A DNA stretch of 64,000 bases from Phragmitibacter flavus (lineage in GTDB: Bacteria > Verrucomicrobiota > Verrucomicrobiia > Verrucomicrobiales > Verrucomicrobiaceae). Below are positions 1 to 64,000 of the stretch, in pieces. The stretch lies in assembly GCF_005780165.1 (NCBI RefSeq), contig NZ_VAUV01000011.1, positions 124,001 through 188,000 on the forward strand, read 5' to 3'. The notes below the pieces were generated by a model, which did not search any database, was not told where the DNA came from, and saw nothing but the letters and a program-made list of their open reading frames with translations. The translations under genes were made by a program, and so were the position numbers. The first letter of the stretch is position 1. Each line of letters begins with the position of its first letter.

Positions 1-85
1 GCACCGCCTCCGACGCCTCGGCACGACGGTCAAATCGACGCAGTTCATCAACAAAAAAGGCGTCCGTGTAACGAATGATTTTCAT
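1..85 (-). CDS. hisD: Probable histidinol dehydrogenase, N-terminal fragment
   Basis: An open minus-strand frame starts at an ATG at 85 and runs off the left edge. It encodes about 28 residues beginning MKIIRYTDAFFVDEL and continuing with Arg/Ala/Glu-rich sequence. This resembles the usual start of histidinol dehydrogenase, which oxidises histidinol to histidine in two NAD-dependent steps. Only the N-terminus is visible, so none of the catalytic or zinc residues can be checked. The plus strand is also open to 100, but that reading looks less like a natural protein. The assignment rests on N-terminal resemblance only. Confidence 0.45.
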   Translation of the reverse strand, partial: MKIIRYTDAFFVDELRRFDRRAEASEAV

Positions 86-206
86 GCAGGAAATAGATAA
101 AACGAATGAACCCGCACCATAGAATCCCTTCCCCACCTTCGCAACCTCCCAATCAACCTTCCCAATTTCAGGTTGCCCCCCGAAACCCCAGCAGCTAACA
201 AAACCC

Positions 207-791
207 ATGGAACCCATCAGCGAACCAGCCGCCTCGACCCTCGTCGACCAAATCAAAACCTTCGCCACCGACAATCCCATCGTGGCCCTCATCGCCGGTC
301 TGATCCTCCTTCTCATCATCGGCTCCTATATTCTAAAGATCCTCAAAGCCGCCAAACACAACGCTGCCATCAGTGCCGCCGCCGCCCAGGTCCGCAAAGG
401 CGTCGCCCATCCCAAAGTCGGTCAGGCCGACATCATCCCCGGCTCCCGCAGCACCTGCGTCGAAATCATCAACGAGTCCAAAGCCACCTTCATCATCTCC
501 AGCGTCATCCTCATCCGCAACAAAACCGAATTCCCTCTCAAACTTGCCTACTCCGGCCGCATCTCCCCACCCCGCACCCTCCCTCCCATCACCAATATCC
601 ACAACGGCCCCGCTGAACTCAAACCCCAGGACATCTTCGTCTTCACCCACCCCACCAACGCCATCTTCATCCTCCAGGAAAAAGAATCCTTCCAGGTGGC
701 CTTCGACGTCAAATTCACCGCCGACGGCACCACCCAAAAACTCCGCATCCCCTCCGCCACCTTCAAAAAGAAACACCTCGAAAACTGGTGA
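207..791 (+). CDS. Hypothetical membrane-anchored protein
   Basis: This 194-residue protein has one strong hydrophobic helix at about residues 24-46 (starting NPIVALIAGLILLL). A soluble, probably beta-rich C-terminal domain of about 140 residues follows. I do not recognise the family. The short, uncharged N-terminus fits a single-pass anchor, but which side of the membrane the domain faces cannot be told. It stands alone between the probable divergent hisD and topB, 74 bases before the topB start. A long overlapping minus-strand frame is a GC-driven shadow. Coding quality is good; function is unknown. Confidence 0.8.
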   Translation: MEPISEPAASTLVDQIKTFATDNPIVALIAGLILLLIIGSYILKILKAAKHNAAISAAAAQVRKGVAHPKVGQADIIPGSRSTCVEIINESKATFIISSVILIRNKTEFPLKLAYSGRISPPRTLPPITNIHNGPAELKPQDIFVFTHPTNAIFILQEKESFQVAFDVKFTADGTTQKLRIPSATFKKKHLENW

Positions 792-865
792 TCGGCCCCC
801 ATTCGCCCACGACAATCAAACTCCCCATTTGACATTTCCCTAGGCAACGTGCCTTTGTGAGAAAC

Positions 866-3418
866 ATGTCGAAGTCCCTCATCATCGCCGAAAAGCCCAG
901 TGTTGCCGCCGATCTCGCCCGCGCCCTGGCCAAAGCCCCCGGCATGACCGCCTTCTCCAAAGACAAGGACTTCTACGAAAACGACACCCACGTCATCACC
1001 TCCGCCGTCGGCCACCTCCTCGAACAGGAAATGCCCATGAAAGACGGCAAAAAAATCGGCTGGGGATTCACCACCCTCCCCATCCTCCCCGAAAAATTCG
1101 ACCTCAAACCCATCGCCACCAGCGCCGACCGCTACCGCATCGTCGCCCGCCTCATCAAACGCAAGGACGTCACCGAAATCATCAACGCCTGTGATGCCGG
1201 CCGCGAAGGAGAACTCATCTTCCGCAACATCATCGAAGCCACCGGCGCCAAAAAACCCATCCGCCGCATGTGGATGCAGTCGATGACCAACAACTCCATC
1301 CTCGAAGCGTTTAAAAAACTGCGCTCCGACGACGAACTCCAGCCCCTCGCCGATGCCGCCAAATGCCGCAGCGAATCCGACTGGATCATCGGGATCAACA
1401 GCACCCGCGCCCTCACCGCCCTCAACTCCCGCCACGGCGGATTCCGCCTCACCCCCGTCGGCCGCGTCCAGACTCCGACCCTCACCATCCTCGCCAAACG
1501 CGAACGCGAAATCGCCGACTTCATTCCCCGCACTTATTACGAAGTCCACGCCGATTTCGAAGTCAAAGCCGGCCAATACCCTGGTCGCTGGCTCGACACC
1601 ACCTTCAAAAAAGACGAAACCGACGAACACAAAAAAGCCGAACGCCTCTGGGACATCGCCCAGGCCGAAGCCATCGTCGCTCGCTGCACCGGCAAAGACG
1701 CCATCGTCGAAGAGCAGACCAAACCCACCAAACAGATCGCCCCCCTACTCTACGATCTCACCTCCCTCCAGCGCGAAGCCAGCAACCGCTTCGGCTTCAG
1801 CGCCCGCCGCACCCTGCAAATCGCCCAGGCGCTCTACGAAAAATTCAAAGTCCTCACCTACCCAAGGACCGACTCTCGCTACCTCCCCAACGACTACATC
1901 GGCACCGCCACCGATGTCATCCGCGACTTCGCCAAACTCACCCCAGCCAAAGCCGGCAACTTCCCCACCGAGCTCATCCCCCACTGCGAAAAAATCCTCA
2001 AGGAAAACTGGGTCAAACCCAACCGACGCATCTTCGACAGCAGCAAAGTCAGTGATCACTTTGCCATCATCCCCACCGGCCAGGCCCCGCCCGCCGGCAT
2101 GGGCGATCCAGAAAGAAAGCTCTTCCCCCTCGTCACCCAGCGTTTCCTCGCCGTCTTCTCCCCCGCCGCTGAATTCGACGTCACCACGCGCTTCACCAAG
2201 ATCGACAACGACACCTTCAAATCCGACGGCAAAATCCTCCGCCACGCCGGCTGGCTCGCCATCTACGGCAAACAAGCCGCCAACGAACAAACCGGCGAAG
2301 AAGGCGGCAAAGTCCTCGTCCCCGTCACCCCCGGCGAACCTGCCAAAACCCTCGACCTCGACCTCCGCGAAGAATCCACCAAACCTCCCGCCCGCTTCAA
2401 CGAAGCCACCCTCCTCTCCACCATGGAAGGTGCCGGCAAACTCGTCGAAGACGAAGAACTCGCCGAAGCCATGAGCGAACGCGGACTCGGCACCCCGGCC
2501 ACACGCGCCGCCATCATCGAAGGCCTCATCATGGACAAATACATCGAGCGCGAAGGTCGTGACTTCATTGTCACCACCAAAGGCCTCGATCTCGTCGCCC
2601 AACTCACCGAACTCGGCGCCGAAACCCTCAGCTCCCCCGAACTCACCGGCCAGTGGGAATACAAACTCCGCCAGATGGAGTCCCGTCAGCTCGACCGACC
2701 CAGCTTCATGCGCGACATCCGGCAGCTCGCCGCCGACATCGTCGACAAATCCAAAGCCTTCGCCAAAGCGGCCAAGGAAAAACAATTCCCCGACTTCATC
2801 GCCTCCGATCCCGAATCCGGTGCCACCCGCTTCAAACAAACCCTCGACTTCTACGAAGCCCAGACCGATCAAAAACCCAAACTCCGCGTCTACAAAAGCG
2901 TCGCTGGCAAAACCCTCACCGACGAAGAAGTCCGCACCCTCATCGAGAAACGCCTTCTTCCTCCCCAAGACGGTTTCCGCAGCCGCATCGGCAAAGAATT
3001 CCGTGCCGGACTTGAGATCAAACCCGGCAGCGGCAAAGTCACCTTCGTCTTTGAAAAAGGCAGCGGCGATGTGGACGAAATCAACTGGGATGAAGTCCCC
3101 GTCCTCTGCCAGTGCCCCATCTGCAAAGACAACATTTACATATTGCCCGACGCCTACGCCTGCCGCACCAACGTTGAAAACAAACCCAAGTGCGCCGCCC
3201 GCCTTCCCCGCGAACTCTGCAAAAAACCCATCACCGAAGAGAACGCCCGCAAATTTTTCCTCGAGGGCAAAACCGGCCTCATTGAAGGCATGATCTCCAA
3301 AAAGAACCGTCCCTTCAGCGCCTTTTTGAACTTCAAGCCCAAAGACAAACGCATCCTCGGTTGGGAATTCCCCCCCCGCGAAGCCAAAAAGAAAGTCGCC
3401 AAAAAAGCCGCAGGTTAG
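866..3418 (+). CDS. topB: DNA topoisomerase III (type IA)
   Basis: This 850-residue type IA topoisomerase relaxes and decatenates DNA by single-strand passage. The TOPRIM start [18 protein letters not shown] and the acidic motif DAGREGE are present. The catalytic tyrosine lies in TYPRTDS, at about residue 332. A cysteine-rich region near 3106-3200 (CQCPIC and two later cysteines) looks like a zinc-ribbon tail, and the protein ends in a basic Lys/Ala stretch. A GTG at 857 is in frame, but the ATG at 866 gives the canonical family start. The stop lies two bases from that of the convergent P-loop gene. Confidence 0.95.
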
Positions 3419-3420
3419 AT

Positions 3421-3981
3421 TCAATCGACGACTTCATTTTGCTTCAGTGATTTCAACCATTTCTCGGCCTGCCTGGGATGGGTGAACTCCAGCCACTTCA
3501 CGTTATCAAACTGCCCGGATGATCTCAGCACGGCCAGTTCCCGTCGGCGCTTGCTGAACGTGGTGACCATCCACACCAAAATGGAATCCTTGGACATGAA
3601 CGATCCTCTGAATGACTCGCGGTTTCCATTCCAGAGTTCCTTCCTCAAAAAGACTCTGGCCACCGTGCGCCGCAATCCCTGACTGAACACTCGGGGGAAG
3701 CGGTAATTCAGCCACACAATCATCGTCGCTCGTTGCCATAAAACCTCGCGAACCAGCTTGTAATTCCCATCCGCCACCCAACGCTCCCCGCTTGCGCCTT
3801 TCCGCATCGTATCTTGAAAAATTTCCGGAAGCCTTGGCGTCCAATCAGGCCCCCAATACAACGCATCCAGTTCCATCCTCGGACACTTCAAAATATCTGC
3901 CAAACGATCCCCAAACGTGCTCTTGCCCGCACAACTGCATCCCACCACCACCACCCGCAAGACATCATCCACTTCTCTCAT
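3421..3981 (-). CDS. P-loop NTPase, adenylate-kinase/FlaR-like
   Basis: This 186-residue protein has a Walker A motif, GCSCAGKST, at about residues 14-22. It is preceded by a hydrophobic strand (LRVVVVG), followed by an acidic strand-turn (MELDALYW) and later by WVADGNY. This is the layout of small adenylate-kinase-like proteins annotated as topology modulation (FlaR-like) proteins, whose substrate is generally unknown. It probably acts in the cytosol. The gene is tail-to-tail with topB and its start overlaps the end of the upstream PEP-CTERM gene by 4 bases, so the two may be co-transcribed. Confidence 0.75.
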   Translation of the reverse strand: MREVDDVLRVVVVGCSCAGKSTFGDRLADILKCPRMELDALYWGPDWTPRLPEIFQDTMRKGASGERWVADGNYKLVREVLWQRATMIVWLNYRFPRVFSQGLRRTVARVFLRKELWNGNRESFRGSFMSKDSILVWMVTTFSKRRRELAVLRSSGQFDNVKWLEFTHPRQAEKWLKSLKQNEVVD

Positions 3982-4913
3982 CGACGGCGGCGCAAGAACA
4001 CTCCACTCAATCCGATCATCATCAACAATCCACGACCCGGCTCCGGGATCGGCAATACACTGACAAGTGAATCGCCATACCGGAACTCATCAAACACCCC
4101 GTTCGCCACCGCGAGGAAATGCAGATACAGATCGTCATTGAATCCGTTGAACGCCGTTGTGGTCGCTGCGGTATTTGCCCGACCATAAATTTGCCCTGCT
4201 CCCGTGCCAACCGTGGTCGATGGATTATCCAAATAGAGTTCCCAATTTGGCTGCAACAACATGTTGGCAAACTGAGCCTCGGTCAGCACAAACAGTGACC
4301 CCACGCCCGTCACTCCACCACCCAAGGTCGTCCCCACATTCGTGAAACGGCTGATCATCAGGTAAGTGGTGCTGGCGACCAGCGGCGAATTCGTCGTGGT
4401 GACCGTCCCCCCATATCCCACCGCAGGGTTCAGCGACGTCGCATTGCGCGTGTCAGCATCCGAAAAGAAATGCGAATTTAAACTGCTGTTGAAAGCCTCG
4501 GAGACCCTCGTCTGCACTCCATTGCCGCCCAAGTCCGATCCCACGGAAGTAATGTTTACAAGATAACTGCCATACAGAGTCCCGGTGAAAGACGAGGTCG
4601 TCCCCGGGTTTCCATTCAGATCCAACTTCGTAGAAAGATAAGTCGCATTGGCCGCATCATATGCCACCGCCCCACCACTCGTTTGCAAAGCCCCGAAAGT
4701 CAGCCCCGCCGCATTTCTCCAGTTTGTCGCCCGATAGGCAATCGTCTTGTCCAATCCCAGCGTGTTCGCATTTGGAACCGGTGTTCCAATCACCGCTCCT
4801 GCCGCTCCATATCCATCGAACCCTTCATAAACCAAAAGCGCTGCTTCAGCCTGGCCCAAGACCAGCACTGTCGCCAGACATGTCAAAAATTTTGGATGCA
4901 TCCCCCTGATCAT
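3978..4913 (-). CDS. PEP-CTERM exported protein
   Basis: This is a secreted protein of about 311 residues. A signal peptide (MHPKFLTCLATVLVLGQAEA) is followed by a Gly/Thr/Asn-rich, probably beta-rich domain beginning LLVYEGFDGYG. The C-terminus is a classic sorting signal: PEPGR, a hydrophobic helix and RRRR. PEP-CTERM proteins are exported and processed by an exosortase, typically for the surface or extracellular matrix. In-frame ATGs occur at 4949, 4913 and 4901; the two shorter forms keep a compact signal peptide. No exosortase gene is in this window. The binding target is unknown. Confidence 0.82.
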   Translation of the reverse strand: MIRGMHPKFLTCLATVLVLGQAEAALLVYEGFDGYGAAGAVIGTPVPNANTLGLDKTIAYRATNWRNAAGLTFGALQTSGGAVAYDAANATYLSTKLDLNGNPGTTSSFTGTLYGSYLVNITSVGSDLGGNGVQTRVSEAFNSSLNSHFFSDADTRNATSLNPAVGYGGTVTTTNSPLVASTTYLMISRFTNVGTTLGGGVTGVGSLFVLTEAQFANMLLQPNWELYLDNPSTTVGTGAGQIYGRANTAATTTAFNGFNDDLYLHFLAVANGVFDEFRYGDSLVSVLPIPEPGRGLLMMIGLSGVFLRRRR

Positions 4914-5011
4914 AAAAGTCCCACGTAAGGAAATCCACCATTCTTTCAACCTCCACTCGCTGCAAACTCACCCTTGCACACCCGCCACCTATTCCCGAAA
5001 GTGAGACCAGC

Positions 5012-6286
5012 ATGACCCACCTCTATCGCAACGCGCAAATCGCCTCCGAAGATAACCGCGAACTCCTCATTGCCGACCTCCTCGTCGAAAACGGAAAAAT
5101 CACCCGCCTCGCCCCCAACCTCTCCACTCCTGAAGGAATCAGTTCCACCGACTGCACCGGTAAAATCCTCCTCCCCGCCCTCTACGACATCCACGTTCAC
5201 GCCCGCGAACCCGGTCAGGAACAAAAAGAAAACATCCTCACCTGCAGCGAAGCCGCCATCAACGGAGGCATCACCGGCTTCTGCATGATGCCCAACACCT
5301 CCCCCGCCATCGACAATGCGGGCGTCGTCAAAACCGTCCTCGAATCCGCCCGCGCCACCCGACTCAAACTGCACACCAGCGGCGCCATCACCAAAGGCCG
5401 TGAAGGCAAGGAACTCGCCGCCATCGGCGCCATGAAAAATGCCGGCATCGTCATGATCACTGACGACGGCTACCCGGTCGCCAACCCCGTCGTGCTGCGT
5501 CGCGCCATGGAATATGCCCGCGACTTCGGCCTCATCATCGCCAGCCATTGCGAAACCATGGAACTCTCCGGCAAAGGCTCCATGCATGAAGGCGAAGTCA
5601 GCTACTCGCTCGGCCTCGAAGGCATCCCCGCCATCAGCGAGGAAATCAGCATCGCCCGCGACATCCAAATTGCCCAATACACCGGAGCCCACCTCCACAT
5701 CCAGCACGTCACCACCGCCCGGGGAATGGAAATCATCCGCCGCGCCAAAAACGACGGTGTCAAAGTGACCTGCGAAGTCGCCCCCCATCACCTCATTTTC
5801 AATCATCACCACATCGGCGACTACGACACCCATTACAAAATGAATCCCCCCCTCCGCACCCCGGAGGACAACGCCCTGCTTCTGCAAGGCCTCATCGACG
5901 GTATCTTCGACGTCATCGCCACCGACCACGCCCCCCACACGCCTTTCGAGAAAAACAACGACTTCGCCACCGCCCCCTTCGGCATCACCGGACTCGAAAC
6001 CGCCCTCCCCTCCCTCTACCACCACTTCATCTCCCAAGGCACCCTGAGCTGGGACCTCATCGTCAAACGCTACTCCGCCGAACCCCGCCGCCTCATCGGT
6101 CTCGCCCCCGTTCCCATTGTCGAAAAGGCCCTCGCCAACTTCATCATCTTCGATCCCAACGCCACCACCACCTTCTCCACCGACTTCATGAAGTCCCGCA
6201 GTCAGAACACCCCCTTCCTCAATCAAACCCTCAACGGCCGCATCACCACCGTCCTCTCCGAAGGCGAACTCCTCCTCAGTCGCTAA
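5012..6286 (+). CDS. pyrC: Dihydroorotase
   Basis: This 424-residue amidohydrolase catalyses the reversible cyclisation of carbamoyl-aspartate to dihydroorotate in pyrimidine synthesis. Metal-binding motifs are visible in order: DIHVHAREPG near residues 58-67, ASHCET, HIQHVTTARG and ATDHAPHTPF. The length and motifs fit class I (multifunctional-complex type) dihydroorotase. The ATG at 5012 gives a normal start MTHLYRNAQI. pyrF follows after 39 bases on the same strand, making a probable pyrimidine operon. The intervening bases hold a heptamer repeat. Confidence 0.93.
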   Translation: MTHLYRNAQIASEDNRELLIADLLVENGKITRLAPNLSTPEGISSTDCTGKILLPALYDIHVHAREPGQEQKENILTCSEAAINGGITGFCMMPNTSPAIDNAGVVKTVLESARATRLKLHTSGAITKGREGKELAAIGAMKNAGIVMITDDGYPVANPVVLRRAMEYARDFGLIIASHCETMELSGKGSMHEGEVSYSLGLEGIPAISEEISIARDIQIAQYTGAHLHIQHVTTARGMEIIRRAKNDGVKVTCEVAPHHLIFNHHHIGDYDTHYKMNPPLRTPEDNALLLQGLIDGIFDVIATDHAPHTPFEKNNDFATAPFGITGLETALPSLYHHFISQGTLSWDLIVKRYSAEPRRLIGLAPVPIVEKALANFIIFDPNATTTFSTDFMKSRSQNTPFLNQTLNGRITTVLSEGELLLSR

Positions 6287-6290
6287 ATTC

Positions 6291-6311
6291 ATAAATCATA
6301 AATCATAAATC
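6291..6311 (+). repeat. Heptamer array (ATAAATC)x3
   Basis: Three perfect tandem copies of ATAAATC fill most of the pyrC-pyrF gap and end 14 bases before the pyrF ATG. The array is AT-rich, unlike its surroundings. Its unit length matches the other seven-base arrays in this window. Confidence 0.85.
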
Positions 6312-6325
6312 ATCATTCCCTTTAG

Positions 6326-7081
6326 ATGACCTACCTCGACAAACTCAACACCCGCATCGCTGCCACCAACTCCCACCTCTGCGTCGGTCTCGACGTCCGG
6401 GCCAACACCGTCAGCGAGGCCCGCGACCTCATCCTGAAAGTCATCGAAGAAACCGCTCCCTACACTGCCGCCTACAAACCCAACGCCGCCTACTTCGAAG
6501 CTCTCGGCTGGCAGGGCATGCAACTTCTCGAAGAACTGCGCGACCTCATCCCGACCGAGATCCCCATCGTCCTCGACGTCAAACGCGGGGACATCGGCGA
6601 AACCCAGCGTTACTACGCCAAAGCCTGCTACGACATCATCCGCGCCGACGCCGTGACATTGAACCCCTTCATGGGCCGCGACACCCTTGAGCCCTTCCTC
6701 GAATACACCGACAAAGGTTTCTACCTGCTCTGCGTCACCTCCAACCCCGGTGCCGCCGATATCGAGCTCCAAAAAACCACCATCGGAAACCGCCACATCT
6801 TTGAACTCGTCTGCGACATGCTCCAAGGTCAGTCGCAAGGCGGACTCGTCCTCGGCCTCACCAACGCGGCCGCCGACACTTTATCCCTCATCCCAGACGT
6901 CCCCCTGCTCATCCCCGGTCTCGGAGCCCAAGGCGGCGACCTCAATGCCCTTCAGGCAACCCCCCGCCATGCCCCGCCTCTGATCAACGTTTCCCGCGGC
7001 ATCCTCTACGCCGAACCCGAGAAAAGCTTTACCGACAAAGCCCAACATTGGTCTCAACTTATCCAAAAGGCATCGGCCTGA
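6326..7081 (+). CDS. pyrF: Orotidine 5'-phosphate decarboxylase
   Basis: This 251-residue TIM-barrel enzyme decarboxylates OMP to UMP, the last step of de novo UMP synthesis. The signature VLDVKRGDIGETQ, carrying the catalytic Asp/Lys array, is near residues 78-90. NPFMGRDTLEPF and the phosphate-binding loop LIPGLGAQGGD are also present. The length and motifs match the type 2 family. It lies downstream of pyrC, so the last and third steps of the pathway are paired. Other pyr genes are not in the window. Confidence 0.95.
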   Translation: MTYLDKLNTRIAATNSHLCVGLDVRANTVSEARDLILKVIEETAPYTAAYKPNAAYFEALGWQGMQLLEELRDLIPTEIPIVLDVKRGDIGETQRYYAKACYDIIRADAVTLNPFMGRDTLEPFLEYTDKGFYLLCVTSNPGAADIELQKTTIGNRHIFELVCDMLQGQSQGGLVLGLTNAAADTLSLIPDVPLLIPGLGAQGGDLNALQATPRHAPPLINVSRGILYAEPEKSFTDKAQHWSQLIQKASA

Positions 7082-7155
7082 CACGTTCTAAAGTCACCCG
7101 CAGGGCTGCAAAAGCTTGACCCGACACTACGCTTGGTAAAAACTTGCCCTCCACC

Positions 7156-8748
7156 ATGAAACCATCCTCCAAAACCTTCATGGCAGCGGCCTTCCTCTGC
7201 ACCTTGTTTCCCTCGTCATCAGTCACTGCTGCCACCTTCGTTTGGGATGGTGGCGGAGGTGCCGACACCAACTGGTCAAACAATCTCAACTGGGTGGACG
7301 ATCTTCTTCCCACAAGCGCCGCAGACACCCTCATCCGATTCGGTGGAACCGCAGGAAACAGGGTCCAAAACATCAGCACCCCCTTCGTCCTCAACCGACT
7401 TGAATTTCTCACCGCAGGCTCCCCCGAATCGGCCATCACCACCTCGGGCAATCAGTTGCAATTCTCCGGTGCGGATGCCCTCGTCTTCAGCACCCGCAAC
7501 GCCACCGGGGCGATTGGCAACGCCATCCACCTGGGCACCGGCACCAACCTGAGTTTTCACGTCACCACGTTCGGAGTCAATCTCAACGGGATCATCACTG
7601 GCGAAGGTGGCATCACCAAACTCGCCCATGCAGGCGGCGTCACCCTCACCAACTCTGGAAACACCTTCAGCGGCGGCATCGTTTATAATGGATTCAGCGG
7701 AGCCACGAGTTGGAACCATTTCGTGGTCTCTGCCAGCGGAGCGATGGGCACGGGTTTACTCCAAATCAACGGCGGTGCCACCGGAGTCTGGAACGGAACG
7801 GCAGGACACCAACCCGGCGGCGTCATCTTTCGCGGGACCACCAGTCACAACAACAACATTCGCCTGCTGACCAATTCCCCCATCTACGCTGAGCTTCCCA
7901 ATTCCAGCAGCACCACCACCAACGTCACCCTCAACGGCAATATCGACGGTCAGACTCACACCTTGTTTCTGCGTGGTCGTGGTCAAGGCAACATCGTTGG
8001 CAACTACACCTCCACGGGGGGCTTAAACAAGATGGACGCCAACATGTGGACCCTTTCCGGCACCAATGTCTACAGCGGAGCTACTGACGTTTCCCGCACT
8101 GCCGTCAATGAGGCCACCGTTGCAGGCCCCGTTCACAGCACCCTCAACGTCAACGGCTCCATCAGCGGCACCTCCTCCATCACCGTCAACACCGCCGCCG
8201 TGCTCGCCGGCATCGGCAGTATCACCACCCAAGGCTCTGGAGCCGGTCAAACCCTGATCAAAACCGGGGGTTTCCTTGCCCCTGGCAACGCCCTCACCAA
8301 CAAAACCGGCACCCTGACCCTCACCGCCCAGCTTGCTTTTGAAACGGGTTCATTTTGGGAGCTCAATCTCTCTGGCACCAGCCACAGCACCCTCTCGCTT
8401 GATGGCTCGCTCAATCTGACTGGTGCCACCCTCGTGGCCGGCAGCACGTTTGCCCCCATCAACGACACGCAATATTGGCTGCTTGACCACGACGATGCTT
8501 CCACGCGAACCGGTATGTTCTCCAACTTTGTCGCCACGGCTCCTGTCGGCAGCTATGTGGATGCCAACGGTCATTTCGTATTGAACGGAATCACCTTCGC
8601 CGCCTATCTCAACGCCAATTTCGGCACCGGTGCCACTTCAGGAGGCAATGATATCCTTCTCTACGCCGTCCCGGAACCCTCCCGCAACCTGCTTGGTTTG
8701 ATCGCGCTTGCCGCCTGTGTTCTCAAACGCAAAAGAGCCAGGGCCTGA
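7156..8748 (+). CDS. Autotransporter-repeat PEP-CTERM exported protein
   Basis: This protein is about 530 residues long. The signal peptide MKPSSKTFMAAAFLCTLFP leads into FVWDGGGGADTNWSNNLNW, the typical start of Verrucomicrobiota proteins with autotransporter-associated beta-strand repeats. The body is Gly/Thr/Asn-rich with motifs such as GGITKLAHAG and WTLSGTNVYSGAT. It ends in VPEPSR, a hydrophobic helix and KRKRAR, a PEP-CTERM sorting signal. It is probably displayed at or released from the surface as a right-handed beta-helix. No typical autotransporter barrel is present. The ATG at 7156 is preferred over an in-frame TTG at 7144. Confidence 0.85.
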   Translation: MKPSSKTFMAAAFLCTLFPSSSVTAATFVWDGGGGADTNWSNNLNWVDDLLPTSAADTLIRFGGTAGNRVQNISTPFVLNRLEFLTAGSPESAITTSGNQLQFSGADALVFSTRNATGAIGNAIHLGTGTNLSFHVTTFGVNLNGIITGEGGITKLAHAGGVTLTNSGNTFSGGIVYNGFSGATSWNHFVVSASGAMGTGLLQINGGATGVWNGTAGHQPGGVIFRGTTSHNNNIRLLTNSPIYAELPNSSSTTTNVTLNGNIDGQTHTLFLRGRGQGNIVGNYTSTGGLNKMDANMWTLSGTNVYSGATDVSRTAVNEATVAGPVHSTLNVNGSISGTSSITVNTAAVLAGIGSITTQGSGAGQTLIKTGGFLAPGNALTNKTGTLTLTAQLAFETGSFWELNLSGTSHSTLSLDGSLNLTGATLVAGSTFAPINDTQYWLLDHDDASTRTGMFSNFVATAPVGSYVDANGHFVLNGITFAAYLNANFGTGATSGGNDILLYAVPEPSRNLLGLIALAACVLKRKRARA

Positions 8749-8814
8749 CCTTTTCCTCAATCGTCCATTCCATCAAAAAATTTTCAAATTGCACATCACT
8801 CTCATCCATCCTCT

Positions 8815-9804
8815 ATGAAATCACCCATCACCGTCGCCGTCACCGGAGCCGCAGGTCAAATCGGCTACTCCCTCCTTTTCCGCATCGCATCCGGCTCGAT
8901 GTTCGGACCCGACCAGCCCGTCGCCCTGCGCCTCATTGAAATCGAGCCCGCCCTTCCCACTTTGAATGGCGTCGTCATGGAACTCGACGACTGCGCCTTC
9001 CCCCTCCTCCACAGCATCACCCCCACCGCCGATCTCAACGAAGGGTTCAGCGGCGTCAACTGGGCCCTGCTCGTCGGCAGCGTCCCGCGCAAAGCCGGGA
9101 TGGAACGTAAGGACCTGCTCAGCATCAACGGCAAAATCTTCACCGGTCAAGGTCAGGCCATCGAGAAAAATGCCGCCAGTGACGTGCGCGTCGTCGTCGT
9201 CGGCAACCCCTGCAACACCAATTGCCTCATCGCCAAATCCAACGCCCCCGGCATCCCTTCCGAACGCTGGTTCGCCATGACCCGACTCGACGAAAACCGC
9301 GCCAAATCGCAACTCGCCGCCAAAGCCGGGGTCCACAACACCGCCGTCACCAATCTCACCATCTGGGGCAACCATTCCGCCACCCAATACCCCGACTTCA
9401 CCAACGCCAAAATCAACGGCAAATCCGTCACGGATGTCATCAGCGACCAGGCCTGGCTCGAAGGCGAATTCATCAGCACCGTGCAACAACGTGGTGCCGC
9501 CATCATCAAAGCCCGCGGTTCCTCCTCTGCCGCCAGCGCCGCCAACGCCGTGGTCGACACCGTCAAATCACTGACCACTCCCACTCCCGCAGGTGACTGG
9601 ACCAGCGTCGCCGTGTGGTCCGACGGCAGCTATGGCGTGGAAAAAGATCTCATCACCAGCTTCCCCATCCGCACCACCGACGGCACATCCTGGGAGATCG
9701 TTCAGGACCTCCCCGTGAATGAATTCAGCCAGTCGAGAATCGACGCGACCATCAACGAACTCAAAGAAGAACGCGATGCCGTCAAAGAGCTTGGCTTGAT
9801 CTAA
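8815..9804 (+). CDS. mdh: Malate dehydrogenase
   Basis: This 329-residue NAD-dependent enzyme interconverts malate and oxaloacetate in the TCA cycle. The dinucleotide-binding start [19 protein letters not shown], the substrate loop [24 protein letters not shown] and the catalytic IWGNHS histidine are all visible. These motifs fit the cytosolic-type (type 2) bacterial MDH. The gene is monocistronic. It is followed at once by a strong hairpin with a T-run, and its convergent neighbour is a cupin gene. Confidence 0.95.
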
Positions 9805-9843
9805 AAAAGAGACCATCCGCATCAGCCCAGGTCCGCCTGCAGA

Positions 9844-9874
9844 CGAACGATCAATCCCGGTCGTTCGTTTTTTT
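9844..9874 (+). terminator. Rho-independent terminator after mdh
   Basis: The inverted repeat CGAACGA (9844-9850) / TCGTTCG (9861-9867) is followed by seven T residues (9868-9874). The T-run reaches the last bases of the convergent cupin gene, so this probably terminates mdh. Confidence 0.8.
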
Positions 9875-10325
9875 AGTCCTGCACAAAGTGGATGCCATGC
9901 TCACCCGCGATCTCGATGATGCGGCCCATGTCAGGACCTGAAGGAGCCGCAAATTCCACCGCACAGCGTCCCATAAAATTTTCAAACCCAGAGGGTGCCG
10001 TGGTAATCAACATGTGCAGCGGTTCATCACCCGTATTTTTAAATGCGTGCACCACGCCACGAGGAATATAAACCCTGCTCCCCGCTCCCACTTCCGTCCA
10101 CTTGCCTTCCCGGTAGAAACTCACCGTGCCCATCTGCACATAAAACCACTCCTCTTCGTTGGTGTGATAGTGCAGGGGTGGACCAACACCCGGCGGGGTG
10201 ATCTCCAGCCACTGCGTAAACCGACCATCCGTTTCCTCTCCGGTGAGATAGAAGTGAAGTTCCTCACCAAAAGCACGCACTACGTTTGGGGCAGAGGTCA
10301 GGTTTAGATTAATGGCAGCGTCCAT
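9873..10325 (-). CDS. Cupin-domain protein
   Basis: This small protein of about 150 residues has a single cupin fold. Motif 1 is GPPLHYHTNEEEWFYVQMG and motif 2 is PRGVVHAFKNTGDEP. The histidines and glutamate fit a metal-binding site. Similar stand-alone cupins act as isomerases, dioxygenases or sugar-binding proteins, so the substrate cannot be assigned. The ATG at 10325 gives MDAAINLNLTSAPN; an in-frame GTG at 10346 would add seven residues. It ends inside the mdh terminator region. Confidence 0.8.
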   Translation of the reverse strand: MDAAINLNLTSAPNVVRAFGEELHFYLTGEETDGRFTQWLEITPPGVGPPLHYHTNEEEWFYVQMGTVSFYREGKWTEVGAGSRVYIPRGVVHAFKNTGDEPLHMLITTAPSGFENFMGRCAVEFAAPSGPDMGRIIEIAGEHGIHFVQD

Positions 10326-10396
10326 GATCGTCTTTTGTGTCGCCACCCGCCTTATCTCATGGGGTCGTCATTGCAAGCATCAGTCGCCCTAAATTA

Positions 10397-11008
10397 TCAA
10401 GCCAACTGGCTCGCAGTCGTTCCCGTTTTTTCCAATATCATCGCCAGTTCCCGCCCCACCCGTCCTTCATAACCCGTCACCGGCACCCAATGGTCGACCA
10501 CCTCAAATCCCGCGTCCTCCAACATCTTGCGTAGCGTCTCCACCTCCACACCAAACGGTGGACCTGTTTCCCCATCATCCATTTCAGGATTGATAAAAAA
10601 CACCCCTGCCAGTTTTCCACCCGGCATCAAAACCGCGTGAAGCGACTTCAAATAAGCAACACGCAGAGCCGGGTCCAGCGCACAAAAGCACGTGTGTTCC
10701 CAGACCATGTCAAACGCCTCCACGAACTCCTCCTTCAGCGAAAACACATCCGCCACCTGAAAATCCACCGGACTGGTCTCATCCCAATTTTTCGCCGCTT
10801 CGATGGCCAACGGTGCCACATCCACCGCCGTCACCATCAGCCCAAAATCCGCCAATCGCCTCGCATCATGGCCCACCCCACAACCCGGCACCCAAGCCCG
10901 ACCGCTGAAAACTGCCGGGTGCCTTGAGGAAATTTCATCCAACACCGGCGTCGCCCGCCCCTTTTCCCAAGGCGTTTCGCGATTCTCGTAAGCAGCATTC
11001 CAGTCCAT
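10397..11008 (-). CDS. SAM-dependent methyltransferase (TPMT-like)
   Basis: This 203-residue protein has the class I methyltransferase motif WVPGCGVGHDARRLADFG near residues 41-58. It begins WNAAYENRETPWEKGRATP, as in thiopurine S-methyltransferase-family proteins, and has the second-strand acidic region VTAVDVAPLAIEA. The family transfers methyl groups to small thiol, selenium or tellurium compounds; the actual substrate here is unknown. It is probably cytosolic. It is upstream of, and co-oriented with, the cupin gene across a 71-base gap. Confidence 0.85.
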   Translation of the reverse strand: MDWNAAYENRETPWEKGRATPVLDEISSRHPAVFSGRAWVPGCGVGHDARRLADFGLMVTAVDVAPLAIEAAKNWDETSPVDFQVADVFSLKEEFVEAFDMVWEHTCFCALDPALRVAYLKSLHAVLMPGGKLAGVFFINPEMDDGETGPPFGVEVETLRKMLEDAGFEVVDHWVPVTGYEGRVGRELAMILEKTGTTASQLA

Positions 11009-11320
11009 ATGAGAGGGTCAAGGTTCAAGGGTTCAGGGTCAAGCCGAAACCGCTTCGCTCTTCCTCCTACTCTTACTCCTACTCTTACTCTTACTCTTCC
11101 TCCTACTCCTCACACAAAACTTCCACCACACCCATCGCCATCCATCACTCAAACGCACCCTATCCGCCATCGTCCTCGTCCTCCTACTCGAACTCGTCCT
11201 CGACCACAGCGCGAATATCCCCGCCAAACCTCCAAATCGAGGACGAGTAGGAGGACGAGTAGGAGGACGATCCTGAGGCCTTGACCCCAAACCCATGACC
11301 CCTTAACCTCCCCTATTCCC
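11009..11320. repeat. Composite noncoding repeat element
   Basis: This gene-free stretch of about 310 bases is nearly all repeat. Its left end is a degenerate heptamer array (11016-11043: GGTCAAG, GTTCAAG, GGTTCAG, GGTCAAG). Its right end carries the same kind of array inverted (11280-11307: CTTGACC, CCAAACC, CATGACC, CCTTAAC). Inside are TCYTAC hexamers (11065-11110), a CTCGTCCTC-type block (11171-11202) and its reverse complement (11238-11271). The overall inverted symmetry suggests a mobile or foldback noncoding element. Frames through it are Ser/Tyr or Arg/Lys repeats and are not genes. Confidence 0.75.
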
Positions 11321-12052
11321 ATGCAACCACGCGCAGCCATCAGCAACGGCATCATCACCATCGTGGTGCTGTTCTTCATGCTCATGGTCGGCATGCTGCT
11401 CAAAGCCCGATACCGACTCGCGGCAAACGAAACCAGTCTCACCACCGTCGAAACCACCGTTCCCAAAGCCATCCCCGTCGCCATGGCGGTCGAACCGGAA
11501 ATCCACCAACCTCGCGCTTATCAGGATGGCGACTGGTGGGTGCTTCCCAACCCCGAACTCGTCGTGAGCCGCGCCAACGAAGCCGATACCATGCGCATCC
11601 GCAGCGGCGTCAAAGAAGACGTTTTTGTCCTCTATTTCGTCGACGCCACCGAAACCAGCCCCACCCGCCTCCAGCGCCTGCGCGAACAATCGACCTATTA
11701 TCACCAAGCCCACCCCGACCAACTTCTCGCCACCGGACAGGACGCGCTCAAGTTCGTCACCCAACTTCTCAGCGACTACCCCTTCACTGTCTATACCAAA
11801 TGGGGCCGAGTCCCCGACAGCGAACGCTTCTACGCCATCGTTCGCATCGAGATGATTCCCGGTAAAACCTATGACCTCGGCGAACTCCTCATCAGTCATG
11901 GCTACGCCAGCCCCACCGGCCAGCAAACCGGCACCCTGCCCAGCAACATGCCCGCCCTCAATCAATACTTGAAGAACCTCTCCCGTGCCCTCAGCAGCGC
12001 CAAAGCAGATCAAAGCGGCGCCTGGGCGCTTTCGTCTTCACCCAGTCTTTAG
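11321..12052 (+). CDS. Membrane-anchored staphylococcal-nuclease-like protein
   Basis: This 243-residue protein has one N-terminal membrane helix (about residues 8-27, IISNGIITIVVLFFMLMVG region). A domain resembling the SNase/Tudor OB-fold follows: ANEADTMRIRSG, then VLYFVDATETS, then KWGRVPDSERFYAIV and LLISHGYA. The Asp and Glu of the active-site strand are kept (VDATE). The position of the first catalytic arginine appears to be Val, so nuclease activity is doubtful. It starts ten bases after the composite repeat. It is either an exported nuclease relative or a binding domain. Confidence 0.65.
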   Translation: MQPRAAISNGIITIVVLFFMLMVGMLLKARYRLAANETSLTTVETTVPKAIPVAMAVEPEIHQPRAYQDGDWWVLPNPELVVSRANEADTMRIRSGVKEDVFVLYFVDATETSPTRLQRLREQSTYYHQAHPDQLLATGQDALKFVTQLLSDYPFTVYTKWGRVPDSERFYAIVRIEMIPGKTYDLGELLISHGYASPTGQQTGTLPSNMPALNQYLKNLSRALSSAKADQSGAWALSSSPSL

Positions 12053-12180
12053 AAGAGACACTCCCGCACGCGCAGATGCCATTGAAGAAGTCCTGGTGAA
12101 TGACTTCGCCACCCATCGCACAATTCAGAAATGACAGACCGGCATTTCGCATTAACTCTTCCATTTTTTATTAGCTGACC

Positions 12181-12738
12181 ATGTCCGACACCACCCATTC
12201 ATTAGCTGAAACACTATACAACGCCAGCATTCAAGACGCCATGACGGTGCGGTCTGACGGCGTGCGATGTGCCGCGATGATCGAGGGGGTAAGAATCCGT
12301 GACCTCGTGGTTCACACGGATGATCGCGGCACCGTCTCAGAAATTTTTGATCCTCGCTGGAACTGGCATCCAGAGCCGATGGTCTTCTGTTACTACTACA
12401 CCATCCGTCCCGGCTGGACGAAGGGTTGGGGGATGCACAAAATCCACGAGGATCGCTACTGCCTAATGCAGGGCGAGATGAAAATCGTCCTTTACGACCC
12501 ACGCCCTGAGTCGTCCACTTTCGGCCAATTCTCCGAAATCTACCTCTCTCACCAACGACGCCAGTTGTTCAGCATCCCGGCTGGCGTCTGGCATGCCGAC
12601 GAAAACATCGGTCCAAACGATGTCCTGGTGGTCAATTTCCCCACCATTCAATACGATCACAGCAGCCCCGACAAATATCGCCTACCCCTCGACACCGATC
12701 TCATTCCCTACAAGTTTCACAACACCCGGGGTTATTGA
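12181..12738 (+). CDS. dTDP-4-dehydrorhamnose 3,5-epimerase-like protein
   Basis: This 185-residue RmlC-like cupin starts its core VRIRDLVVHTDDRGTVSEIF. It has the typical MHKIHEDRYCLMQGEMKIVLYD strand pair and IPAGVWHADENIG. RmlC enzymes epimerise dTDP-4-keto-6-deoxyglucose at C3 and C5 for rhamnose-type sugars. The sequence is clearly family-related but not the canonical RmlC, so another nucleotide sugar is possible. The glycosyltransferase gene starts 60 bases downstream on the same strand, which suggests a shared role in surface glycan synthesis. Confidence 0.75.
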   Translation: MSDTTHSLAETLYNASIQDAMTVRSDGVRCAAMIEGVRIRDLVVHTDDRGTVSEIFDPRWNWHPEPMVFCYYYTIRPGWTKGWGMHKIHEDRYCLMQGEMKIVLYDPRPESSTFGQFSEIYLSHQRRQLFSIPAGVWHADENIGPNDVLVVNFPTIQYDHSSPDKYRLPLDTDLIPYKFHNTRGY

Positions 12739-12798
12739 CCCATCGCTGCCGGAACTTTTTGCACTCTCTCCCACCTCCCGGACCAGTCCGAATCGAGC

Positions 12799-13989
12799 AT
12801 GGACGCGTCACCTTTGCCAATCATCACTTTCCCCCCGTCAGCATCGCCTCGCGTCTCCATTCTCATCCCCACCACCAGCCGTGCCGACCGGCTCCAGCGT
12901 TGTCTTGAGGCCCTGCGGGAAAACATCTCCACCGACATCAGTTATGAGGTCGTGCTGATGCTCAACGCAGCCCAACAAGACGTGGTCGATTTCGCCCAGA
13001 ACTGCGTCCGCGGTGTCGTGATCGCCCGTTCCAGCGTCAACCTCGGAGTCGCTGGCGGCAACAACCGGGCACGCAAACACGCGTCCGGCGAATTTCTCGT
13101 CCTGCTGCACGACGACACCGAAGTCAGATCCGGCTGGCTCGAGTCATTGGTGGAAGTGGCAGACCGCCACCCTGAAGCCGGCATCGTGGGCAGCCGCATC
13201 TTCAACCCGGACGGCACTCTCCAGGCCGAAGGCTGGGTGCTGTGGCAAAATGCCCAAACCACTCCACCTTGGGGCGATGGTCCGCCGGAAGCGAGCCGAT
13301 CCGATGACTTGCGCGCCGTCGACTACACCCCCACCTGCTCGCTGCTTGCACGGGCATCCACTTGGGATGCAGTGGGTGGCCTCGACGAAAACATCTACCC
13401 CGCCTACTTCGTCGATGTCGACTTCTGCCTCACCGTGCGAAGCCATGGTTGGACCGTCCTATGTCAGCCCCGATCCCAATTGATGCATCATCGCGGATCA
13501 AGCTCGAAACGGGAGTTCCGTGAGTTCATGGCCTTGCGCAATCGCGAGTATTTTGTGAAAAAATGGTCCCATGTCCTCGCTTCCCAACTCCCCTTTCCAG
13601 AGTCCCAAAACTCCTCCACAGGGCTCATCGAAGCCCAGAATCTGACCGACAGCATCGCCCGCGACATCGCGTCCACATGGAAAAAAACCTTACCGGCACC
13701 TCCCTCATCATCGGCCACCATTTCCGATGCCGAACACGATCTCGCCCACCTCCAGCGGCAGTTTGAACTCACTTCCAGCTTTTCCACCTTGCTCCAAAAA
13801 CGAATGGAGCAAACCCTCCAAAAGACTCAATCCAGGATCAAGGCGAAAACGGCGGAAGCCCGTCGCTGGCGACGCCTTGCCAGCAACTTGAAAACTCAAC
13901 TCAGGGACATCAAAAAAACGCGTTCGTGGCGCTGGCGAAATCGCCTGATCAAATTCGGCCGACGAATTCGCCATCTGCTCGGACAATAG
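12799..13989 (+). CDS. Glycosyltransferase family 2 with C-terminal coiled coil
   Basis: This 396-residue protein has a GT-A fold. The strand PRVSILIPTTSRADRLQRC is followed by VIARSSVNLGVAGGNNRA and the metal-binding acidic motif LLHDDTEV near residues 101-108. The acceptor region FVDVDFCLTVRSHGW is typical of rhamnosyltransferase-like GT2 enzymes. After residue 310 the protein becomes a basic, probably coiled-coil tail (EHDLAHLQRQFE, later many Arg/Lys). The tail may dock the enzyme to a membrane or partner. It pairs with the upstream RmlC-like gene. Confidence 0.85.
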   Translation: MDASPLPIITFPPSASPRVSILIPTTSRADRLQRCLEALRENISTDISYEVVLMLNAAQQDVVDFAQNCVRGVVIARSSVNLGVAGGNNRARKHASGEFLVLLHDDTEVRSGWLESLVEVADRHPEAGIVGSRIFNPDGTLQAEGWVLWQNAQTTPPWGDGPPEASRSDDLRAVDYTPTCSLLARASTWDAVGGLDENIYPAYFVDVDFCLTVRSHGWTVLCQPRSQLMHHRGSSSKREFREFMALRNREYFVKKWSHVLASQLPFPESQNSSTGLIEAQNLTDSIARDIASTWKKTLPAPPSSSATISDAEHDLAHLQRQFELTSSFSTLLQKRMEQTLQKTQSRIKAKTAEARRWRRLASNLKTQLRDIKKTRSWRWRNRLIKFGRRIRHLLGQ

Positions 13990-14079
13990 CCTTAGCCACC
14001 GATCCTTGACTAACCGGCACCCATTCACTCGCCCCATCAAACTGCCGCCCAAAAAAATCGCTTCAGCGTCGCCTCCACC

Positions 14080-15102
14080 TCACCCCACCCGCACCGCCAC
14101 CCCCGAGTCCATCGACTCCGCCGCTGCTTGAACCACACGCATATACTTGATGCCCTCAAGAAAATCCGGCTTTGGTCGCGGCGCTGACGGATCCAGCACC
14201 GCCTCAACGAAGTCACGCTCCACCCGCCATTCCCGCGCTTCCCCCTCAGGAATCGGCACGACCTCCATCGCCCCGTCGCGACGTCCCAGCCGGATCTCGT
14301 CCACCACAAAATCATACACCAACGTCCCCTCACTCCCGTAAATCTCCACACTCTCGCCCGGTGCATGAGCCGCCACCCCGCTAAACAACAGGCTCCCTCT
14401 CACACCGCTGCGAAACCCACACAGCACATGCAGAAAATCCGGCACCTCCACCGCCTGCCCCTGCCGATCCCCAATCACCACCACCCCATCCGCGAACACC
14501 GACACCACATCGCCCAACCAGCGCTGCAACACCTCCACGTAAATCCCGAACGTCAGCACCTGCAGTCCACTTTTCTCCACCGACTGCCGCCAATGCATCG
14601 GCGCGTGCGCATCCAGCCACTGACCACCCATGCTGCGCAACACCACCTCATGCGCTTTTCCAATTGCCCCCTCACCCAACAACCGCTTCACCGTCAAATC
14701 CCCCTTCATCCCAAACGGCGGCGGACACAACATCGCGACCAATTCCGGATTGCTTAATCCCGCCTCCCACATTGCCTCCGATTCCGTCATGCTCCTCGCC
14801 ATTCGCGCCTGACAAAACACATGCTTCCCAGCCCGCAACGCATAACACGAAATCTCGCTGTGCAAATCCGGCGTCGCCCCGATCCACACCGCATCCACAT
14901 CCGTCCGGCTCACCAGTTCCCACCACTTCTCCATCGGCTCCGCGCCCGGCAAAAACTCCGCGCAGAACCGCTGCGCACTCTCCAGCGTCGAATTGCAAAC
15001 CGCCACCAACTCCACTTCCGGCATCGCCAGCAAGGCGGGCAAATGTCGCGATTTCACAATCCCACCTGCCCCAACAATTCCAATGCGCACATGTCCACTC
15101 AT
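14080..15102 (-). CDS. Gfo/Idh/MocA-family oxidoreductase
   Basis: This protein is about 340 residues long. Its N-terminal Rossmann fold has the motif IGIVGAGGIVKSRHLPALL, and the C-terminal domain fits the Gfo/Idh/MocA family. ALRAGKHVFCQARMARS occupies the place of the usual EKP catalytic motif. This suggests an altered catalytic site, or a dehydrogenase of sugars or inositol derivatives with an unknown substrate. The ATG at 15102 (MSGHVRIG) is preferred to the TTG at 15126. It is convergent with the glycosyltransferase gene and divergent from rpmB. Confidence 0.85.
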   Translation of the reverse strand: MSGHVRIGIVGAGGIVKSRHLPALLAMPEVELVAVCNSTLESAQRFCAEFLPGAEPMEKWWELVSRTDVDAVWIGATPDLHSEISCYALRAGKHVFCQARMARSMTESEAMWEAGLSNPELVAMLCPPPFGMKGDLTVKRLLGEGAIGKAHEVVLRSMGGQWLDAHAPMHWRQSVEKSGLQVLTFGIYVEVLQRWLGDVVSVFADGVVVIGDRQGQAVEVPDFLHVLCGFRSGVRGSLLFSGVAAHAPGESVEIYGSEGTLVYDFVVDEIRLGRRDGAMEVVPIPEGEAREWRVERDFVEAVLDPSAPRPKPDFLEGIKYMRVVQAAAESMDSGVAVRVG

Positions 15103-15206
15103 GCCAACACCATCAATCGCGCGCAAAAAAACTCAAAATATTTGACGTATCCTAAAAGTTCGCTAACCTACCCACCCACGAATTTTCACCATCAGCCTGC
15201 CAGACC

Positions 15207-15470
15207 ATGCCTAAAGCCTGCCAAATCACCGGAGCCAAAGTTACCACCGGCCACAAAATCCACCGTAGCGGTAAAGCCAAAAAAGAAGGCGGTATTGGTA
15301 AGCACATCACCAAGCGCGTGAAACGCAAAATCTACCCGAACCTGCGCGACAAACGCATCTTCGTTCCAGAACTTAATGAATGGGTCACCGTCCGCCTTAC
15401 CGCACGTGCACTCAAAACCGTTCACAAAAACGGTGCTTTCAAAGTTCTCTCCGAAGCCGGCGTGATCTAA
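15207..15470 (+). CDS. rpmB: Ribosomal protein bL28
   Basis: This 87-residue basic protein begins MPKACQITGAKVTTGHK and continues with KRKIYPNLRDKRIFVP, the standard bL28 pattern. It is a structural protein of the large ribosomal subunit. Many bacteria have rpmB next to rpmG; no rpmG is nearby here. A weak TTGACG (15142-15147) lies about 60 bases upstream and could be part of its promoter, but no clear -10 accompanies it. The short membrane-protein gene starts nine bases downstream. Confidence 0.95.
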   Translation: MPKACQITGAKVTTGHKIHRSGKAKKEGGIGKHITKRVKRKIYPNLRDKRIFVPELNEWVTVRLTARALKTVHKNGAFKVLSEAGVI

Positions 15471-15479
15471 ACTAGCGCG

Positions 15480-15758
15480 GTGAACTTCGCCGCCTACTTC
15501 AATTTTTCCGAAGCCGCGCTGTGGATTGCCATCAGCGCGGTTTTGTTTTGGCGCTGGTTCCGATCTCCCAAAAATCAACGTCCCTTTTCCCTCAGCCTTC
15601 CCCTGGCATTCTTCGCTTTTGGCATCAGCGATCTCATCGAAATCCGCTCCGGTGCTTGGTGGACCCCTTGGTGGCTGTTGCTCCTCAAAACCCTCTGCGT
15701 CATCGTCTTCCTCCACCAAGCCCTTCAACATCAACGTCGGCAGAAACGCAAACCCTGA
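15480..15758 (+). CDS. Small membrane protein of unknown function
   Basis: This 92-residue protein, starting at a GTG, contains about three hydrophobic segments: ALWIAISAVLFWRWF, LPLAFFAFGISDLIEI and WWLLLLKTLCVIVFLH. A basic tail (HQRRQKRKP) follows, which predicts a cytoplasmic C-terminus. I do not recognise the family. It is nine bases downstream of rpmB and is probably co-transcribed with it. lysA follows after 65 bases. Confidence 0.75.
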   Translation: MNFAAYFNFSEAALWIAISAVLFWRWFRSPKNQRPFSLSLPLAFFAFGISDLIEIRSGAWWTPWWLLLLKTLCVIVFLHQALQHQRRQKRKP

Positions 15759-15823
15759 CTCCCCCTTGCGTCCCCCAAAATCCCCACTAATACTCTCCAC
15801 CCTTTTCCCTTCCCACTCAATCC

Positions 15824-17119
15824 ATGCACTCCTTCCGCTACCTCCAAGGGCAACTCCACTGCGAAAACGTCAACCTTAACACCCTCGCGGAACAGCACGG
15901 CACCCCTCTCTACGTCTACAGCAAGGAGACCATCACCGACCATTACACGCGTCTCGACAGCGCCCTCAACGAACTCGATCACCTCGTCTGCTACGCCGTT
16001 AAAGCGAACTCCAACATTGCGATTTTGCACACCATTGCCGCCCTCGGTGGTGGATTCGACATCGTTTCCGGCGGCGAACTCCATCGCGTCATCCGCGCTG
16101 GTGGCAACCCAGGCAAAACCACTTTCGCCGGCGTCGGCAAAACCCGCGCCGAAATCGAATTCGCCCTCTCGCAAGGCATCTACTGCTTCAACGCCGAGTC
16201 CGAAGCCGAACTCCGCCACATCAATCAGATCGCTGGAGAAATGGGCAAAACCGCCCCGGTCTCCCTACGCGTCAACCCCAACGTCGACGCCAAAACCCAC
16301 AAATACATCTCCACCGGCAAAAGCGAGAACAAGTTCGGTATCGACTTCGACCGTATCCTCGACGCCTACGCCGCCGCTGCGGAAGACTGTCCCAACCTCG
16401 AAATTCGCGGGCTGCAGATGCACATCGGCTCCCAGCTCACCAGCGTCGATCCCTTCGTTGAAGCCGCCAACAAAGTCGTCCCCCTCGTCCAGCAACTGCA
16501 AGAGCGCCACCACATTAAGTTCTTCAGCATCGGCGGCGGCATGGGCATCGTTTATCAGGACAGCCTCGACAGCGGCGACAAAACCTGGTGGGGCAACCAG
16601 TCCGAAACCGAGCGCCCTCTCACCATCCAGACCTACGCCAACGCCCTCACCCCCATCCTCGCCCCCCTCAAGCTGCGCATCCTCCTTGAGCCCGGTCGCT
16701 TCATGGTCGGCAACGCCGGAGCCCTCGTTACCAAGGTCCTCCACAACAAAAAAGGCAACGCCAAAAAATTCGTCGTCATTGATGCCGGCATGAACGACCT
16801 CATCCGCCCCGCCCTCTATGAAGGCTGGCACCAGATTGTTCCCGTCAACAAGGACACCACCAATCCCGAAGAAATCGTCGACATCGTCGGCCCCATCTGC
16901 GAGACCGGCGACTTCCTCGCCCAAGACCGCCCGCTCGCCCCGGTGGCGGAGGGCGACCACCTCGCCGTCCTCAGTGCCGGAGCCTACGGTTTCACCATGG
17001 CCTCCAACTACAATACCCGTCCTTTGCCCGCTGAAATCCTTGTCGACGGCACCCAGGCCCACGTCATCCGCGAGCGCCAGACCATCGACGATCTCCTTAA
17101 AGGTGAACGAATTGCTTGA
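15824..17119 (+). CDS. lysA: Diaminopimelate decarboxylase
   Basis: This 431-residue PLP enzyme decarboxylates meso-diaminopimelate to L-lysine. The PLP-lysine region CYAVKANSNIAIL is near residues 51-63. GGGFDIVSGGELHR, SIGGGMGI and LEPGRFMVGNAG fit the alanine-racemase-type barrel and cofactor site. The C-terminal GDFLAQDR region carries the cysteine/glycine substrate motif ICETGDF. The length is typical. It is the end of lysine biosynthesis and also draws on the peptidoglycan precursor pool. Other dap genes are not in this window. Confidence 0.95.
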   Translation: MHSFRYLQGQLHCENVNLNTLAEQHGTPLYVYSKETITDHYTRLDSALNELDHLVCYAVKANSNIAILHTIAALGGGFDIVSGGELHRVIRAGGNPGKTTFAGVGKTRAEIEFALSQGIYCFNAESEAELRHINQIAGEMGKTAPVSLRVNPNVDAKTHKYISTGKSENKFGIDFDRILDAYAAAAEDCPNLEIRGLQMHIGSQLTSVDPFVEAANKVVPLVQQLQERHHIKFFSIGGGMGIVYQDSLDSGDKTWWGNQSETERPLTIQTYANALTPILAPLKLRILLEPGRFMVGNAGALVTKVLHNKKGNAKKFVVIDAGMNDLIRPALYEGWHQIVPVNKDTTNPEEIVDIVGPICETGDFLAQDRPLAPVAEGDHLAVLSAGAYGFTMASNYNTRPLPAEILVDGTQAHVIRERQTIDDLLKGERIA

Positions 17120-17123
17120 GAAA

Positions 17124-17158
17124 AGTTGAGAGTTGAGAGTTCTTAGTTGAGAGTGTCC
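17124..17158 (+). repeat. Heptamer array (AGTTGAG-type)
   Basis: Five in-phase heptamers follow lysA: AGTTGAG, AGTTGAG, AGTTCTT, AGTTGAG and AGTGTCC. Every unit begins AGT. The array ends about 43 bases before the next ATG. It is one of six heptamer loci in the window. Confidence 0.8.
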
Positions 17159-17201
17159 ACCAGCGCTCTCAACGAACGAACTCTTCGCTCTCTTTCCACT
17201 C

Positions 17202-17924
17202 ATGCCCCGTCTGCCTCTCCTTGCCTTCGCTGCCCTTCTCCTCGCAGCCATCTTCTCCCCGGCCAGCGCGCAAGCTCAAGCCCAATTCCCAAGCAACGGC
17301 GAACACCTCATCATCAGCGGAGGCGTTGCCCTCCGTAAATGGGAAAACCTCCGCGCACCAGGCACCCAACACGACCGCTGGTGGGGCAATTTCATCCGTC
17401 CCGCCCGCGTCCGCATCCAGCAAATTCAAAAGCAAAATCCCAATGCATTGATCACCTGGATGGTCTACCGCAACGCCTACACCATGCGCAGTGCCGAGGA
17501 CCAACGCGATCTCATTGCCCTCGTCGAATCCGTGCGCGATGCCTACCGCGTCCGCCTCGTCTGGTTTAACAGCGGTGACCAGGTCATCAGCCACATCAAC
17601 AACGGCCAAAACCGTTCCCGCACCAAAATCGTCAGCTTCGAGTATTACGGACACAGCAACAAATACTGCTTCATGTTCGACTACAGCAGCGCCATCTACG
17701 GAGCCTCCAAAGGTTACCTCCACCAACGCGACCTCTCCAAAATCAGCAGCCGCGCCTTCGCCAAAGGAGCCTTCGTCAAAAGCTGGGGCTGCCACACCGG
17801 AGAAAGCATGTCCGGCGAATGGCGACGCGTCACCGGCCTTCCTATGATTGGAGCCATCGGCAAAACCGATTACACCGACCCCGTCAACGTCTCACTCTCC
17901 CCCGGTTCTCGCTGGACCAATTAA
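17202..17924 (+). CDS. Secreted protein, possible caspase/C25-like fold
   Basis: This is a 240-residue protein. Its signal peptide (MPRLPLLAFAALLLAAIFS, then ASAQA) exports it. The mature part starts with GEHLIISGGVAL. It contains SFEYYGHSNKYC and about 50 residues later VKSWGCHTGESMSG, followed by VTGLPMIGAIGKTDY. A His-bearing strand end and a Cys-bearing strand end at this spacing recall clan CD proteases and the DUF4347 region of surface proteins. That is inference; a non-enzymatic conserved family is equally possible. It lies between lysA and bioB. Confidence 0.65.
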   Translation: MPRLPLLAFAALLLAAIFSPASAQAQAQFPSNGEHLIISGGVALRKWENLRAPGTQHDRWWGNFIRPARVRIQQIQKQNPNALITWMVYRNAYTMRSAEDQRDLIALVESVRDAYRVRLVWFNSGDQVISHINNGQNRSRTKIVSFEYYGHSNKYCFMFDYSSAIYGASKGYLHQRDLSKISSRAFAKGAFVKSWGCHTGESMSGEWRRVTGLPMIGAIGKTDYTDPVNVSLSPGSRWTN

Positions 17925-17989
17925 TCCATCCACTGTAAAAAAGTGCACCGCCCAGCCACTCTCCCACTTTCACGTTTCACTCTCCTCCC

Positions 17990-19087
17990 ATGAAGTTCGA
18001 CCAACTCCGCAGCCTTTACGACCAGCCCTTCTTCGATCTCCTCAAACAGGCCCGCGCCGTTCATGAAGAAAACTGGCCCCAGCGCGAAGTCCAGCTCTGC
18101 ACCCTGCTCTCCATCAAAACCGGCGGCTGTTCCGAAGACTGCGGTTACTGCGCCCAATCCGCCCGCTACACCACCGGTCTTCAAAAAGAAACCCTCATGG
18201 ACACCGCCACCGTCATGGAGCGCGCCCGCGCCGCCAAGGCCAACGGCTCCACCCGCTTCTGCATGGGTGCCGCCTGGAAAGGCGTCCGCATGGGCACCCA
18301 GAAATTTGATCAAGTCATCGACATCGTCGAAAATGTCGCCACCCTCGGCATGGAAGTCTGCGTCACCCTCGGCGAACTTGGCCCCGAAGAAGCCACCGCC
18401 CTCAAAGACGCCGGTGTTACCGCCTACAACCACAACATCGACACCTCACGCGAGCACTACAAAACCATCGTCACCACCCACACCTTTGACGACCGGCTCC
18501 GCACCATCCGCAATGCCCAGGAAGCCGGCATGAGCGTCTGCACCGGCGGCATCCTCGGCCTCGGCGAAACCGTCGACGACCGCCTGCAAATGCTCGAAAC
18601 GCTTTCCGAGTTCAACCCCCATCCCGAAAGTGTCCCCATCAACTCTCTCATGCCGATCAAAGGCACCCCCATGCAAGACAACGATCCCGTCGATGTCTTC
18701 TCCCTCGTGCGCATGATCGCCTGCACCCGCATCGCCATCCCCAAGGCAAAAGTCCGTCTCAGCGCCGGTCGTTATTCCCTCTCCAAAGAAGCCCAGGCTA
18801 TGTGTTACTTCGCCGGAGCCAACTCCATCTTCTACGGCGACAAACTCCTCACCACCGTCAACCCCAGAGCCAACGAGGACATGCAACTCCTCCAAGAACT
18901 CGGCCTCGTCCCCCAGTCCCCCAACCCGGCCATGAGCGCCCCCGAGACCAACCTCGACCGCCCCCTCTCCCCCTGCTGCGAAAGTGACACAGGCTTGCAG
19001 CCTGTGGGTGAGGCAGGCATTTTGCCTGCCGGGCTCGGAACTTCCGCGCGGAGCCGTGACACGAGCTTGCAGCCTGCCGGTCTTTAA
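17990..19087 (+). CDS. bioB: Biotin synthase with repeat-encoded C-terminal tail
   Basis: This radical-SAM enzyme inserts sulfur into dethiobiotin to make biotin. The [4Fe-4S] motif GGCSEDCGYCAQS has cysteines at residues 47, 51 and 54. The [2Fe-2S] site and conserved NHNIDTS and GGILGLGE motifs are visible. The normal domain ends near residue 330. The last ~35 residues are encoded by a hairpin repeat (18988-19085) that has been read through, giving a low-complexity tail that is probably unimportant for catalysis. Other bio genes are not in this window. Confidence 0.93.
   Translation: MKFDQLRSLYDQPFFDLLKQARAVHEENWPQREVQLCTLLSIKTGGCSEDCGYCAQSARYTTGLQKETLMDTATVMERARAAKANGSTRFCMGAAWKGVRMGTQKFDQVIDIVENVATLGMEVCVTLGELGPEEATALKDAGVTAYNHNIDTSREHYKTIVTTHTFDDRLRTIRNAQEAGMSVCTGGILGLGETVDDRLQMLETLSEFNPHPESVPINSLMPIKGTPMQDNDPVDVFSLVRMIACTRIAIPKAKVRLSAGRYSLSKEAQAMCYFAGANSIFYGDKLLTTVNPRANEDMQLLQELGLVPQSPNPAMSAPETNLDRPLSPCCESDTGLQPVGEAGILPAGLGTSARSRDTSLQPAGL
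18988..19085 (+). repeat. Multi-hairpin repeat element at bioB 3' end
   Basis: Hairpins follow one another: CACAGGC-TTGCA-GCCTGTG (18988-19006), GGCAGGC-ATTTT-GCCTGCC (19012-19030) and GGCTC...GAGCC (19032-19055). A degraded copy of the first unit follows. They share the style of the elements at 51631-51683 and 54112-54151. The element lies inside the last codons of bioB. Confidence 0.75.
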
Positions 19088-19113
19088 CCCCGGATCAACA
19101 CCCAGGGGAACTC

Positions 19114-19998
19114 ATGGACCGACGTTTCCCTGTCGTCCCCTTCGATCCCCAGCTTTTCGCGCCATTCTTCGGCGCAGAAGCACGTCAACTTGACCCCACG
19201 CTCCTTACCCAAGGGGCCTGCAACAGCAACTACCTGGTCGATTCCCCCGACCACGGCAGAGTCGTCTGCAGAATCCACCAACGTGGCAACCCCCTGCTTG
19301 AAAGACACCTCACCAATCTGGTGAGCAACACCGTCCCAGTCCCCAAATACCTCTGGGTCGGCGAAGGCGTTTCCGTCCAGAGCTACATCGAAGGCCAACC
19401 TTTTCAGCCGACCCCAACCCTCCTCCAAGAAGCTGGCAAAATCATCGGTCGCCTGGCGAAAATATCATTACCCGGTTCCGGTGCAATATTTCCCGACGGC
19501 ATCGTCAAGAAATTCGAAGCCTGGCCCTCTTTCGGCACCGGAATTTCATCTTTACTGGAGACGCCTTCCGTTCTCAACTTTTTGGATCGGCCAACGATCA
19601 TTCAACTTCACGATATTCTGGCCACCCACTTCGAAATCCTCTCCGGCTTCGACCGTTGCCACAACCTTGTCCACGGAGACTTCGGACCCAACAACATCTT
19701 GATCTCCGGCGACAACATCGTCGGTATTTTGGACTGGGAATTTGCCCACTCTGGATGCTCTTACATGGACATCGGCAACCTGCTTCGACATCTCCCAGAA
19801 AACTCATCAGCACATTTAGCAAAAGGCCTCAAAGCGGAGGGATATGATTTGCCCCCCGATTGGCGATATCGCTCCCAACTGATGGACCTGGCCAGCCATC
19901 TGGAATTTCTCACGTCCACGCTATCCCATTCATTCAAAATGGCCTGTGTGAATCGAATCCAAAATTTCATCAATCTCAGTCAATCACTCCAACATTAG
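19114..19998 (+). CDS. Aminoglycoside-phosphotransferase-family kinase
   Basis: This 294-residue protein has the protein-kinase-like fold of APH and choline kinases. The catalytic loop LVHGDFGPNNILI is near residues 185-197, and the metal-binding motif ILDWEFAHSG follows. The N-terminal lobe (GACNSNYLV, then VCRIHQRG) provides the nucleotide site. Members phosphorylate antibiotics, choline, sugars or other small alcohols; the substrate here is unknown. It is a chromosomal singleton and not evidence of drug resistance. Its start is 26 bases after the bioB stop. Confidence 0.8.
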   Translation: MDRRFPVVPFDPQLFAPFFGAEARQLDPTLLTQGACNSNYLVDSPDHGRVVCRIHQRGNPLLERHLTNLVSNTVPVPKYLWVGEGVSVQSYIEGQPFQPTPTLLQEAGKIIGRLAKISLPGSGAIFPDGIVKKFEAWPSFGTGISSLLETPSVLNFLDRPTIIQLHDILATHFEILSGFDRCHNLVHGDFGPNNILISGDNIVGILDWEFAHSGCSYMDIGNLLRHLPENSSAHLAKGLKAEGYDLPPDWRYRSQLMDLASHLEFLTSTLSHSFKMACVNRIQNFINLSQSLQH

Positions 19999-20037
19999 TC
20001 CACTTGACTAACTCTAAGCTTCCGGCGACTTTCCCGC

Positions 20038-20280
20038 ATGCCTACCATCACCACCCACGAGGCAAAAACCCACCTTTCCCGTTACCTCGCCGCCGTCGAA
20101 AAAGGCGAGGAGTTTGTCATCTCCCGTGGTAAAAAACCCATCGCCAAACTCGTCCCGATCGATCCCCCGACCAAGCCACCTCGTCCCAAGGTGGGAGACA
20201 TTCTCGGTCCACCCTTCATTTTCCCCGACTCCGCTTTCGCGCCTCTCACCGAAGAAGAACTCAAGGAATGGGGCCTGTGA
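20038..20280 (+). CDS. Phd/YefM-type antitoxin
   Basis: This 80-residue antitoxin starts MPTITTHEAKTHLSRYLAAV and carries the family core GEEFVISRGKKPIAKLVPI. The N-terminal half dimerises and binds DNA. The Pro/Glu-rich C-terminus (EEELKEWGL) should wrap the toxin. The stop codon overlaps the GTG start of the PIN-domain gene (GTGA), which is typical of translationally coupled pairs. Autoregulation is expected, but no clear operator is visible in the 39-base gap upstream. Confidence 0.88.
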   Translation: MPTITTHEAKTHLSRYLAAVEKGEEFVISRGKKPIAKLVPIDPPTKPPRPKVGDILGPPFIFPDSAFAPLTEEELKEWGL

Positions 20281-20663
20281 ATTACCTCCTCGACACCTGC
20301 AGTTTCCTTTGGCTCGCCCAGCAACCCACAATGCTCTCGCCCACTGCGAAAGCGATTTTGGACAATCCCGAGACCCAAATTTTCCTTAGCGACGTCAGCA
20401 TCTGGGAAGTGACACTCAAACACTCCACTGGCAGACTGCCGCTACCGGGAATACCCCGTGCATGGATTCCAGAAAAAATCCAGCACCACCAACTCCAACA
20501 GATCTCCATCACCCACGACGCCCTCTACACCAGCGGCGAACTCCCCCGTCTCCACCCTGATCCTTTTGACCGCCTGCTCGCTGCCCAAGCACTGACCCTC
20601 GGCCTCATCCTGCTCTCGCCAGACACGCCGCTCTCCATCTTGGGTGCTGCCCGTATTTGGTAG
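20277..20663 (+). CDS. PIN-domain ribonuclease toxin (VapC-like)
   Basis: This 128-residue PIN nuclease carries the four acidic positions of the family: YLLDTCSFLW, SIWEVTLK, DPFDRLLAAQA and LSPDTPL. PIN toxins cleave RNA, often tRNA or rRNA, when released from their antitoxin. The GTG start at 20277 overlaps the antitoxin stop; an in-frame ATG at 20268 would add three residues. The pair is a Phd-PIN module, a common variant of VapBC. All acidic residues are intact. Confidence 0.88.
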   Translation: MNYLLDTCSFLWLAQQPTMLSPTAKAILDNPETQIFLSDVSIWEVTLKHSTGRLPLPGIPRAWIPEKIQHHQLQQISITHDALYTSGELPRLHPDPFDRLLAAQALTLGLILLSPDTPLSILGAARIW

Positions 20664-20724
20664 TCATACCCAAAACCGTTTTTTCCCTCGCGCACCCCGC
20701 AAAACCCGCTAAGCTCCCCACCCC

Positions 20725-21840
20725 ATGTTACAAGCAGGCATCGTAGGACTTCCCAACGTCGGCAAATCGACTCTTTTCAACGCCGTCACCCGCACCCGCA
20801 AGGCGGAGGCTGCCAACTACCCCTTTTGCACCATCGAGCCCAATCAAGGCGTCGTCACCGTGCCGGATGAACGTTTGGAAGTGCTCAGCGGCATCTCGAA
20901 ATCGGTCAAACTGATCCACGCCGCCATCGAATTCGTCGACATCGCCGGCCTCGTCAAAGGCGCCAGCCAGGGCGAAGGCCTCGGCAACCAGTTCCTCAGC
21001 CACATCCGCGAAGTCGACGCCATCGTCCACGTCGTGCGCTGCTTTGAAAGCGAAGACATTCACCACGTTGACGGCTCCGTCGACCCGGTTCGTGACATCG
21101 AAGTCATCAACACCGAGCTGATCCTCGCTGACATGGACAGCGTCTCCAAACGCAAAAACCGCAACGAAAAAGAAGCCAAACGCGGGAACAAGGAAGCCCA
21201 GGCCGAATTCGCCCTCTGCGAAAAACTCGGACCCCATCTCGACGCCGGTAAACCCGCCGTCACCCTCGAACTCAACGACGAGGAAGCCAAACTCCTCAAA
21301 TCTTTCTTCCTCCTCAGCGGCAAACCCTGCATTTACGCCTGCAACGTTTCTGAAGACGAACTCGCCGCCGCCACCAACGATCCGGACAAACACCCTCTTG
21401 TCAGCAAAGTGCGCGAATATGCCCAGCACGCCCACTCCGCCAGCGCGGTGGTCATCAGCGCCAACATCGAAAGCGAACTCACCGATCTCTCCCCGGAAGA
21501 AGCCACGGAATACCTCAAGGACCTCGGGGTCAAAGACAGCGGCGTTACCCGACTCATCAAAAGCGTCTACAGCCTCCTCGGCCTGCAAACTTATCTCACC
21601 ACCGGCGAGAAAGAAACCCGCGCTTGGACCATCATCAAAGGCATGAAAGCTCCCCAAGCCGCAGGTGTCATCCATAGCGACTTCGAACGCGGCTTCATCG
21701 CTGCCGAAATCGTCGCCTTTGATGACCTCTCCGAACTCGGCTCCTACGCCAAATGCCGCGAAAAAGGCAAACTGCGCATCGAAGGCAAAGAATATATCAT
21801 GAAAGACGGCGACGTCGTCGAATGGCGCTTCAATGTCTGA
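20725..21840 (+). CDS. ychF: Redox-regulated ATPase of the Obg family
   Basis: This 371-residue P-loop protein of the TRAFAC/Obg class prefers ATP and associates with ribosomes. The G1 loop [15 protein letters not shown] is near residues 6-20, followed by [18 protein letters not shown] (G3). ACNVSEDEL replaces the GTP-specifying NKxD motif, the signature of YchF. The C-terminal TGS domain contains [18 protein letters not shown] and [15 protein letters not shown]. The length is standard. It is monocistronic and ends tail-to-tail with a PEP-CTERM gene. Confidence 0.95.
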
Positions 21841-21849
21841 TAAGCACTA

Positions 21850-21878
21850 GTCCCTGGGACCGCGAAGTATCCCTTCGC
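21850..21878 (+). repeat. Double hairpin between convergent genes
   Basis: Two hairpins fill the gap: GTCC-CTG-GGAC (21850-21860) and GCGAAG-TATCC-CTTCGC (21862-21878). There is no T-run, so termination is uncertain. The paired-hairpin layout is like the elements at 18988, 51631 and 54112. Confidence 0.5.
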
Positions 21879-21879
21879 A

Positions 21880-24441
21880 TCAGGCGGCCGAGTGAAACTG
21901 AAGCGGCGCGACTTGTCGGCGACGACGGGTGATCAGGGCGGCGAGTCCGGCGATCAAGAGCATCGCACGGCCGGGTTCAGGGACCACGGTGGTGATGGCA
22001 ATCACGCCGTCGCTGACGAATCTTGAATCGTCCCATACCCAAGTGGGATCATAACCAGTGAGGCTTTGCAGATTGAGCAGGCGGGTGTCGATGCCGAGGG
22101 CGTTGTCCCAATCGAGGAGATCAAAGGCGTCGCCCAGCATGGGGGTGTAGCCGGAGGCGAAGACGACATTGAAGCTGCCGTCAGAAGCACCGGTGAGGTC
22201 GAGCAGACCCGTGCCGGTGGCGTCGAAGATGAGACGGTCGGCACCAGTCCCGTTGTAAGTGCCGCCGAGGGTGGCAATGTTGCCAAGGCTGTCGAGAGTG
22301 ATGTCGAGTCCGTTGGTGCCGTTGGATTTGAGTTGGAAGATGACGGCACCGGTGGCGGCGAAGGTGGCGTTGCCGGTGGCGGGGGCAAGCGTAAAGGTGC
22401 CAATGCCGTCAAGCACGCCCGGAGTGCCGGGGGAGATGGTGCCCTGAATGGAAATGCCGTTGGTGCCTGTGGGGGCGACTCTGCCGCTGCCGCCTAGGAT
22501 GGCACCCGAGGCGAGCGTGATGGCTCCGGTGCCGGTGGCGGAAGTGGAGCCGGTGTTATTGGCAAGCAGCGTCCCGGCGGTGATGCTGGTGCCGCCGCTG
22601 AAGGTGTTGTTACCGTTCAACGACCAAGTGCTGTTGTCGGTTTTGTGGATGGTCACGACGCCAGTTCCACCGCCGTTGGCCATGTTGCCCTGGATGATGT
22701 TGCCAGTGCTGGTGCCGCCAAGTTGCAGGGTGCGGGCGACAGATCCGTTGGTGTAATTGCCGACGATGATGTTCGCCGTGGTGGGGTTCAGCACGGCGGT
22801 GCCTGCGCTGCCGCCGCCGGTGAGCAGCGCGTTGATGCGCAGTTGGTAGTCGTTGGCACCGGTGACATTGAGGGTGCTGTTGCCAAGATTGAAGCTGGTG
22901 TTGCCGATGACGATGGTGTTGCCGGTGTTGGCTCCGTTATTGCCGACGTGGATGGTGGAGTTGTTGCCGCTGTTGATGATGACGTTGTTGGTGTGGGTGA
23001 TGGTGCCATTGTTGCCTGCGCCGTTGTTGAGAAGTTCGAGGATGCCGCCATTGACGGTGACGGCTCCGGTGCCGAGACCAGCGGTGTTGGTGACGCGCAG
23101 GATGCCGTTGGTGCCGGGGCCGATGATGGTGCCGCCGGAGTGACTGTTGGTGCCGGAGAGGACGAGGGTGCCTGCCTCAGTTTTAGTAATCGCACCGGCT
23201 CCGCTGACGGGGCCGGAGAGGGTTTGAACGATGCCGGTGGCCACGGCGACCGTGTTGGTGCCGGTGAGGGCGATGGGGCCGCTGAGAACGGTATTGCTTC
23301 CGATGGTGCGCATGGTGCCGCCAGACAGGGCGACGTTCATGGAATAGGTGCCGGTGGAGTTGTTTTCGAACAAAGCGATGCCAGTGCTGTTGACGGTGAG
23401 CAGGCCGCTGGTCCACGTGGAGCGGGTGAGGCTGAGCGTGCCGGCGGTAATGGTGATGTTGCCTGCGGAAATGGCACTGTCGACGATGGCAACGGTGTTG
23501 ATGCCGGTTTTTTCGGCAGTGAATCCGGCGAGGTTTAGCGTGCCGCCGCCACCACGAATGTCCCAGCGACTGGTGCCGGTGAGGGTGGCGTTGCCGGACA
23601 GGGTAACATTGCGCAAGGCGTTGCTTTGGGTGGCCCCGGTGTTGGTGATGGTGCCCGCCACAGTGATGGCTTCCCCCTGAAGATTTTGGCCGTTGATGTC
23701 GAGGGTGCCGTTGGCTTCGATAATGGTGCCCGCTGCGGTGGAGCCGAGGGCGCTGGAGCTTCCGGCTTTCAGGGTGCCGCCGGTAATGGTGGTGAGGCCG
23801 CTGTAGTTGTTGGTGCCGTTGAGTTCAAGGGTGCCGGTGCCGCTTTTGGTGATGGCGATGTTGTTGGTCACGGGGCCGGCAATGGTCCAGTTGCCAGTGC
23901 CGGCGAACGCAGCGGTTTGGGTGGTGGTGCCTCCGCTGACCAGGGTCACGTTGGAGTTGAAAAGGGCAGTGTTGACGGAGTTGTTAAGAAAGTCGGCACT
24001 GTGGATGCCGGTGCCGCTGCCGAGGACGAGGAGAAAAGCGTTTCCGCCTCCGCCGAAGCTGGTCGCACCGGCTCCGGATTCAATGGCGATTCCAGCACCA
24101 TTGGCGAGACGAAAGATCAAGTTTGCGGCCCCGGTGTTGGTGATGTTGAGGGGATCAGTCTGCCCGGAGGTGACAGTGATGTTGCCCATGCCGATGCCGG
24201 TGGAACCTTGAAAACTGCTGTCGAAGGTGGGAGAGTCGTTGGCGCCGCCGCCATCGAAGCGGATGGGATCGCCATCAGCCACAAGGCCGGATGGGGTCCA
24301 GTTGGCGGCAGTGTTGAGATCGGCGGTGGCACCGTTCCAAGTGCGGGTGGTTTGTCCAAGTGCCAGATCGGCACCTGAGATGAGGAAGAGCATGGTGACC
24401 GCGAGGAGGAAATGGTGTGTGGAGCGGACCATGAGGGGCAT
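21880..24441 (-). CDS. Large autotransporter-repeat PEP-CTERM protein
   Basis: This exported protein is about 853 residues long. After the signal peptide (hydrophobic LLAVTMLFLISGADLALG) come many beta-strand repeats. Typical units are GTLELNGTNNYSGLTTITGG and GTLVLSGTNSHSGGTIIGPG, which match the autotransporter-associated beta-strand repeat family. The C-terminus has VPEPGR, a helix and RRRR, a PEP-CTERM signal. It is Gly/Thr/Asn-rich and low in charge, as expected of a long beta-helix adhesin or matrix protein. In-frame ATGs at 24441 and 24432 fit the signal peptide best; the longer frame to 24525 is unlikely. Confidence 0.85.
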   Translation of the reverse strand: MPLMVRSTHHFLLAVTMLFLISGADLALGQTTRTWNGATADLNTAANWTPSGLVADGDPIRFDGGGANDSPTFDSSFQGSTGIGMGNITVTSGQTDPLNITNTGAANLIFRLANGAGIAIESGAGATSFGGGGNAFLLVLGSGTGIHSADFLNNSVNTALFNSNVTLVSGGTTTQTAAFAGTGNWTIAGPVTNNIAITKSGTGTLELNGTNNYSGLTTITGGTLKAGSSSALGSTAAGTIIEANGTLDINGQNLQGEAITVAGTITNTGATQSNALRNVTLSGNATLTGTSRWDIRGGGGTLNLAGFTAEKTGINTVAIVDSAISAGNITITAGTLSLTRSTWTSGLLTVNSTGIALFENNSTGTYSMNVALSGGTMRTIGSNTVLSGPIALTGTNTVAVATGIVQTLSGPVSGAGAITKTEAGTLVLSGTNSHSGGTIIGPGTNGILRVTNTAGLGTGAVTVNGGILELLNNGAGNNGTITHTNNVIINSGNNSTIHVGNNGANTGNTIVIGNTSFNLGNSTLNVTGANDYQLRINALLTGGGSAGTAVLNPTTANIIVGNYTNGSVARTLQLGGTSTGNIIQGNMANGGGTGVVTIHKTDNSTWSLNGNNTFSGGTSITAGTLLANNTGSTSATGTGAITLASGAILGGSGRVAPTGTNGISIQGTISPGTPGVLDGIGTFTLAPATGNATFAATGAVIFQLKSNGTNGLDITLDSLGNIATLGGTYNGTGADRLIFDATGTGLLDLTGASDGSFNVVFASGYTPMLGDAFDLLDWDNALGIDTRLLNLQSLTGYDPTWVWDDSRFVSDGVIAITTVVPEPGRAMLLIAGLAALITRRRRQVAPLQFHSAA

Positions 24442-24549
24442 AGGTGTTTTGTGAGCGCCCCGGAGGCGACGGGCATGACAAGACCGAATAATTTTCATTT
24501 TGACGCAATGAGGTTGGAGGGGCAAGGATTTTCCGCCTCATGCGCGGAG

Positions 24550-25851
24550 TCAAAACTCCATCCTCAACGCCTTCCCAATTCCCTCCATCCCCCGCTCCGA
24601 GACCCCCGCCTTCGCCGCAAACTCCGGCCACCTCATCACCGCCTCGCGCACCTCTTCCAAAATCCTTTCTGCACGCCCCCGCTTTAACATCGCCGCTTTC
24701 CCACACGCGCGAAAATCCTCCAGCACAAACTCGTCACGCTTACCATTCAAAGTCATCTGATGCCGCGCCGTCCACGCCCCATCCGGATTGTAACTGTAAC
24801 TCACATCAAACGCCGGCGACAACGACCACCGCCCCGCCTTGTTCATCAAAAACGCGATGTTCTTCACATGATCATCCTGGTTCCGCGCCACCACATTAAA
24901 CACCATGCGCCGGAACTGCTGCTCCACCGCCTCCATTCCCATCCCCAATTGCCGGATCAATCCCAACACCTGCTCATACCCATATACGCCCGGCTCATTA
25001 AAATCATAATGCGCCAGCCCGCACAACGACTGCATGTGCAACTTCTCCCCGCCATCCAGCCGGTCAAACCGACGCGTCATAAAATGCCTCCGGCCCCCCT
25101 CCTCCAACAACCGGCACTCACTCATCACCACCCCCGCCTCCTGCGCCATCAACGCATACGCATACTCGATCGCCCCAAACCCCTGCGGATCATCCAACTC
25201 CTTGTCCCGATTCCCCGACACCCCGTCAAACTTCAACAACCAATACCCAAACCCCTCACCCGCCACCACCTGACCCGACCTCACCTCATTTGTGCGCGGA
25301 TTCCACGCAATCACCGCCTTCGCCCGCGCCCCACCCGCCGAAGTTCCAACCCGCAAAATATCATTCAGCGCCTCCTTCCTACCCTTCCCCGCAAACGTCC
25401 CTTTCAGCCCACCCCGCTCCCTCAGCACCTCCGAAGCCAGCCGCACCAGCGCATCAATCTCAATCTTCCTCGCCTGTTTTAATCTCGGCCCCACCGTCGG
25501 CGCAAACTCCAACGCCCCCATCCCCCGCACCCCCGTGTAACACAACCGCTCCACCGCATTAAAACTCCCCGACGTCCGACCCTGCGTCGCCAGCCATGCA
25601 TCAATCAACGCATTGCCAAACTTGTCCGGCAACGCATCCGCCAGCAAACCTGGCAACCCATTAAACGTTCCCCGCGCCAACCCCGGAAACGTAAACACCC
25701 GCTCACTCAACGGCATCATCACCGGCGACACCTCCATCCCACTCCTCAAAAAATCCCGATCATACTGAAACGCCGCCACCCCGCCATCATCCCCCAACGA
25801 CACCGCTCCCACCGTCGTATCCCAAAGCCGCACCTCGGCAATCGTGCTCAT
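24550..25851 (-). CDS. hipA: HipA-family toxin kinase
   Basis: This 433-residue HipA-like Ser/Thr kinase belongs to a type II toxin-antitoxin system. The N-terminal HipA_N part contains FTFPGLARGTFNGLPGLLADALPD. The nucleotide-binding region GTSAGGARAKAVIAWN and the catalytic motif NVVARNQDDHVKNIAFL (near residues 318-334) follow, with LSPAFDVSYSYN as the metal loop. E. coli HipA inactivates GltX by phosphorylation; this longer subgroup may have another target. The start overlaps the antitoxin stop by 4 bases. Confidence 0.88.
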   Translation of the reverse strand: MSTIAEVRLWDTTVGAVSLGDDGGVAAFQYDRDFLRSGMEVSPVMMPLSERVFTFPGLARGTFNGLPGLLADALPDKFGNALIDAWLATQGRTSGSFNAVERLCYTGVRGMGALEFAPTVGPRLKQARKIEIDALVRLASEVLRERGGLKGTFAGKGRKEALNDILRVGTSAGGARAKAVIAWNPRTNEVRSGQVVAGEGFGYWLLKFDGVSGNRDKELDDPQGFGAIEYAYALMAQEAGVVMSECRLLEEGGRRHFMTRRFDRLDGGEKLHMQSLCGLAHYDFNEPGVYGYEQVLGLIRQLGMGMEAVEQQFRRMVFNVVARNQDDHVKNIAFLMNKAGRWSLSPAFDVSYSYNPDGAWTARHQMTLNGKRDEFVLEDFRACGKAAMLKRGRAERILEEVREAVMRWPEFAAKAGVSERGMEGIGKALRMEF

Positions 25852-26207
25852 CGCTCATCCCCCCACTTCCACACCCGGTATTCCGCCGCCTCCTCCGCCA
25901 ACCCACCCCCAACACCACCCCGCGTCCCCGTCGCCCGCTTCCGTCGCCGACCACGCAACTTCAACTCCTCCATTGGACTCGCCACCGGCTCCGGCACCAA
26001 CTGATTCAACCCCTCCAACAAATCCAACACCCGCAACACCCGGATCAACCCCGTCAACTGCACCGCCACCTCCCCCGCCTCCAACCTCTCCAACGTCCGC
26101 TTCGACACCCCCGCCTCCCTCGCCAACTGCGCCTGAGTCAAATTCCTCCCCAACCTCACCGCCATCAACCTCGCCCCCAGTTCCTGTAACAAGGGCTCAT
26201 CCGCCAT
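25848..26207 (-). CDS. hipB: HipB-like HTH antitoxin
   Basis: This protein is about 119 residues long. Its XRE helix-turn-helix (ARLMAVRLGRNLTQAQLARE, then GVSKRTLERLEAGEVAVQL) is near residues 12-50. A basic and Gly-rich tail (KLRGRRRKRATGTRGG) follows, and it probably contacts the kinase. It is coupled to hipA by an ATGA overlap. Upstream ATG (26222) and GTG (26225) starts are also possible; they would give a nearly leaderless message from the predicted promoter. The operator-like repeats upstream suggest autorepression. Confidence 0.85.
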   Translation of the reverse strand: MADEPLLQELGARLMAVRLGRNLTQAQLAREAGVSKRTLERLEAGEVAVQLTGLIRVLRVLDLLEGLNQLVPEPVASPMEELKLRGRRRKRATGTRGGVGGGLAEEAAEYRVWKWGDER

Positions 26208-26234
26208 CTGATTTACAATCATCACAACCCGTCT

Positions 26235-26263
26235 AATATGACGATTAAATTGCCATTTGTCAA
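26235..26263 (-). promoter_or_regulatory. Predicted sigma70 promoter for hipBA
   Basis: On the minus strand, TTGACA (26258-26263) and CATATT (26235-26240) are separated by 17 bases. The -35 is perfect and the -10 matches at four of six positions. The predicted start is within a few bases of the most upstream hipB start codons. Confidence 0.6.
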
Positions 26264-26357
26264 TTATTTCGCCATATTTGCCTACTAATATCCAAGTTTT
26301 AATTCGTCACTAAAGACGGATATGTGCGATTTCGCTGATTTATTCGCCATCTATGAC
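26244..26357. promoter_or_regulatory. Three operator-like repeats upstream of hipB
   Basis: Three similar sites read, on the minus strand, AATGGCAATTTAAT, TATGGCGAAATAAT and GATGGCGAATAAAT. Two lie about 20 bases apart, flanking the -35 box (centres near 26252 and 26272). The third is near 26346. TATGACGAT also occurs twice (26237 and 26352). These are candidate HipB sites; the spacing of two helical turns suits cooperative binding. Confidence 0.5.
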
Positions 26358-26371
26358 GATGTTTCACATCT

Positions 26372-29300
26372 CTATTTTCCTCCTGCATGCCCCACCGCAT
26401 TCTTCAAAAGCACCTTAAACGCTTCCAAATCATGCACCCGCCCATCATGCCCCAGCGCAATGTTCACCACCCTTGCCTTCGGATGTTTTGCCAACCACAC
26501 ACTCGGATGCGGTTTGCCATATTTCTCACTGGGACTCGTCTCCGCCAGCACCTCAATCCCCACCGTTCCCTCTGGCACCCCTTCCGCATTCACATAATAC
26601 AACTCGTCCACCACCTTGAACGACTCCGGCATGCCCCTCATTACCGCATGATCCTTGTTCACCACCTTCACCGTAAACTCGCCCAGCTTGTCATGCCCGC
26701 GTGACCCTCCGCCCACAATCTGCGCATTCAATTCCGGCCATTCCGGATACGCATACCACGTCCCCGGATGCAACATCACGATCCCCTTGCCCGCCTCGGC
26801 AAAATCCATCAACGCCTTCCGATAAGCAGGCGTGTCAAAAAAGCGACGGTTCACACTGATCACCGCCACATCCGCATTCGCCAGCTCGGCCACCGCCTGA
26901 TCCCGGTCTTCCGTATACACCACCGAAAAACCACCCGCTTTCAAGGTCTCCACATCCGTTGTCCCGAAATACTTCGCAAAATCATGCGAACTCCCCCCGC
27001 CAATCACCAGCACCTTCGACTTGCCCTGCTCCCAAGCCGCCTCACCCGCCGACACCAACGGTCCATCCCCCTTGCCCCCCTCCTTCGGCCCCTCCTCGAC
27101 CTTTACCGCAGGAACCACCGCCGCCGGCTTGCCCTGATCTACCACAAACCCCGCGCTCCCCTCCAAATCCGCCGTCACCGCGAGCACCACCGGCGTCACC
27201 CCGTTGTCATAACTTTCCAAAACCACCTTCGTGATCGGACCGGGCTTTTTCACCTCCAGCGAAATTAGCCGCAACTGACCCCGCTTCACCACGCCCTCCA
27301 CCAACTTCGAACCCGGCACTTCAATCTCCCTGTTGTAATCCGCAAACGCCACGCCGTTCAGCAACTCCGTCACCTCCACCTGACCATCCGCATGGATCAC
27401 TGACACCTTCATCGCGCCACGTTGATCCTTTGTGGCTGGCCAGCCCCAACCCGCAATGCCACTCAACAAATGCAACCGCTTCGCCGCCACGTTCAAGCCC
27501 AGCTCCACCCGCTGCGGATACCCCTGCGCCACCGCCTTCTCCCAACCACCTTTTAACACCACCAAATTTAACCCATTCCCACTCTTCGCCGGATCCATTA
27601 AGAAAAACGGAATCCCCTCAACCTCGATATTCCCATACTTCACCGGAAACACGGAGTCATTCGTCGCCTCCTCCTTCGCAAACAAACCCCGCCGCGCATC
27701 CGCCGTATAAGCCTCCCTCAAATCCACCACCCGGAACTTCGCATCCCCCGCCGTCATGAACGCCAGGATATCACGCAACACCTCCGCCCCCAACGCATCT
27801 AATCCTTCCGGCATCAATGACCGGTGCGTGTTCTCACGAGATGCAATGTCCACCTTCCGAATCTCCACATCACCACCCTGATGCCGCAACGTCACGCTCG
27901 CCGCATTCTCACTCACAATAATTCCCGCATAACTCTCCCCCTTCTTCGTGCTGATGTTCCACTGCCAGAAACTCGGATCCACTTCACGATTCGGATCCAC
28001 CACATGCGTCAGCAACTCCGCCGCTCCATGTGCCCCCATCCCCGTCAACGGCGGCCCCACATCACGCAATCCTACGTCGCCGAACTTGTGACAAACCGCA
28101 CAAGCCGCCGCAAACATCACCTTGCCATTCTCCACATTTCCCGGCTTCACCACCTCCGGCAACAACCTCGCCACGATCTCCCCCTTCGCCTTCGCCCCCG
28201 GATTCAACTTGTCCATCAGCTTGCTCGCCCGCAACGCCACTTCACGATTCGGATGCGTCCGCAACCTCGCCACATTCCCCGGTCCGATTTCCAACGCCTT
28301 CACCTTTTCCTCTTCGACCGCATTCAACCATGCCATGGTCGCTTCAGGACGCTTCAAAATCTCATCAAACGCCACTGCCTTCAAAGCCGGACTCAAGGCA
28401 CCATACCCTTCTGCCAATTCCATCATTCCACCACCTTCACTTAGCGCACTCACCATGCCTCTCTGCAAATCTTCCGGGCTGTCTGGATTCAACAACACTT
28501 CCATCACCACTTTCAACAAAGACTTGTCACCCAATCCAATCATCGCCTGCGCTGCAAACAAACGATCCCCGACTCCCACCGACTCATCCTGAAGCCTGCC
28601 CGAAAGCACCACCGTCTGACCATCAATGGCCTCTTTCAGCCGGCCATCCACATCCAACCGCGCAATCAACGGCAGCGCCACCGATGCCAGCCTGGGTCGC
28701 GACAACATCGTCTCAAACGATTTCACCAGCGCCTCATCCATTTTCAGCTTCATCAAGTTCCCCTTGGCCAGATGGCGCATCACCACCATTTGCAGTCCTT
28801 CCGCATCCACCGGTCCCTGCGCCACCGCCGCGAGCAACTCCCGAACCCGGCTTTCGTCCGCCTCTTCCAGCAACAACGGCGTCAACAAATCCACCAAATG
28901 ATCCATCGCCGCCGAAGGCTCACGCTTCATCGCATCCTCAATAAACAATGGCCCGTCCGCCCTCGCCGCGATCAACACGGCCGAACGCGTCCAATCTTCC
29001 GTCGCCTCTTCATAAACCTTCAGCAACGCCGACCTCACCTCGGCAGCGCTGGTATAACTCCCAAGAAAAACCGCATCCATTGGCGACGCGTTGCCAATGT
29101 CTGCCCTGAGAAGGGCCTGCACGATTTCCCCCTGCTGCTTTTCGTCTAACTTCAAAAACTCCTGCCGGTTGAACTCATACCCATCTACCTGAGACGCTTT
29201 CCCATCGAAACTTGCATTCATCATGAACAGCGACGCCCTCTTCCTGTCATCCTCCACAGAAGACTTCGCCATCGTCACCAGAAAATCAGGCGACTCCGCC

Positions 29301-31486
29301 AATAACCGCATCGCGTTCATCTTCTGATGCGCATTGGGCGACTCCAAAAGCACTTTCATCAACCCATCCATGCCCCCCTTCTCGAGCACCGGCACCTCCA
29401 CCTTCTTCGCCTCCTTGTGCTGCACTTTCCAAATCCGGCCAAAATAATGATCCCGATCCGGCCGCACCGCCGCATTCGCCGGACCATGCAACGGCCCCCG
29501 CGTATCATTGTGAATGACCGCCTGATTGTAAAAGTCAATCACATATAGCGCCCCGTCCGGACCAATGCGCGTCTCAATCGGTCTGAACCACAAGTCACCG
29601 GAGCGCATAAACTCCGTTTCCTCACGCCCTGCCTCTTTCTCAGTGCGATAACTCACCCCATCCTTTTTCACAAACTGATGATGCACCAAGTTAATCGTCG
29701 GTTCCCCGGTAAAATAACTGTAATTCCACTTGTCTGGCCACGCCCCACCTTCATAAATCGCACAACCCGCCGCCGCCGTAAACGCTCCTACCTGGTCAAT
29801 CTGCACATAAGCCTGCTGCTCCCATTGCAACAGCGGATAACTCTTTTGCGCGGTGATCATCCCCTTCCAACCATTCGCTCCCGGCACCTTGCCCTTGGCC
29901 AGCAAATACTCTGGTAGCACCGTATGAAAAAACACCGTGCCACTCGTCGGCTGGGTCCAGAAACACTCCCCATCCCACGTCATGCACAATCCCCAAGTAT
30001 TGCCTCCCTTGCTGGAAAACGCCTCTATCGCCGTTCCATCAGGCCGAAACCTCACCACCCCTGAACTGATCCTCACCGGCTCAGTATTTGCCCCCGCTCC
30101 GAGCGCGATCACATCCCCTGCGCTGTAACCATGCGTTGCATAAATCCAGCCATCCTGCCCCCAACGCAGATTGTTCATCACCGCATGCGTATCTGCCGTC
30201 CCAAGCCCCGTGTAGAGTTTCGTGCGCTTGTCCGCCACCTCATCCCCATCCGTATCTTCCAGAAACCAGATGTCCGGTGCCGCACACGCAATGACCCCGT
30301 TCTTATACAAAACAAAACTCGTCACCAACTCCAACTTGTCTGCAAACACTTTCTTCTTGTCCATCACCCCATCCCCGTTCGTGTCCGTCAGGATGCTGAT
30401 ACAATCAATCGGATCACGCTCATATTCCCCCGGCTTCACCGAACCCGATTCCTTCCACTCCTCGGTATTCGCCTTCCTTAATCCATTCGGATACTCCGGC
30501 GTCTCCGCCACCCACATCCGCCCCTTTTCATCCCAATCAATATTCATCGCCTTGTTGATCAAAGGCTCCGCCGCCACCAGCGACAGGTCAAACTCTGGAT
30601 GCACCTCAATCTTCATCGCCGCCAGCTCAGGCCGAGTCGGACCACCTTCTGGATATCTCAACGCATCGGCCAGTTCCTCCGCTTTGCACAACTCATCCAC
30701 ATTCTCCCGTTTCCCCGCCCAGGCAATGCCGCGCAACAACATCGTGCGAATTGAATTGTGTGAAAAATTTTCATACAAGTGGCCGGGAATGGAAACAAAT
30801 GCCCGGTAGTTGTCTTTTTCATAAGTCCACATCTGCGGCTGAATATCATAAATGCTCACCCGCTTGCCACCTTCCGTTGATTTCTCCGCTTTCTTCAGCG
30901 CATCCGCATTCCGCGCTCCCGAAGCTTTGGGAGTGTAAGCCGCCGCAAGAATGTTCACCTCCGGTAGAAGGTCCATGTCATAATAAATTTCATCATCCAA
31001 ATCGAAGTTGGAACATTCTTTGGTGATGGGGTTCTCCCTATCAGTAAAGTAAAGCGACATCGGACCTTCCAGCCACTTCGTCTGCCCATGTTTCCACGAA
31101 CCTCCAACGATTCCCTTGAACCACTCGTGATCCCTCGCCACAATTCCCGCATGGATCACCACGATCCCACCACCGCGATTGACAAACTCTAGCAAATTTT
31201 TGCGCTCTTCGCCCAAGTTAATATTCCCCGCCTCTTGAGCATGCAGAATCAACACATCCGTCTTCTCCAATTGTTCACGAGTTGGAAACTCATTCGCTCC
31301 GCTCGCCTGCGCCCCGCGTTCATTCAACAAAGGCACCCAGTCTTTTAGAAACTGCGGATAATCATGCTGACCCGGACCGTGTGACTTCGGACCGGAGCGA
31401 ATATAAACCCGCAACGGATCAGCCGCATAACTCGACGAAGCCAGCAACCACGACAGACCAACAACCAAAGCAAAAAGGAATTTCAT
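26372..31486 (-). CDS. ThuA / PVC-type dehydrogenase / cytochrome c / ThuA fusion
   Basis: This is a 1704-residue exported protein. A signal peptide (FLFALVVGLSWLLASSSYA) is followed by a ThuA-like glutamine-amidotransferase fold (residues 24-270). A PVC-type beta-propeller dehydrogenase module starting VHPEFDLSLVAAEP occupies about 290-710, and HEAT-like helices about 715-1100. A c-type haem site CAVCH has cysteines at 1129 and 1132 and a histidine at 1133. A beta-rich carbohydrate-binding-like domain covers about 1250-1450, and a second ThuA domain 1489-1704 (KVLVIGGGSSHDF). It probably oxidises a sugar in the periplasm and passes electrons to its haem. It is the largest gene of the AraC-linked locus. 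Confidence 0.85.
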   Translation of the reverse strand: MKFLFALVVGLSWLLASSSYAADPLRVYIRSGPKSHGPGQHDYPQFLKDWVPLLNERGAQASGANEFPTREQLEKTDVLILHAQEAGNINLGEERKNLLEFVNRGGGIVVIHAGIVARDHEWFKGIVGGSWKHGQTKWLEGPMSLYFTDRENPITKECSNFDLDDEIYYDMDLLPEVNILAAAYTPKASGARNADALKKAEKSTEGGKRVSIYDIQPQMWTYEKDNYRAFVSIPGHLYENFSHNSIRTMLLRGIAWAGKRENVDELCKAEELADALRYPEGGPTRPELAAMKIEVHPEFDLSLVAAEPLINKAMNIDWDEKGRMWVAETPEYPNGLRKANTEEWKESGSVKPGEYERDPIDCISILTDTNGDGVMDKKKVFADKLELVTSFVLYKNGVIACAAPDIWFLEDTDGDEVADKRTKLYTGLGTADTHAVMNNLRWGQDGWIYATHGYSAGDVIALGAGANTEPVRISSGVVRFRPDGTAIEAFSSKGGNTWGLCMTWDGECFWTQPTSGTVFFHTVLPEYLLAKGKVPGANGWKGMITAQKSYPLLQWEQQAYVQIDQVGAFTAAAGCAIYEGGAWPDKWNYSYFTGEPTINLVHHQFVKKDGVSYRTEKEAGREETEFMRSGDLWFRPIETRIGPDGALYVIDFYNQAVIHNDTRGPLHGPANAAVRPDRDHYFGRIWKVQHKEAKKVEVPVLEKGGMDGLMKVLLESPNAHQKMNAMRLLAESPDFLVTMAKSSVEDDRKRASLFMMNASFDGKASQVDGYEFNRQEFLKLDEKQQGEIVQALLRADIGNASPMDAVFLGSYTSAAEVRSALLKVYEEATEDWTRSAVLIAARADGPLFIEDAMKREPSAAMDHLVDLLTPLLLEEADESRVRELLAAVAQGPVDAEGLQMVVMRHLAKGNLMKLKMDEALVKSFETMLSRPRLASVALPLIARLDVDGRLKEAIDGQTVVLSGRLQDESVGVGDRLFAAQAMIGLGDKSLLKVVMEVLLNPDSPEDLQRGMVSALSEGGGMMELAEGYGALSPALKAVAFDEILKRPEATMAWLNAVEEEKVKALEIGPGNVARLRTHPNREVALRASKLMDKLNPGAKAKGEIVARLLPEVVKPGNVENGKVMFAAACAVCHKFGDVGLRDVGPPLTGMGAHGAAELLTHVVDPNREVDPSFWQWNISTKKGESYAGIIVSENAASVTLRHQGGDVEIRKVDIASRENTHRSLMPEGLDALGAEVLRDILAFMTAGDAKFRVVDLREAYTADARRGLFAKEEATNDSVFPVKYGNIEVEGIPFFLMDPAKSGNGLNLVVLKGGWEKAVAQGYPQRVELGLNVAAKRLHLLSGIAGWGWPATKDQRGAMKVSVIHADGQVEVTELLNGVAFADYNREIEVPGSKLVEGVVKRGQLRLISLEVKKPGPITKVVLESYDNGVTPVVLAVTADLEGSAGFVVDQGKPAAVVPAVKVEEGPKEGGKGDGPLVSAGEAAWEQGKSKVLVIGGGSSHDFAKYFGTTDVETLKAGGFSVVYTEDRDQAVAELANADVAVISVNRRFFDTPAYRKALMDFAEAGKGIVMLHPGTWYAYPEWPELNAQIVGGGSRGHDKLGEFTVKVVNKDHAVMRGMPESFKVVDELYYVNAEGVPEGTVGIEVLAETSPSEKYGKPHPSVWLAKHPKARVVNIALGHDGRVHDLEAFKVLLKNAVGHAGGK

Positions 31487-31518
31487 GATAAGTGAGGAAT
31501 AAGCTGAAAATAAAGTAA

Positions 31519-31968
31519 CTAGGCCAGGGTTTTGCAGGGAGGCCGTCCATCTCGCAATGACGACCAAGTTTCTTCAGAAGACACATCAAGAGGATCAACC
31601 TCCTTCGCCAAATCGTCCGGCAACTTCGCGGGCGACAGGATGGCAAGAAACACCAGTGGTTCCTGATGCGGATTGTAAGTCGCATGCACCGTCCCGGGAG
31701 GAACATGCGCCATCTCCCCCGCACTTAAAATCCGAACTTCGTCCCCCACCCACTGCTCCGCGCGACCATACAAGACATAAATGATTTCCTCCCGATGCGG
31801 ATGCAGATGAAAAGGATGACAATGCATCGGAGCCAAATTGGCGCGCACCAACAGCAACTTCTCCGCATCCACCAGGTCAGGACTACACAACCACTCGTTG
31901 TGTGTCCATGGATTGATCTCCCGTGATGCATCTCCGACCTGAACGAAAAATCGATTCTCAGTGCTCAT
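31519..31968 (-). CDS. Cupin-domain protein
   Basis: This 149-residue single-domain cupin has motif 1 CHPFHLHPHREEIIYVLYG and motif 2 MAHVPPGTVHATYNP. The His/Glu metal ligands appear intact, so it may be a small sugar or keto-acid isomerase or oxygenase. It lies between the TIM-barrel gene (10 bases upstream) and the ThuA/PVC fusion gene (32 bases downstream). All are on the minus strand, so they form a probable three-gene operon. The start MSTENRFFVQVG is clear. Confidence 0.82.
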   Translation of the reverse strand: MSTENRFFVQVGDASREINPWTHNEWLCSPDLVDAEKLLLVRANLAPMHCHPFHLHPHREEIIYVLYGRAEQWVGDEVRILSAGEMAHVPPGTVHATYNPHQEPLVFLAILSPAKLPDDLAKEVDPLDVSSEETWSSLRDGRPPCKTLA

Positions 31969-31978
31969 GGCGATGAAC

Positions 31979-32836
31979 TTAGAGTTTCAGAGCTTTGAAC
32001 TCTTTGGTCAAGTTGGTGAGCGAATCCTCAACCCCCATCCGCTCCAGCGAACTCGCTCCTACAAAACCGACCGCATCCGTGTTTTTGATCACCCGCTCCG
32101 CATCCGACGGCGTGTTGATGGGCCCCCCATGACAAAGGAAAAAGATATCCTTCCGCACCTGGCTCGCCGCATCAATGATCTCCTGCGTGCGCTTCAACGT
32201 ATGCTCCCAACTCACCACCGCACTCTTCACCCCCACACTGCCACCTACCGTCGTGCCGACATGCGCAATGATCGCATCCGCCCCAGCCTTCGCCATCTCC
32301 ACCGCCTCCTCCGGCGTCGCCACATACACCACGCTAAAAAGATCCATCTTCCGCGCGATGGCGACCATCTCATACTCCTTCTTCACACTCATTCCCGTCT
32401 CCTCCAACACCCCGCGAAAATGCCCGTCGACAATCGTGTGTGTCGGGAAATTGTTCACCCCTGAAAACCCCATTTCCTTCACTTTGCCAAGCCAATGCCA
32501 CATGCGCCGGCGCGGGTCCGTCGCATGCACCCCGCAAATCACCGGCACCTCTTCCACCACCGGAAGCACCTCATACTCTCCAATCTCCATTGCGATCGCG
32601 TTCGCATCCCCATACGCCATCAATCCACAGGTCGAGCCATGCCCCATCATGCGAAACCGACCACTGTTATAAATGATAATCAAATCCGCCCCGCCCTTCT
32701 CAATGAATTTCGCGCTGATCCCCGTCCCCGCCCCTGCCGCAATGATCGCATTGCCCTTGTTGATCGTCGCTTGCAACCGCTCACGCACTTCCTCACGAGT
32801 GTAAGGGTTTCCTTTTCCAGTCCAGGGATTCGGCAT
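31979..32836 (-). CDS. Phosphoenolpyruvate-hydrolase-family TIM-barrel protein
   Basis: This 285-residue protein starts MPNPWTGKGNPYTREEVRE. It contains IIAAGAGTGISAKFIEKGG, VICGVHATDPRR, IIAHVGTTVGG and FFLCHGGPINTPSDA. These match the TIM-barrel family (Pfam TIM-br_sig_trns) annotated as phosphoenolpyruvate hydrolase. Enzymatic activity in the family is poorly defined; an aldolase-like or hydrolase reaction on a keto-acid is the usual guess. It is first in the operon, divergent from an AraC regulator 82 bases away. Confidence 0.8.
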   Translation of the reverse strand: MPNPWTGKGNPYTREEVRERLQATINKGNAIIAAGAGTGISAKFIEKGGADLIIIYNSGRFRMMGHGSTCGLMAYGDANAIAMEIGEYEVLPVVEEVPVICGVHATDPRRRMWHWLGKVKEMGFSGVNNFPTHTIVDGHFRGVLEETGMSVKKEYEMVAIARKMDLFSVVYVATPEEAVEMAKAGADAIIAHVGTTVGGSVGVKSAVVSWEHTLKRTQEIIDAASQVRKDIFFLCHGGPINTPSDAERVIKNTDAVGFVGASSLERMGVEDSLTNLTKEFKALKL

Positions 32837-32918
32837 AATTTCAATGGGTTAAATGAATAATCGAATGACATACTAACGACTCCTCCGCGAAAATGCTGTC
32901 TCAAACCGCATCACCACA

Positions 32919-33785
32919 ATGCACGACGACCTATCTGAAACCCACATCCTCGGTCCCGACACCTTTCAGATCGTGGTGCGCCAGAACGACACCGACCAAC
33001 GACCCTGGCTGCGCCATGCCCCCACCTGTCCCGCCCTCAAACACCATCGAATCGCTCACGCCGGTGCCTGCATCGCCAAAGACCCTTATCGCATTGTCCG
33101 CATGCAACAAAGCGGTGCGTATTTCATAGCCTGCATCGGCGGCGAGGGACGCATCCTCGTCGATGGCAAATGGAGGGTCTGCAAAGCCGGCATGGCCTGC
33201 CTTCTCCCTCCTCACATGCTCAACGCCTTCCACGCCATCCCCGGCAAATACTGGAGCTTCGCCTGGGTCCGCTACGAGGCCGCGCCCAATACCCATCCCA
33301 TACTGAGCGCCAGTTCCCCGATGCTCGCCCCCTTCCATGGCCTCGCCATCCACAACGCCATCTCCGGACTCCACTCCGAGGCAAAAGGAGCCGCCACACC
33401 CTCCGTCATTCACCAATGGCTGGAACTCGTGCAAACCTACGTCCAACAATTCACCCAACCCCTGCGGATGGACAACCGCCTCTACCATCTCTGGAACCAC
33501 GTCGAACCCCGACTCGAAAAAGACTGGACCGTCGACACCCTCGCCGCCCGCGCCCATCTCAGTGGCGAACACCTGCGCCGCCTCTGCCTCCACCAACTCG
33601 GCCGCCCCCCGCTGCGACACCTTACCTGGCTACGCATGCGACGCGCCGCCGAACTGCTCTCCACCACCGACGAAAAAATCGAAACCATCGCCCACCTCGT
33701 CGGCTACCAAAACCCCTTCGTCTTCTCCAACACCTTCAAAAAATGGATTGGCTGGCGTCCCAGCGAACACCGCAACCGAACTTGA
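32919..33785 (+). CDS. AraC-family regulator
   Basis: This 288-residue regulator has an N-terminal cupin-like ligand domain (IACIGGEGRILVDGKWRVC and CLLPPHMLNAFHAI) and a C-terminal AraC HTH (LAARAHLSGEHLRRLCLH and IAHLVGYQNPFVFSNTFKKW). Such regulators usually sense a sugar and activate a neighbouring operon. It is divergent from the TIM-barrel/cupin/ThuA operon. The intervening 82 bases must contain both promoters, though no clear binding repeat was seen there. It is the probable local regulator of that locus. Confidence 0.88.
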   Translation: MHDDLSETHILGPDTFQIVVRQNDTDQRPWLRHAPTCPALKHHRIAHAGACIAKDPYRIVRMQQSGAYFIACIGGEGRILVDGKWRVCKAGMACLLPPHMLNAFHAIPGKYWSFAWVRYEAAPNTHPILSASSPMLAPFHGLAIHNAISGLHSEAKGAATPSVIHQWLELVQTYVQQFTQPLRMDNRLYHLWNHVEPRLEKDWTVDTLAARAHLSGEHLRRLCLHQLGRPPLRHLTWLRMRRAAELLSTTDEKIETIAHLVGYQNPFVFSNTFKKWIGWRPSEHRNRT

Positions 33786-33822
33786 CCCGGCCACCCAAAA
33801 CCAGCGAGTTTTACAAGCGAAA

Positions 33823-35007
33823 CTACGGCTCTGTCGCCGACTGCACCGCTGCCTGCATCCACCTGTCCAGTCGAGACCAGTGATCTGGCAAACGGAAAAC
33901 CGTAATTACATGCCCTCCCAAGCTGTGCCAGCGTTCGGGATAACCCAAGGCGACGTCGAGTTCGCGCTGAAGACGTGCAGGCACAATCAAATCCTGTCCC
34001 GCAGTCAGCAGCAGAACAGGCTTGCTTCTCAGATAGGGGGCCAGCTTGTCGGGATCCAAACGCGAGGTTTGACGGGTTAGCAATGCAAGCTGCTGAAGTT
34101 CCCGGGGATCGCTTTCACGGCCATTGGCAAGCTTGATGCCAGTCCGGGCTCCAGGCATTTGGGTGGTGAAAATCAACTCGCTCACACTGGCACCGCCGCA
34201 GACAAGAACGGCCGCATCCGGGGGACCATGCCGCACCGCAAGGGCCGGGACCACCAAAGCTCCTGCGCTGATTCCAAAATAAATGACCGGCCGTTTGGGG
34301 GAGATCGCACCCTTCACCTGCTCCTTTTCCAAAAGGGACAATACGGTTGCAACGGCGTCCGCCTCCCATGCAATGGTGGCATCTATGCGCCGGGCCAATT
34401 CTTCCGCTGCCTCGTGGGTGGTCGTCTCCTTGGTTTCCGCACGGTAGGTAAACTGATGAGGATCAATCGATGTCGAGACCACATCCCACCCATCCGCCAC
34501 CATCTTGCCAGAACTCATGTCCATCGCCTGCTGCAAACCACGAGTGCCACCGTAGAGCGTGTTGAGCATCACCACGGTGCCCTTTTTTGCTTCCGCCGTG
34601 GTGGACTGGACAATAACAAGCTTCAGGTTGCCGGAGATTTCCGTCTTCATTTCCGATCCGTCGACCTTCATCGTCGTCGTCAAAGTCATCCGCTTCGACT
34701 GATCCCAGAACGGCAACGGTTTCTTCGCCAGCGTGATCAACTCCATCATTCCAGGCTTCCCCTCACGCAACACATGCCAGCCATTGACGACGCCCATGTC
34801 TTTTGGCGCTTTTCCTTTGATGACTTTGATCTTGGGTTTTTCAGCCTCCGGCATGTCAGGCCAGCGGACCGTCGGGAGTTCGAAAACTTCTCCGACAATC
34901 GACGACAACCTTGCGGATCGAATAAAAGTGCAGTCCGCCAGAAGGATGACAAAAAACAAGATCAGAAGCAGGCGCAAAGCGATCGTGTGCATCATCATCA
35001 ACAACAA
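33823..35007 (-). CDS. Alpha/beta-hydrolase, probable lipoprotein
   Basis: This 394-residue protein has an N-terminal hydrophobic stretch ending in LLADC, a lipobox-like sequence (IALRLLLILFFVILLADC). It therefore may be an outer- or inner-membrane lipoprotein. The nucleophile elbow YFGISAGALVVP fits the GxSxG motif, and late conserved residues include LLLTAGQDLIVP and HSLGGHVI. The middle of the protein is unlike standard lipases. The substrate is not known. It is convergent with the AraC gene and divergent from another hydrolase gene. Confidence 0.7.
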   Translation of the reverse strand: MLLMMMHTIALRLLLILFFVILLADCTFIRSARLSSIVGEVFELPTVRWPDMPEAEKPKIKVIKGKAPKDMGVVNGWHVLREGKPGMMELITLAKKPLPFWDQSKRMTLTTTMKVDGSEMKTEISGNLKLVIVQSTTAEAKKGTVVMLNTLYGGTRGLQQAMDMSSGKMVADGWDVVSTSIDPHQFTYRAETKETTTHEAAEELARRIDATIAWEADAVATVLSLLEKEQVKGAISPKRPVIYFGISAGALVVPALAVRHGPPDAAVLVCGGASVSELIFTTQMPGARTGIKLANGRESDPRELQQLALLTRQTSRLDPDKLAPYLRSKPVLLLTAGQDLIVPARLQRELDVALGYPERWHSLGGHVITVFRLPDHWSRLDRWMQAAVQSATEP

Positions 35008-35187
35008 CGCTCATTCTATTCAAAGCCTGGACAAACTGACTAGACAAAAAACACCGTCGTCTTTGCCCATCGGTTGGGTCAAACGAATCAACCTGTGGCA
35101 GCGACTGCGTTCCGCAGACAATCACCAATTTTTCGAGACAGCATTCGCCGCCCACCTCCGTTATCTTTGTTGACTCCCATCACCATC

Positions 35188-36183
35188 ATGGCAAACACAC
35201 CCCGCTTCCTCGCCCTCAGCTTCATCTCCCTGCTCACCGCCGCCAGCTTGCACGCGGCTCCGCCTCAGCGCTATACCCTCCAGGCCCGCGCCAGCGAGAT
35301 CGATCCCAAAGCCAAGGAACACCCTGAACTCAGCTTCACCTTCACCAACAAAGAAGGCAAACCCGCCGACCTGCAAAACGCCTCCGTCGACACCAGCGTC
35401 AAACCCCAGGGCAAACTCGTCATCTGGCTCATGGGCCACAACGGAGCCCTGTTCGAACGCCTCAACAGCTACGGCGTCCACGCCATCCAGGTCCACTACG
35501 CCAATGGCTGGTTCGGAAAATTCGGCAACCTTTCCGACAAAGCCGACGGACAACTCCTCGGCCGCATCCGCCTCGAAGCCGCCACCGGCGAAGACCACAG
35601 CCCCGACGTCACCATCCCCAAACCCGACGGCATGATGGAACGCGCCTTCCAATTCGTAAAATGGCTCGACAAAGAAAATCCCGAAGGCAAATGGGACCAC
35701 TTCATCAACGACACCAAGGACGGTTTGCGCTGGGACAAAGTCATCATCTCTGGAGCCTCCCACGGTGCCACCACCGCCGCCCGTTTTGCCAAACATCAGG
35801 CCGTTGACCGCGTCGTGATGTTCTGCGGCCCGCGCGATCAAAACGAAACCTGGCAGTCGCTTCCTTCCGCCACCGAACCCAACCGTTACTTCGGGTTCAG
35901 CCACACCCTCGACGGCGGATGGCCCGGCGATCATTATCCCCGCTCCTGGAAAATGCTCGGACTCGACCCGTTCGGACCCGACATCGACGTCGACCAAACG
36001 CCACCTCCCTACAAAAACAGCCGCCGCCTGATCACCAGCGCGGACGTCAACAACGACGAAAAACGCGCCCATAGTTGCGTCACCCCAGGCAAAGCCGCCG
36101 TCAAAGATGCAGACGGAAAATTCATCCACGAAGCCGTGTGGAAATACCTCTTCACCCATCCGGTGGCCGCAGTCGGCAAGTAG
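35188..36183 (+). CDS. Secreted alpha/beta-hydrolase (BPSS1187-like)
   Basis: This protein is about 331 residues long. The signal peptide MANTPRFLALSFISLLTAA ends at SLHAAPP. Motifs are VIWLMGHNGALF, the nucleophile elbow VIISGASHGATTAARF and the late segment HSCVTPGKA. The layout is like BPSS1187-family hydrolases, a secreted alpha/beta-fold family of unknown substrate. The longer frame from 35074 is rejected because the ATG at 35188 begins a clean signal peptide. Downstream, after 72 bases, lies an AIR-synthase-like gene on the same strand. Confidence 0.75.
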   Translation: MANTPRFLALSFISLLTAASLHAAPPQRYTLQARASEIDPKAKEHPELSFTFTNKEGKPADLQNASVDTSVKPQGKLVIWLMGHNGALFERLNSYGVHAIQVHYANGWFGKFGNLSDKADGQLLGRIRLEAATGEDHSPDVTIPKPDGMMERAFQFVKWLDKENPEGKWDHFINDTKDGLRWDKVIISGASHGATTAARFAKHQAVDRVVMFCGPRDQNETWQSLPSATEPNRYFGFSHTLDGGWPGDHYPRSWKMLGLDPFGPDIDVDQTPPPYKNSRRLITSADVNNDEKRAHSCVTPGKAAVKDADGKFIHEAVWKYLFTHPVAAVGK

Positions 36184-36255
36184 CCAGTTCATTTCCTTCA
36201 AAAGCCGCAAAAGCCGGATGACAGCGCGCCATCCGAGGCTTTGTTGTTTCCCATC

Positions 36256-37221
36256 ATGCCATCATCTCTGGAAGCCCTCGTCGACTCCCTGCGCGCTCAT
36301 CCCAACGTCCTCGAAAAACTTCACATCGCCACGGCTTACACTCCATCAGTCGAAGTCAGCCAGCATATTCCCATCGGCGACGACACCGCCGTCATCCCCA
36401 ACGGCGACCACTACCTGCTCTTTGCCGCCGAGGGCATGATGGAATCCTTCATCAACCTCGATCCCTGGTTCGCCGGTTATTGCGCCGTGATGGTCAACCT
36501 CAGCGACATCGCCGCCATGGGCGGACGTCCCACCGCCATTGTCGATGTGCTCTGGTCGCATCCCGACTCCCCCATCATCAAAGAAATTTGGGCCGGCATG
36601 CGCGCCGCCTCCACCGCCTACAACGTCCCCATCGTCGGCGGTCACACCACCCGCTTTCCCATTGAACGCACCCCTCTTCTTGCCACCGCCGTCCTCGGTC
36701 GCGCCAACGCCATCATCTCCAGCTTCACCGCCGCGCCCGGTCAGGTCCTGCTCATGGCCATCGACCTCCGCGCCGCCTATCGCGGTGAAGGCACGCTATT
36801 CTGGAACGGCAGCGTCGGCGCTCCTCCCGAACAACTGCAAGGCGATCTCGACCTTCTTCCCCTTCTCGCCGAACAAGGCCTGGTCATCGCTGGAAAAGAC
36901 ATCAGCAATGGCGGCCTCCCCGGCACCCTCGCCATGCTCTGCGCCACCTCGCGCGTCGGAGCCACCGTCAACCTCGACGAACTCCCCATCCCTCCCGGCA
37001 TCGACCTTCAACGCTGGCTGCTCTCTTTTCCCAGCTACGGTTACCTCCTCACCGCTCCGCCCGAAAACGTCGCGACCGTGCAGTCCATTTTCGAGACTCG
37101 CGGCCTCAACTGTGCCGCCATCGGCACCATCGACCCCGGCAACACCATCCACTTTACCCAGCAGCAAGATCAGCTGCGCGTGCCTTTTTGCCAGGTCGAC
37201 TTTCCACCATCGCAGCTTTGA
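36256..37221 (+). CDS. AIR-synthase/ThiL-like ATP-binding protein
   Basis: This 321-residue protein has the PurM-like fold signatures IGDDTAVIPNGDHYLLF, VMVNLSDIAAMGGRP and IVGGHTTRFPI. C-terminally, GKDISNGGLPGTLAML is followed by a PurM-C type domain. It resembles the sll0787-family of AIR synthase-related proteins. Members bind ATP and phosphorylate or activate small molecules, but the reaction is not known. The in-frame TTG at 36241 is less likely than the ATG at 36256. The gene end overlaps the convergent lacI-type gene by 68 bases. Confidence 0.8.
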   Translation: MPSSLEALVDSLRAHPNVLEKLHIATAYTPSVEVSQHIPIGDDTAVIPNGDHYLLFAAEGMMESFINLDPWFAGYCAVMVNLSDIAAMGGRPTAIVDVLWSHPDSPIIKEIWAGMRAASTAYNVPIVGGHTTRFPIERTPLLATAVLGRANAIISSFTAAPGQVLLMAIDLRAAYRGEGTLFWNGSVGAPPEQLQGDLDLLPLLAEQGLVIAGKDISNGGLPGTLAMLCATSRVGATVNLDELPIPPGIDLQRWLLSFPSYGYLLTAPPENVATVQSIFETRGLNCAAIGTIDPGNTIHFTQQQDQLRVPFCQVDFPPSQL

Positions 37222-38236
37222 GCGTCGGTCCATCCCGCCACGTTCCAGCGATCATCACATCGCGCGGATGTTCCGCAAACCCGCGCTCATTCGCCATCAT
37301 TTTCTGCAGCAGCAAATCCACCGTCGCCCCGCCGACATGGAACAAATTCCCATCAATCCCCGCCATCGTCCGGCGCTCCTCTTCCGTGCCAAACAGATGT
37401 GCCACCCCCACATCCTCCGGGACCTTCAGCCTCAGCCGTTCCAATAACTCAATCACCCGCACCTTGTAAGCAATCATCGCGTCCGGCCGATGTTCCTCAA
37501 ACCAATCACGGAACGCCGTCATGTTCACGACCTTCCCCTCCGCCATGAAGGGAGGACAGCGCAAATGCTCCGGCATCTGCCATTGCTCATCCAAAGCCGC
37601 CGCCGACCACTGACCGCCCACCACCGCATTGTTGTGAACCGGTGCCACCAGCGCCGGTTTTTTATACCCCAACGCCCGCAACTGCCGGATCGCCAGCTTC
37701 ACATTATGGAAGCCATTCAGATGCACCCGATCCACCTGCAACCCCGAAAAATACGTCCCCAATCCCACCACACAAAACTCCCGCACATCGATCCATCCCG
37801 GGTGCTCCCCATCTCTTGAAAACCCCAAAATCACCCCCCGGATTCCCCTCGCCCGCAGCACCTTGCAAAGCCGTGCCGGATCGTGCCCATACTCCTCCAG
37901 CGAAAATGCCTCCACCTGACAACCCAATTGCTCCGCCCGTGTTTTGATCCCATCCATATACCACTGGCAAACATCCTTCCCCCGCCACGCGTCGTGAACA
38001 TCATTCGTCACCAACGCCAGCTTCTCCCCCAACGCCCCTTCCCGCCTGCGACGCTGCGCCATCAACGCCTGCACCATCGGATTCGGCACATACCCCATCG
38101 ACACCGCCATCTCCTTGATCCGTTCCCGCAATCCCTCGCTGATCCGCAAATCCCCCTTGAGCGCCCGCGAAACCGTCGCCGCCGAAACCCCGACCGCCCC
38201 CGCCACATCCTGCATGCGAACTCCGCCTTCAATCAT
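37154..38236 (-). CDS. LacI-family regulator
   Basis: This 360-residue regulator has a LacI HTH at residues 8-35 ([19 protein letters not shown], then [11 protein letters not shown]). A periplasmic-binding-protein-like effector domain contains [27 protein letters not shown] and [14 protein letters not shown]. The hinge segment [12 protein letters not shown] is of the family type. The ligand is probably a sugar. The gene is divergent from the zinc-ribbon genes, with a 254-base heptamer-rich region between. Its 3' end overlaps the AIR-synthase-like gene. Confidence 0.9.
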
Positions 38237-38306
38237 GATGGTGCTGCCCCACGAATCCTTTCATACCGTCCCTATCAGCACCAAACATGCCGGGGCAAGA
38301 ATCAAC

Positions 38307-38475
38307 ACTGCCCACTGCCCACTGCCCACTGCCCACTGCCCACTGCCCACTGCCCACTGCCCACTGCCCACTGCCCACTGCCCACTGCCCACTGCCCACT
38401 GCCCACTTCCGACTTCCGACTTCCGACTTCCAACTTTCCCATCACTTTTCACTTTTCACTCTTCACTTTCCCCCT
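38307..38475 (+). repeat. Long heptamer array (ACTGCCC)14 and variants
   Basis: About fourteen perfect tandem copies of ACTGCCC (38307-38404) pass into ACTTCCG x3, ACTTCCA and ACTTTTC-type seven-mers up to 38475. The array lies between the divergent lacI-like gene and the zinc-ribbon gene and ends 16 bases before its ATG. Frames through it encode only repetitive peptides. Confidence 0.9.
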
Positions 38476-38490
38476 ACCCTATTTCTCCAC

Positions 38491-39069
38491 ATGATCACCT
38501 GCGGCTGGTGCAGCACCCATTACCAACACTGGCAAAATCGTTGCGACTCCTGCGGCGGCCCCATGCCTCCAATGCCCGGCATGGCAATCGGTGCCCCACC
38601 GCCACCTGCCCCGCGCTCGGTCCCCAGCGGATTCCCCCTTCGCGTCCTTCTCACGAACAACATCGCCAGCATCATCGGAGCCATTATCTTCGGCGCCGGT
38701 GCCTTCATGACCCTGATGTTCCTGGTTGCCGGAAACTGGGGCGCTCTTTTTCCCGGACTCTTCGCCCTCGGCGGTTTTCTCGTCCTTCGCTTCGGGATCA
38801 AACAGGGCAGGTCCACCCTCCATGCCTTCCGCGATGGCATCGCCGTCGAAGGCAAGGTCCATCAGGTCAGCAAAGACACCACCACCACCGTCAACGGCGA
38901 GCACCCATGGAAACTCGTCTACCATTTCCGCGTCGCCGACCATCTCCACCAAGGCGTCCTGATCTCATTCGACAGCACCCTTTCCAAACGCGTTTCCGGC
39001 CAGCCCCTCTGGGTGCTCTACGTCCCCGAGAACCCCGAAAAAAACACCCTGTATCCTCCCGTCAAATAA
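38491..39069 (+). CDS. Zinc-ribbon, two-TM protein with DUF3592-like domain (copy 1)
   Basis: This 192-residue protein starts [18 protein letters not shown] and has two CxxC pairs forming a zinc ribbon. A Pro-rich linker follows, then two membrane helices ([20 protein letters not shown] and [15 protein letters not shown]). The C-terminal soluble domain ([20 protein letters not shown]) resembles DUF3592. It probably sits in the membrane with the ribbon and the soluble domain on the same side. The start at 38491 excludes the repeat region. The next gene is a close paralogue in tandem. Confidence 0.82.
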
Positions 39070-39105
39070 GCCCTTCACAACTCAACCTCCTATTCTTCTC
39101 ACAAC

Positions 39106-39684
39106 ATGATCACCTGCGGCTGGTGCAACACCCACTATCAAAAATGGCAAAGCCAATGTATCCCCTGCGGCGGCCCGATCCCCCCTCCACCCGGCATGGA
39201 GATCGGTCCCCCACCCCCCCCCCCCCCACGTGAAACCCCCAACCGTTCCGCCCGCCGCACCATGCTCACAAGCAACATCCTGGTGCTCGTCGGCCTCGGC
39301 TTCACCTTGCTCCCCCTTCTCCTCATCGTCCCCCTCTTCCTTGCCAACCCTTGGGCCGTGTTATTCCCGCTCTTCTTCCTCGTCGGCGGTCTCTCCATGA
39401 TCAATCTCGGCTGGAAATCCGGACGCAAGACCCTTCACGCCTTCCGCGACGGCATCGCCGTGCAAGGCAACGTCCACTCCATCAATCGCGACCACACCAC
39501 GACCGTCAACGGCCAGCATCCCTGGAAACTCACCTATCATTTCCCCGTCGACAACCGCATCCAGTCCGGCACCATCACCACTTTCAACAGCATCGTCGGC
39601 ACTTTTAAATACGGCCAGCCCCTCTGGGTCCTCTACCTCCCCGAAGACCACGAAGCCAGCACTGTCTACCCCCCGATCAAATAG
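39106..39684 (+). CDS. Zinc-ribbon, two-TM protein with DUF3592-like domain (copy 2)
   Basis: This 192-residue paralogue of the preceding gene has the same length and domain order: CxxC ribbon ([18 protein letters not shown]), Pro-rich linker, two membrane helices and a DUF3592-like tail ([20 protein letters not shown]). The linker contains a run of seven prolines encoded by a 14-base C homopolymer (39214-39227). That is a possible slippage site that would frameshift the protein. The pair arose by tandem duplication. Confidence 0.82.
39214..39227 (+). repeat. Poly-C tract (C14) inside zinc-ribbon copy 2
   Basis: Fourteen consecutive C residues encode prolines in the linker of the second paralogue. 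Homopolymer tracts of this length are prone to slipped-strand mispairing and also to sequencing error, so the frame should be confirmed by independent reads. Confidence 0.85.
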
Positions 39685-39700
39685 TCGCCTCTGGAACCCT

Positions 39701-39756
39701 ACTGCCTACTGCCCACTTCCCACTTCCCACTTCCCACTTCCCACTTCCCACTTCCC
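39701..39756 (+). repeat. Heptamer array (ACTTCCC)x6
   Basis: One copy each of ACTGCCT and ACTGCCC precede six perfect copies of ACTTCCC. The array lies between zinc-ribbon copy 2 and parC and ends 66 bases before the parC GTG start. Confidence 0.88.
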
Positions 39757-39822
39757 ATTACCACTTGAACTCCCCCCCATTCTCCCCATACAGTCCCGCC
39801 CGCTCCATTTTCCCGACTCCCC

Positions 39823-41835
39823 GTGCCCACCGATCCCACTCCTGCCACCCCAGATTCCCCCGAGCACTCCTCGCTCACTGAGACCAAACACGTCGACGCC
39901 CTCTACGGCGACTGGTTTCTCGACTACGCCAGCTACGTCATCCTCGAACGCGCCGTCCCCCACCTCTACGACGGACTCAAACCCGTTCAGCGCCGCATCA
40001 TGCACTCCTTGCGGGAACTCGAAGACGGACGCTACAACAAGGTCGCCAACGTCGTCGGCAATACCATGAAATACCACCCCCACGGCGACGCCTCCATCGG
40101 CGACGCCATGGTTCAAATTGGCCAAAAAGAACTGCTCATCGACACCCAGGGCAACTGGGGTAACATCCTCACCGGCGACAACGCCGCCGCCGCCCGTTAC
40201 ATCGAAGCGCGCCTTTCCAAATTCGCCCTCGACGTCGTCTTCTCCCCCAAAGTCACTCACTGGGCCTCCAGCTACGACGGACGCAACAAAGAACCCGTCA
40301 CCCTCCCCGTCAAATTCCCCCTTCTCCTCGCCCAGGGCGTCGAAGGCATCGCCGTCGGCCTCTCCTGCCGCATCCTTCCCCACAACTTCATCGAACTCAT
40401 CGACGCCTCCATCGCCGCCCTGCGCGGTGAAACCATCCCCCTCTTTCCCGACTTCATCCAGGGCGGCATCATGGACGCCGCCGATTACAACGACGGCAAA
40501 CGCGGCGGCAAAATCCGCGTCCGCGCCCGCATCGAACCCGGCGCCAAAAAGAACATCCTGCGCATCACCGAAATCCCCTTCAGCACCACCGCCGGCTCCA
40601 TCCAGGACTCCATCGTCGCCGCCAACGACAAAGGCAAAATCAAGATCGCCAAAGTCGAGGACAACACCGCCGAATTCATCGAAATCCTCGTCCACCTCGT
40701 CCCCGGCGCCGACCCCGACCAGACCATCCAGGCCCTCTACGCCTTCACCGACTGCGAAATCTCCATCAGCGTCAACGCCGTCGTTATCCACGACAACAAA
40801 CCCCGCTTCATCAGCGTCACCGAACTCGTCCAGTCCTCCGCCGAGCACAGCAAGGACCTCCTCAAACGCGAACTCGAAATCCAGCTCCAGGAACTCGAAG
40901 AAAAGTGGCACTTCAGCTCCCTCGAAAAAATCTTCATCGAAAAACGCATCTACCGCGATATCGAAGAAGCCACCACCTGGGACGCCGTCATCGGTGCCAT
41001 CTGGCGCGGCCTCACCCCCTACCTCCCCCTCCTCAAACGCGAAGTCACCGAAGACGACATCGTCCGCCTCACCGAGATCCGCATCAAACGCATCTCCAAA
41101 TTCAACACCTTCGAAGCCAACGAATACATCCGCGGCCTCGAAGACGAAATCGATCAAACCAACCGCCACCTCAAGCAGCTCACCCGCTACGCCATCGCCC
41201 ACTTCGAGCGCCTCAAAAAACAATATTCCAAAGGCCGCGAACGCCGCACCGAAATCGCCGGTTTCGACCGCGTCGCCGCCTCCCAGGTCGCCATGGCCAA
41301 CGAGATCCTCTATCTCGACGCCAAAGAAGGCTTTGCCGGTTACGGACTCAAAAAAGAAGGCGAGCCCCTAGGCAAATGTTCCACCATGGATGAAATCCTT
41401 TTCATCACCAAAGACGGCACCCTCTCCGTCACCAAAGTCGCCCCCAAATTCCACGTCGGCAAAAACCCCACCTACATCGACATCTTCAAACGCGACGAAC
41501 AAGCCGTCTATTCCCTCATCTATCGCGACGGCAAACAAGGCCGCACCTACGCCAAACGTTTCCGCATCGGCGGCATCACCCGCGACAAGGAATACCCCCT
41601 CACCCAAAGCACCCCCGGCACCAAAATTCTCTACTTCCAGCGCCACGAAACCGAGGAGGAAAGCAACGCCCAGACCGCCATCCTCCACCTCCAGCCCAAG
41701 CTCTACCTGCGCAACCTCGTCATCGACTACAATTTTAGCGAACTCGCCATCAAAGGTCGAGAATCCAAAGGCAACCTCGTCACCGCCAACCCCGTCGACC
41801 GCGTCGTCACCCGCCGCGTCATAACGGAGGATTAA
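39823..41835 (+). CDS. parC: DNA topoisomerase IV subunit A (GyrA/ParC family)
   Basis: This 670-residue type IIA topoisomerase subunit makes and rejoins double-strand breaks for decatenation. The winged-helix region has RAVPHLYDGLKPVQRRIM. The catalytic tyrosine is in AAARYIEARLS, at about residue 126. A coiled-coil region (ELEIQLQELEEKWHF) and a short C-terminal beta-pinwheel-like part follow. The start is a GTG (MPTDPTPATPD). The length is shorter than E. coli GyrA and fits ParC of this phylum. The partner parE is not in the window. The stop codon shares bases with that of the convergent sigma-factor gene. Confidence 0.85.
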   Translation: MPTDPTPATPDSPEHSSLTETKHVDALYGDWFLDYASYVILERAVPHLYDGLKPVQRRIMHSLRELEDGRYNKVANVVGNTMKYHPHGDASIGDAMVQIGQKELLIDTQGNWGNILTGDNAAAARYIEARLSKFALDVVFSPKVTHWASSYDGRNKEPVTLPVKFPLLLAQGVEGIAVGLSCRILPHNFIELIDASIAALRGETIPLFPDFIQGGIMDAADYNDGKRGGKIRVRARIEPGAKKNILRITEIPFSTTAGSIQDSIVAANDKGKIKIAKVEDNTAEFIEILVHLVPGADPDQTIQALYAFTDCEISISVNAVVIHDNKPRFISVTELVQSSAEHSKDLLKRELEIQLQELEEKWHFSSLEKIFIEKRIYRDIEEATTWDAVIGAIWRGLTPYLPLLKREVTEDDIVRLTEIRIKRISKFNTFEANEYIRGLEDEIDQTNRHLKQLTRYAIAHFERLKKQYSKGRERRTEIAGFDRVAASQVAMANEILYLDAKEGFAGYGLKKEGEPLGKCSTMDEILFITKDGTLSVTKVAPKFHVGKNPTYIDIFKRDEQAVYSLIYRDGKQGRTYAKRFRIGGITRDKEYPLTQSTPGTKILYFQRHETEEESNAQTAILHLQPKLYLRNLVIDYNFSELAIKGRESKGNLVTANPVDRVVTRRVITED

Positions 41836-42683
41836 ATCCTACTCGTCCTCCTACTCCTACTCCTACTCGTCCTCGAGCGAATTCCGCCCACAAAAAAGAC
41901 GAGGCATTCCTGCCTCGTCCTCAAAAAATCAATCCTCGTCTGCCCATCAGATCCGATCCGACGTTTCACCGTCTGCTCCAAGCGCTGCACCCCGCGACGA
42001 ATTCTCGCCTTCACCGTTCCAAGCGGCTCATTCAGCCTCGTCGCAATCTCGCTCTGCGTCAGCCCATTGAAATAAGCCAACTGGATCGCCTCACGCTGTT
42101 CAGGAGTCAGATCCATCACTGCGCTCTGCACCGCCTGATCGCTTTCGCGGGAAATCAGCAGATCGCTGGTATCCTCGTCAAACTCCGGCTGCACACTGCG
42201 GCTTTCCTGCTCGAAGTCATCGTTCAATCTTGCACGACGCTGTTTCGAACGGATCCGGTCAATCGCGCGGTTTCTCGCCAAGGTCGTCACCCAGGTAAGC
42301 GGCTTGCCTTTGGAGGGTTCATAAAGATGAGCTTTCTGCCAAATCTGCACCAAAACCTCCTGCATCACGTCTTCGGTGTCTTGGTGGTCATTCAGCACCC
42401 GATGAATCGTGGTGTAGAGAAGCCCGCTGAACTTTTTGTAAAATTGTTGGAAAGCCACCACATCGCGGTGCCCGATGGCTTGAAGCATGGTGCTGTCAAT
42501 TTGAACCTCCTCAAGGCTCGCGGGATCTAATTCGCGACCCTTGCGGCGTTGCCGGCTAGGGGAAATAAGCGTATTCACAGGGTTAATGTCTATATTTCTG
42601 GGGTTTTGTCTATTAAAAACTTCACCGTTTTCACTTTTGTCTAACTTTTGACCATTAGCATGCAAGTAGTTACTTTCATTCAT
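41832..42683 (-). CDS. ECF-like RNA polymerase sigma factor
   Basis: This 283-residue protein has region 2 (LYTTIHRVLNDHQDTEDVMQ, then WVTTLARNRAIDRIRSKQR) and region 4 (LTPEQREAIQLAYFNGLTQS, then GTVKARIRRGVQRLE), typical of ECF sigma factors. An N-terminal extension of about 65 residues precedes region 2. The last ~20 residues (RSRTSRSRSRRTSRI) come from the CTCGTC/CTCCTA low-complexity repeat that ends parC, so the C-terminus is repeat-derived. No anti-sigma gene is adjacent. Promoter specificity is unknown. Confidence 0.9.
   Translation of the reverse strand: MNESNYLHANGQKLDKSENGEVFNRQNPRNIDINPVNTLISPSRQRRKGRELDPASLEEVQIDSTMLQAIGHRDVVAFQQFYKKFSGLLYTTIHRVLNDHQDTEDVMQEVLVQIWQKAHLYEPSKGKPLTWVTTLARNRAIDRIRSKQRRARLNDDFEQESRSVQPEFDEDTSDLLISRESDQAVQSAVMDLTPEQREAIQLAYFNGLTQSEIATRLNEPLGTVKARIRRGVQRLEQTVKRRIGSDGQTRIDFLRTRQECLVFFVGGIRSRTSRSRSRRTSRI
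41840..41880 (+). repeat. CTCGTC/CTCCTA low-complexity repeat
   Basis: A tract of hexamer-like CTCGTC, CTCCTA and CTACTC words is followed by GAGCGAATTCCGCCC. A similar tract with a related flank (GCGCGAATATCCCCGCC) lies at 11171-11223, so the two are probably copies of one dispersed element. This copy encodes the tail of the sigma factor. Confidence 0.7.
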
Positions 42684-43096
42684 AATTCAAAAAAAAGTGA
42701 GGTGTTAACGATGTGGTTTTTGTTTCGATCCATTTATTGACTCTAGTGTTTCGCACCAGCGAGATAAATGGATTTGCCTATAAGACGCCCCAGCCAACAA
42801 ATATTGGACAAAGAAAACCGACATTTGTCGAAGAATTATTTTCCCCCCAGTCAAACACCTTATCCCAATAGGTCTAAAAAATCACAGATGGACACAGATA
42901 CACACAGATCAGAGCCATCAAAATTCGGATCCGAGGCACTACATCTGTGTGTATCTGTGTCCATCTGTGGTTAGAAAACTCATTCCTCCCTGCCTCACCT
43001 CTCCACAAAGTCTCCCATCACTATAAACCCCACCCCAAAAAACCCTCTGCGGACCTCCGCGCCTCTCTACGGTTGAAAAAAACCGTTCAAAAAACT
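42684..43096. other. Noncoding region with palindrome and repeat fragments
   Basis: This stretch of about 410 bases has no convincing gene. It contains a 27-base perfect inverted repeat (42883-42909 / 42943-42969, 33-base loop). A segment near 43044-43080 reads like the common dispersed CTCTGCGG/ACCTCCGCG unit. The frames crossing the palindrome encode Asp/Thr- and Cys/Val/Ser-rich peptides and are best treated as spurious. The promoter of the sigma-factor gene should lie in its left part. Confidence 0.7.
42883..42969. repeat. 27-bp perfect inverted repeat
   Basis: The arms are 42883-42909 and 42943-42969, exact reverse complements, each built of CACAGATGGACACAGATACA-like words. The 33-base loop is single-copy. 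This class of palindrome is dispersed in many environmental bacterial genomes. Its function is unknown. Confidence 0.9.
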
Positions 43097-44230
43097 TCAC
43101 ACCGGCCACCCCGCGATCCCCAATCGCTTTGCCACGCGCGTCGGCCTCTGCATCGCCTCCCGCATCCGCCCCTCTTCCCCCTCCGGTCGACGATCCACAC
43201 AATTCGGATGCGTCTCGGCTGACTCAATCAACCCCAGCAACTTCAAGACATGCGCCGTGCTGTGTTTATACGCCGACGCACTACCCTTCTCGTCCAACCT
43301 GAATACCTGATCCTCAAATGACTGGATCGCCTCAAACAATTTGTAAACGTTCGTATCCAAACCCTTCCCACCCGTTTCCCGCCACATCGCCTTCGCCGCG
43401 CAAATCAACGGACACGCACTCACCCCCGCCCCAATCAACAACGGCAGTCCCAATCGGATCGCCGTGCAAATCCCAAAATCGTCCCCACTGTGCGGCGCAA
43501 AATCCAGACCCAACCCTTTGCACATGGATGCCCAATACAGAAAATGCGGTTCGTCCAATGTCGAAATCTTCCCGCCAACAAATTTCGGATGCCCCGCCAG
43601 TTGATGCAGCAACCACGGCTCATAAGGCGTCGCCCAAGGCACAAACGCCGGCTCCAGCGCATGCACAATCCCCGGCCTCGTCAGATGTTCCGCAATCTCA
43701 AAATAAGCGTCCCGCCTCCGCTGCGGGTCCAGCTGATTTAACGTCCGCGACGTCATGATCATCACCTCGCAATTCTCGTATTCCTGCACTGCCTCAATCA
43801 GCGGCAAATAGCGCCCCACCTTGAACTCCGATTCCCCCGCATCCCGCGCCGTCACCCCCGCCAAAAATTTCTGATCAGGAAACGCCATCCGGAACTGCCG
43901 CAACACCTCCCGATACTCCTCCATCGTCAGATCAAAAATATACCCGGTGTCCGCATTCAACACGAACGCCATCTCCACCCCGTAATGCTCCCCTGCCTTG
44001 CGCATCCAATCAATGCTCTTCACAAACCCCTCCCAATCCGCCTTCCCATCTGTGAATGGCAAAAGCGCCGCCACACACAGCCTCGCCTTCGCCTCATGAT
44101 CCACCAATGCCTCCTCCGGCTCATGTGCCCACACCGTTTCACTCCACGGCGTCTCCGGTTTCAACAACGCCGGATCACTGATCAAATCAAAATCTTTCAA
44201 GGCAACAGCAGCAGCAACAACAGCGGACAT
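43097..44230 (-). CDS. Dihydrodipicolinate synthase/NAL-superfamily protein
   Basis: This 377-residue protein fits the TIM-barrel lyase superfamily. It has LCVAALLPFTDGKADWEGFVK at the substrate-loop position, LAGVTARDAGES, VMIMTSRTLNQ and, late, FVGGKISTLDEP. There the lysine near residue 222 is a good Schiff-base candidate. It is longer than DapA and resembles the DUF993-type subgroup; the substrate is probably a sugar-derived keto-acid. It lies downstream of a XylR-like regulator gene on the same strand, which suggests a carbohydrate-linked role. The start MSAVVAAAVALK is clear. Confidence 0.7.
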   Translation of the reverse strand: MSAVVAAAVALKDFDLISDPALLKPETPWSETVWAHEPEEALVDHEAKARLCVAALLPFTDGKADWEGFVKSIDWMRKAGEHYGVEMAFVLNADTGYIFDLTMEEYREVLRQFRMAFPDQKFLAGVTARDAGESEFKVGRYLPLIEAVQEYENCEVMIMTSRTLNQLDPQRRRDAYFEIAEHLTRPGIVHALEPAFVPWATPYEPWLLHQLAGHPKFVGGKISTLDEPHFLYWASMCKGLGLDFAPHSGDDFGICTAIRLGLPLLIGAGVSACPLICAAKAMWRETGGKGLDTNVYKLFEAIQSFEDQVFRLDEKGSASAYKHSTAHVLKLLGLIESAETHPNCVDRRPEGEEGRMREAMQRPTRVAKRLGIAGWPV

Positions 44231-44354
44231 GCCTCATGCTGCGAAGAACTGCATTTCCTGTCAATCTTCCAAAACCACACCCGCCTGTTTTGTCCTAATC
44301 CACCCTTTCAATGCTGGTCTCCATCCAAAACGCGCCCACTTGGAAGTCGACCTC

Positions 44355-45536
44355 TCAACGACTCGCTCCCTGCGTCTGCTGCGGCATTTGTTGTTTGCGA
44401 TACTTCAACGGCGTCACCCCCGCCTCCCGAGCAAACACCTCGATAAAATACTTTGACTCCGCATATCCCGTCCGTTCCGCGATCTGCGCAATCGACAACT
44501 TCGAATGCTCCAGCAGTTCCTTCGCCTTCTCCATCCGCACCCGGGTAAATTCCTGCTTGGGTGACCTGCCCAACTGCTCCTTGAACCGCCGATACAATGC
44601 CGTTCTCGACGTTGAAACCTTCTCCAGCAGCTCCTCCACATTGATCCCCTTGCACGCGTGCTCGCGAATCAACCGAGCCGCCTTCGCCACATGCCGGTCG
44701 CTCACCGAGGCAATGTCCGTCGACTGCCGCGTCATCACCTTCTTCGGCGGCGAAAGACTCCACAATTTTGCCGCACGTTCCCCCGCCATCATGCGGTCCA
44801 ACAATGCCGCTGCCTCATACCCAATGTTCTCCGCCCCCATGTCCACACTCGACAGCGGCGGAATGGACAGGTTGCACAAAAACTCATCATTGTTCACCCC
44901 CAGCACCGCCACCTCGTCCGGCACGCTCAGCTTCGCGTCGTGACAAGCCTCCAGCAGCATCAGACCCGCATCATCGTGACAGGTCATGATCGCCACCGGC
45001 TTCGGCAACTGCAGCACCCACTTCGCCAGATGCCTCCGCGACTGCTCCCACGTCGGTGGTCTCGCCCGTGATGGATGCTCATACACCGCACAATCATCGA
45101 ACCCCCGCTTGCGCAACGCCCGCAAATACTCCTCGCACCGCATGTCATAATAATAATGCTCTCCCTGCGGCGTCCCGTAATAGGCAAAGTGGTGAAAGCC
45201 CCGCTCTTGAAAATGCGTCGCCGCCATCTCCGCGAGCGCCTCATTGTCGACCCCCACCGCCGGCAGTTGCAAGCCCTTGATGCCCGTCCACAAATCGATC
45301 GCCGCCACCTTTGACCGGCTGATCGCTCGCGCCATCGCACTCGTCGTCACCCTCGCAATGATCCCGTCACCACTCCACGAAGCCAGCCATTCAGGCGCCG
45401 GATCACTCAATCCCCCCGGCTTAAAATAAATTGACCACGGCCCATGCTCGCGCTCATACCGAATGATGCCGCGCAACAAACCCCGCCCATACTCTCGAGA
45501 GGTTTCAATGAAAAGGGCAACACGACGCGTGGACAT
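44355..45536 (-). CDS. XylR-like AraC-family sugar regulator
   Basis: This 393-residue regulator joins a periplasmic-binding-protein-like sensor (VALFIETSREYGRGLLRGI, then ATHFQERGFHHFAYYG) to a C-terminal AraC HTH (SKYFIEVFAREAGVTPLKY). This layout is that of XylR, the xylose operon activator, but the ligand here is not known. It is upstream of the DHDPS-like gene (124-base gap), which it may control, and divergent from another AraC gene. The ATG at 45536 gives MSTRRVALFIET. Confidence 0.88.
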   Translation of the reverse strand: MSTRRVALFIETSREYGRGLLRGIIRYEREHGPWSIYFKPGGLSDPAPEWLASWSGDGIIARVTTSAMARAISRSKVAAIDLWTGIKGLQLPAVGVDNEALAEMAATHFQERGFHHFAYYGTPQGEHYYYDMRCEEYLRALRKRGFDDCAVYEHPSRARPPTWEQSRRHLAKWVLQLPKPVAIMTCHDDAGLMLLEACHDAKLSVPDEVAVLGVNNDEFLCNLSIPPLSSVDMGAENIGYEAAALLDRMMAGERAAKLWSLSPPKKVMTRQSTDIASVSDRHVAKAARLIREHACKGINVEELLEKVSTSRTALYRRFKEQLGRSPKQEFTRVRMEKAKELLEHSKLSIAQIAERTGYAESKYFIEVFAREAGVTPLKYRKQQMPQQTQGASR

Positions 45537-45868
45537 AAGTGGTAAATCCTCACAAGAGGCAGAAAGCGTGCCGCCGCAACCCCATTCTTGTCCACCGTTT
45601 TCCCCTCATTTCACAGGGCAACCCAATCGGAAAACCCCTCCACTCACGACAATTCGCCGCGAATAAAAAGTGGTATTTTATTGAACAAAGTTGGATTGGA
45701 AACGGAATGCCAAAAGCTACCTTGGGTGGAGTTGAATGAACCTCATGAACTGCGTCTGCATCATCCACCATCAACTGACCACCCTGGCTCAAGCGATGGA
45801 TTTTAAAAATGGACTGCTGCATTCACAGCCCTCGCCCCGACCTCCAACCGTTGCCATACCCTAATCCC
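45537..45868. other. Intergenic region between divergent AraC regulators
   Basis: The gap of about 330 bases between two divergently transcribed regulator genes must hold both promoters. No clear inverted repeat or riboswitch was seen. The right half is AT-richer than its surroundings (GAATAAAAAGTGGTATTTTATTG near 45660). Frames crossing the gap are not supported as genes. Confidence 0.6.
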
Positions 45869-46861
45869 ATGAAAGCATTGTATCAAGGACTCGACCCACG
45901 CACTTCCACCGAAGTGGTGATGTGCGAACACATTCACGGAAATGATTTTGACTGCCCATGGCATTTCCATGAAGAGATGGAAATCATGCTCGTCATCTCC
46001 GGTGGCACCCAGCGCTGTATCGGCGACAACTTCTCACCGCTCACTCCCGGCGACCTCGTGGTGGTCGGTCCCAACCTCCTGCACGGCTACAGCAACGAAT
46101 ACCCCGAGGGCCAGCCCCGCAAACCCGTCGAAGCCATCTCCGTCAAGTTCAACCCCAGCCTCCTTGGCAGCTGGCTGCAAATGTCCGACGTCATGCAGTT
46201 GCAAAACTTCTTCCGTCAGGCTGCCAACGGCATCCAGGTGCGCGGCTCCACCCGCAAACGCGTGGCCGAGCGTATGCCTCTTCTTCTCAAAACCCAGGGC
46301 CTGCAACGTCTCATCCTGCTGCTGGAAATCCTCAACGAACTGAGCACCAGCAACGATCTCAGCCAGATCGCCTCCGCCGGTTTTTCCCTGGAATCCCCAC
46401 CGGTCGATCACGGTCGCCTCAGCCGCATCACCCGCTTCATCAAAAAGCGCATCGGCGAACCCCTGTATCTCAAAGACGTCGCCAAACACGTCGGCATGAG
46501 CCCCGTCACCCTCAGCCGCTACCTGCGATCCCACCTGCGCAAGACATTCCCCACCTATCTCAATGAACTGCGCATCGCCCGCGTTTGCCGACTCCTCAAA
46601 GAAACCGACGCCACCGTCAGCGAAATCGCCGTCCATTGCGGCTTTGACTCCATGGCCAACTTCGAGCGTCAATTCCGCAAACTGCAAGGCTGCTCTCCCA
46701 AGGTTTACCGTCAGCGCTCCCATCGCGTCAGTTCCCCTGTCCTCCCCTCTTCGTCCAGCAATCATCGTCAGACCGCCACCACCAGCACCAGCCCCAACAG
46801 CAATCACCTCTGGCAAGCACAGCCCAACAAAACCGTCCAAACCGCCTTCATGGCAATGTGA
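45869..46861 (+). CDS. AraC-family regulator with cupin sensor
   Basis: This 330-residue regulator has an N-terminal cupin domain (CPWHFHEEMEIMLVISGGTQ, then LTPGDLVVVGPNLLHGY) and a C-terminal AraC double HTH (DVAKHVGMSPVTLSRYLRSH and EIAVHCGFDSMANFERQFRK). The ATG at 45869 (MKALYQGLDPRT) is preferred to that at 45809 because the cupin starts soon after it. The C-terminal ~40 residues are Ser/Thr/Asn-rich and not conserved-looking. No sugar gene is adjacent; its targets are unknown. Confidence 0.88.
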   Translation: MKALYQGLDPRTSTEVVMCEHIHGNDFDCPWHFHEEMEIMLVISGGTQRCIGDNFSPLTPGDLVVVGPNLLHGYSNEYPEGQPRKPVEAISVKFNPSLLGSWLQMSDVMQLQNFFRQAANGIQVRGSTRKRVAERMPLLLKTQGLQRLILLLEILNELSTSNDLSQIASAGFSLESPPVDHGRLSRITRFIKKRIGEPLYLKDVAKHVGMSPVTLSRYLRSHLRKTFPTYLNELRIARVCRLLKETDATVSEIAVHCGFDSMANFERQFRKLQGCSPKVYRQRSHRVSSPVLPSSSSNHRQTATTSTSPNSNHLWQAQPNKTVQTAFMAM

Positions 46862-46959
46862 GGAGTCGGCCTTGCGAGTGGCAGAAGGATCTCGATCACC
46901 GGGAGAAAAACCCAGTTGCAGCCCCCCCACACCCGCCGTAATTTCCCGGCTACACATAT

Positions 46960-47032
<73 letters not shown>

Positions 47033-47119
47033 CTTCTTCAGTCGAGTCAAAAATTTTAAATGACGTAGAGCTGAGGAAAATAAATCGTTGAAGCATCGGT
47101 TCCAAATGGCGCATATTGA

Positions 47120-47212
47120 TCACAATTCGACCACGTCATCACGGCGTTCGGCGAGCGCGCAAACCTGGGACTTGAGAGCGGCGATTTTCACGGCCATGTC
47201 GTTTTTATCCAT
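47120..47212 (-). CDS. Possible 30-residue small protein
   Basis: The short minus-strand ORF encodes MDKNDMAVKIAALKSQVCAL and continues to ERRDDVVEL, with alternating hydrophobic and charged residues of coiled-coil type. A GGGAG motif lies about 10 bases before the ATG. It is too short for confident assignment. Alternatively it is chance, or the remnant of a longer gene in this patch. Confidence 0.3.
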   Translation of the reverse strand: MDKNDMAVKIAALKSQVCALAERRDDVVEL

Positions 47213-47290
47213 GCAGTATTTACTCCCGAGACTGGAAGTTTACGAATCTTCAAGATTTGAACTCGCTCAGCTCGGCATCTAAACTCGCAG

Positions 47291-47692
47291 ATGAACTCGA
47301 ACTTTCGAAGTTACGATGGTTTCTTTGAGCAAAGTCTAGCTGAGATAAATCCGGCGCTAGCTGACAATCTGGCTGTCATTGCTGAATTACTTCCACTGGA
47401 GGCAGACCTGGCGCTAGGTGTTATTCTTGGTTTTGCTTGCGATTCCACCCACGATAGGTTGCTTGTCTTGGTGCGAAACGTAATAAAAGCAATCCCCAAG
47501 GACTGGCTGATTAATCGGATTGAGGCCGTGGCAGAAAACACCGTTAACTTCGAAGATGAATGGGAGTATCGCCGATTACTCTATTTTTACGACCTGATCG
47601 ATCCAGCTTTGGTTGAACGTCTCGCGCTTCGTGGGCTCAAAAGTTCAAACTTTGAAGTCATTGAAATAGCAAATGACCACTTGGCGCCCTGA
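47291..47692 (+). CDS. Hypothetical protein, low GC
   Basis: This 133-residue soluble protein is rich in Leu, Asp and Glu, with predicted helices (ALADNLAVIAELLPLEADLA; RLLYFYDLIDPALVERLALR). I do not recognise it. Its base composition is clearly more AT-rich than that of the neighbours, and it sits close to a tRNA gene, which suggests recent acquisition. Its small, acidic, helical character recalls immunity proteins of polymorphic toxin systems, but no toxin partner is present. No function is assigned. Confidence 0.6.
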   Translation: MNSNFRSYDGFFEQSLAEINPALADNLAVIAELLPLEADLALGVILGFACDSTHDRLLVLVRNVIKAIPKDWLINRIEAVAENTVNFEDEWEYRRLLYFYDLIDPALVERLALRGLKSSNFEVIEIANDHLAP

Positions 47693-47857
47693 AAGTTTCT
47701 AGCCAAGTTATGCTGTCGCCTCGCACAAACATCCGCCCATTCTTTCTGTCGGTGACGCTGGGGGGATGATCTGCAGCCAAGGACATCGAAATGAAACTCT
47801 ACCCTAATTGCGCGATATCGATGCCCTCGTTTTCAGAAATATCCTCGATTCAGAAGC

Positions 47858-47989
47858 ATGACACTCTCCATCTTCACCGTCCTCGTCGGACTTGCCTTCA
47901 TCCTCTCGATCATCTCCCTGGTCAACGGCAAGGTGCCATTGGCAGTCGCGGTGATCTTGATTTGTGTCGCGCTGCTCTTTCCCCGCTAA
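47858..47989 (+). CDS. Small 43-residue membrane protein
   Basis: The ORF encodes MTLSIFTVLVGLAFILSIIS, a short polar turn (LVNGK), then VPLAVAVILICVALLFPR, which predicts two membrane helices with a hairpin. The length and lack of charged residues are typical of small bacterial membrane proteins. Its function is unknown. Confidence 0.6.
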   Translation: MTLSIFTVLVGLAFILSIISLVNGKVPLAVAVILICVALLFPR

Positions 47990-48019
47990 GCTGAGCGGAA
48001 TCTAAAACCATCGTCGACT

Positions 48020-48664
48020 TCAAAACAGTTCGAACTCTCCCTGATCGGGGATCACTGGTTCAATCGCATCGGGAGATTCATATCCCGGTCGGTTCACTTG
48101 CCGGGTGACGGGATAGGCTTCCATCTCGCCGTCATCGCAGGGACGCAACATCGCTTTGAGATCGGACTCGGTTGCGTCGGGCTCAAGCCATGCCCGCCAT
48201 TCGTCCGGCTTCAAGATCGCTGGCATCCGGTCGATTACCCGCGCCACCACCCGATTCGCCGGGGTGCTTACAATCGTAAAGGCATCTCCTTCCCAAAGGG
48301 CTGCGAAGCACATCAATCCATCGCCCCTCAGGTGAATATGCCAGGGCTGACGAAAGGCTCCCATGTCGAGGCTGTCGTAGAAACCATGAACCGCCACCAG
48401 ACAACGACGCGACTGGAAAGACGAACGGAAGGTTGGCAACTTCTCCACCGTTTCTCCTCGTGCCATCATTTGCCGACCACGAGGCGTCACAAACCCAAAC
48501 TCTTTCATGGTGATCTTCGCGAGTCCATTCTCCATCGTCACCACCGGCGCAGGTTGCGATGGCCGCACCACAAAACGTTTGGGTGGATCAATCCGCACTT
48601 CGCTGAATTCCCATTTCGCGAAATCCTTCTGCACCCGGTCTTTGTAGCGCAGAAGATTGCACAT
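48020..48664 (-). CDS. SRAP-family (YedK/HMCES-like) protein
   Basis: This 214-residue protein starts MCNLLRYKD, giving the conserved Cys2 that crosslinks abasic sites in single-stranded DNA. A proline-rich FVVRPSQPAPVV and VHGFYDSLDMG are recognisable family positions. Yet the canonical Glu of GFYEW is Asp, the H in IHxRMP is Ile (VIDRMPAIL), and the Asn of the NARxET region is Met (MMARGET). The Cys alone is left of the usual catalytic set. The protein is probably cytosolic, and its activity is uncertain. Confidence 0.75.
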   Translation of the reverse strand: MCNLLRYKDRVQKDFAKWEFSEVRIDPPKRFVVRPSQPAPVVTMENGLAKITMKEFGFVTPRGRQMMARGETVEKLPTFRSSFQSRRCLVAVHGFYDSLDMGAFRQPWHIHLRGDGLMCFAALWEGDAFTIVSTPANRVVARVIDRMPAILKPDEWRAWLEPDATESDLKAMLRPCDDGEMEAYPVTRQVNRPGYESPDAIEPVIPDQGEFELF

Positions 48665-48814
48665 TCACAGACCCTACGGCACGCTCCGACGATTTCAATC
48701 AATCACAGCTTGGACACCATCGGTGCCGCCGGTGATGGGTTTAAATCTCTAGAATAACGTCGCTGAATGATGCGGATTCCTCAGTCAGCAAGCCGAGGAT
48801 GCGGCCAGTCGTTG

Positions 48815-49141
48815 CTATCTGAGCTGCTTGGCAAGCTCCAGCTTCTCACCTTCCAAACGCGAGATCCGGCGACGGAGGAATTCGGGGTCTGTTCTCAGCG
48901 TTTGTATTTGACCCATCGCCCGTGAATTCATGATGCCCCTCAGTTCAGCTCGCAAAGCATCAATCTGCGAGTCAATGCTCGTCATGCGTTTTTCCACATC
49001 GGCTATTATCGAAGGAGATGTCCCTACCTCCTTTCGACCAACGTTGAACTCGCCATCGCCGCCCATCAAAATGCTCACGTCGGCACCCGACAACTTCCAC
49101 CAAATGACAAATCCACACAGAATCAGAATGATATATTTCAT
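48815..49141 (-). CDS. Membrane-anchored coiled-coil protein
   Basis: This 108-residue protein starts MKYIILILCGFVIWWKL with one N-terminal helix. A long helical stretch follows (IIADVEKRMTSIDSQIDALR; LRTDPEFLRRRISRLEGEKL) with heptad spacing that predicts a coiled coil. It is probably a small bitopic protein with an extracytoplasmic or cytoplasmic rod. The ATG at 49141 is chosen because it starts the hydrophobic helix at once. The family is not recognised. Confidence 0.7.
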   Translation of the reverse strand: MKYIILILCGFVIWWKLSGADVSILMGGDGEFNVGRKEVGTSPSIIADVEKRMTSIDSQIDALRAELRGIMNSRAMGQIQTLRTDPEFLRRRISRLEGEKLELAKQLR

Positions 49142-49325
49142 GAGGGGCGAACAAGGACAAACACCTGGACGCAATAAGCAAAAAGTGAGCGCGGATCAAT
49201 GCAAAAGTTTTCTTCTTTCGGCCATACACCCTCGGCGTTGTTCAAAAAATCACCGATGATGATAGGGCGGAAACCCACCTCCGATATGACTCAACCCAAC
49301 CCGTATGGCATGGAGGCCCCCTTCC

Positions 49326-49688
49326 TCAGGATTCCGAACCGCCGCGTTTACGGACTTTTCGAGAAGGACTTTTTTCCACCTTAGCGTTGACGGTCTTTGC
49401 TTTGGCCCCCGGCTTTTTCACCGTCGGCCTCTTCTTTTTCGGCTGCAAAAAATTCTGCACCTGCTCCGCCGCGTCCCATCCCTCGGGTGCCTTGCGCGAT
49501 TTGCTTTTCCACGGCATTCCCTTGGCAACCCAGGCCTCGCGGGCCTGCTCATCGGTCAGACCTCGGTCATCGTCGTCCACCCCAAACTGAAACCCGCAGC
49601 ACGGACATATCTCATAAGATCCCCCGCCCGAAGCAGCCCGCGGTGGCTCCTTCAAATTCGCAAATCCACAGACAGGGCATTGAGGCAT
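49326..49688 (-). CDS. CPCC-type zinc-ribbon protein
   Basis: This 120-residue protein has two metal-binding motifs: CPVCG at residues 4-8 and CPCCGFQFGVDDDDRGLT at about 28-45. The second resembles the Cys-rich CPCC family. The C-terminal third is Lys/Arg-rich (KKKRPTVKKPGAKAK) and may bind nucleic acid. It is cytosolic and of unknown function. It is not clearly part of an operon. Confidence 0.7.
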   Translation of the reverse strand: MPQCPVCGFANLKEPPRAASGGGSYEICPCCGFQFGVDDDDRGLTDEQAREAWVAKGMPWKSKSRKAPEGWDAAEQVQNFLQPKKKRPTVKKPGAKAKTVNAKVEKSPSRKVRKRGGSES

Positions 49689-49727
49689 AATTGTTGGAAA
49701 AATTGGATTGAAAAAAGAGTGGGCGAT

Positions 49728-50495
49728 CTATCGGGATGCTCGCCGGGTTAGACGAACTGGCTTGCCGGGTTGCCTTTCAAAATAGTCGCGACTGCCAGGT
49801 TTGAAATAAGTGCGGGCTTTGCCATCCCGTCGATACGCTGCAAAGGCCCGGGTCTTCGGATCGAACACCCGCACCGTGCCATCGGCATCGTCCAGCTTCG
49901 CAGGAAAACCTTCATCAATCGCCCGCTGCAAAAACAGCCACGCCTGCTGCGCATACTCCTCCGCACTGCGCGACTGGAAATCGGGACCATGCCTTTCATA
50001 GTGGTCTTCCAAAGAATCCAGACTCCCCCAAATCGCCCGCAACGGTGGCACCTTGAGCGCAGGCGATTGAGTCGGCTTCGGCTTTGACTCTTCGATTGCC
50101 GGACCAGGAGGACCGCGAGGCGGTGCATCGTTTTCAATCATTGGCTGCGACGGCGCTCCGGCCCCCAAAGTCGCAAACTGACCCTCCTTCAACACCCGCC
50201 GGGCCGTTCCCACATTAAAATAATAGACCGTCGCCGGCTTCAATCCCTCCAGCTTCACTTCGTGATGGGTGGTCACACCGCCACCCGCCGCTGTCTGAGT
50301 CTGCAACTGATCCTTAGACACCCCAAACCTCACGCGGGAACCGCTCTCCCCGCTGGTCTTCCAACGGACCACCGCACCTTTTTCCGAAACTTCGACATGC
50401 GGACCATCCACCACCTCAACCGCCAAGGCCACCCCCATCAGCGGAAGCATCCAAATCCAAATCATGGCAAGCAGATGGAAAAACAGTCGCTGCAT
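49728..50495 (-). CDS. Secreted FN3 protein with possible nuclease-fold C-terminus
   Basis: This 255-residue protein has a signal peptide (MQRLFFHLLAMIWIWMLPLM, then GVALA). A fibronectin-type domain (VRWKTSGESGSRVRFGVSKD; EGLKPATVYYFNVGTA) and a Pro-rich linker follow. The C-terminal ~110 residues contain LEDHYERHGPDFQS, SAEEYAQQAWLF, DGTVRVFDPKTRAFAAYR and TYFKPGSRDYFERQPG. This pattern occurs in BECR-fold nuclease-like toxin domains, where the His and Arg/Tyr residues would be catalytic. The identification is tentative. Confidence 0.6.
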   Translation of the reverse strand: MQRLFFHLLAMIWIWMLPLMGVALAVEVVDGPHVEVSEKGAVVRWKTSGESGSRVRFGVSKDQLQTQTAAGGGVTTHHEVKLEGLKPATVYYFNVGTARRVLKEGQFATLGAGAPSQPMIENDAPPRGPPGPAIEESKPKPTQSPALKVPPLRAIWGSLDSLEDHYERHGPDFQSRSAEEYAQQAWLFLQRAIDEGFPAKLDDADGTVRVFDPKTRAFAAYRRDGKARTYFKPGSRDYFERQPGKPVRLTRRASR

Positions 50496-50600
50496 CGAAC
50501 GACCATACCCAAGCCATTTGCGGTGACAAGCAATGATCTTTCAATTTCCTCTTGCACGAATCCCAACACCGCGCATACTCACCTTCCCGTTTTCGGGAAT

Positions 50601-50673
50601 GGCTCAGTAGCTCAGTCGGTAGAGCAGAGGATTGAAAATCCTCGTGTCGGCGGTTCGATTCCGTCCTGAGCCA
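50601..50673 (+). tRNA. tRNA-Phe (GAA anticodon)
   Basis: This 73-base tRNA has acceptor GGCTCAG / CTGAGCC, anticodon GAA at 50634-50636 and discriminator A. No CCA is encoded. All stems pair well. A rho-independent terminator follows at 50697. Confidence 0.95.
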
Positions 50674-50696
50674 CATCAATTTTAGAATGTGGCTTC

Positions 50697-50727
50697 CCTG
50701 TCAGGCATCGTGCCGACAGGTTTTTTT
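50697..50727 (+). terminator. Terminator after tRNA-Phe
   Basis: The stem CCTGTC/GACAGG is extended by GGCA/TGCC with one unpaired A. The loop is TCG and seven T residues follow at 50721-50727. It lies 24 bases beyond the tRNA. Confidence 0.85.
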
Positions 50728-50824
50728 GTGCCCCCATGCACAACGCTGAGAAAAATTCGGACTGGTCATTGCCACACCATCGTAACTCAGTTAGATGTTT
50801 ACCATTCCAGCCTGATCGCTCACC

Positions 50825-51619
50825 ATGGCCCGCACGTTAAATCTCACTCTCAAAATCTGGCGTCAATCCAGCACCAACGCCAAAGGCACTTTCCAAGACA
50901 TCAACGCCAGTGCCATTCCTGAAACGGCGTCGTTCCTTGAGATGCTCGACATCGTCAATGAGCGCATCATCAGCAACGGTGGTGATCCGATCGCCTTCGA
51001 CCACGACTGTCGCGAAGGCATCTGCGGGACGTGCTCACTCGTCATTAACGGCAATCCGCACGGACCCGAGCGCTCCACCACCACCTGCCAGTTGCACATG
51101 CGCAAGTTCAACGATGGCGACACCATCTGGATCGAACCCTTCCGCGCCAAAGCTTTTCCTGTCATCAAAGACCTCGCCGTCGACCGCAGTGCTTTTGATC
51201 GCATCGTGCAAGCCGGTGGCTTCATCAGCGTGCGCACCGGCACTGCCCAGGACGCCAACTCCCTCCCTATTTCTAAAGAAGCCGCCGACTCCGCCATGGA
51301 CGCCGCTGAGTGCATCGCCTGCGGAGCGTGCGTCGCCGCCTGTCCGAACTCCAGCGCCATGCTGTTCACCTCAGCGAAGGTCGGCCAGCTAAACACGCTT
51401 CCTCAAGGCCAGCCCGAAAAACATCGTCGCACCGCCGCCATGGTGCAGACCATGGACGAATCCGGCTTCGGCAATTGCAGCAATCATTACGAATGCGAAG
51501 GTGCCTGCCCAAAAGACATCAGCGTGAAGTGGATCGCCAAAATGAACCGCGACTACACCCTCGCCACCGCCCATCACTCCATCACCGCCCCGATTGCCAA
51601 AGCTGGTGGCGAAGGTTAA
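50825..51619 (+). CDS. sdhB: Succinate dehydrogenase iron-sulfur subunit
   Basis: This 264-residue subunit passes electrons from SdhA flavin to quinone in the TCA cycle and respiration. The plant-type 2Fe-2S motif CREGICGTC is at residues 62-70. The 4Fe-4S and 3Fe-4S motifs [13 protein letters not shown] and CEGACPKDI are also present. The length is normal. No sdhA or sdhC gene is next to it, so this subunit is encoded apart from its usual partners. It begins after the tRNA-Phe terminator and is probably monocistronic. Confidence 0.92.
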
Positions 51620-51630
51620 TCAGAAGTGAT

Positions 51631-51683
51631 GCCGATGATACATCGGCCTTCATGGAGAACCGGAGAGCCGATGGGTCATCGGC
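51631..51683 (+). repeat. Double-hairpin repeat element at sdhB 3' end
   Basis: Two hairpins carry the same stem: GCCGATG-ATA-CATCGGC (51631-51647) and GCCGATG-GGT-CATCGGC (51667-51683). They lie 12 bases beyond the sdhB stop. No T-run follows, so this looks like a dispersed element rather than a terminator. Confidence 0.75.
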
Positions 51684-51719
51684 ATAAAATCAGCTTCATC
51701 GTGAAAGCGGCATTCCCGA

Positions 51720-51977
51720 TCACCCCTCCCGAATCCCCGGAAACACCGGATGCTCGATCTGCACCCCCTTCAAATCCGCAGGCACCAATCGGCCCTCGTC
51801 AAAATTGCATGGCGATAACAATACCGTATAAACATCGCCAGGCTTAAACTCCGGAGTGCCATCGAGTGGTTGCGTAAACGCCAGCACCCGCCTCCCATTC
51901 GGCAACTCCGCATGGTAGGTGCGTTCGCTCAATACCTCGGTAATCACCACTGGCGCTTGAATTCGGATATCACTCAT
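51720..51977 (-). CDS. IF-1-like OB-fold protein
   Basis: This 85-residue protein resembles translation initiation factor IF-1: VITEVLSERTYHAELPNGRR aligns to the IF-1 core, followed by FKPGDVYTVLLSPCNFDEGR. It lacks the conserved HISGKMRK and RIRY-like ends of true IF-1 and has a longer acidic tail. It is therefore more likely a paralogue or an S1/OB-fold RNA-binding protein than the housekeeping infA. It is the downstream partner of the S41-like gene (4-base overlap). Confidence 0.6.
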   Translation of the reverse strand: MSDIRIQAPVVITEVLSERTYHAELPNGRRVLAFTQPLDGTPEFKPGDVYTVLLSPCNFDEGRLVPADLKGVQIEHPVFPGIREG

Positions 51978-53113
51978 GGTTTGTCTCGTTGGTCAGGTTG
52001 CGCTTCATTGTCAGTTTTCACCGAAGTTGTATCCGTCCGCTCCTCCGCTTCATTCCATTTGATCTTGGCGCTGGCAACAATGGTTTCGACCGTCAACAAA
52101 TCCAGTGCCCTCTGCAACACCTCATCCCGCAATGGCGGTTCGTCACTGGGGAGCTTCTTGCCGCTGCTCTTCTGCACATAATCGTCCAGTTCCGGATTCC
52201 CGCCATGCACCAAAGCCGCTTCATTGTATCGCGGTCTCACCTGATCCATCACAAATGGTTTCATGCTCTTGCCACGGCTTTTTTCGATGATCCGCTCCAC
52301 CTCCCCGCGATGCATCTTCAACTCAAAATTCGGCACCAACCCTTTCTTGAAGATTGACCCATCGCTCGGCAGCAACATCTCGGCACTCGCATAACGCAAA
52401 TTCATCTTCTCATCCAATGGCAGTTCCGTATACCTCACGGTCGATCCCTGCGTCTTCTCACCGATCAATAACACCCGTCCGTGCTCATGCAGCGCCGCCG
52501 CCAACGTCTCTGCCGCATTGCCCGTAGCACGGTCCATCAAGATCACCACCTCCCCCTCCCAGAGAGGGGCTCCTCTCGACACAAAAAGCTCTGCCTCTCC
52601 TTCCCCCAACTGACGCAGCTTAAACATCACCTCCCCCTCCGGCACAAAGCACTGCAACATCAGCGCCGCCTCTTCAAACAATCCCACGCCACCAGCCCGC
52701 AAATCCACAATCAACCGCGTGGCGGATTTGCCCACCACGTCCTTCAAAGCCGCCGCAAACATCTCCCCTTCCCCCTCACCAAAACTTTCCGGCCTTAAAT
52801 AAGCCACCCCCGGCGCGAGAAATTCCGCATGCACCCCACTCTTCACCTTTTCCTCGACCTCATCCACCGACACCAGATCCGCTCCAAAATCCAAACGTTC
52901 CAACAACCCCTGCAACGCCGCACGATTCAGCTCTTCAAAGGTGAGATCCTCGCGACGAATGTAATCGCGGCGCAATAACTGAAAAGCCGACTGCACCGCA
53001 TTTTGCGAAAGCCCATCCACCGGATTCCCCTCCTCCGCCTGCAACCGATTTGCAGACGTCAAACCCATCATCAACAACCAAATCCGGCAGCAAATCCCAT
53101 TCAGCCTCGTCAT
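51974..53113 (-). CDS. S41 peptidase-like protein, catalytic residues lost
   Basis: This protein is about 379 residues long. An N-terminal signal-like segment (CCRIWLLMMGLTSANRLQA) precedes an S41-type core. GVAYLRPESFGEGEGEMF and VVILMDRATGNAAETLAAA align to tail-specific protease motifs, but the catalytic Ser is Thr (GS to AT). The Lys in FGKG is Ser (KTQGSTV). There is no PDZ domain. It may be a pseudoprotease that binds peptides or unfolded proteins. It is co-transcribed with the IF-1-like gene. The start at 53113 is preferred. Confidence 0.75.
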   Translation of the reverse strand: MTRLNGICCRIWLLMMGLTSANRLQAEEGNPVDGLSQNAVQSAFQLLRRDYIRREDLTFEELNRAALQGLLERLDFGADLVSVDEVEEKVKSGVHAEFLAPGVAYLRPESFGEGEGEMFAAALKDVVGKSATRLIVDLRAGGVGLFEEAALMLQCFVPEGEVMFKLRQLGEGEAELFVSRGAPLWEGEVVILMDRATGNAAETLAAALHEHGRVLLIGEKTQGSTVRYTELPLDEKMNLRYASAEMLLPSDGSIFKKGLVPNFELKMHRGEVERIIEKSRGKSMKPFVMDQVRPRYNEAALVHGGNPELDDYVQKSSGKKLPSDEPPLRDEVLQRALDLLTVETIVASAKIKWNEAEERTDTTSVKTDNEAQPDQRDKP

Positions 53114-53189
53114 GATCGCCATCATACCCCTCCCCAAGACTCGCGCCACGAGAACTTGCCAATTGCACAACATCGCTTATTTCTCCCCC

Positions 53190-53723
53190 ATGCGTCGAAT
53201 TCTGTCACTTTCACTTCTGTTCGCCACCGTCTCCCTTTTCAACTCCTGCGCCACCACCGAATACGGCTCCTCCCGGGAACCTGATGCCCCTGCCGTTTAC
53301 ATCCCACGCGATCTTGACGAAACCGAACGCCGCCTGGTGTATGACGTCGAACGCGTCCTCACCCGCGCCGGCTATCGCATCTCCAGTGGCCGCTCGGCCG
53401 AATACGAACTCGACTTCCGCATCGAATCCGGTCCGATCAACACCGACACCAACCTCCGACTCCTTCACGAAGGCCGCGAGATCGTCAGCGCCTACGCCCG
53501 CAGTTCCGGCATTCTTGCCCGCGAGCAAACCGTTCGCGACTCCTTCGACAAATGCCTCTACGAATTCGAGGCCCAGGTGCCCCGTCCCACCATCAGCCGA
53601 TACGATTCCGGCCCAGGTCCCGGCCCCTTGCTAGACGACCGCTCCAGCTACTTCCGCGAGTCCGATCGTGGCCTTCACCGCCAGTCTTACGATCGTGGTC
53701 CAAGCGGCGGTTACGGCTACTAA
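53190..53723 (+). CDS. Lipoprotein of unknown function
   Basis: This lipoprotein is about 177 residues long. The N-terminus (LSLSLLFATVSLFNSC) is a lipoprotein signal with the lipobox FNSC, so it is lipid-anchored after cleavage. A small domain follows (IPRDLDETERRLVYDVERVL; YELDFRIESGPINTDTNLRL), and the tail is Ser/Arg/Tyr/Gly-rich. I do not recognise the family. It is divergent from the S41-like gene, and the 76-base gap holds both promoters. Confidence 0.7.
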   Translation: MRRILSLSLLFATVSLFNSCATTEYGSSREPDAPAVYIPRDLDETERRLVYDVERVLTRAGYRISSGRSAEYELDFRIESGPINTDTNLRLLHEGREIVSAYARSSGILAREQTVRDSFDKCLYEFEAQVPRPTISRYDSGPGPGPLLDDRSSYFRESDRGLHRQSYDRGPSGGYGY

Positions 53724-53736
53724 ATGACTCCCATCA

Positions 53737-54105
53737 ATGATCGCCTACCAAGTCACCCTCAACGGCGAGGTTGTATCGACAGCCGGGCTGACTGAGGGGG
53801 TGGTTTCTGGCATCGCGAACTGGGTGTTTTTACCGAGCGGGAAAGCATCCGATCCGACTGACAACTGGCACGCTTCATTTTCCCTGGGCGGACTGGATCA
53901 CAGAACGGACGAACATCTTCAATTGTTTCGAACCAACCTGAAGCTGGGGGACGAAATTACATTAAAACTTGTTGAGGTTGAACAAGTTGACAGCCCATCT
54001 GAGCCACTGTTCACCAAATCAAAAGAAAAAATAAAGCGAATCCTGGACGAAGAATTTAAAGTTGAGCAAGCAGCTCAACCCCAGTTCCCCGGCACAACGA
54101 AATAG
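53737..54105 (+). CDS. Hypothetical protein
   Basis: This 122-residue protein starts MIAYQVTLNGEVVSTAGLTE, with predicted beta-strands and a Lys/Glu-rich C-terminal helix (FTKSKEKIKRILDEEFKVEQ). It is probably a small cytosolic or surface domain, and the family is not recognised. It is 13 bases downstream of the lipoprotein gene, so it may share its transcript. The hairpin element at 54112 follows immediately. Confidence 0.6.
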   Translation: MIAYQVTLNGEVVSTAGLTEGVVSGIANWVFLPSGKASDPTDNWHASFSLGGLDHRTDEHLQLFRTNLKLGDEITLKLVEVEQVDSPSEPLFTKSKEKIKRILDEEFKVEQAAQPQFPGTTK

Positions 54106-54111
54106 GGGAGC

Positions 54112-54151
54112 ACACGCATCTTGCGTGTCGTTCTCGGCATCTTGCCGGGAA
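54112..54151 (+). repeat. Double-hairpin repeat element
   Basis: Hairpin 1 is ACACGCA-TCT-TGCGTGT (54112-54128). Hairpin 2 is TTCTCGGCA-TCT-TGCCGGGAA (54131-54151, one G-U wobble). Both share the core GCA-TCT-TGC. The element lies between convergent genes. Confidence 0.8.
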
Positions 54152-54168
54152 CCCGGACGCGAAGCGCC

Positions 54169-56364
54169 TTACGGCAATCCCAACAGTCGCTTCAATTCTG
54201 CCAGCAGGAACGTCGTATTGTCGAACGGTTGATAGCCCACATCCTGCCAGCGCACCTTTCCGTGGCCATCGAGCAAGAACGTTCCATGCAGCGGCGACTG
54301 CTCAAAATCATCATGGCATCCCCATGCCTTGAACGCCTCCAGCTTGGCATCAGCCAGCAACTTCACACGCGGCTCATTCTCCGACCCAATCAGCTTCGCG
54401 GTCCGGCCCAAATCCGCCGGTGATTCGTTGCCAATGGCCACCATCTCCACCCCTGCTTCCTTGAACTTCGCCGCCGTTTCATGGAATGCCTTCAATTGCG
54501 ACACGCAATGTGAACACTCCCCGCTCAAATAGAAAAACACCAGCACCGGCTTGCCGGCAAAATCCTCCGCCACCTCACGCACCACCCCGTCCGCATCCGC
54601 CGCCTTCAGTTCTTTGGCAGCCACCGGACTCCAGTGCAGCGGACCCAATGAATCCAATGCCGGACGATCCGCTCCCTCCTTGCTGACCTCCACCGACTTG
54701 CGCCATCCTCCTTCGATCCCTAACTCCACCGATGCTTCATCCAGCTTCTTGCTGAACGGCAAATCCGTATCCATCGCCGCACCAAGCTCACCCACCTTAT
54801 CAAAAACCTTCAAAGCCTCCTCACGCTTTCCATACCCAAGCAAAATCTCCACCCTCAGCGCCTGACCGGCCGCATCCGTGGGCAGCTTGTTCGCCATTTC
54901 GATCGCCTTCTCCTGATTGCCTAAACGCTGATGATATCGCGCCAAGCGGTCATTCGGCACCCCCTTCAACGCTTCCAACAACTTGACGATCTGCTCCTTG
55001 GGCTTTTTCGCCATCATCATCTCCAACACCCGCAACTCCGCCATCGCCTGATCCTCCAACGATGGCTCAGCCTCCTTTTTCTCGGTCGCTGGCTTGTCCT
55101 TTTTCTCCTTCTCCGTTTCTTTTTTCTCCGCCACTTTTTTCGGTGCCGATTTTTTCAGCGATCCCGCCTTCGCCACCGTCTTGGCCAATCTCGCCTGATC
55201 TCCACTAAAAAATGCCGCAACACCCATCGCCCTCAATCTCGCAAACTCATGACTCCGATTCGCCGTGACATCCAGCAACGATGACCCGTCCAGCTCCAGC
55301 ACCTTTTCCCAAAGCTCAAACTTCAACAACGTCTCCAGCAACCGCGTCCGACCATACGACGCCGCCGAGTTTTTCTTCTCCAAAGTATTCCCATTCGGGT
55401 GCTGCGGCATGCTCAACAGATTCTTCGCCAGCTCCACACTTTCCTCCGCGCGACCAAGATCATTCCAAACCCGGATCAGCCACTCCGCATTGTGCGCATA
55501 GTTGTGAATCTGATCCGTCAACACCCTCGACCGCGCCACATAAGCATGATCCACCCTCAGCGCCGCCTCCTGCGCCCATGCCGAATCCCGAGCACGACTC
55601 GTCTTGCTGTAGGTATGCGCCGGCATGTGCCACATGTGCGCAATTCCCGGAGCACTCTGACCACACAACGCCGCCGAATTCAGCGCCCGCTTCGCTTTGC
55701 CCGTGTCCCACAAATGAATCCGGTAATGATGCGCCGGATGCATCGGCTCCTTTTCCAAGATCCCTTTCAAAATCCCATCCACCGCTTCCCGACTCACCAT
55801 CGGCACTCCACCATCCTTTGCTTTCCAGATCGCCCAAGCCAAAAACGCCCGAGCCTCCAGATCCTCCGGATGCTCCTGCACCACCGACTCCAAATCCTCA
55901 ATGAAGCCCAGATGCCGATCCTTCGCCTCCCGCTTGGCACTGTCATAAAACCGGTTCAGCGCATCGATCCACATCACCTCCCGCGCCGAGGCCTTCCTTT
56001 TGAGTTTCATCGCCTCCGCAATGAACCCCTTAGCCCGCTTTTCATTGTTCACATTCGCCATCGCACATCCCCAAAAAGCCATCGCACACTCCGGGTCCAG
56101 CATGGCCACCTGCCGGAACGAACGCTCTGCCTCATAATACCAAAACCCATGCAACTGCCCCACGCCCTGATTGAAAAACCGTTGGGCCTCCGCGTTCTTC
56201 GTGCTGATCGGGAAATTCACCTTGCCCATCCCTTCCATCAACACCGCCCGCTGTCGTGGCCCCTCGTTGAACACCTCCCCATGCGAAGAATGCCCCGGCA
56301 ACACCTCCTCACCGTGAAGAGGAAACGAAAAGCCCAAACACAACATCATCCATCCAACGCGCAT
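54169..56364 (-). CDS. TPR protein with C-terminal thioredoxin-like domain
   Basis: This exported protein is about 731 residues long. The signal (VGWMMLCLGFSFPLHGEE) is followed by many helix pairs of TPR type (FFNQGVGQLHGFWYYEAERS; DLEARAFLAWAIWKAKDGGV). A Lys/Glu-rich coiled region near 430-460 (KEKKDKPATEKKEAEP) follows. The C-terminal ~170 residues are a peroxiredoxin-like fold with FFYLSGECSHCVSQLKAFHE, where the CxxC could be a redox pair. It probably acts in the periplasm as a redox-linked scaffold. It is convergent with the 53737 gene. Confidence 0.75.
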   Translation of the reverse strand: MRVGWMMLCLGFSFPLHGEEVLPGHSSHGEVFNEGPRQRAVLMEGMGKVNFPISTKNAEAQRFFNQGVGQLHGFWYYEAERSFRQVAMLDPECAMAFWGCAMANVNNEKRAKGFIAEAMKLKRKASAREVMWIDALNRFYDSAKREAKDRHLGFIEDLESVVQEHPEDLEARAFLAWAIWKAKDGGVPMVSREAVDGILKGILEKEPMHPAHHYRIHLWDTGKAKRALNSAALCGQSAPGIAHMWHMPAHTYSKTSRARDSAWAQEAALRVDHAYVARSRVLTDQIHNYAHNAEWLIRVWNDLGRAEESVELAKNLLSMPQHPNGNTLEKKNSAASYGRTRLLETLLKFELWEKVLELDGSSLLDVTANRSHEFARLRAMGVAAFFSGDQARLAKTVAKAGSLKKSAPKKVAEKKETEKEKKDKPATEKKEAEPSLEDQAMAELRVLEMMMAKKPKEQIVKLLEALKGVPNDRLARYHQRLGNQEKAIEMANKLPTDAAGQALRVEILLGYGKREEALKVFDKVGELGAAMDTDLPFSKKLDEASVELGIEGGWRKSVEVSKEGADRPALDSLGPLHWSPVAAKELKAADADGVVREVAEDFAGKPVLVFFYLSGECSHCVSQLKAFHETAAKFKEAGVEMVAIGNESPADLGRTAKLIGSENEPRVKLLADAKLEAFKAWGCHDDFEQSPLHGTFLLDGHGKVRWQDVGYQPFDNTTFLLAELKRLLGLP

Positions 56365-56516
56365 TCGATGATAACGCTCACACTCATTCAAACATGTCAA
56401 GATTCATCCTTTAGCCCTTCGCCTTTATCCTTTCTCCCTTGCTCCCCCCCGACCCCCTGTGCTAAACGTAACGGTTCGCGTCGTCACGGCGCGTGTTTTG
56501 ATCCGCTTATTATCTC

Positions 56517-59500
56517 ATGCCTGGTGCCGCCGAAGTAGAATCTTTCCTCAGTCTGTTTGATGCCCCCACCATCACCGCCGCAAGGCAGTTGGTTGAAACT
56601 CGCAGGACCCGTATCCTGAAGCACGGAGCCGAAAACTTCCTCGCCGAAATCTCCTTCGAGGACGAAATCATCCAGGCCACCTTCAAAAAACACAAACAAA
56701 TCTGGTCCGGCAACACCGACGCCACCGGTGCCCAACACAAAATCGCCCTCTGTGCCGCCATGCTCGAGGCCGAAATGACCCACGGCCAGTTTGGCGGCAC
56801 CGAACCCCAGCTCAGCCTCACCGAGATCGTCGAAGACAAACTCTCCCGCAAACTTGCCGCCACCGAAGAGCAATACCTCGCCAAGGTCGAAAAACGACAC
56901 GAACGCTACCAGGCTCTCGGCGAAATCCACGATCACGACCTCGTCCGACTCAACTCCCGCTGGCCCATCCAAAGTTACGAACCCCTCAAACTTTGGCCAA
57001 AACCCCCCAAAGACGTTCTCGAATTCTGGAACTACCTTGCCGCCGCCCTCGTCGACCGCAAACTCACCTACCCCGCCTTCCTCGAAAGCGTCACCGACCT
57101 CGCCGGCACCAACGCCAAACTCGACGCCTGGAAACAAGCCGAAGACCTTCCCCGCTGGGCCGAACTCATCCGCGAATTCAGCCAGCGCGAAAACCCCACC
57201 CTCACCGAGGCCGAACTACGCCTCATCATCACCCCCGCCGAAGCGCGCTTCCAGCTCCACGACCTCGAACAGGACAAATGGCGCACCCTGGTTGAAGACG
57301 AGCTCGACCAGTTCCTCGCCCAAGACCGCCTCAACGCCCTCCGCCTGCCCCTTCCTTCGCGCATCCTCATCGAATCCGCCGCCCGCTGGATTCCGCGTCA
57401 ACTTCAGCCCATCATCCGACTCGAAGAACACGACGCCGCCCACTGGCTCGCCTCGCTCCTCACCCAACCCGAACTCAGCCACCACCTCGTCAGCCTCAAC
57501 GAAACCCCCTTCCGCCAGTCACCCAGCCCGCTGAACTGGACCGCCGAAGAGGTCCCTGCCGAAGGCCCACGCGCCGCCACCATCATCCTCCATCTGCGCG
57601 ATGGTGAAGGCAACGAACCCCAAAAGCCCCTTCGTTACCTCCCCGCCGCCCAGCCTCTTTACCTCGCCTCCGACACCCTCTATCGCGGTCCCGCCAACTT
57701 TGAAGAAGGCACCCAGGCGCAAACCTCCATCGAAATCCCCCTCCAGGCCCTCGCCAGCGAAGAAGGCATCCAGTTCCTTAATAAACTCGGCATCGACCTC
57801 CCGCCCAACCTCGCCCAAAAAGTCACCCGCGAGACTTTCAACGTCCGACTCATCGCCAAATGCCTCCCCAAGGCTGAACAGGGCTCCACCGAACACGCCA
57901 GCATCAGCGTCGAGGCCACCAGCTCCAACGGCCTCCTCACCCAGCGCCTGCGCGGCCGCCGCTGGGAAATGCAGGAACAACTCCGCGCTCCCGACGACAC
58001 CATTCCCTGCTACGACCGCAATACCCTCGACATTGCCATTCCGCTCGTCGAAGGCATCAAGGGCACTTACGACCTCGAACTCGACGCCTTCCGCGTCCGC
58101 GTCACCAAAACCTTCCCCCAACAATTCGAAACCTGGGCCCGCTCCCTCCCTGAAACCGTCACCCTGCAAACTGACGACCGGCTTCAGTCGATCCTCGAAG
58201 ACCCGCTCACTGCCAAAGTCCGCCTCGAAGTCAACGAAACCGGCATGGACTGGTTCGACCTCCGCCTCGTTTTTGACATCGAAGGCCTCGAACTCAAACC
58301 CGCCGAAATCCGCCGCCTTATCGCCGCCCGCGGTGGTTACGTCCGTCTCGCCGACGGCACCTGGCGCTCCGTCAAACTCGAACTCAGCGAAGAACAACAA
58401 GACGCCTTTGCCGCCCTTGGCATCGACCTCAACGACCTCTCCGACGAAGCCCACCCCATTCACGCCCGTCAACTCGCCCTGCAGCAACGCAGGGAACTCC
58501 TCCCGCCCGAACTCTGGGACACCGTCCGCGAACGCCTCAACTCCCTCGACCTTCAGACCAAACCCGACGTTCCCGCCGAACTCAACGCCACCCTCCGTCC
58601 CTATCAGGTCGAAGGTTTCCAGTTTCTCGTCTACCTCGCCATCAACCGCTTCGGCGGGGTTCTTGCCGACGACATGGGTCTCGGCAAAACCATGCAGTCC
58701 ATCACCTGGATGCTCTGGTTGCGCAATCACGCCATTGCCGAAGGCCGTCCCCTCAGTCCGATTCTCGTCGTCTGCCCCAAATCGGTCCTCGACGTCTGGG
58801 CCATCGAAATTGCCAAAGCTGCCCCCAGCCTACGCGTCCAGGTCTTGCGCGAAAAAGACACCCTCAACATTGAGGAAACCAAGGCCAACATCGACGTCCT
58901 CGTCCTCAATTACGCGCAACTCCGCGCCTGCATTGAAGACCTCTCCAAGGTCCCCTGGCTCGCCGCCATCCTGGACGAAGGCCAGCAAATCAAGAATCCC
59001 GACTCCAAAGTCGCCAAAGCCGCCCGCCTCCTCCAAGCCCAGAACCGCCTCGTCCTCACCGGCACGCCCCTTGAGAACCGCCTCCTCGATCTCTGGTCGC
59101 TCATGACCTTCGCCACCCCTGGTGCCCTCGGTGACCGCGCCTACTTCCAGAAGCACTTCGACCGACGCAAAGACGACCGCGCCGCCGAGCGACTCAGCGC
59201 CCGACTCCGCCCCTTCATCCTGCGCCGCACCAAGTCCCAGGTTGCCCGCGACCTCCCCCCACGCTCCGAAGAATCCATGCTCTGCGAACTCAGCGGCATC
59301 CAGGAACAACTTTATCGCGAGCAGTTGGCCAACGCGCAGCACATGATCCTCACCGCCACCGGTGCCGATGCCCTCAGCAAACGCCGCTTCGCGATTCTCC
59401 AGGCGATCACCCGACTCCGTCAAATCTGCTGTCACCCCGCCCTTGTTCAGCCCGACGCCATCAACGAAGAAAGCGCCAAGCTCAACGCCCTCATGGAACT

Positions 59501-60011
59501 CCTCGACCAGCTGCACGACGAAGGCCACAAGGTCCTCGTCTTCTCGCAGTTCGTCACCATGCTCAAAATCATCCGAGACAAACTCATCGAACTCGACCGC
59601 CCCCACCACTGGCTCACCGGAGCCACCCAAAACCGCGCCGAGGTCGTCGAAAGCTTCCAGAACACCCCCGACCCCAGCGTCTTCCTCCTCTCCCTCAAAG
59701 CCGGTGGCAGCGGCCTCAACCTCACCGCCGCCAGCTACGTCGTTCTCTACGACCCCTGGTGGAACCCCGCCGTCGAAAACCAAGCCATCGACCGCGCCCA
59801 CCGCATCGGCCAGACCCAACCCGTCATGGCCTACCGTCTCCTGGCGAAAAACACCATCGAAGAAAAAATCCAGCGCCTCCAGCAGCAGAAACAATTCATG
59901 TCCCAAGACGTCCTCGGCAGCGAAAGCTTCTCCCGCTCCCTTGATCGCGCCGACCTCGAATACCTCTTCGGCATCGGCGATCCACCCGACGACGCTCACA
60001 CTGCGGATTGA
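56517..60011 (+). CDS. SNF2-family DEAD/DEAH-type helicase
   Basis: This 1164-residue Swi2/Snf2 ATPase translocates on double-stranded DNA. A long N-terminal region (residues 1-690) of unknown fold precedes the helicase core: Walker A DDMGLGKTM near 718, DEGQQIKNP as motif II near 820, LTGTPLENRLLDLWSL, LRQICCHPALV and GGSGLNLTAASYVVLYDPW. Motif II DEGQ replaces the usual DEAH. Large bacterial SNF2 proteins aid transcription restart or repair. Both helicase lobes look complete. Confidence 0.88.
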   Translation: MPGAAEVESFLSLFDAPTITAARQLVETRRTRILKHGAENFLAEISFEDEIIQATFKKHKQIWSGNTDATGAQHKIALCAAMLEAEMTHGQFGGTEPQLSLTEIVEDKLSRKLAATEEQYLAKVEKRHERYQALGEIHDHDLVRLNSRWPIQSYEPLKLWPKPPKDVLEFWNYLAAALVDRKLTYPAFLESVTDLAGTNAKLDAWKQAEDLPRWAELIREFSQRENPTLTEAELRLIITPAEARFQLHDLEQDKWRTLVEDELDQFLAQDRLNALRLPLPSRILIESAARWIPRQLQPIIRLEEHDAAHWLASLLTQPELSHHLVSLNETPFRQSPSPLNWTAEEVPAEGPRAATIILHLRDGEGNEPQKPLRYLPAAQPLYLASDTLYRGPANFEEGTQAQTSIEIPLQALASEEGIQFLNKLGIDLPPNLAQKVTRETFNVRLIAKCLPKAEQGSTEHASISVEATSSNGLLTQRLRGRRWEMQEQLRAPDDTIPCYDRNTLDIAIPLVEGIKGTYDLELDAFRVRVTKTFPQQFETWARSLPETVTLQTDDRLQSILEDPLTAKVRLEVNETGMDWFDLRLVFDIEGLELKPAEIRRLIAARGGYVRLADGTWRSVKLELSEEQQDAFAALGIDLNDLSDEAHPIHARQLALQQRRELLPPELWDTVRERLNSLDLQTKPDVPAELNATLRPYQVEGFQFLVYLAINRFGGVLADDMGLGKTMQSITWMLWLRNHAIAEGRPLSPILVVCPKSVLDVWAIEIAKAAPSLRVQVLREKDTLNIEETKANIDVLVLNYAQLRACIEDLSKVPWLAAILDEGQQIKNPDSKVAKAARLLQAQNRLVLTGTPLENRLLDLWSLMTFATPGALGDRAYFQKHFDRRKDDRAAERLSARLRPFILRRTKSQVARDLPPRSEESMLCELSGIQEQLYREQLANAQHMILTATGADALSKRRFAILQAITRLRQICCHPALVQPDAINEESAKLNALMELLDQLHDEGHKVLVFSQFVTMLKIIRDKLIELDRPHHWLTGATQNRAEVVESFQNTPDPSVFLLSLKAGGSGLNLTAASYVVLYDPWWNPAVENQAIDRAHRIGQTQPVMAYRLLAKNTIEEKIQRLQQQKQFMSQDVLGSESFSRSLDRADLEYLFGIGDPPDDAHTAD

Positions 60012-60053
60012 TTCCTCTAAAAGTAGAAGGTTCGTTCCGAGCCATGCATAAGT

Positions 60054-60083
60054 AATTGACTATTTTAATGGTCAATTTATCAT
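60054..60083 (+). promoter_or_regulatory. Promoter and palindromic operator of the second TA pair
   Basis: TTGACT (60056-60061) and TATCAT (60078-60083) are separated by 16 bases. The palindrome AATTGAC-N10-GTCAATT (60054-60077) covers the -35 and spacer, as expected of autorepression. The predicted start of transcription is within a few bases of the antitoxin ATG, so the mRNA may be leaderless. Confidence 0.65.
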
Positions 60084-60088
60084 GCACT

Positions 60089-60394
60089 ATGACCGTGCTC
60101 GAATCTACCGAGCGGCAAATCGCCGTTTCACAATTCAAAGCCCACTGCACCGAAGAACTCCGGTCGGTTGAAGAGGATGGCATCACACTCATCATCACCC
60201 GTCACGGCAAAGCCATCGCCCAGATCTCCCCGCCATCGTCAAAGAATATCCCCACCATCGCTGAATGGATTGGTTCAGGCAAAAAATTCACCCTGGCCTC
60301 GGACGAGATGGTGAACTCATTCGATTCCCCCACTTGGAAACCTCACGACTGGGAGCAAAAACCCGCCCAAACTCTTGATCCGATGGACAACTGA
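60089..60394 (+). CDS. Phd/YefM-type antitoxin
   Basis: This 101-residue antitoxin has the Phd core QIAVSQFKAHCTEELRSVEE followed by GITLIITRHGKAIAQI. The C-terminal half (EWIGSGKKFTLASDEM) should wrap the PIN toxin. It lies directly downstream of a palindrome over its promoter, which suggests autorepression. The chosen ATG (60089) leaves almost no 5' leader. The toxin gene starts four bases after the stop. It is a second, unrelated copy of the module seen at 20038. Confidence 0.88.
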   Translation: MTVLESTERQIAVSQFKAHCTEELRSVEEDGITLIITRHGKAIAQISPPSSKNIPTIAEWIGSGKKFTLASDEMVNSFDSPTWKPHDWEQKPAQTLDPMDN

Positions 60395-60398
60395 TCCC

Positions 60399-60815
60399 AT
60401 GCAGGCCATCAACTATCTTCTCGATACCAACGCATGGTTCCGGCTATTTGACCGCCCCGAACAAATTGCTCCCAGCACCATTTCCCTCTTAAGAACCGAA
60501 AACGTTCTCGCCCTCTCCAGCATCAGCCTCATAGAGGTTGCCCAAAAAAACGCCTCCAAACGAGGTCCTCTGTTCACGCTGCCAATTGACCGATGGTTCC
60601 TTGCGGCGCTGCCATCTCAACGAATCAAAATTTTCGACATCACCCCCGAAATCGCAGCCAAGACCTACGACCTCGGCCCAGATTTCCACGGCGACCCAGC
60701 CGACCGCATCATCGCCGCTACCGCCATCATCCACAATCTCGTTCTTGTCACCTCAGACGAGTTGCTGCTATCCAACCCCCTTATTCAAACCCTGGCCACG
60801 AATTCTTCAGGTTGA
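60399..60815 (+). CDS. PIN-domain ribonuclease toxin (VapC-like)
   Basis: This 138-residue PIN protein has all four acidic positions intact: YLLDTNAWFRL, SLIEVAQK, DPADRIIAATA and VTSDELLL. It should cleave RNA once freed from the antitoxin. The ATG at 60399 is preferred over an upstream TTG. It is a stand-alone Phd-PIN pair with the preceding gene, ending before a hairpin that is shared with the convergent menB gene. Confidence 0.88.
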   Translation: MQAINYLLDTNAWFRLFDRPEQIAPSTISLLRTENVLALSSISLIEVAQKNASKRGPLFTLPIDRWFLAALPSQRIKIFDITPEIAAKTYDLGPDFHGDPADRIIAATAIIHNLVLVTSDELLLSNPLIQTLATNSSG

Positions 60816-60826
60816 ACAATAATCTC

Positions 60827-60845
60827 GCCACCCCCAATGGGTGGC
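60827..60845. terminator. Possible convergent terminator hairpin
   Basis: GCCACCC-CCAAT-GGGTGGC is a strong stem between the PIN-toxin and menB genes. It has no T-run on either strand, so its role in termination is uncertain. Confidence 0.45.
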
Positions 60846-60874
60846 TCGGTGAACTGCGCAATCAACCCATCCAC

Positions 60875-61687
60875 TCAAGGCACCCTAGGAAACTTGGAAA
60901 AATCCGGTTTCCTTTTTTCTACAAACGCGTTCTTCCCTTCCTTTGCTTCTTCGCTCATGTAATAAAGCAAGGTCGCATTGCCTGCCAGATCCAGCAGTCC
61001 CATCTGACCATCGCAGTCCGCGTTCAAAGCCGACTTCAAACAACGCAGGGCCAGCGGGCTGTGTTGCAGAATCTCCCTCGCCCACTTCAAGGTCTCCTCT
61101 TCCAGCTGCGCCAGCGGCACCACCGTGTTCACCAAACCCATGTCGAGCGCCTGCTGCGCATCATATTGACGACACAAATACCAAATCTCCCGCGCTTTCT
61201 TCTGTCCCACGATCCGCGCCAGATAGCTGCTGCCCAATCCGCCGTCAAACGAACCCACCTTCGGACCCGTTTGACCAAAGCGCGCGTTGTCTGCCGCAAT
61301 GGTCAGATCACACACCACATGCAAGACATGACCGCCACCAATGGCATAACCCGCCACCATTGCGATGACCGGCTTCGGAATTCCACGAATCTTCTTCTGC
61401 AAATCCAACACGTTCAATCGCGGCACTCCATCGCCACCCACATAACCCGCATGTCCCCTTACCTTCTGGTCGCCACCAGAACAAAACGCATCCGGACCTT
61501 CGCCCGTCAGGATCACCACTCCGACCTCTGGATCTTCATGGGCAATGTCAAAAGCCTGCAACATCTCCTGCACCGTCAGCGGCCGGAATGCATTGCGCAC
61601 CTCAGGCCGGTTGATGGTGATCTTGGCCACACCATCGCTGGTCTTTTCCAGCTTGATGTCAGTGAAGTCTTTGACGGTGGTCCACAT
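60875..61687 (-). CDS. menB: 1,4-Dihydroxy-2-naphthoyl-CoA synthase
   Basis: This enzyme of about 270 residues closes the second ring of menaquinone from O-succinylbenzoyl-CoA. Crotonase-fold motifs are present: [31 protein letters not shown] (the MenB-specific loop), [20 protein letters not shown] and [20 protein letters not shown]. The ATG at 61687 gives the standard [11 protein letters not shown] start. The htpG gene ends 62 bases upstream. A heptamer array lies just upstream of the start. Other men genes are not in the window. Confidence 0.92.
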
Positions 61688-61700
61688 AGGAGAAAGGGAT

Positions 61701-61728
61701 AAGTGAAAAGAGAAAAGTAATAAGTGCC
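61701..61728 (-). repeat. Heptamer array (AAGTGAA-type)
   Basis: Four in-phase seven-mers read AAGTGAA, AAGAGAA, AAGTAAT and AAGTGCC. They lie just upstream of the menB ATG. The period matches the other arrays. Confidence 0.65.
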
Positions 61729-61749
61729 TGATCAAACTTGCCGCCTTGA

Positions 61750-63594
61750 TCACGCAACCGCCTGCTCCATGATCCGGTTCACGCGATTGATCATGGCCTG
61801 CGTGTCATCCAGCAAACCGGCTGACATCAATGCATTGTCGAGCAACTGCTCGGCCACCAACTCGGCCAGCTCCACATTGCTGTCCTTCAAACCAAACAGT
61901 TTCAGCGCGATGGCATGCGACGGATTGATTTCGAGGATCACCGAAGGACCACCAAAATCCTCGTTCTTCAGCGCCTTCATCATCTGGCGCATCTGCGGCG
62001 TCATCTCGCCATCCGGCACCACTGCCATCGAAGGACTGCTCACCAGGCGTTTGCCCGCACGCACTTCCTGCACACGCGTGCCGAGCTTCTCCTTCACCCA
62101 TGCGCAAAGGGTCTCGGTGTCTTCTTTGCTCAAGGTCTGGCCATCCGGGTTGTTGTCGCCCAGATCCACTTCGCTCGAATTGACGGCTTGCAATGGTTTG
62201 TCGCTGAACTTGCCCAGGGCACTCACGACATAGTCATCGATGCTCTCGAATAGATACAGAACCTCAAATCCTTTGCTCTTGAAAGCCTCAAGATAGGGAC
62301 CGCTTTCAATCGCTGCACGACTCGGAGCAATCTGATAATAGATCGCCTTCTGCTCTTCCTTCATGCGCGACACGTAAGTGCCCAGGCTCACCACCTCGCC
62401 CGGCTCGGTCAACGATGACTCGAAACGCAGCAGCTTGGCGATGGTCTCCTTGTTCTCGAAATCCGTCGCCACGCCTTCCTTGATGAAACGTGAAAAATCC
62501 TTGTAAAACTCCGCATACTTCTTCGCATCGCCATCCGCCTCGCGCTCGAGAAACTTGATCACGCGGCCCTGCACCACACTGGCCAGTTTGCGAAACAATG
62601 AGCTGTCCTGCATTGATTCACGCGAGATGTTCAATGGCAGATCTTCGCTGTCGACCACACCGCGAATGAAGCGCATCCACTCCGGCAGGAATTTCTTTGG
62701 TTTCGCATCGATCAACACCCGACGGCAATACAAGGAAATTGCCGGTTCCATCTGACCCATGCCGAACTGCTCCGGATTGTGGGATGGCGCAAACAACAAC
62801 GCATTGATGCTCAACGGCGCATCCGCATTGAAGTGGAACGTGTATTTCGGATCATCAAACGCGTGGGCGGCAAACTTGTAGAACTCCTTGTATTGCTCCT
62901 CGGTCACCTCGCTCTTGTTCTTCAGCCACAACGCTTCAATCGTGTTGATGCGCTCCCCGTTCAGCAAAATCGGGAAGGTCACAAAGTTCGAATACTTCGC
63001 GAGGATCTGCTTGATGCGCTCAGGTTTGGCAAACTCCACCGCATCGTCCTTCAACTGCAAAACCATTTTGCAGCCTCGGTTCTGGCCTTCCACTTCCTCA
63101 ATGGTGTATCCGGTCGCGCCATCGCTGGTCCACACCAAGTGTTCGCCATCCTTGCGCCATGAGTGCGTGTAAACCTTCACCTCACTCGCCACCATGAAGG
63201 CGGAATAAAATCCCACACCAAACTGGCCGATCAGATTGTGCGCCCCGTCCTTGCCGGACTCCTTGAGCGCGTTCACAAATGCCTTTGAACCGGAATGGGC
63301 GATGGTGCCAAGATTCTCCACCAACTCCGCGCGCGTCATGCCGATGCCATGATCGGCAATGGTCAGCGTCTTCGCGGTTTCATCCGTGGTGATGCGGATC
63401 TCCAAAGGCAGAGCCTCATCGAAAATGTCCTTCTCGGTCAGTTGCAGAAGGCGCATTTTTTCCAGCGCATCAGAGGCGTTGCTCACCAGCTCACGCGCGA
63501 AAATTTCGCTGTCTGTGTAAAGCGAATGAATGACGATGTCGAGAAGTTGCCGGACTTCGGCCTGGAACTCATGGGTGGGAACTGCGGTGCTCAT
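61750..63594 (-). CDS. htpG: Chaperone protein HtpG (Hsp90)
   Basis: This 614-residue Hsp90 family chaperone helps fold or stabilise client proteins in an ATP-dependent cycle. The GHKL ATPase motifs [24 protein letters not shown] and [13 protein letters not shown] are in the first 140 residues. The middle domain has [20 protein letters not shown], and the C-terminal dimerisation region ends [14 protein letters not shown]. The length is typical. It is upstream of menB on the same strand. No heat-shock (CIRCE) element was seen in the 180-base gap before it. Confidence 0.95.
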
Positions 63595-63775
63595 AGATGG
63601 TCAATAGAGAAAATGGTAAGAAGAATCCGAAAAGTCGGGCCATGACCATAATCAAGAACCGGCCACGATCAACCCCCTGTTGAATCAACGTGGGTCGAAC
63701 CCGCCTTTCCAATTTACGGAATGGCGTGTCGATCAAGACGCTCTGTCTGACTCGAAAAGTGATTGCGGAATTTTT

Positions 63776-64000
63776 ATGCCGACATATTCAGTGAAAATGA
63801 TTTTTCGACGTCTGCGAGAGGAACTTCGTGCTCACGCGAGCAAAAAAATGGCAAAACTCCGATCCATTGAATCGAGGTTGGAAAAAATCGAGGCCAGACA
63901 AAAGCAGATCGTTGAGCAGCAAAAACGCCTAGGCGACATCCCTTTGTCGGTTTATCTGGGCGATGGCGTCGTCCTCACACGACTGCACTCAGGCCATCGA
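63776..64000 (+). CDS. Probable FkbM-family methyltransferase, N-terminal fragment
   Basis: At least 75 residues are visible before the right edge. A Lys/Arg/Glu/Gln-rich coiled-coil segment (RRLREELRAHASKKMAKLRS; RLEKIEARQKQIVEQQ) is followed by YLGDGVVLTRLHSGHR. The last part matches the usual entry to FkbM-type methyltransferases. The catalytic core is beyond the window. It is divergent from htpG, 181 bases away. Confidence 0.5.
   Translation, partial: MPTYSVKMIFRRLREELRAHASKKMAKLRSIESRLEKIEARQKQIVEQQKRLGDIPLSVYLGDGVVLTRLHSGHR

Follow-up and report, generated by a model that had tools for sequence, protein, structure and literature searches.

The gap between two genes at positions 11009–11320 of the window (the whole stretch of 64,000 nucleotides of Phragmitibacter flavus DNA that was analysed) was found to contain a compound inverted repeat. 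This repeat is probably a partly decayed member, devoid of an open reading frame (ORF), of a family of small insertion elements that consist of a 5′ arm, an S23/IVP gene and a complementary 3′ arm. A complete element would be about 500–600 bp long and would carry an S23/IVP gene for a four-helix bundle between its arms; most copies have arms of tandem heptamers, and those of one S23 subfamily are built from tandem hexamers (modules A and B). In our study, this anatomy was found repeatedly, and the two arms were complementary within a copy despite the difference in arm sequence between copies. Modules A and B of the gap were identical with arms that bound S23 genes, and empty sites were found for relatives of the gap copy.

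Compound inverted repeat of the gap

The repeat occupied positions 11013–11310 and was composed of outer heptamer arms, a block of pyrimidine hexamers (module B) and the inner arms A+ and A− (Table 1). The earlier note on this DNA had described heptamer arrays of inverted sense at both borders of the gap, and these were confirmed as paired arms, with an alignment score that was matched by 1 of 5000 shuffles. The word GGTCAAG alone was not enriched within the window (10 observed vs. 7.7 expected); the signal of the gap is the paired heptamer array and not the single word. The inner arms formed an inverted repeat of 35 nucleotides that was 83% complementary. The sequence CCTCCTACTC was found 6 times in the window vs. 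0.06 expected, five times inside the gap and once at position 41847. A block of CTCGTC/CTCCTA units together with its reverse complement had also been noted; the inner pair A+/A− is such an inverted pair, whereas block B had no reverse-complement partner of its own. The gap had further been read as one inverted compound repeat of about 300 bases. It is a composite foldback, but a mosaic of A, B and heptamer modules and not one fixed unit. The related half-element seen near position 41840 was found to be one A-type arm.

Table 1. Features of the gap, its neighbouring genes and the solo arm, in positions of the window
Feature	Position	Strand	Remarks
Left neighbour, TPMT-like methyltransferase (PF05724)	10397..11008	-	Points away from the element
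Outer left arm	11013..11043	+	Four degenerate heptamers GGTCAAG GTTCAAG GGTTCAG GGTCAAG at 11016-11043; pairs with the right arm in the predicted fold
Module B, pyrimidine hexamer tract	11053..11111	+	TCTTAC/TCCTAC/TCTTCC units; a like module bounds the S23 gene at G000:C6:302773
Module A+	11169..11203	+	ATCGTCCTCGTCCTCCTACTCGAACTCGTCCTCGA; no mismatch to the A pattern
Module A-	11237..11271	-	Reverse complement of an A arm; 2 differences from the pattern
Outer right arm	11280..11310	-	Heptamers CTTGACC CCAAACC CATGACC CCTTAAC within 11280-11308
Right neighbour, 243-aa ORF	11321..12052	+	Points away from the element; no Pfam/NCBIfam match at E 0.001
Solo A-type arm	41837..41876	+	2 differences from the A pattern

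In the predicted RNA fold, the whole gap formed one compound hairpin (z −7.06, equalled by 0 of 100 shuffles), in which block B was partly paired with the A− arm. A coarse scan for inverted repeats (60-nucleotide windows in steps of 60, with the partner within the next 340 nucleotides) placed the two highest scores of the window, 20.0 and 19.5, at the gap and the next, 18.5, at 42841. Inverted decamer arrays CACAGATACA / CATCTGTGTC were found at 42883–42969, where they account for this third-highest score; they represent a different repeat family. At gathering scores, the Rfam matches in the window were two tRNAs only.

Some features of the gap copy count against its membership in a family of S23 elements. 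It contained no S23 remnant, it was adjoined by divergent genes, which is an exception among the clusters described below, and its outer GGTCAAG heptamers were unlike all five S23 arm pairs of the same genome. In a DNA-level search of 58 other family genomes, the two genes that adjoin this copy were nowhere found next to each other, so that an empty site for it could not be read.

Modules A and B as arms of S23 units

With the gap as the query, blastn gave 110 matches in the genome of P. flavus itself (G000; 5.9 Mb, 44 contigs). The earlier note had proposed a search elsewhere in the genome; related modules were present genome-wide, but there was no second full copy, and the best other match covered positions 50–195 of the query (82%). 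The 34-nucleotide pattern of module A was found in 21 + 24 = 45 copies in this genome with at most 2 mismatches, and the reversed pattern in none. The pattern was also present in 15 of 56 relatives, three of which (G003, G013, and G019) match through TCGTCC microsatellites. In many cases module A was matched at 97–100% identity in other species. In named genomes the pattern matched at least 80 records; among the matches listed, 63 were by title of Verrucomicrobiota type, 7 were from Lentisphaerae and 10 had other sources, Streptomyces for example.

Tracts of type A or B were assigned on either strand in 32 stretches around the matches, which together with the window gave 43 clusters, single tracts included. 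In the clusters with tracts on both strands, the pyrimidine arms came before the purine arms in 23 of 23 cases. The spacers of the clusters were mostly unrelated, with a few local duplicates, and this is unexpected if the clusters are copies of one element. In the clusters L042, L060, L065, and L046 of G000, the arms were interleaved (B+ A+ B− A− or A+ B+ A− B−), an order that is not produced by simple nesting of one element in another.

Gene context was scored for 42 clusters by heuristic gene calls, based on a codon score for which the window served as training set; the two arms of the S23 unit L058 were counted as separate clusters. Tandem genes adjoined 34 clusters, convergent genes 2 and divergent genes 1; the other 5, the gap copy among them, were without assignment. 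Relative to the tandem genes, 18 of the unbalanced clusters were pyrimidine-sense and 3 were opposite, while 11 were balanced (L058 left out). Nine of the 42 clusters sat within an open frame having a coding score, which counts against an origin from S23 elements. When S23 remnants were searched in the 31 cluster stretches of P. flavus, only the complete unit L058 matched. Among the three stretches from other genomes, an S23 match was found in L118 and in the complete unit of L180 and not in the shortened copy of L180. At L180 (141–945), the A-armed S23 unit, whose 3′ arm is truncated, was located beside this second copy with its internal deletion.

Modules A and B were found to serve as arms in units with a four-helix-bundle gene of the S23/IVP type (PF05635), the protein family known from the intervening sequences of 23S rRNA. 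A arms were present on both sides of the four-helix-bundle gene at L118 and L180 in other genomes. In P. flavus, 5 of 5 PF05635 genes had short-repeat arms; four were heptamer arms, those of L232 being weak and missed by the repeat tool, and one was of module B hexamers. The last is L233 (G000:C6:302773), with the S23 gene between B/B hexamer arms. The S23 proteins belong to TIGR02436 and to the family of the solved proteins 2rld and 2gsc. Identity to the S23 protein of L233 was 62–65% for the hexamer-armed proteins of L118, L180, and L326 and fell below 40% for the next best ones.

The neighbours of L233 are a MoxR-type ATPase gene upstream and a gene for a DUF58 protein downstream. Both neighbours were matched in G030, G032, G029, G008, G035, G025, G069, and L118, with an identity of 76–87% on the MoxR side and 67–70% on the DUF58 side in a comparison made with the sense proteins. 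The same context was interrupted by a contig end at L180, and the hexamer-type S23 genes of G017 and G040 were found at other sites. The S23 gene at the MoxR-DUF58 site was bounded by A/A arms in G030, G032, G029, G069, and L118, by a shorter A variant in G008 and by B/B arms in G025 and P. flavus. The arms of G035 were mixed with a poorer stem, and those of L180 had only 17 paired bases. Among the arm pairs of hexamer-type S23 genes, the median score was 27 for cognate vs. 19.5 for non-cognate pairs; the own arm was the best partner in only 4 of 11 rows because the A/A copies share arms.

The hexamer-type S23 was present in 8 of 57 genomes, P. flavus included (>100 bits). At least 10 A modules were found in 6 of 8 genomes with this S23 vs. 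2 of 45 without it (p = 3e-5), a value that omits four genomes of genus g4, in which the A hits, where present, are TCGTCC microsatellites; with these included, the second fraction is 4 of 49 and p = 1.4e-4. Kinship is ignored in these Fisher tests, with genus g8 contributing 5 of the 6 positive genomes, and the threshold of 10 modules was chosen once the counts had been seen. Against the link with S23, G026 and G027 were rich in A modules without a hexamer-type S23, and G017 contained a hexamer-type S23 at another site and no A modules.

Arms, orientation and empty sites of S23 genes

Matches to PF05635 were found in 51 of 57 genomes, P. flavus included. A sample of 90 S23 loci was examined, which comprised 31 of the first 35, four being lost to contig ends, and 59 of a further 60 from lower in the table, so that high-scoring genes are over-represented. 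The arm score was taken as the best inverted alignment of the 250 nucleotides upstream with the 250 nucleotides downstream of the gene. Inverted flanking arms reached a score of at least 14 in 73 of 90 loci and at least 12 in 79, whereas the outer flanks of the same genes reached these scores in 0 and 1 of 90, respectively. In direct orientation, the same flanks reached 14 in 8 and 12 in 10 of 90 loci. Mispaired S23 flanks scored at least 14 in 48 of 2231 pairings, with 19 homologous pairs dropped, which indicates that an arm fits its partner in the same copy far better than an arm of another copy. The same score was found for 6 of 276 control genes, three of the six being themselves A-type arms; the control genes were taken from the window and the named loci, with 10 loci of other phyla and the loci below 4 kb left out. 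The arm rule is not universal, as 11 of the 90 S23 loci scored below 12, and this counts against the proposed family.

The arms of the S23 genes had a period of 7, with autocorrelation values of 0.55, 0.52, and 0.50 at lags 7, 14, and 21 vs. 0.32 in shuffled sequences. Within the range of 3 to 10, the best lag was 7 in 49 of the 73 armed loci. The arm sequences differed widely between copies, and they had in common only a tendency towards a purine with a G after it at one phase. Arms were also found around S23 genes on plasmids, where 18 of 25 matching records were sampled. The score of 14 was reached by 11 of the 18 loci and by 0 of 18 outer flanks, one of which reached 12. The arm-bearing plasmid loci were from three other phyla (Cyanobacteriota, Azospirillum, and Gemmatirosa), and the period of 7 was seen there at 0.68.

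Orientation was assigned by codon score, the longest ORF being too ambiguous at this G+C content. The S23 gene was co-directional with both neighbours in 78 of 89 loci, and where the neighbours agreed, 78 genes were sense vs. 2 antisense. Thus, in the Verrucomicrobiota genomes examined, the elements are located in sense orientation in the gaps between tandem genes. Among the 16 annotated plasmid loci, 12 were sense, 3 (L430, L431, and L443) were antisense and in 1 only the upstream gene was co-oriented. The sense bias is weaker on plasmids, since only 12 loci were sense vs. 3 antisense; the antisense unit of L431, which has strong arms, counts against entry in the sense direction. On cyanobacterial plasmids (L433, L436, and L441), S23 genes were found inside CRISPR operons in the orders cas6-S23-cas4 and cas10-S23-cmr3.

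Empty sites in relatives, which the earlier note had named as a check, were found for an S23 unit and for an A module in queG, though not for the gap copy. The S23 unit L248 of G023 occupies 580 nucleotides between LivG-like and LivF-like ABC ATPase genes (best matches, below the cut-off). In 13 loci of other genomes, this site was empty in 9, with both flanks present and 7–26 nucleotides between them, occupied in 2 (G030 and G080) and cut in 2. Similarity to G023 was lower for the occupied G030 and G080 than for the empty G020, G007, and G033, and this requires loss, transfer or repeated insertion. The second case is queG (TIGR00276), of which 28 loci were compared, 27 with both anchors. A loop of the protein had 12–15 residues in 20 of the 28 loci, and in G079, G035, G025, and G073 it contained an in-frame A module. 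Heptamer arrays were also found in this loop, for example in G029 and G085. The queG loci thus show empty sites for the ORF-less A module. In some relatives, with G079 (L323, 1500–1710) as the example, the queG loop had gained heptamer arrays and a GC-rich palindrome besides an A module, all in frame, so that insertions seem to be tolerated at this hot spot. Inspection of junctions by eye gave no recognisable target duplication; the spacer was replaced there.

Mode of spread, alternatives and known systems

The element would be transcribed within the mRNA of its host, and its arms may pair in the RNA and form a long stem at which RNase III cleavage is either tolerated or guided, as happens in the intervening sequences (IVS) of rRNA. 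The S23 protein may bind the arms and be required for spread, and the ORF-less copies and solo arms, the gap copy included, would then be leftovers or would be mobilised in trans. The sense bias favours a route through the transcript or the transcribed strand, or else selection for co-transcription. S23 could also be associated with the arms without causing their movement. A dedicated RVT_1 reverse transcriptase for the S23 units is unlikely, because five genomes with 9–10 S23 matches have none. These genomes (G004, G008, G009, G010, and G030; PF05635 matches, no PF00078) also led to the rejection of a diversity-generating retroelement, in which Avd works with a partner reverse transcriptase. 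The similarity of S23 to Avd (NF033474) was distant and was found for one of four S23 proteins at 21.7 bits, below the cut-off of 80; unlike Avd systems, several S23-rich genomes were without an RVT_1 match. The one reverse transcriptase of the P. flavus genome was rejected as an S23 partner, and it is a group II intron maturase (TIGR04416). Among the tested Y1/RAYT and RVT_1 enzymes, none was tied to the S23 units.

A broader and rather doubtful reading is that S23 proteins define widespread minimal mobile elements, whose ends are recognised by self-complementarity and a periodicity of 6 or 7 nucleotides instead of a fixed sequence and which mostly enter transcribed regions in the sense direction, perhaps via an RNA step. 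The rRNA IVS would then be a special case, and the puzzling heptamers of Cyanobacteria, Xanthomonas, and Verrucomicrobiota would be arms of such elements. We give it less weight because the plasmid loci were only 12 vs. 3 sense.

It is improbable that the modules are structured regulatory or mRNA-processing RNAs with a function for the host, beside which S23 landed as an unrelated gene. The pyrimidine sense of 18 of the 21 unbalanced clusters, the strong folds and the position in tandem gene gaps would suit such RNAs. Their distribution was patchy, however (15 of 56 relatives, three of them as microsatellites), the spacers were mostly unrelated, and most S23 genes examined were armed on both sides.

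Slippage expansion of simple sequence, with inverted arms arising by chance or by local inversion, is a further alternative; the earlier note had named local slippage as part of what would refute the element. We consider it very unlikely, as slippage alone would not account for arms that pair, for a module A that is nearly the same in different species or for the tie to S23. The units of 6 or 7 nucleotides, whose number varies between copies, are in its favour, and slippage probably still sets the length of the arms. It does not agree with the many matches of module A at 97–100% identity in other species, with the strict arm order (23/23), with arms that match far better within than between copies, or with the empty sites at the L248 site and in queG.

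Intrinsic transcription terminators that have spread, possibly bidirectional ones, are a highly improbable source of the clusters. Although the stems were long and a few T residues followed several A− arms (U-runs were judged by eye), 34 of the 37 assigned clusters were in tandem gaps and only 2 were convergent. The S23 units were also located within tandem gene sets, including cas6-S23-cas4 and cas10-S23-cmr3, and A modules were found inside the reading frame of queG.

It is equally hard to credit that the gap contains a REP/BIME-like element mobilised by RAYT, a Y1 tyrosine transposase, with the module as a CGTC-tagged REP. The P. flavus genome contained about 10 Y1/RAYT-like genes (13 matches), CGTC was present near the end of module A, and the inverted module pairs resemble BIMEs as these are described in the accessible part of the source (PMC3733652). 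None of the 13 Y1 loci, however, had four consecutive hexamer units within a distance of 1.5 kb, and the three Y1 loci whose flanks were examined carried other repeats (AGCCCCAAAGGGGCGACC and others). Module A also lacked the palindrome of CGTC REPs, with a stem of 8–9 bp and a loop of 4–5 nucleotides according to the available text (PMC3733652). This candidate was rejected, as the Y1/RAYT flanks were without A or B modules and module A is a single arm that needs a second inverted module to pair. The likeness to REP/BIME is that of short dispersed inverted repeats between genes; in contrast to what that part of the source reports (PMC3733652), no RAYT linkage and no single-unit palindrome were found here, and the make-up is of tandem hexamers or heptamers. 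At L218, 45-nucleotide inverted flanks (AGCCCCAAAGGGGCGACC...) at 1312–1356 and 1903–1947 surround a Y1/RAYT-like transposase gene and form a separate repeat family. A MITE of a DDE insertion sequence would be expected to have terminal repeats of fixed sequence and a target duplication; the arm sequences differed between copies, and no duplication was recognised by eye, although the spacer was replaced.

The cyanobacterial STRRs are comparable tandem heptamers and are mostly intergenic. The Rickettsia palindromic elements are known for in-frame insertion of a repeat into genes. The A module of queG is like them, by description only, in being a repeat in frame in a conserved gene; unlike them, it is linked to S23.

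The nearest known system to the proposed S23 family is the 23S rRNA IVS of Coxiella burnetii, for which the available part of the source describes an S23-family ORF, a terminal stem of 28 bp and cutting by RNase III (PMC4990558). Tandem GACAGAT heptamers precede the S23 start in that IVS, and mobility was suspected (PMC4990558). As far as that text describes it, the likeness consists of an S23 ORF between terminal inverted repeats, in transcript sense and with tandem heptamers (PMC4990558). Unlike the rRNA IVS, the units found here are located between protein genes and number several per genome, with ORF-less copies, solo arms and possible hexamer arms. RNase III excision is a feature of the rRNA IVS, whereas the stem here is known from the sequence and the predicted fold. 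By the features of S23/IVP elements, the S23 gene (PF05635, TIGR02436) was found in the complete units of the family and not in the gap copy. Terminal inverted repeats were found both in the family (73/90 loci) and in the gap copy (z −7.06), and the location was outside rRNA.

Heptameric intergenic repeats were reported in Xanthomonas and Nostoc, with convergent close pairs in Xanthomonas in 70 and 75 cases (PMC4692102, available part), and the TAACTGA repeats are described in the accessible text as tandem heptamers that are mostly intergenic (PMC4679880). Both are, on that description, like the present arms in being tandem and mostly intergenic heptamers (PMC4692102; PMC4679880). The heptamers found here bound an S23 gene, whereas S23 is unmentioned for these repeats in the parts of the two sources that were available (PMC4692102; PMC4679880). 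In the mostly open-access literature searched, no link was found between S23/IVP genes and heptamer or hexamer arms outside rRNA. The parts were known separately, as the rRNA IVS with S23, the heptamers of Xanthomonas and Nostoc (PMC4692102) and the TAACTGA repeats (PMC4679880), as far as the accessible text of these sources goes; nothing that joins them was found in the literature searched.

The function of S23/IVP proteins and the abundance of intergenic heptamer arrays may have one shared answer. If the link between S23 and the arms holds, the intervening sequences of rRNA would represent one of the sites reached by a general mobile unit, for which it is enough that its two ends match, and the in-frame insertion of repeats in conserved genes such as queG would be explained. 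Elements of this kind may explain the origin of many short repeats in bacterial genomes.

Other heptamer arrays were found in the window. Long arrays in one orientation (CACTGCC x14.6, ACTTCCG, TCACTTT, and ACTTCCC) were present at 38306–38469 and 39708–39766, the first shortly upstream of an ATG, and both look like solo arms without an S23 gene. Heptamer arrays of TAAATCA and AGTTGAG were found at 6284–6313 and 17124–17154, respectively, and the TAAATCA array resembles the arms of the S23 unit L234.

Follow-up and report, generated by a model that had tools for sequence, protein, structure and literature searches.

A conserved Verrucomicrobial operon couples a Tm-1-like cassette to a giant extracellular sugar-oxidase-like protein

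Proteins of the families UPF0261 and PF09370 occur widely, from haloarchaea to land plants, where they are fused as Tm-1, and their co-evolution was reported earlier (PMC5028733). The literature searched yielded neither a biochemical function for PF09370 or UPF0261 nor a function for DUF7133, a propeller family of the PVC-type haem-binding dehydrogenases (TIGR02604 plus TIGR02603), many of which are encoded, uncharacterised, in Verrucomicrobiota genomes. Next to these, several systems acting on oxidised sugars were described, i.e., the rhizobial thuAB trehalose operon, which acts via 3-keto derivatives (Ampomah 2013, cited in PMC10433430), the periplasmic 3'-ketolactose pathway of LacABC and DUF1080 proteins (PMC9007349), and the Agrobacterium 3-keto-glycoside operon encoding GlycDH, OGE, HYD and Gfo (PMC10628242). 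Here, a Tm-1-like cassette is found coupled to a giant extracellular sugar-oxidase-like protein, which is new.

The locus lies on contig 11 of the Phragmitibacter flavus genome (5.9 Mb, 99.9% complete), within a window that denotes the whole stretch of 64,000 nucleotides analysed. The four ORFs that the first-pass annotation had described, an AraC gene facing three co-oriented genes with small gaps, are all present: the AraC gene on the plus strand is divergent from the genes for a TIM barrel, a cupin and a fusion protein on the minus strand, with gaps of 82, 10 and 32 bp in this order. The features are:

32919..33785, plus: AraC-family regulator, 288 aa (ORF and domain scan), divergent from the operon
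32922..32946, minus: putative AraC operator TGTGGGTTTCAGATAG-N6-GTG (motif search of 57 genomes)
31979..32836, minus: PF09370 TIM barrel (TBST, C-terminal half of Tm-1), 285 aa (ORF, domain scan)
31519..31968, minus: single-domain cupin, 149 aa (ORF, domain scan)
26372..31486, minus: exported fusion, 1704 aa, with ThuA, DUF7133 propeller, helical repeats, c-type haem, beta domain and ThuA
30677..31417, minus: N-terminal ThuA, residues 24-270 (Pfam; model Z 22.5 to 4e5v)
29411..30631, minus: PVC-type propeller DUF7133/TIGR02604, residues 286-692 (Pfam/NCBIfam, alignment, model)
27752..28141, minus: c-type haem domain TIGR02603, residues 1116-1245 (NCBIfam), with CAVCH at 1129-1133
27155..27742, minus: beta-rich domain, residues 1249-1444 (predicted model, homologue alignment)
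26375..27022, minus: C-terminal ThuA, residues 1489-1704 (Pfam; model Z 23.1 to 4e5v)

The fusion gene is followed immediately downstream (24550-26225, minus strand) by a hipBA-type toxin-antitoxin pair, a HipA-like kinase gene (Pfam HipA_C, E 7e-52) with an HTH gene upstream of it. An extension of the operon to these two genes (25848-26225 and 24550-25851) was considered and rejected, as they are no recurrent neighbours. Beyond them (21880-24525, minus strand) lies the gene for an exported 881-aa protein that has passenger-associated-transport repeats and ends in a PEP-CTERM-like tail.

Compared with the Tm-1-like pair (PMC5028733), the TIM barrel is a PF09370 protein and a Tm-1-homologous UPF0261 protein is encoded in the same genome, but the two genes are unlinked here and the window adds a cupin, the ThuA/PVC/haem fusion and AraC control. 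This kinship does not imply an antiviral role; an antiphage role, which the name Tm-1 might suggest, was rejected, since none of the four window proteins gave a PADLOC match. With the PVC-type dehydrogenases the fusion shares export and the propeller, helical region and CxxCH motif in the same order, whereas a ThuA domain at each end and the tie to a Tm-1-like cassette set it apart. The rhizobial thuAB operon is alike in its ThuA domains and the proposed keto-sugar chemistry; in contrast, the locus lacks a ThuB-type dehydrogenase and an ABC transporter, and its ThuA domains are part of an exported haem protein. The proposed extracytoplasmic oxidation followed by cleavage resembles the LacABC and DUF1080 pathway, although the oxidase in the window would be a propeller protein and ThuA stands where other proteins have PF06439.

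The exported fusion starts with ATG followed by a Sec-type signal sequence. Both ThuA domains (PF06283) score 91.0 and 90.5 bits (cut-off 33.4; whole protein E 3e-50), the propeller is matched by DUF7133 (E 1e-133) and TIGR02604 (E 9e-76; 255.6 bits, cut-off 122.2), and the haem domain by TIGR02603 (99.6 bits, cut-off 68.15), so that the reading as an exported 1704-residue protein with two ThuA domains, a PVC propeller and a CAVCH haem site is borne out. When the window protein was aligned with 28 homologues, D432-T433-H434 in the propeller and the two cysteines and the histidine of CAVCH proved to be conserved. Moreover, all 28 homologues have the N-terminal ThuA, the propeller and the haem domain, and 26 also have the C-terminal ThuA, hence both; of the two without it, L156 is truncated by a contig end and L189 by a frame break. 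ThuA at both ends had been called unusual, which is right within the source genome, where the fusion is the sole such protein, but not within the orthologous family, in which the arrangement is conserved. In some relatives (L191, L076) ThuA is a separate gene. HEAT-like helices, also claimed, find no Pfam match in the window protein but one in the homologue L188 (E 2e-7). The beta-rich domain, as had been read, shows strands in the AlphaFold model, mostly at pLDDT 75-93; it is optional, shrinking to 34-74 residues in Opitutaceae-type orthologues. A likeness to AziU2/AziU3 (VIA-align Z ~15) was not trusted at an rmsd near 5.

Structure prediction, which had been put forward as a check, recovered the ThuA folds, with both domain models matching solved ThuA-like proteins, and a propeller resembling PQQ sugar dehydrogenases (Z 18-22). 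The propeller model, parts of which have low pLDDT, matches AA12 with Z 21.8 (289 aligned, rmsd 3.8) and 3a9g with Z 21.0 (275 aligned, rmsd 3.5), while unrelated propellers reach Z 17-18. For PQQ synthesis, the source genome gave a pqqE match only below the cut-off and no pqqC match, for which the control was silent as well. The same genome holds 26 DUF7133 matches; the propeller family is therefore common and not specific to the proposed pathway.

The TIM protein, which has no signal peptide, matches PF09370 with 351.9 bits (cut-off 33.8, E 2.5e-105) and PDB 2p10 with E 1.4e-78. It was shown to be about 82-92% identical across different Verrucomicrobial orders, the adjacent fusion only about 44-60% (L133-L212), which may reflect either very strong constraint or lateral transfer. 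The cupin (Cupin_2, E 5e-17) has intact metal motifs, HLHPHREEIIYVLYG at residue 54 and PPGTVH at residue 90, and is homologous to the cupins beside TIM and UPF0261 in Halopiger (39% identity, E 5e-24), Rhizobium etli and Mesorhizobium amorphae. Between TIM and fusion, three genera have a PDDEXK_3 gene of the GxxExxY type instead of the cupin (L078 6566-7021, L079, L082, L084).

UPF0261 is the most faithful partner of the TIM gene. Among 143 genomes, 90 have both, 3 and 3 only one of the two and 47 neither (agreement in 137 of 143), i.e., both occur in 90 of the 96 genomes with either, and the six discordant genomes are bins that are either incomplete or contaminated; this repeats the co-evolution of PMC5028733. 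The UPF0261 gene of the source genome (E 2.9e-63; homologous to tomato Tm-1, 3wry, E 4e-80) is unlinked from the TIM gene and escaped the first-pass annotation because it sits on contig 20 (G000:C20:44490-45014). The view that one protein contains the enzymatic core is therefore incomplete, as this most faithful partner is encoded elsewhere. The UPF0261 gene follows a glpX-type fructose-bisphosphatase (FBPase) gene at 38 bp (L113 4348-7708), an arrangement not seen in the relatives examined, and near it stands a divergent AraC paralogue 42% identical to the window AraC. On plasmids of R. etli, M. amorphae and Halopiger xanaduensis, UPF0261, TIM and a homologous cupin adjoin. The cupin beside the pair in rhizobia and a haloarchaeon makes TIM and cupin two thirds of an old cassette, to which the ThuA/PVC fusion, seen only in Verrucomicrobiota, would be an addition.

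The locus is a conserved Verrucomicrobial operon and a genuinely co-inherited module. Of 143 relatives, 93 carry the TIM gene, and 82 have both it and the fusion; outside the own family, 18 genomes hold homologues of both, 10 and 6 of only one, and 41 of neither. In a named set of 80 contigs with TIM at 82-92% identity, nearly all labelled Verrucomicrobiota, the fusion lies within 3.5 kb downstream of TIM at 37 loci, which include Opitutaceae, Verrucomicrobiales and Limisphaerales bins, loci of one lineage not being independent. A co-oriented cupin is nearby at 46 of 75 named TIM loci, cupin, fusion and UPF0261 stand together at 16 of the 48 with enough sequence, and a divergent AraC gene at 19 of the 70 with enough upstream sequence. 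A search for the gene order in other Verrucomicrobiota had been proposed, and TIM followed by the fusion recurs there; the outcome named as fatal to the idea, fusion and TIM homologues never co-occurring, is contradicted by these counts; the AraC gene, counted as part of the module, belongs to it in part of the phylum only. Clustering of ORFs around 119 TIM loci gave cupin 61, fusion 47, UPF0261 38 and AraC 37, followed by 3-keto-disaccharide-hydrolase (PF06439)/PVC proteins 11 and Dabb 10, the next family reaching 8; these counts are slightly inflated because 5 of the 119 loci were fetched via the fusion and a few contigs are present under two ids. The linkage of TIM and fusion is kept in several own-family genera (G001, G002, G004, G005, G009, G011, G012, G014, G018). 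One of these, G005, contains the module in two versions: cupin and fusion stand beside one of its two TIM copies, while Dabb, UPF0261 and a PF06439/PVC protein accompany the second (L071, L132).

The regulator is assigned to the AraC family by HTH_18 (68.7 bits, cut-off 33.6, E 6e-19) and AraC_binding (31.1 bits, cut-off 21.1). A conserved motif upstream of the TIM gene is a candidate for its operator: in the window it lies 110 bp upstream of the TIM start with two TGTG-like half-sites about 21 bp apart, and TGTGGRTTTYRGATAG-N6-GTG or a close variant occurs 81-201 bp upstream of TIM in 14 of 114 loci. In 57 whole genomes the motif has 8 matches, 6 of them upstream of a TIM gene, against 0 for a reversed-pattern control; no copy turned up at the UPF0261 locus of the source genome or at two such loci in genus g3. 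The putative operator is intergenic at some loci and overlaps the start of the AraC ORF at others including the window, so that the true AraC start may lie further in. The two remaining matches (L228, L230) lie upstream of genes for an exported sulfatase and an exported protein with a CxxCH motif, which may also belong to the regulon.

Oxidised sugars are suggested by three contexts, namely the folds of the fusion, the PF06439/PVC neighbours and the DgpA/hydratase neighbours. In several genera, PF06439, the family of a known 3-ketotrehalose hydrolase (PMC9007349) and a further likeness to the LacABC and DUF1080 pathway, is fused to PVC propellers beside the cassette. Furthermore, seven or eight Opitutaceae-type loci have neighbours that are similar to DgpA (E 1e-42) and to the 2-hydroxy-3-keto-glucal hydratase (8ro4, E 5e-34), which recalls the Agrobacterium operon; its eliminase was not identified, and the HYD-like and DgpA-like genes are absent from the window. 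A C3-specific glycoside dehydrogenase of known kind was likewise not found in the window, DgpA-like neighbours being confined to the Opitutaceae-type loci.

Tentatively, and with a likelihood somewhat short of even, the locus is read as an AraC-controlled sugar-catabolic operon in which an extracytoplasmic glycoside-oxidising fusion supplies a cytoplasmic Tm-1-like cassette with its product. We infer the substrate, the position oxidised and the cofactor: outside the cytoplasm, the secreted fusion would oxidise a ring hydroxyl of a glycoside at the propeller, in line with its PQQ-sugar-dehydrogenase fold, and electrons would pass to its own c-type haem. The two ThuA domains may then cleave or otherwise process the oxidised, probably 3-keto, sugar. 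In the cytoplasm, TIM barrel, cupin and UPF0261 would convert the imported keto-sugar product towards central metabolism, probably using ATP at UPF0261, for which ATP binding is a family annotation. The bolder version, that the Tm-1-like cassette is an ATP-using 3-keto-sugar enzyme system, in Verrucomicrobiota hard-wired to a self-sufficient extracellular double-ThuA oxidase, is rather doubtful.

Alternatively, the cassette might act on a keto acid or sugar acid, the fusion making the sugar acid and the pathway ending in glycerate or pyruvate. The first-pass annotation had proposed a module oxidising sugars or keto acids; sugar oxidation fits folds and neighbours, while the keto-acid part is unsupported, having been drawn only from the Pfam name PEP_hydrolase of a protein that is the C-terminal half of a Tm-1-like pair, a name given by similarity only. 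A sugar-acid route is nevertheless left open by neighbours in other lineages, i.e., a glycerate kinase gene, which adjoins the cassette in G136 and lies within a few kb of it in L137 and L142, and genes read as alpha-hydroxy-acid oxidases, which recur next to the cassette in family f3. The DgpA-like, keto-glucal hydratase and PF06439 neighbours are more specific and favour 3-keto sugars instead, and we consider the sugar-acid route unlikely.

That adjacency reflects shared regulation only, fusion and cassette acting on different compounds, would fit the large own-family genus g8 and some other genomes, in which fusion and TIM gene are unlinked, as well as genomes with only one of the two. However, the order TIM-cupin-fusion-UPF0261 is kept at loci without a divergent AraC gene and both genes co-occur outside the own family, which makes this explanation quite improbable. 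Less probable still is that TIM barrel and UPF0261 form a sensing or signalling pair reporting a sugar signal, with only the fusion catalytic. The family is labelled TBST, "TIM-barrel signal transduction", and tomato Tm-1 works by binding viral replication proteins (PMC5028733), but the AraC protein with its conserved putative site already covers transcriptional control, and the rhizobial cassette stands with transporter and Gfo/Idh/MocA genes, a catabolic setting.

With the conserved operon, the cassette gains a pathway that can be tested, a set of partners, an electron-transfer enzyme, and a regulator together with its candidate operator. The coupling to a sugar-dehydrogenase-like haem protein is a concrete clue that the cassette acts on oxidised sugars. 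Moreover, it suggests a possible use for PVC-type dehydrogenases in Verrucomicrobiota, which may oxidise glycosides outside the cytoplasm and pass the product to a dedicated cytoplasmic cassette.
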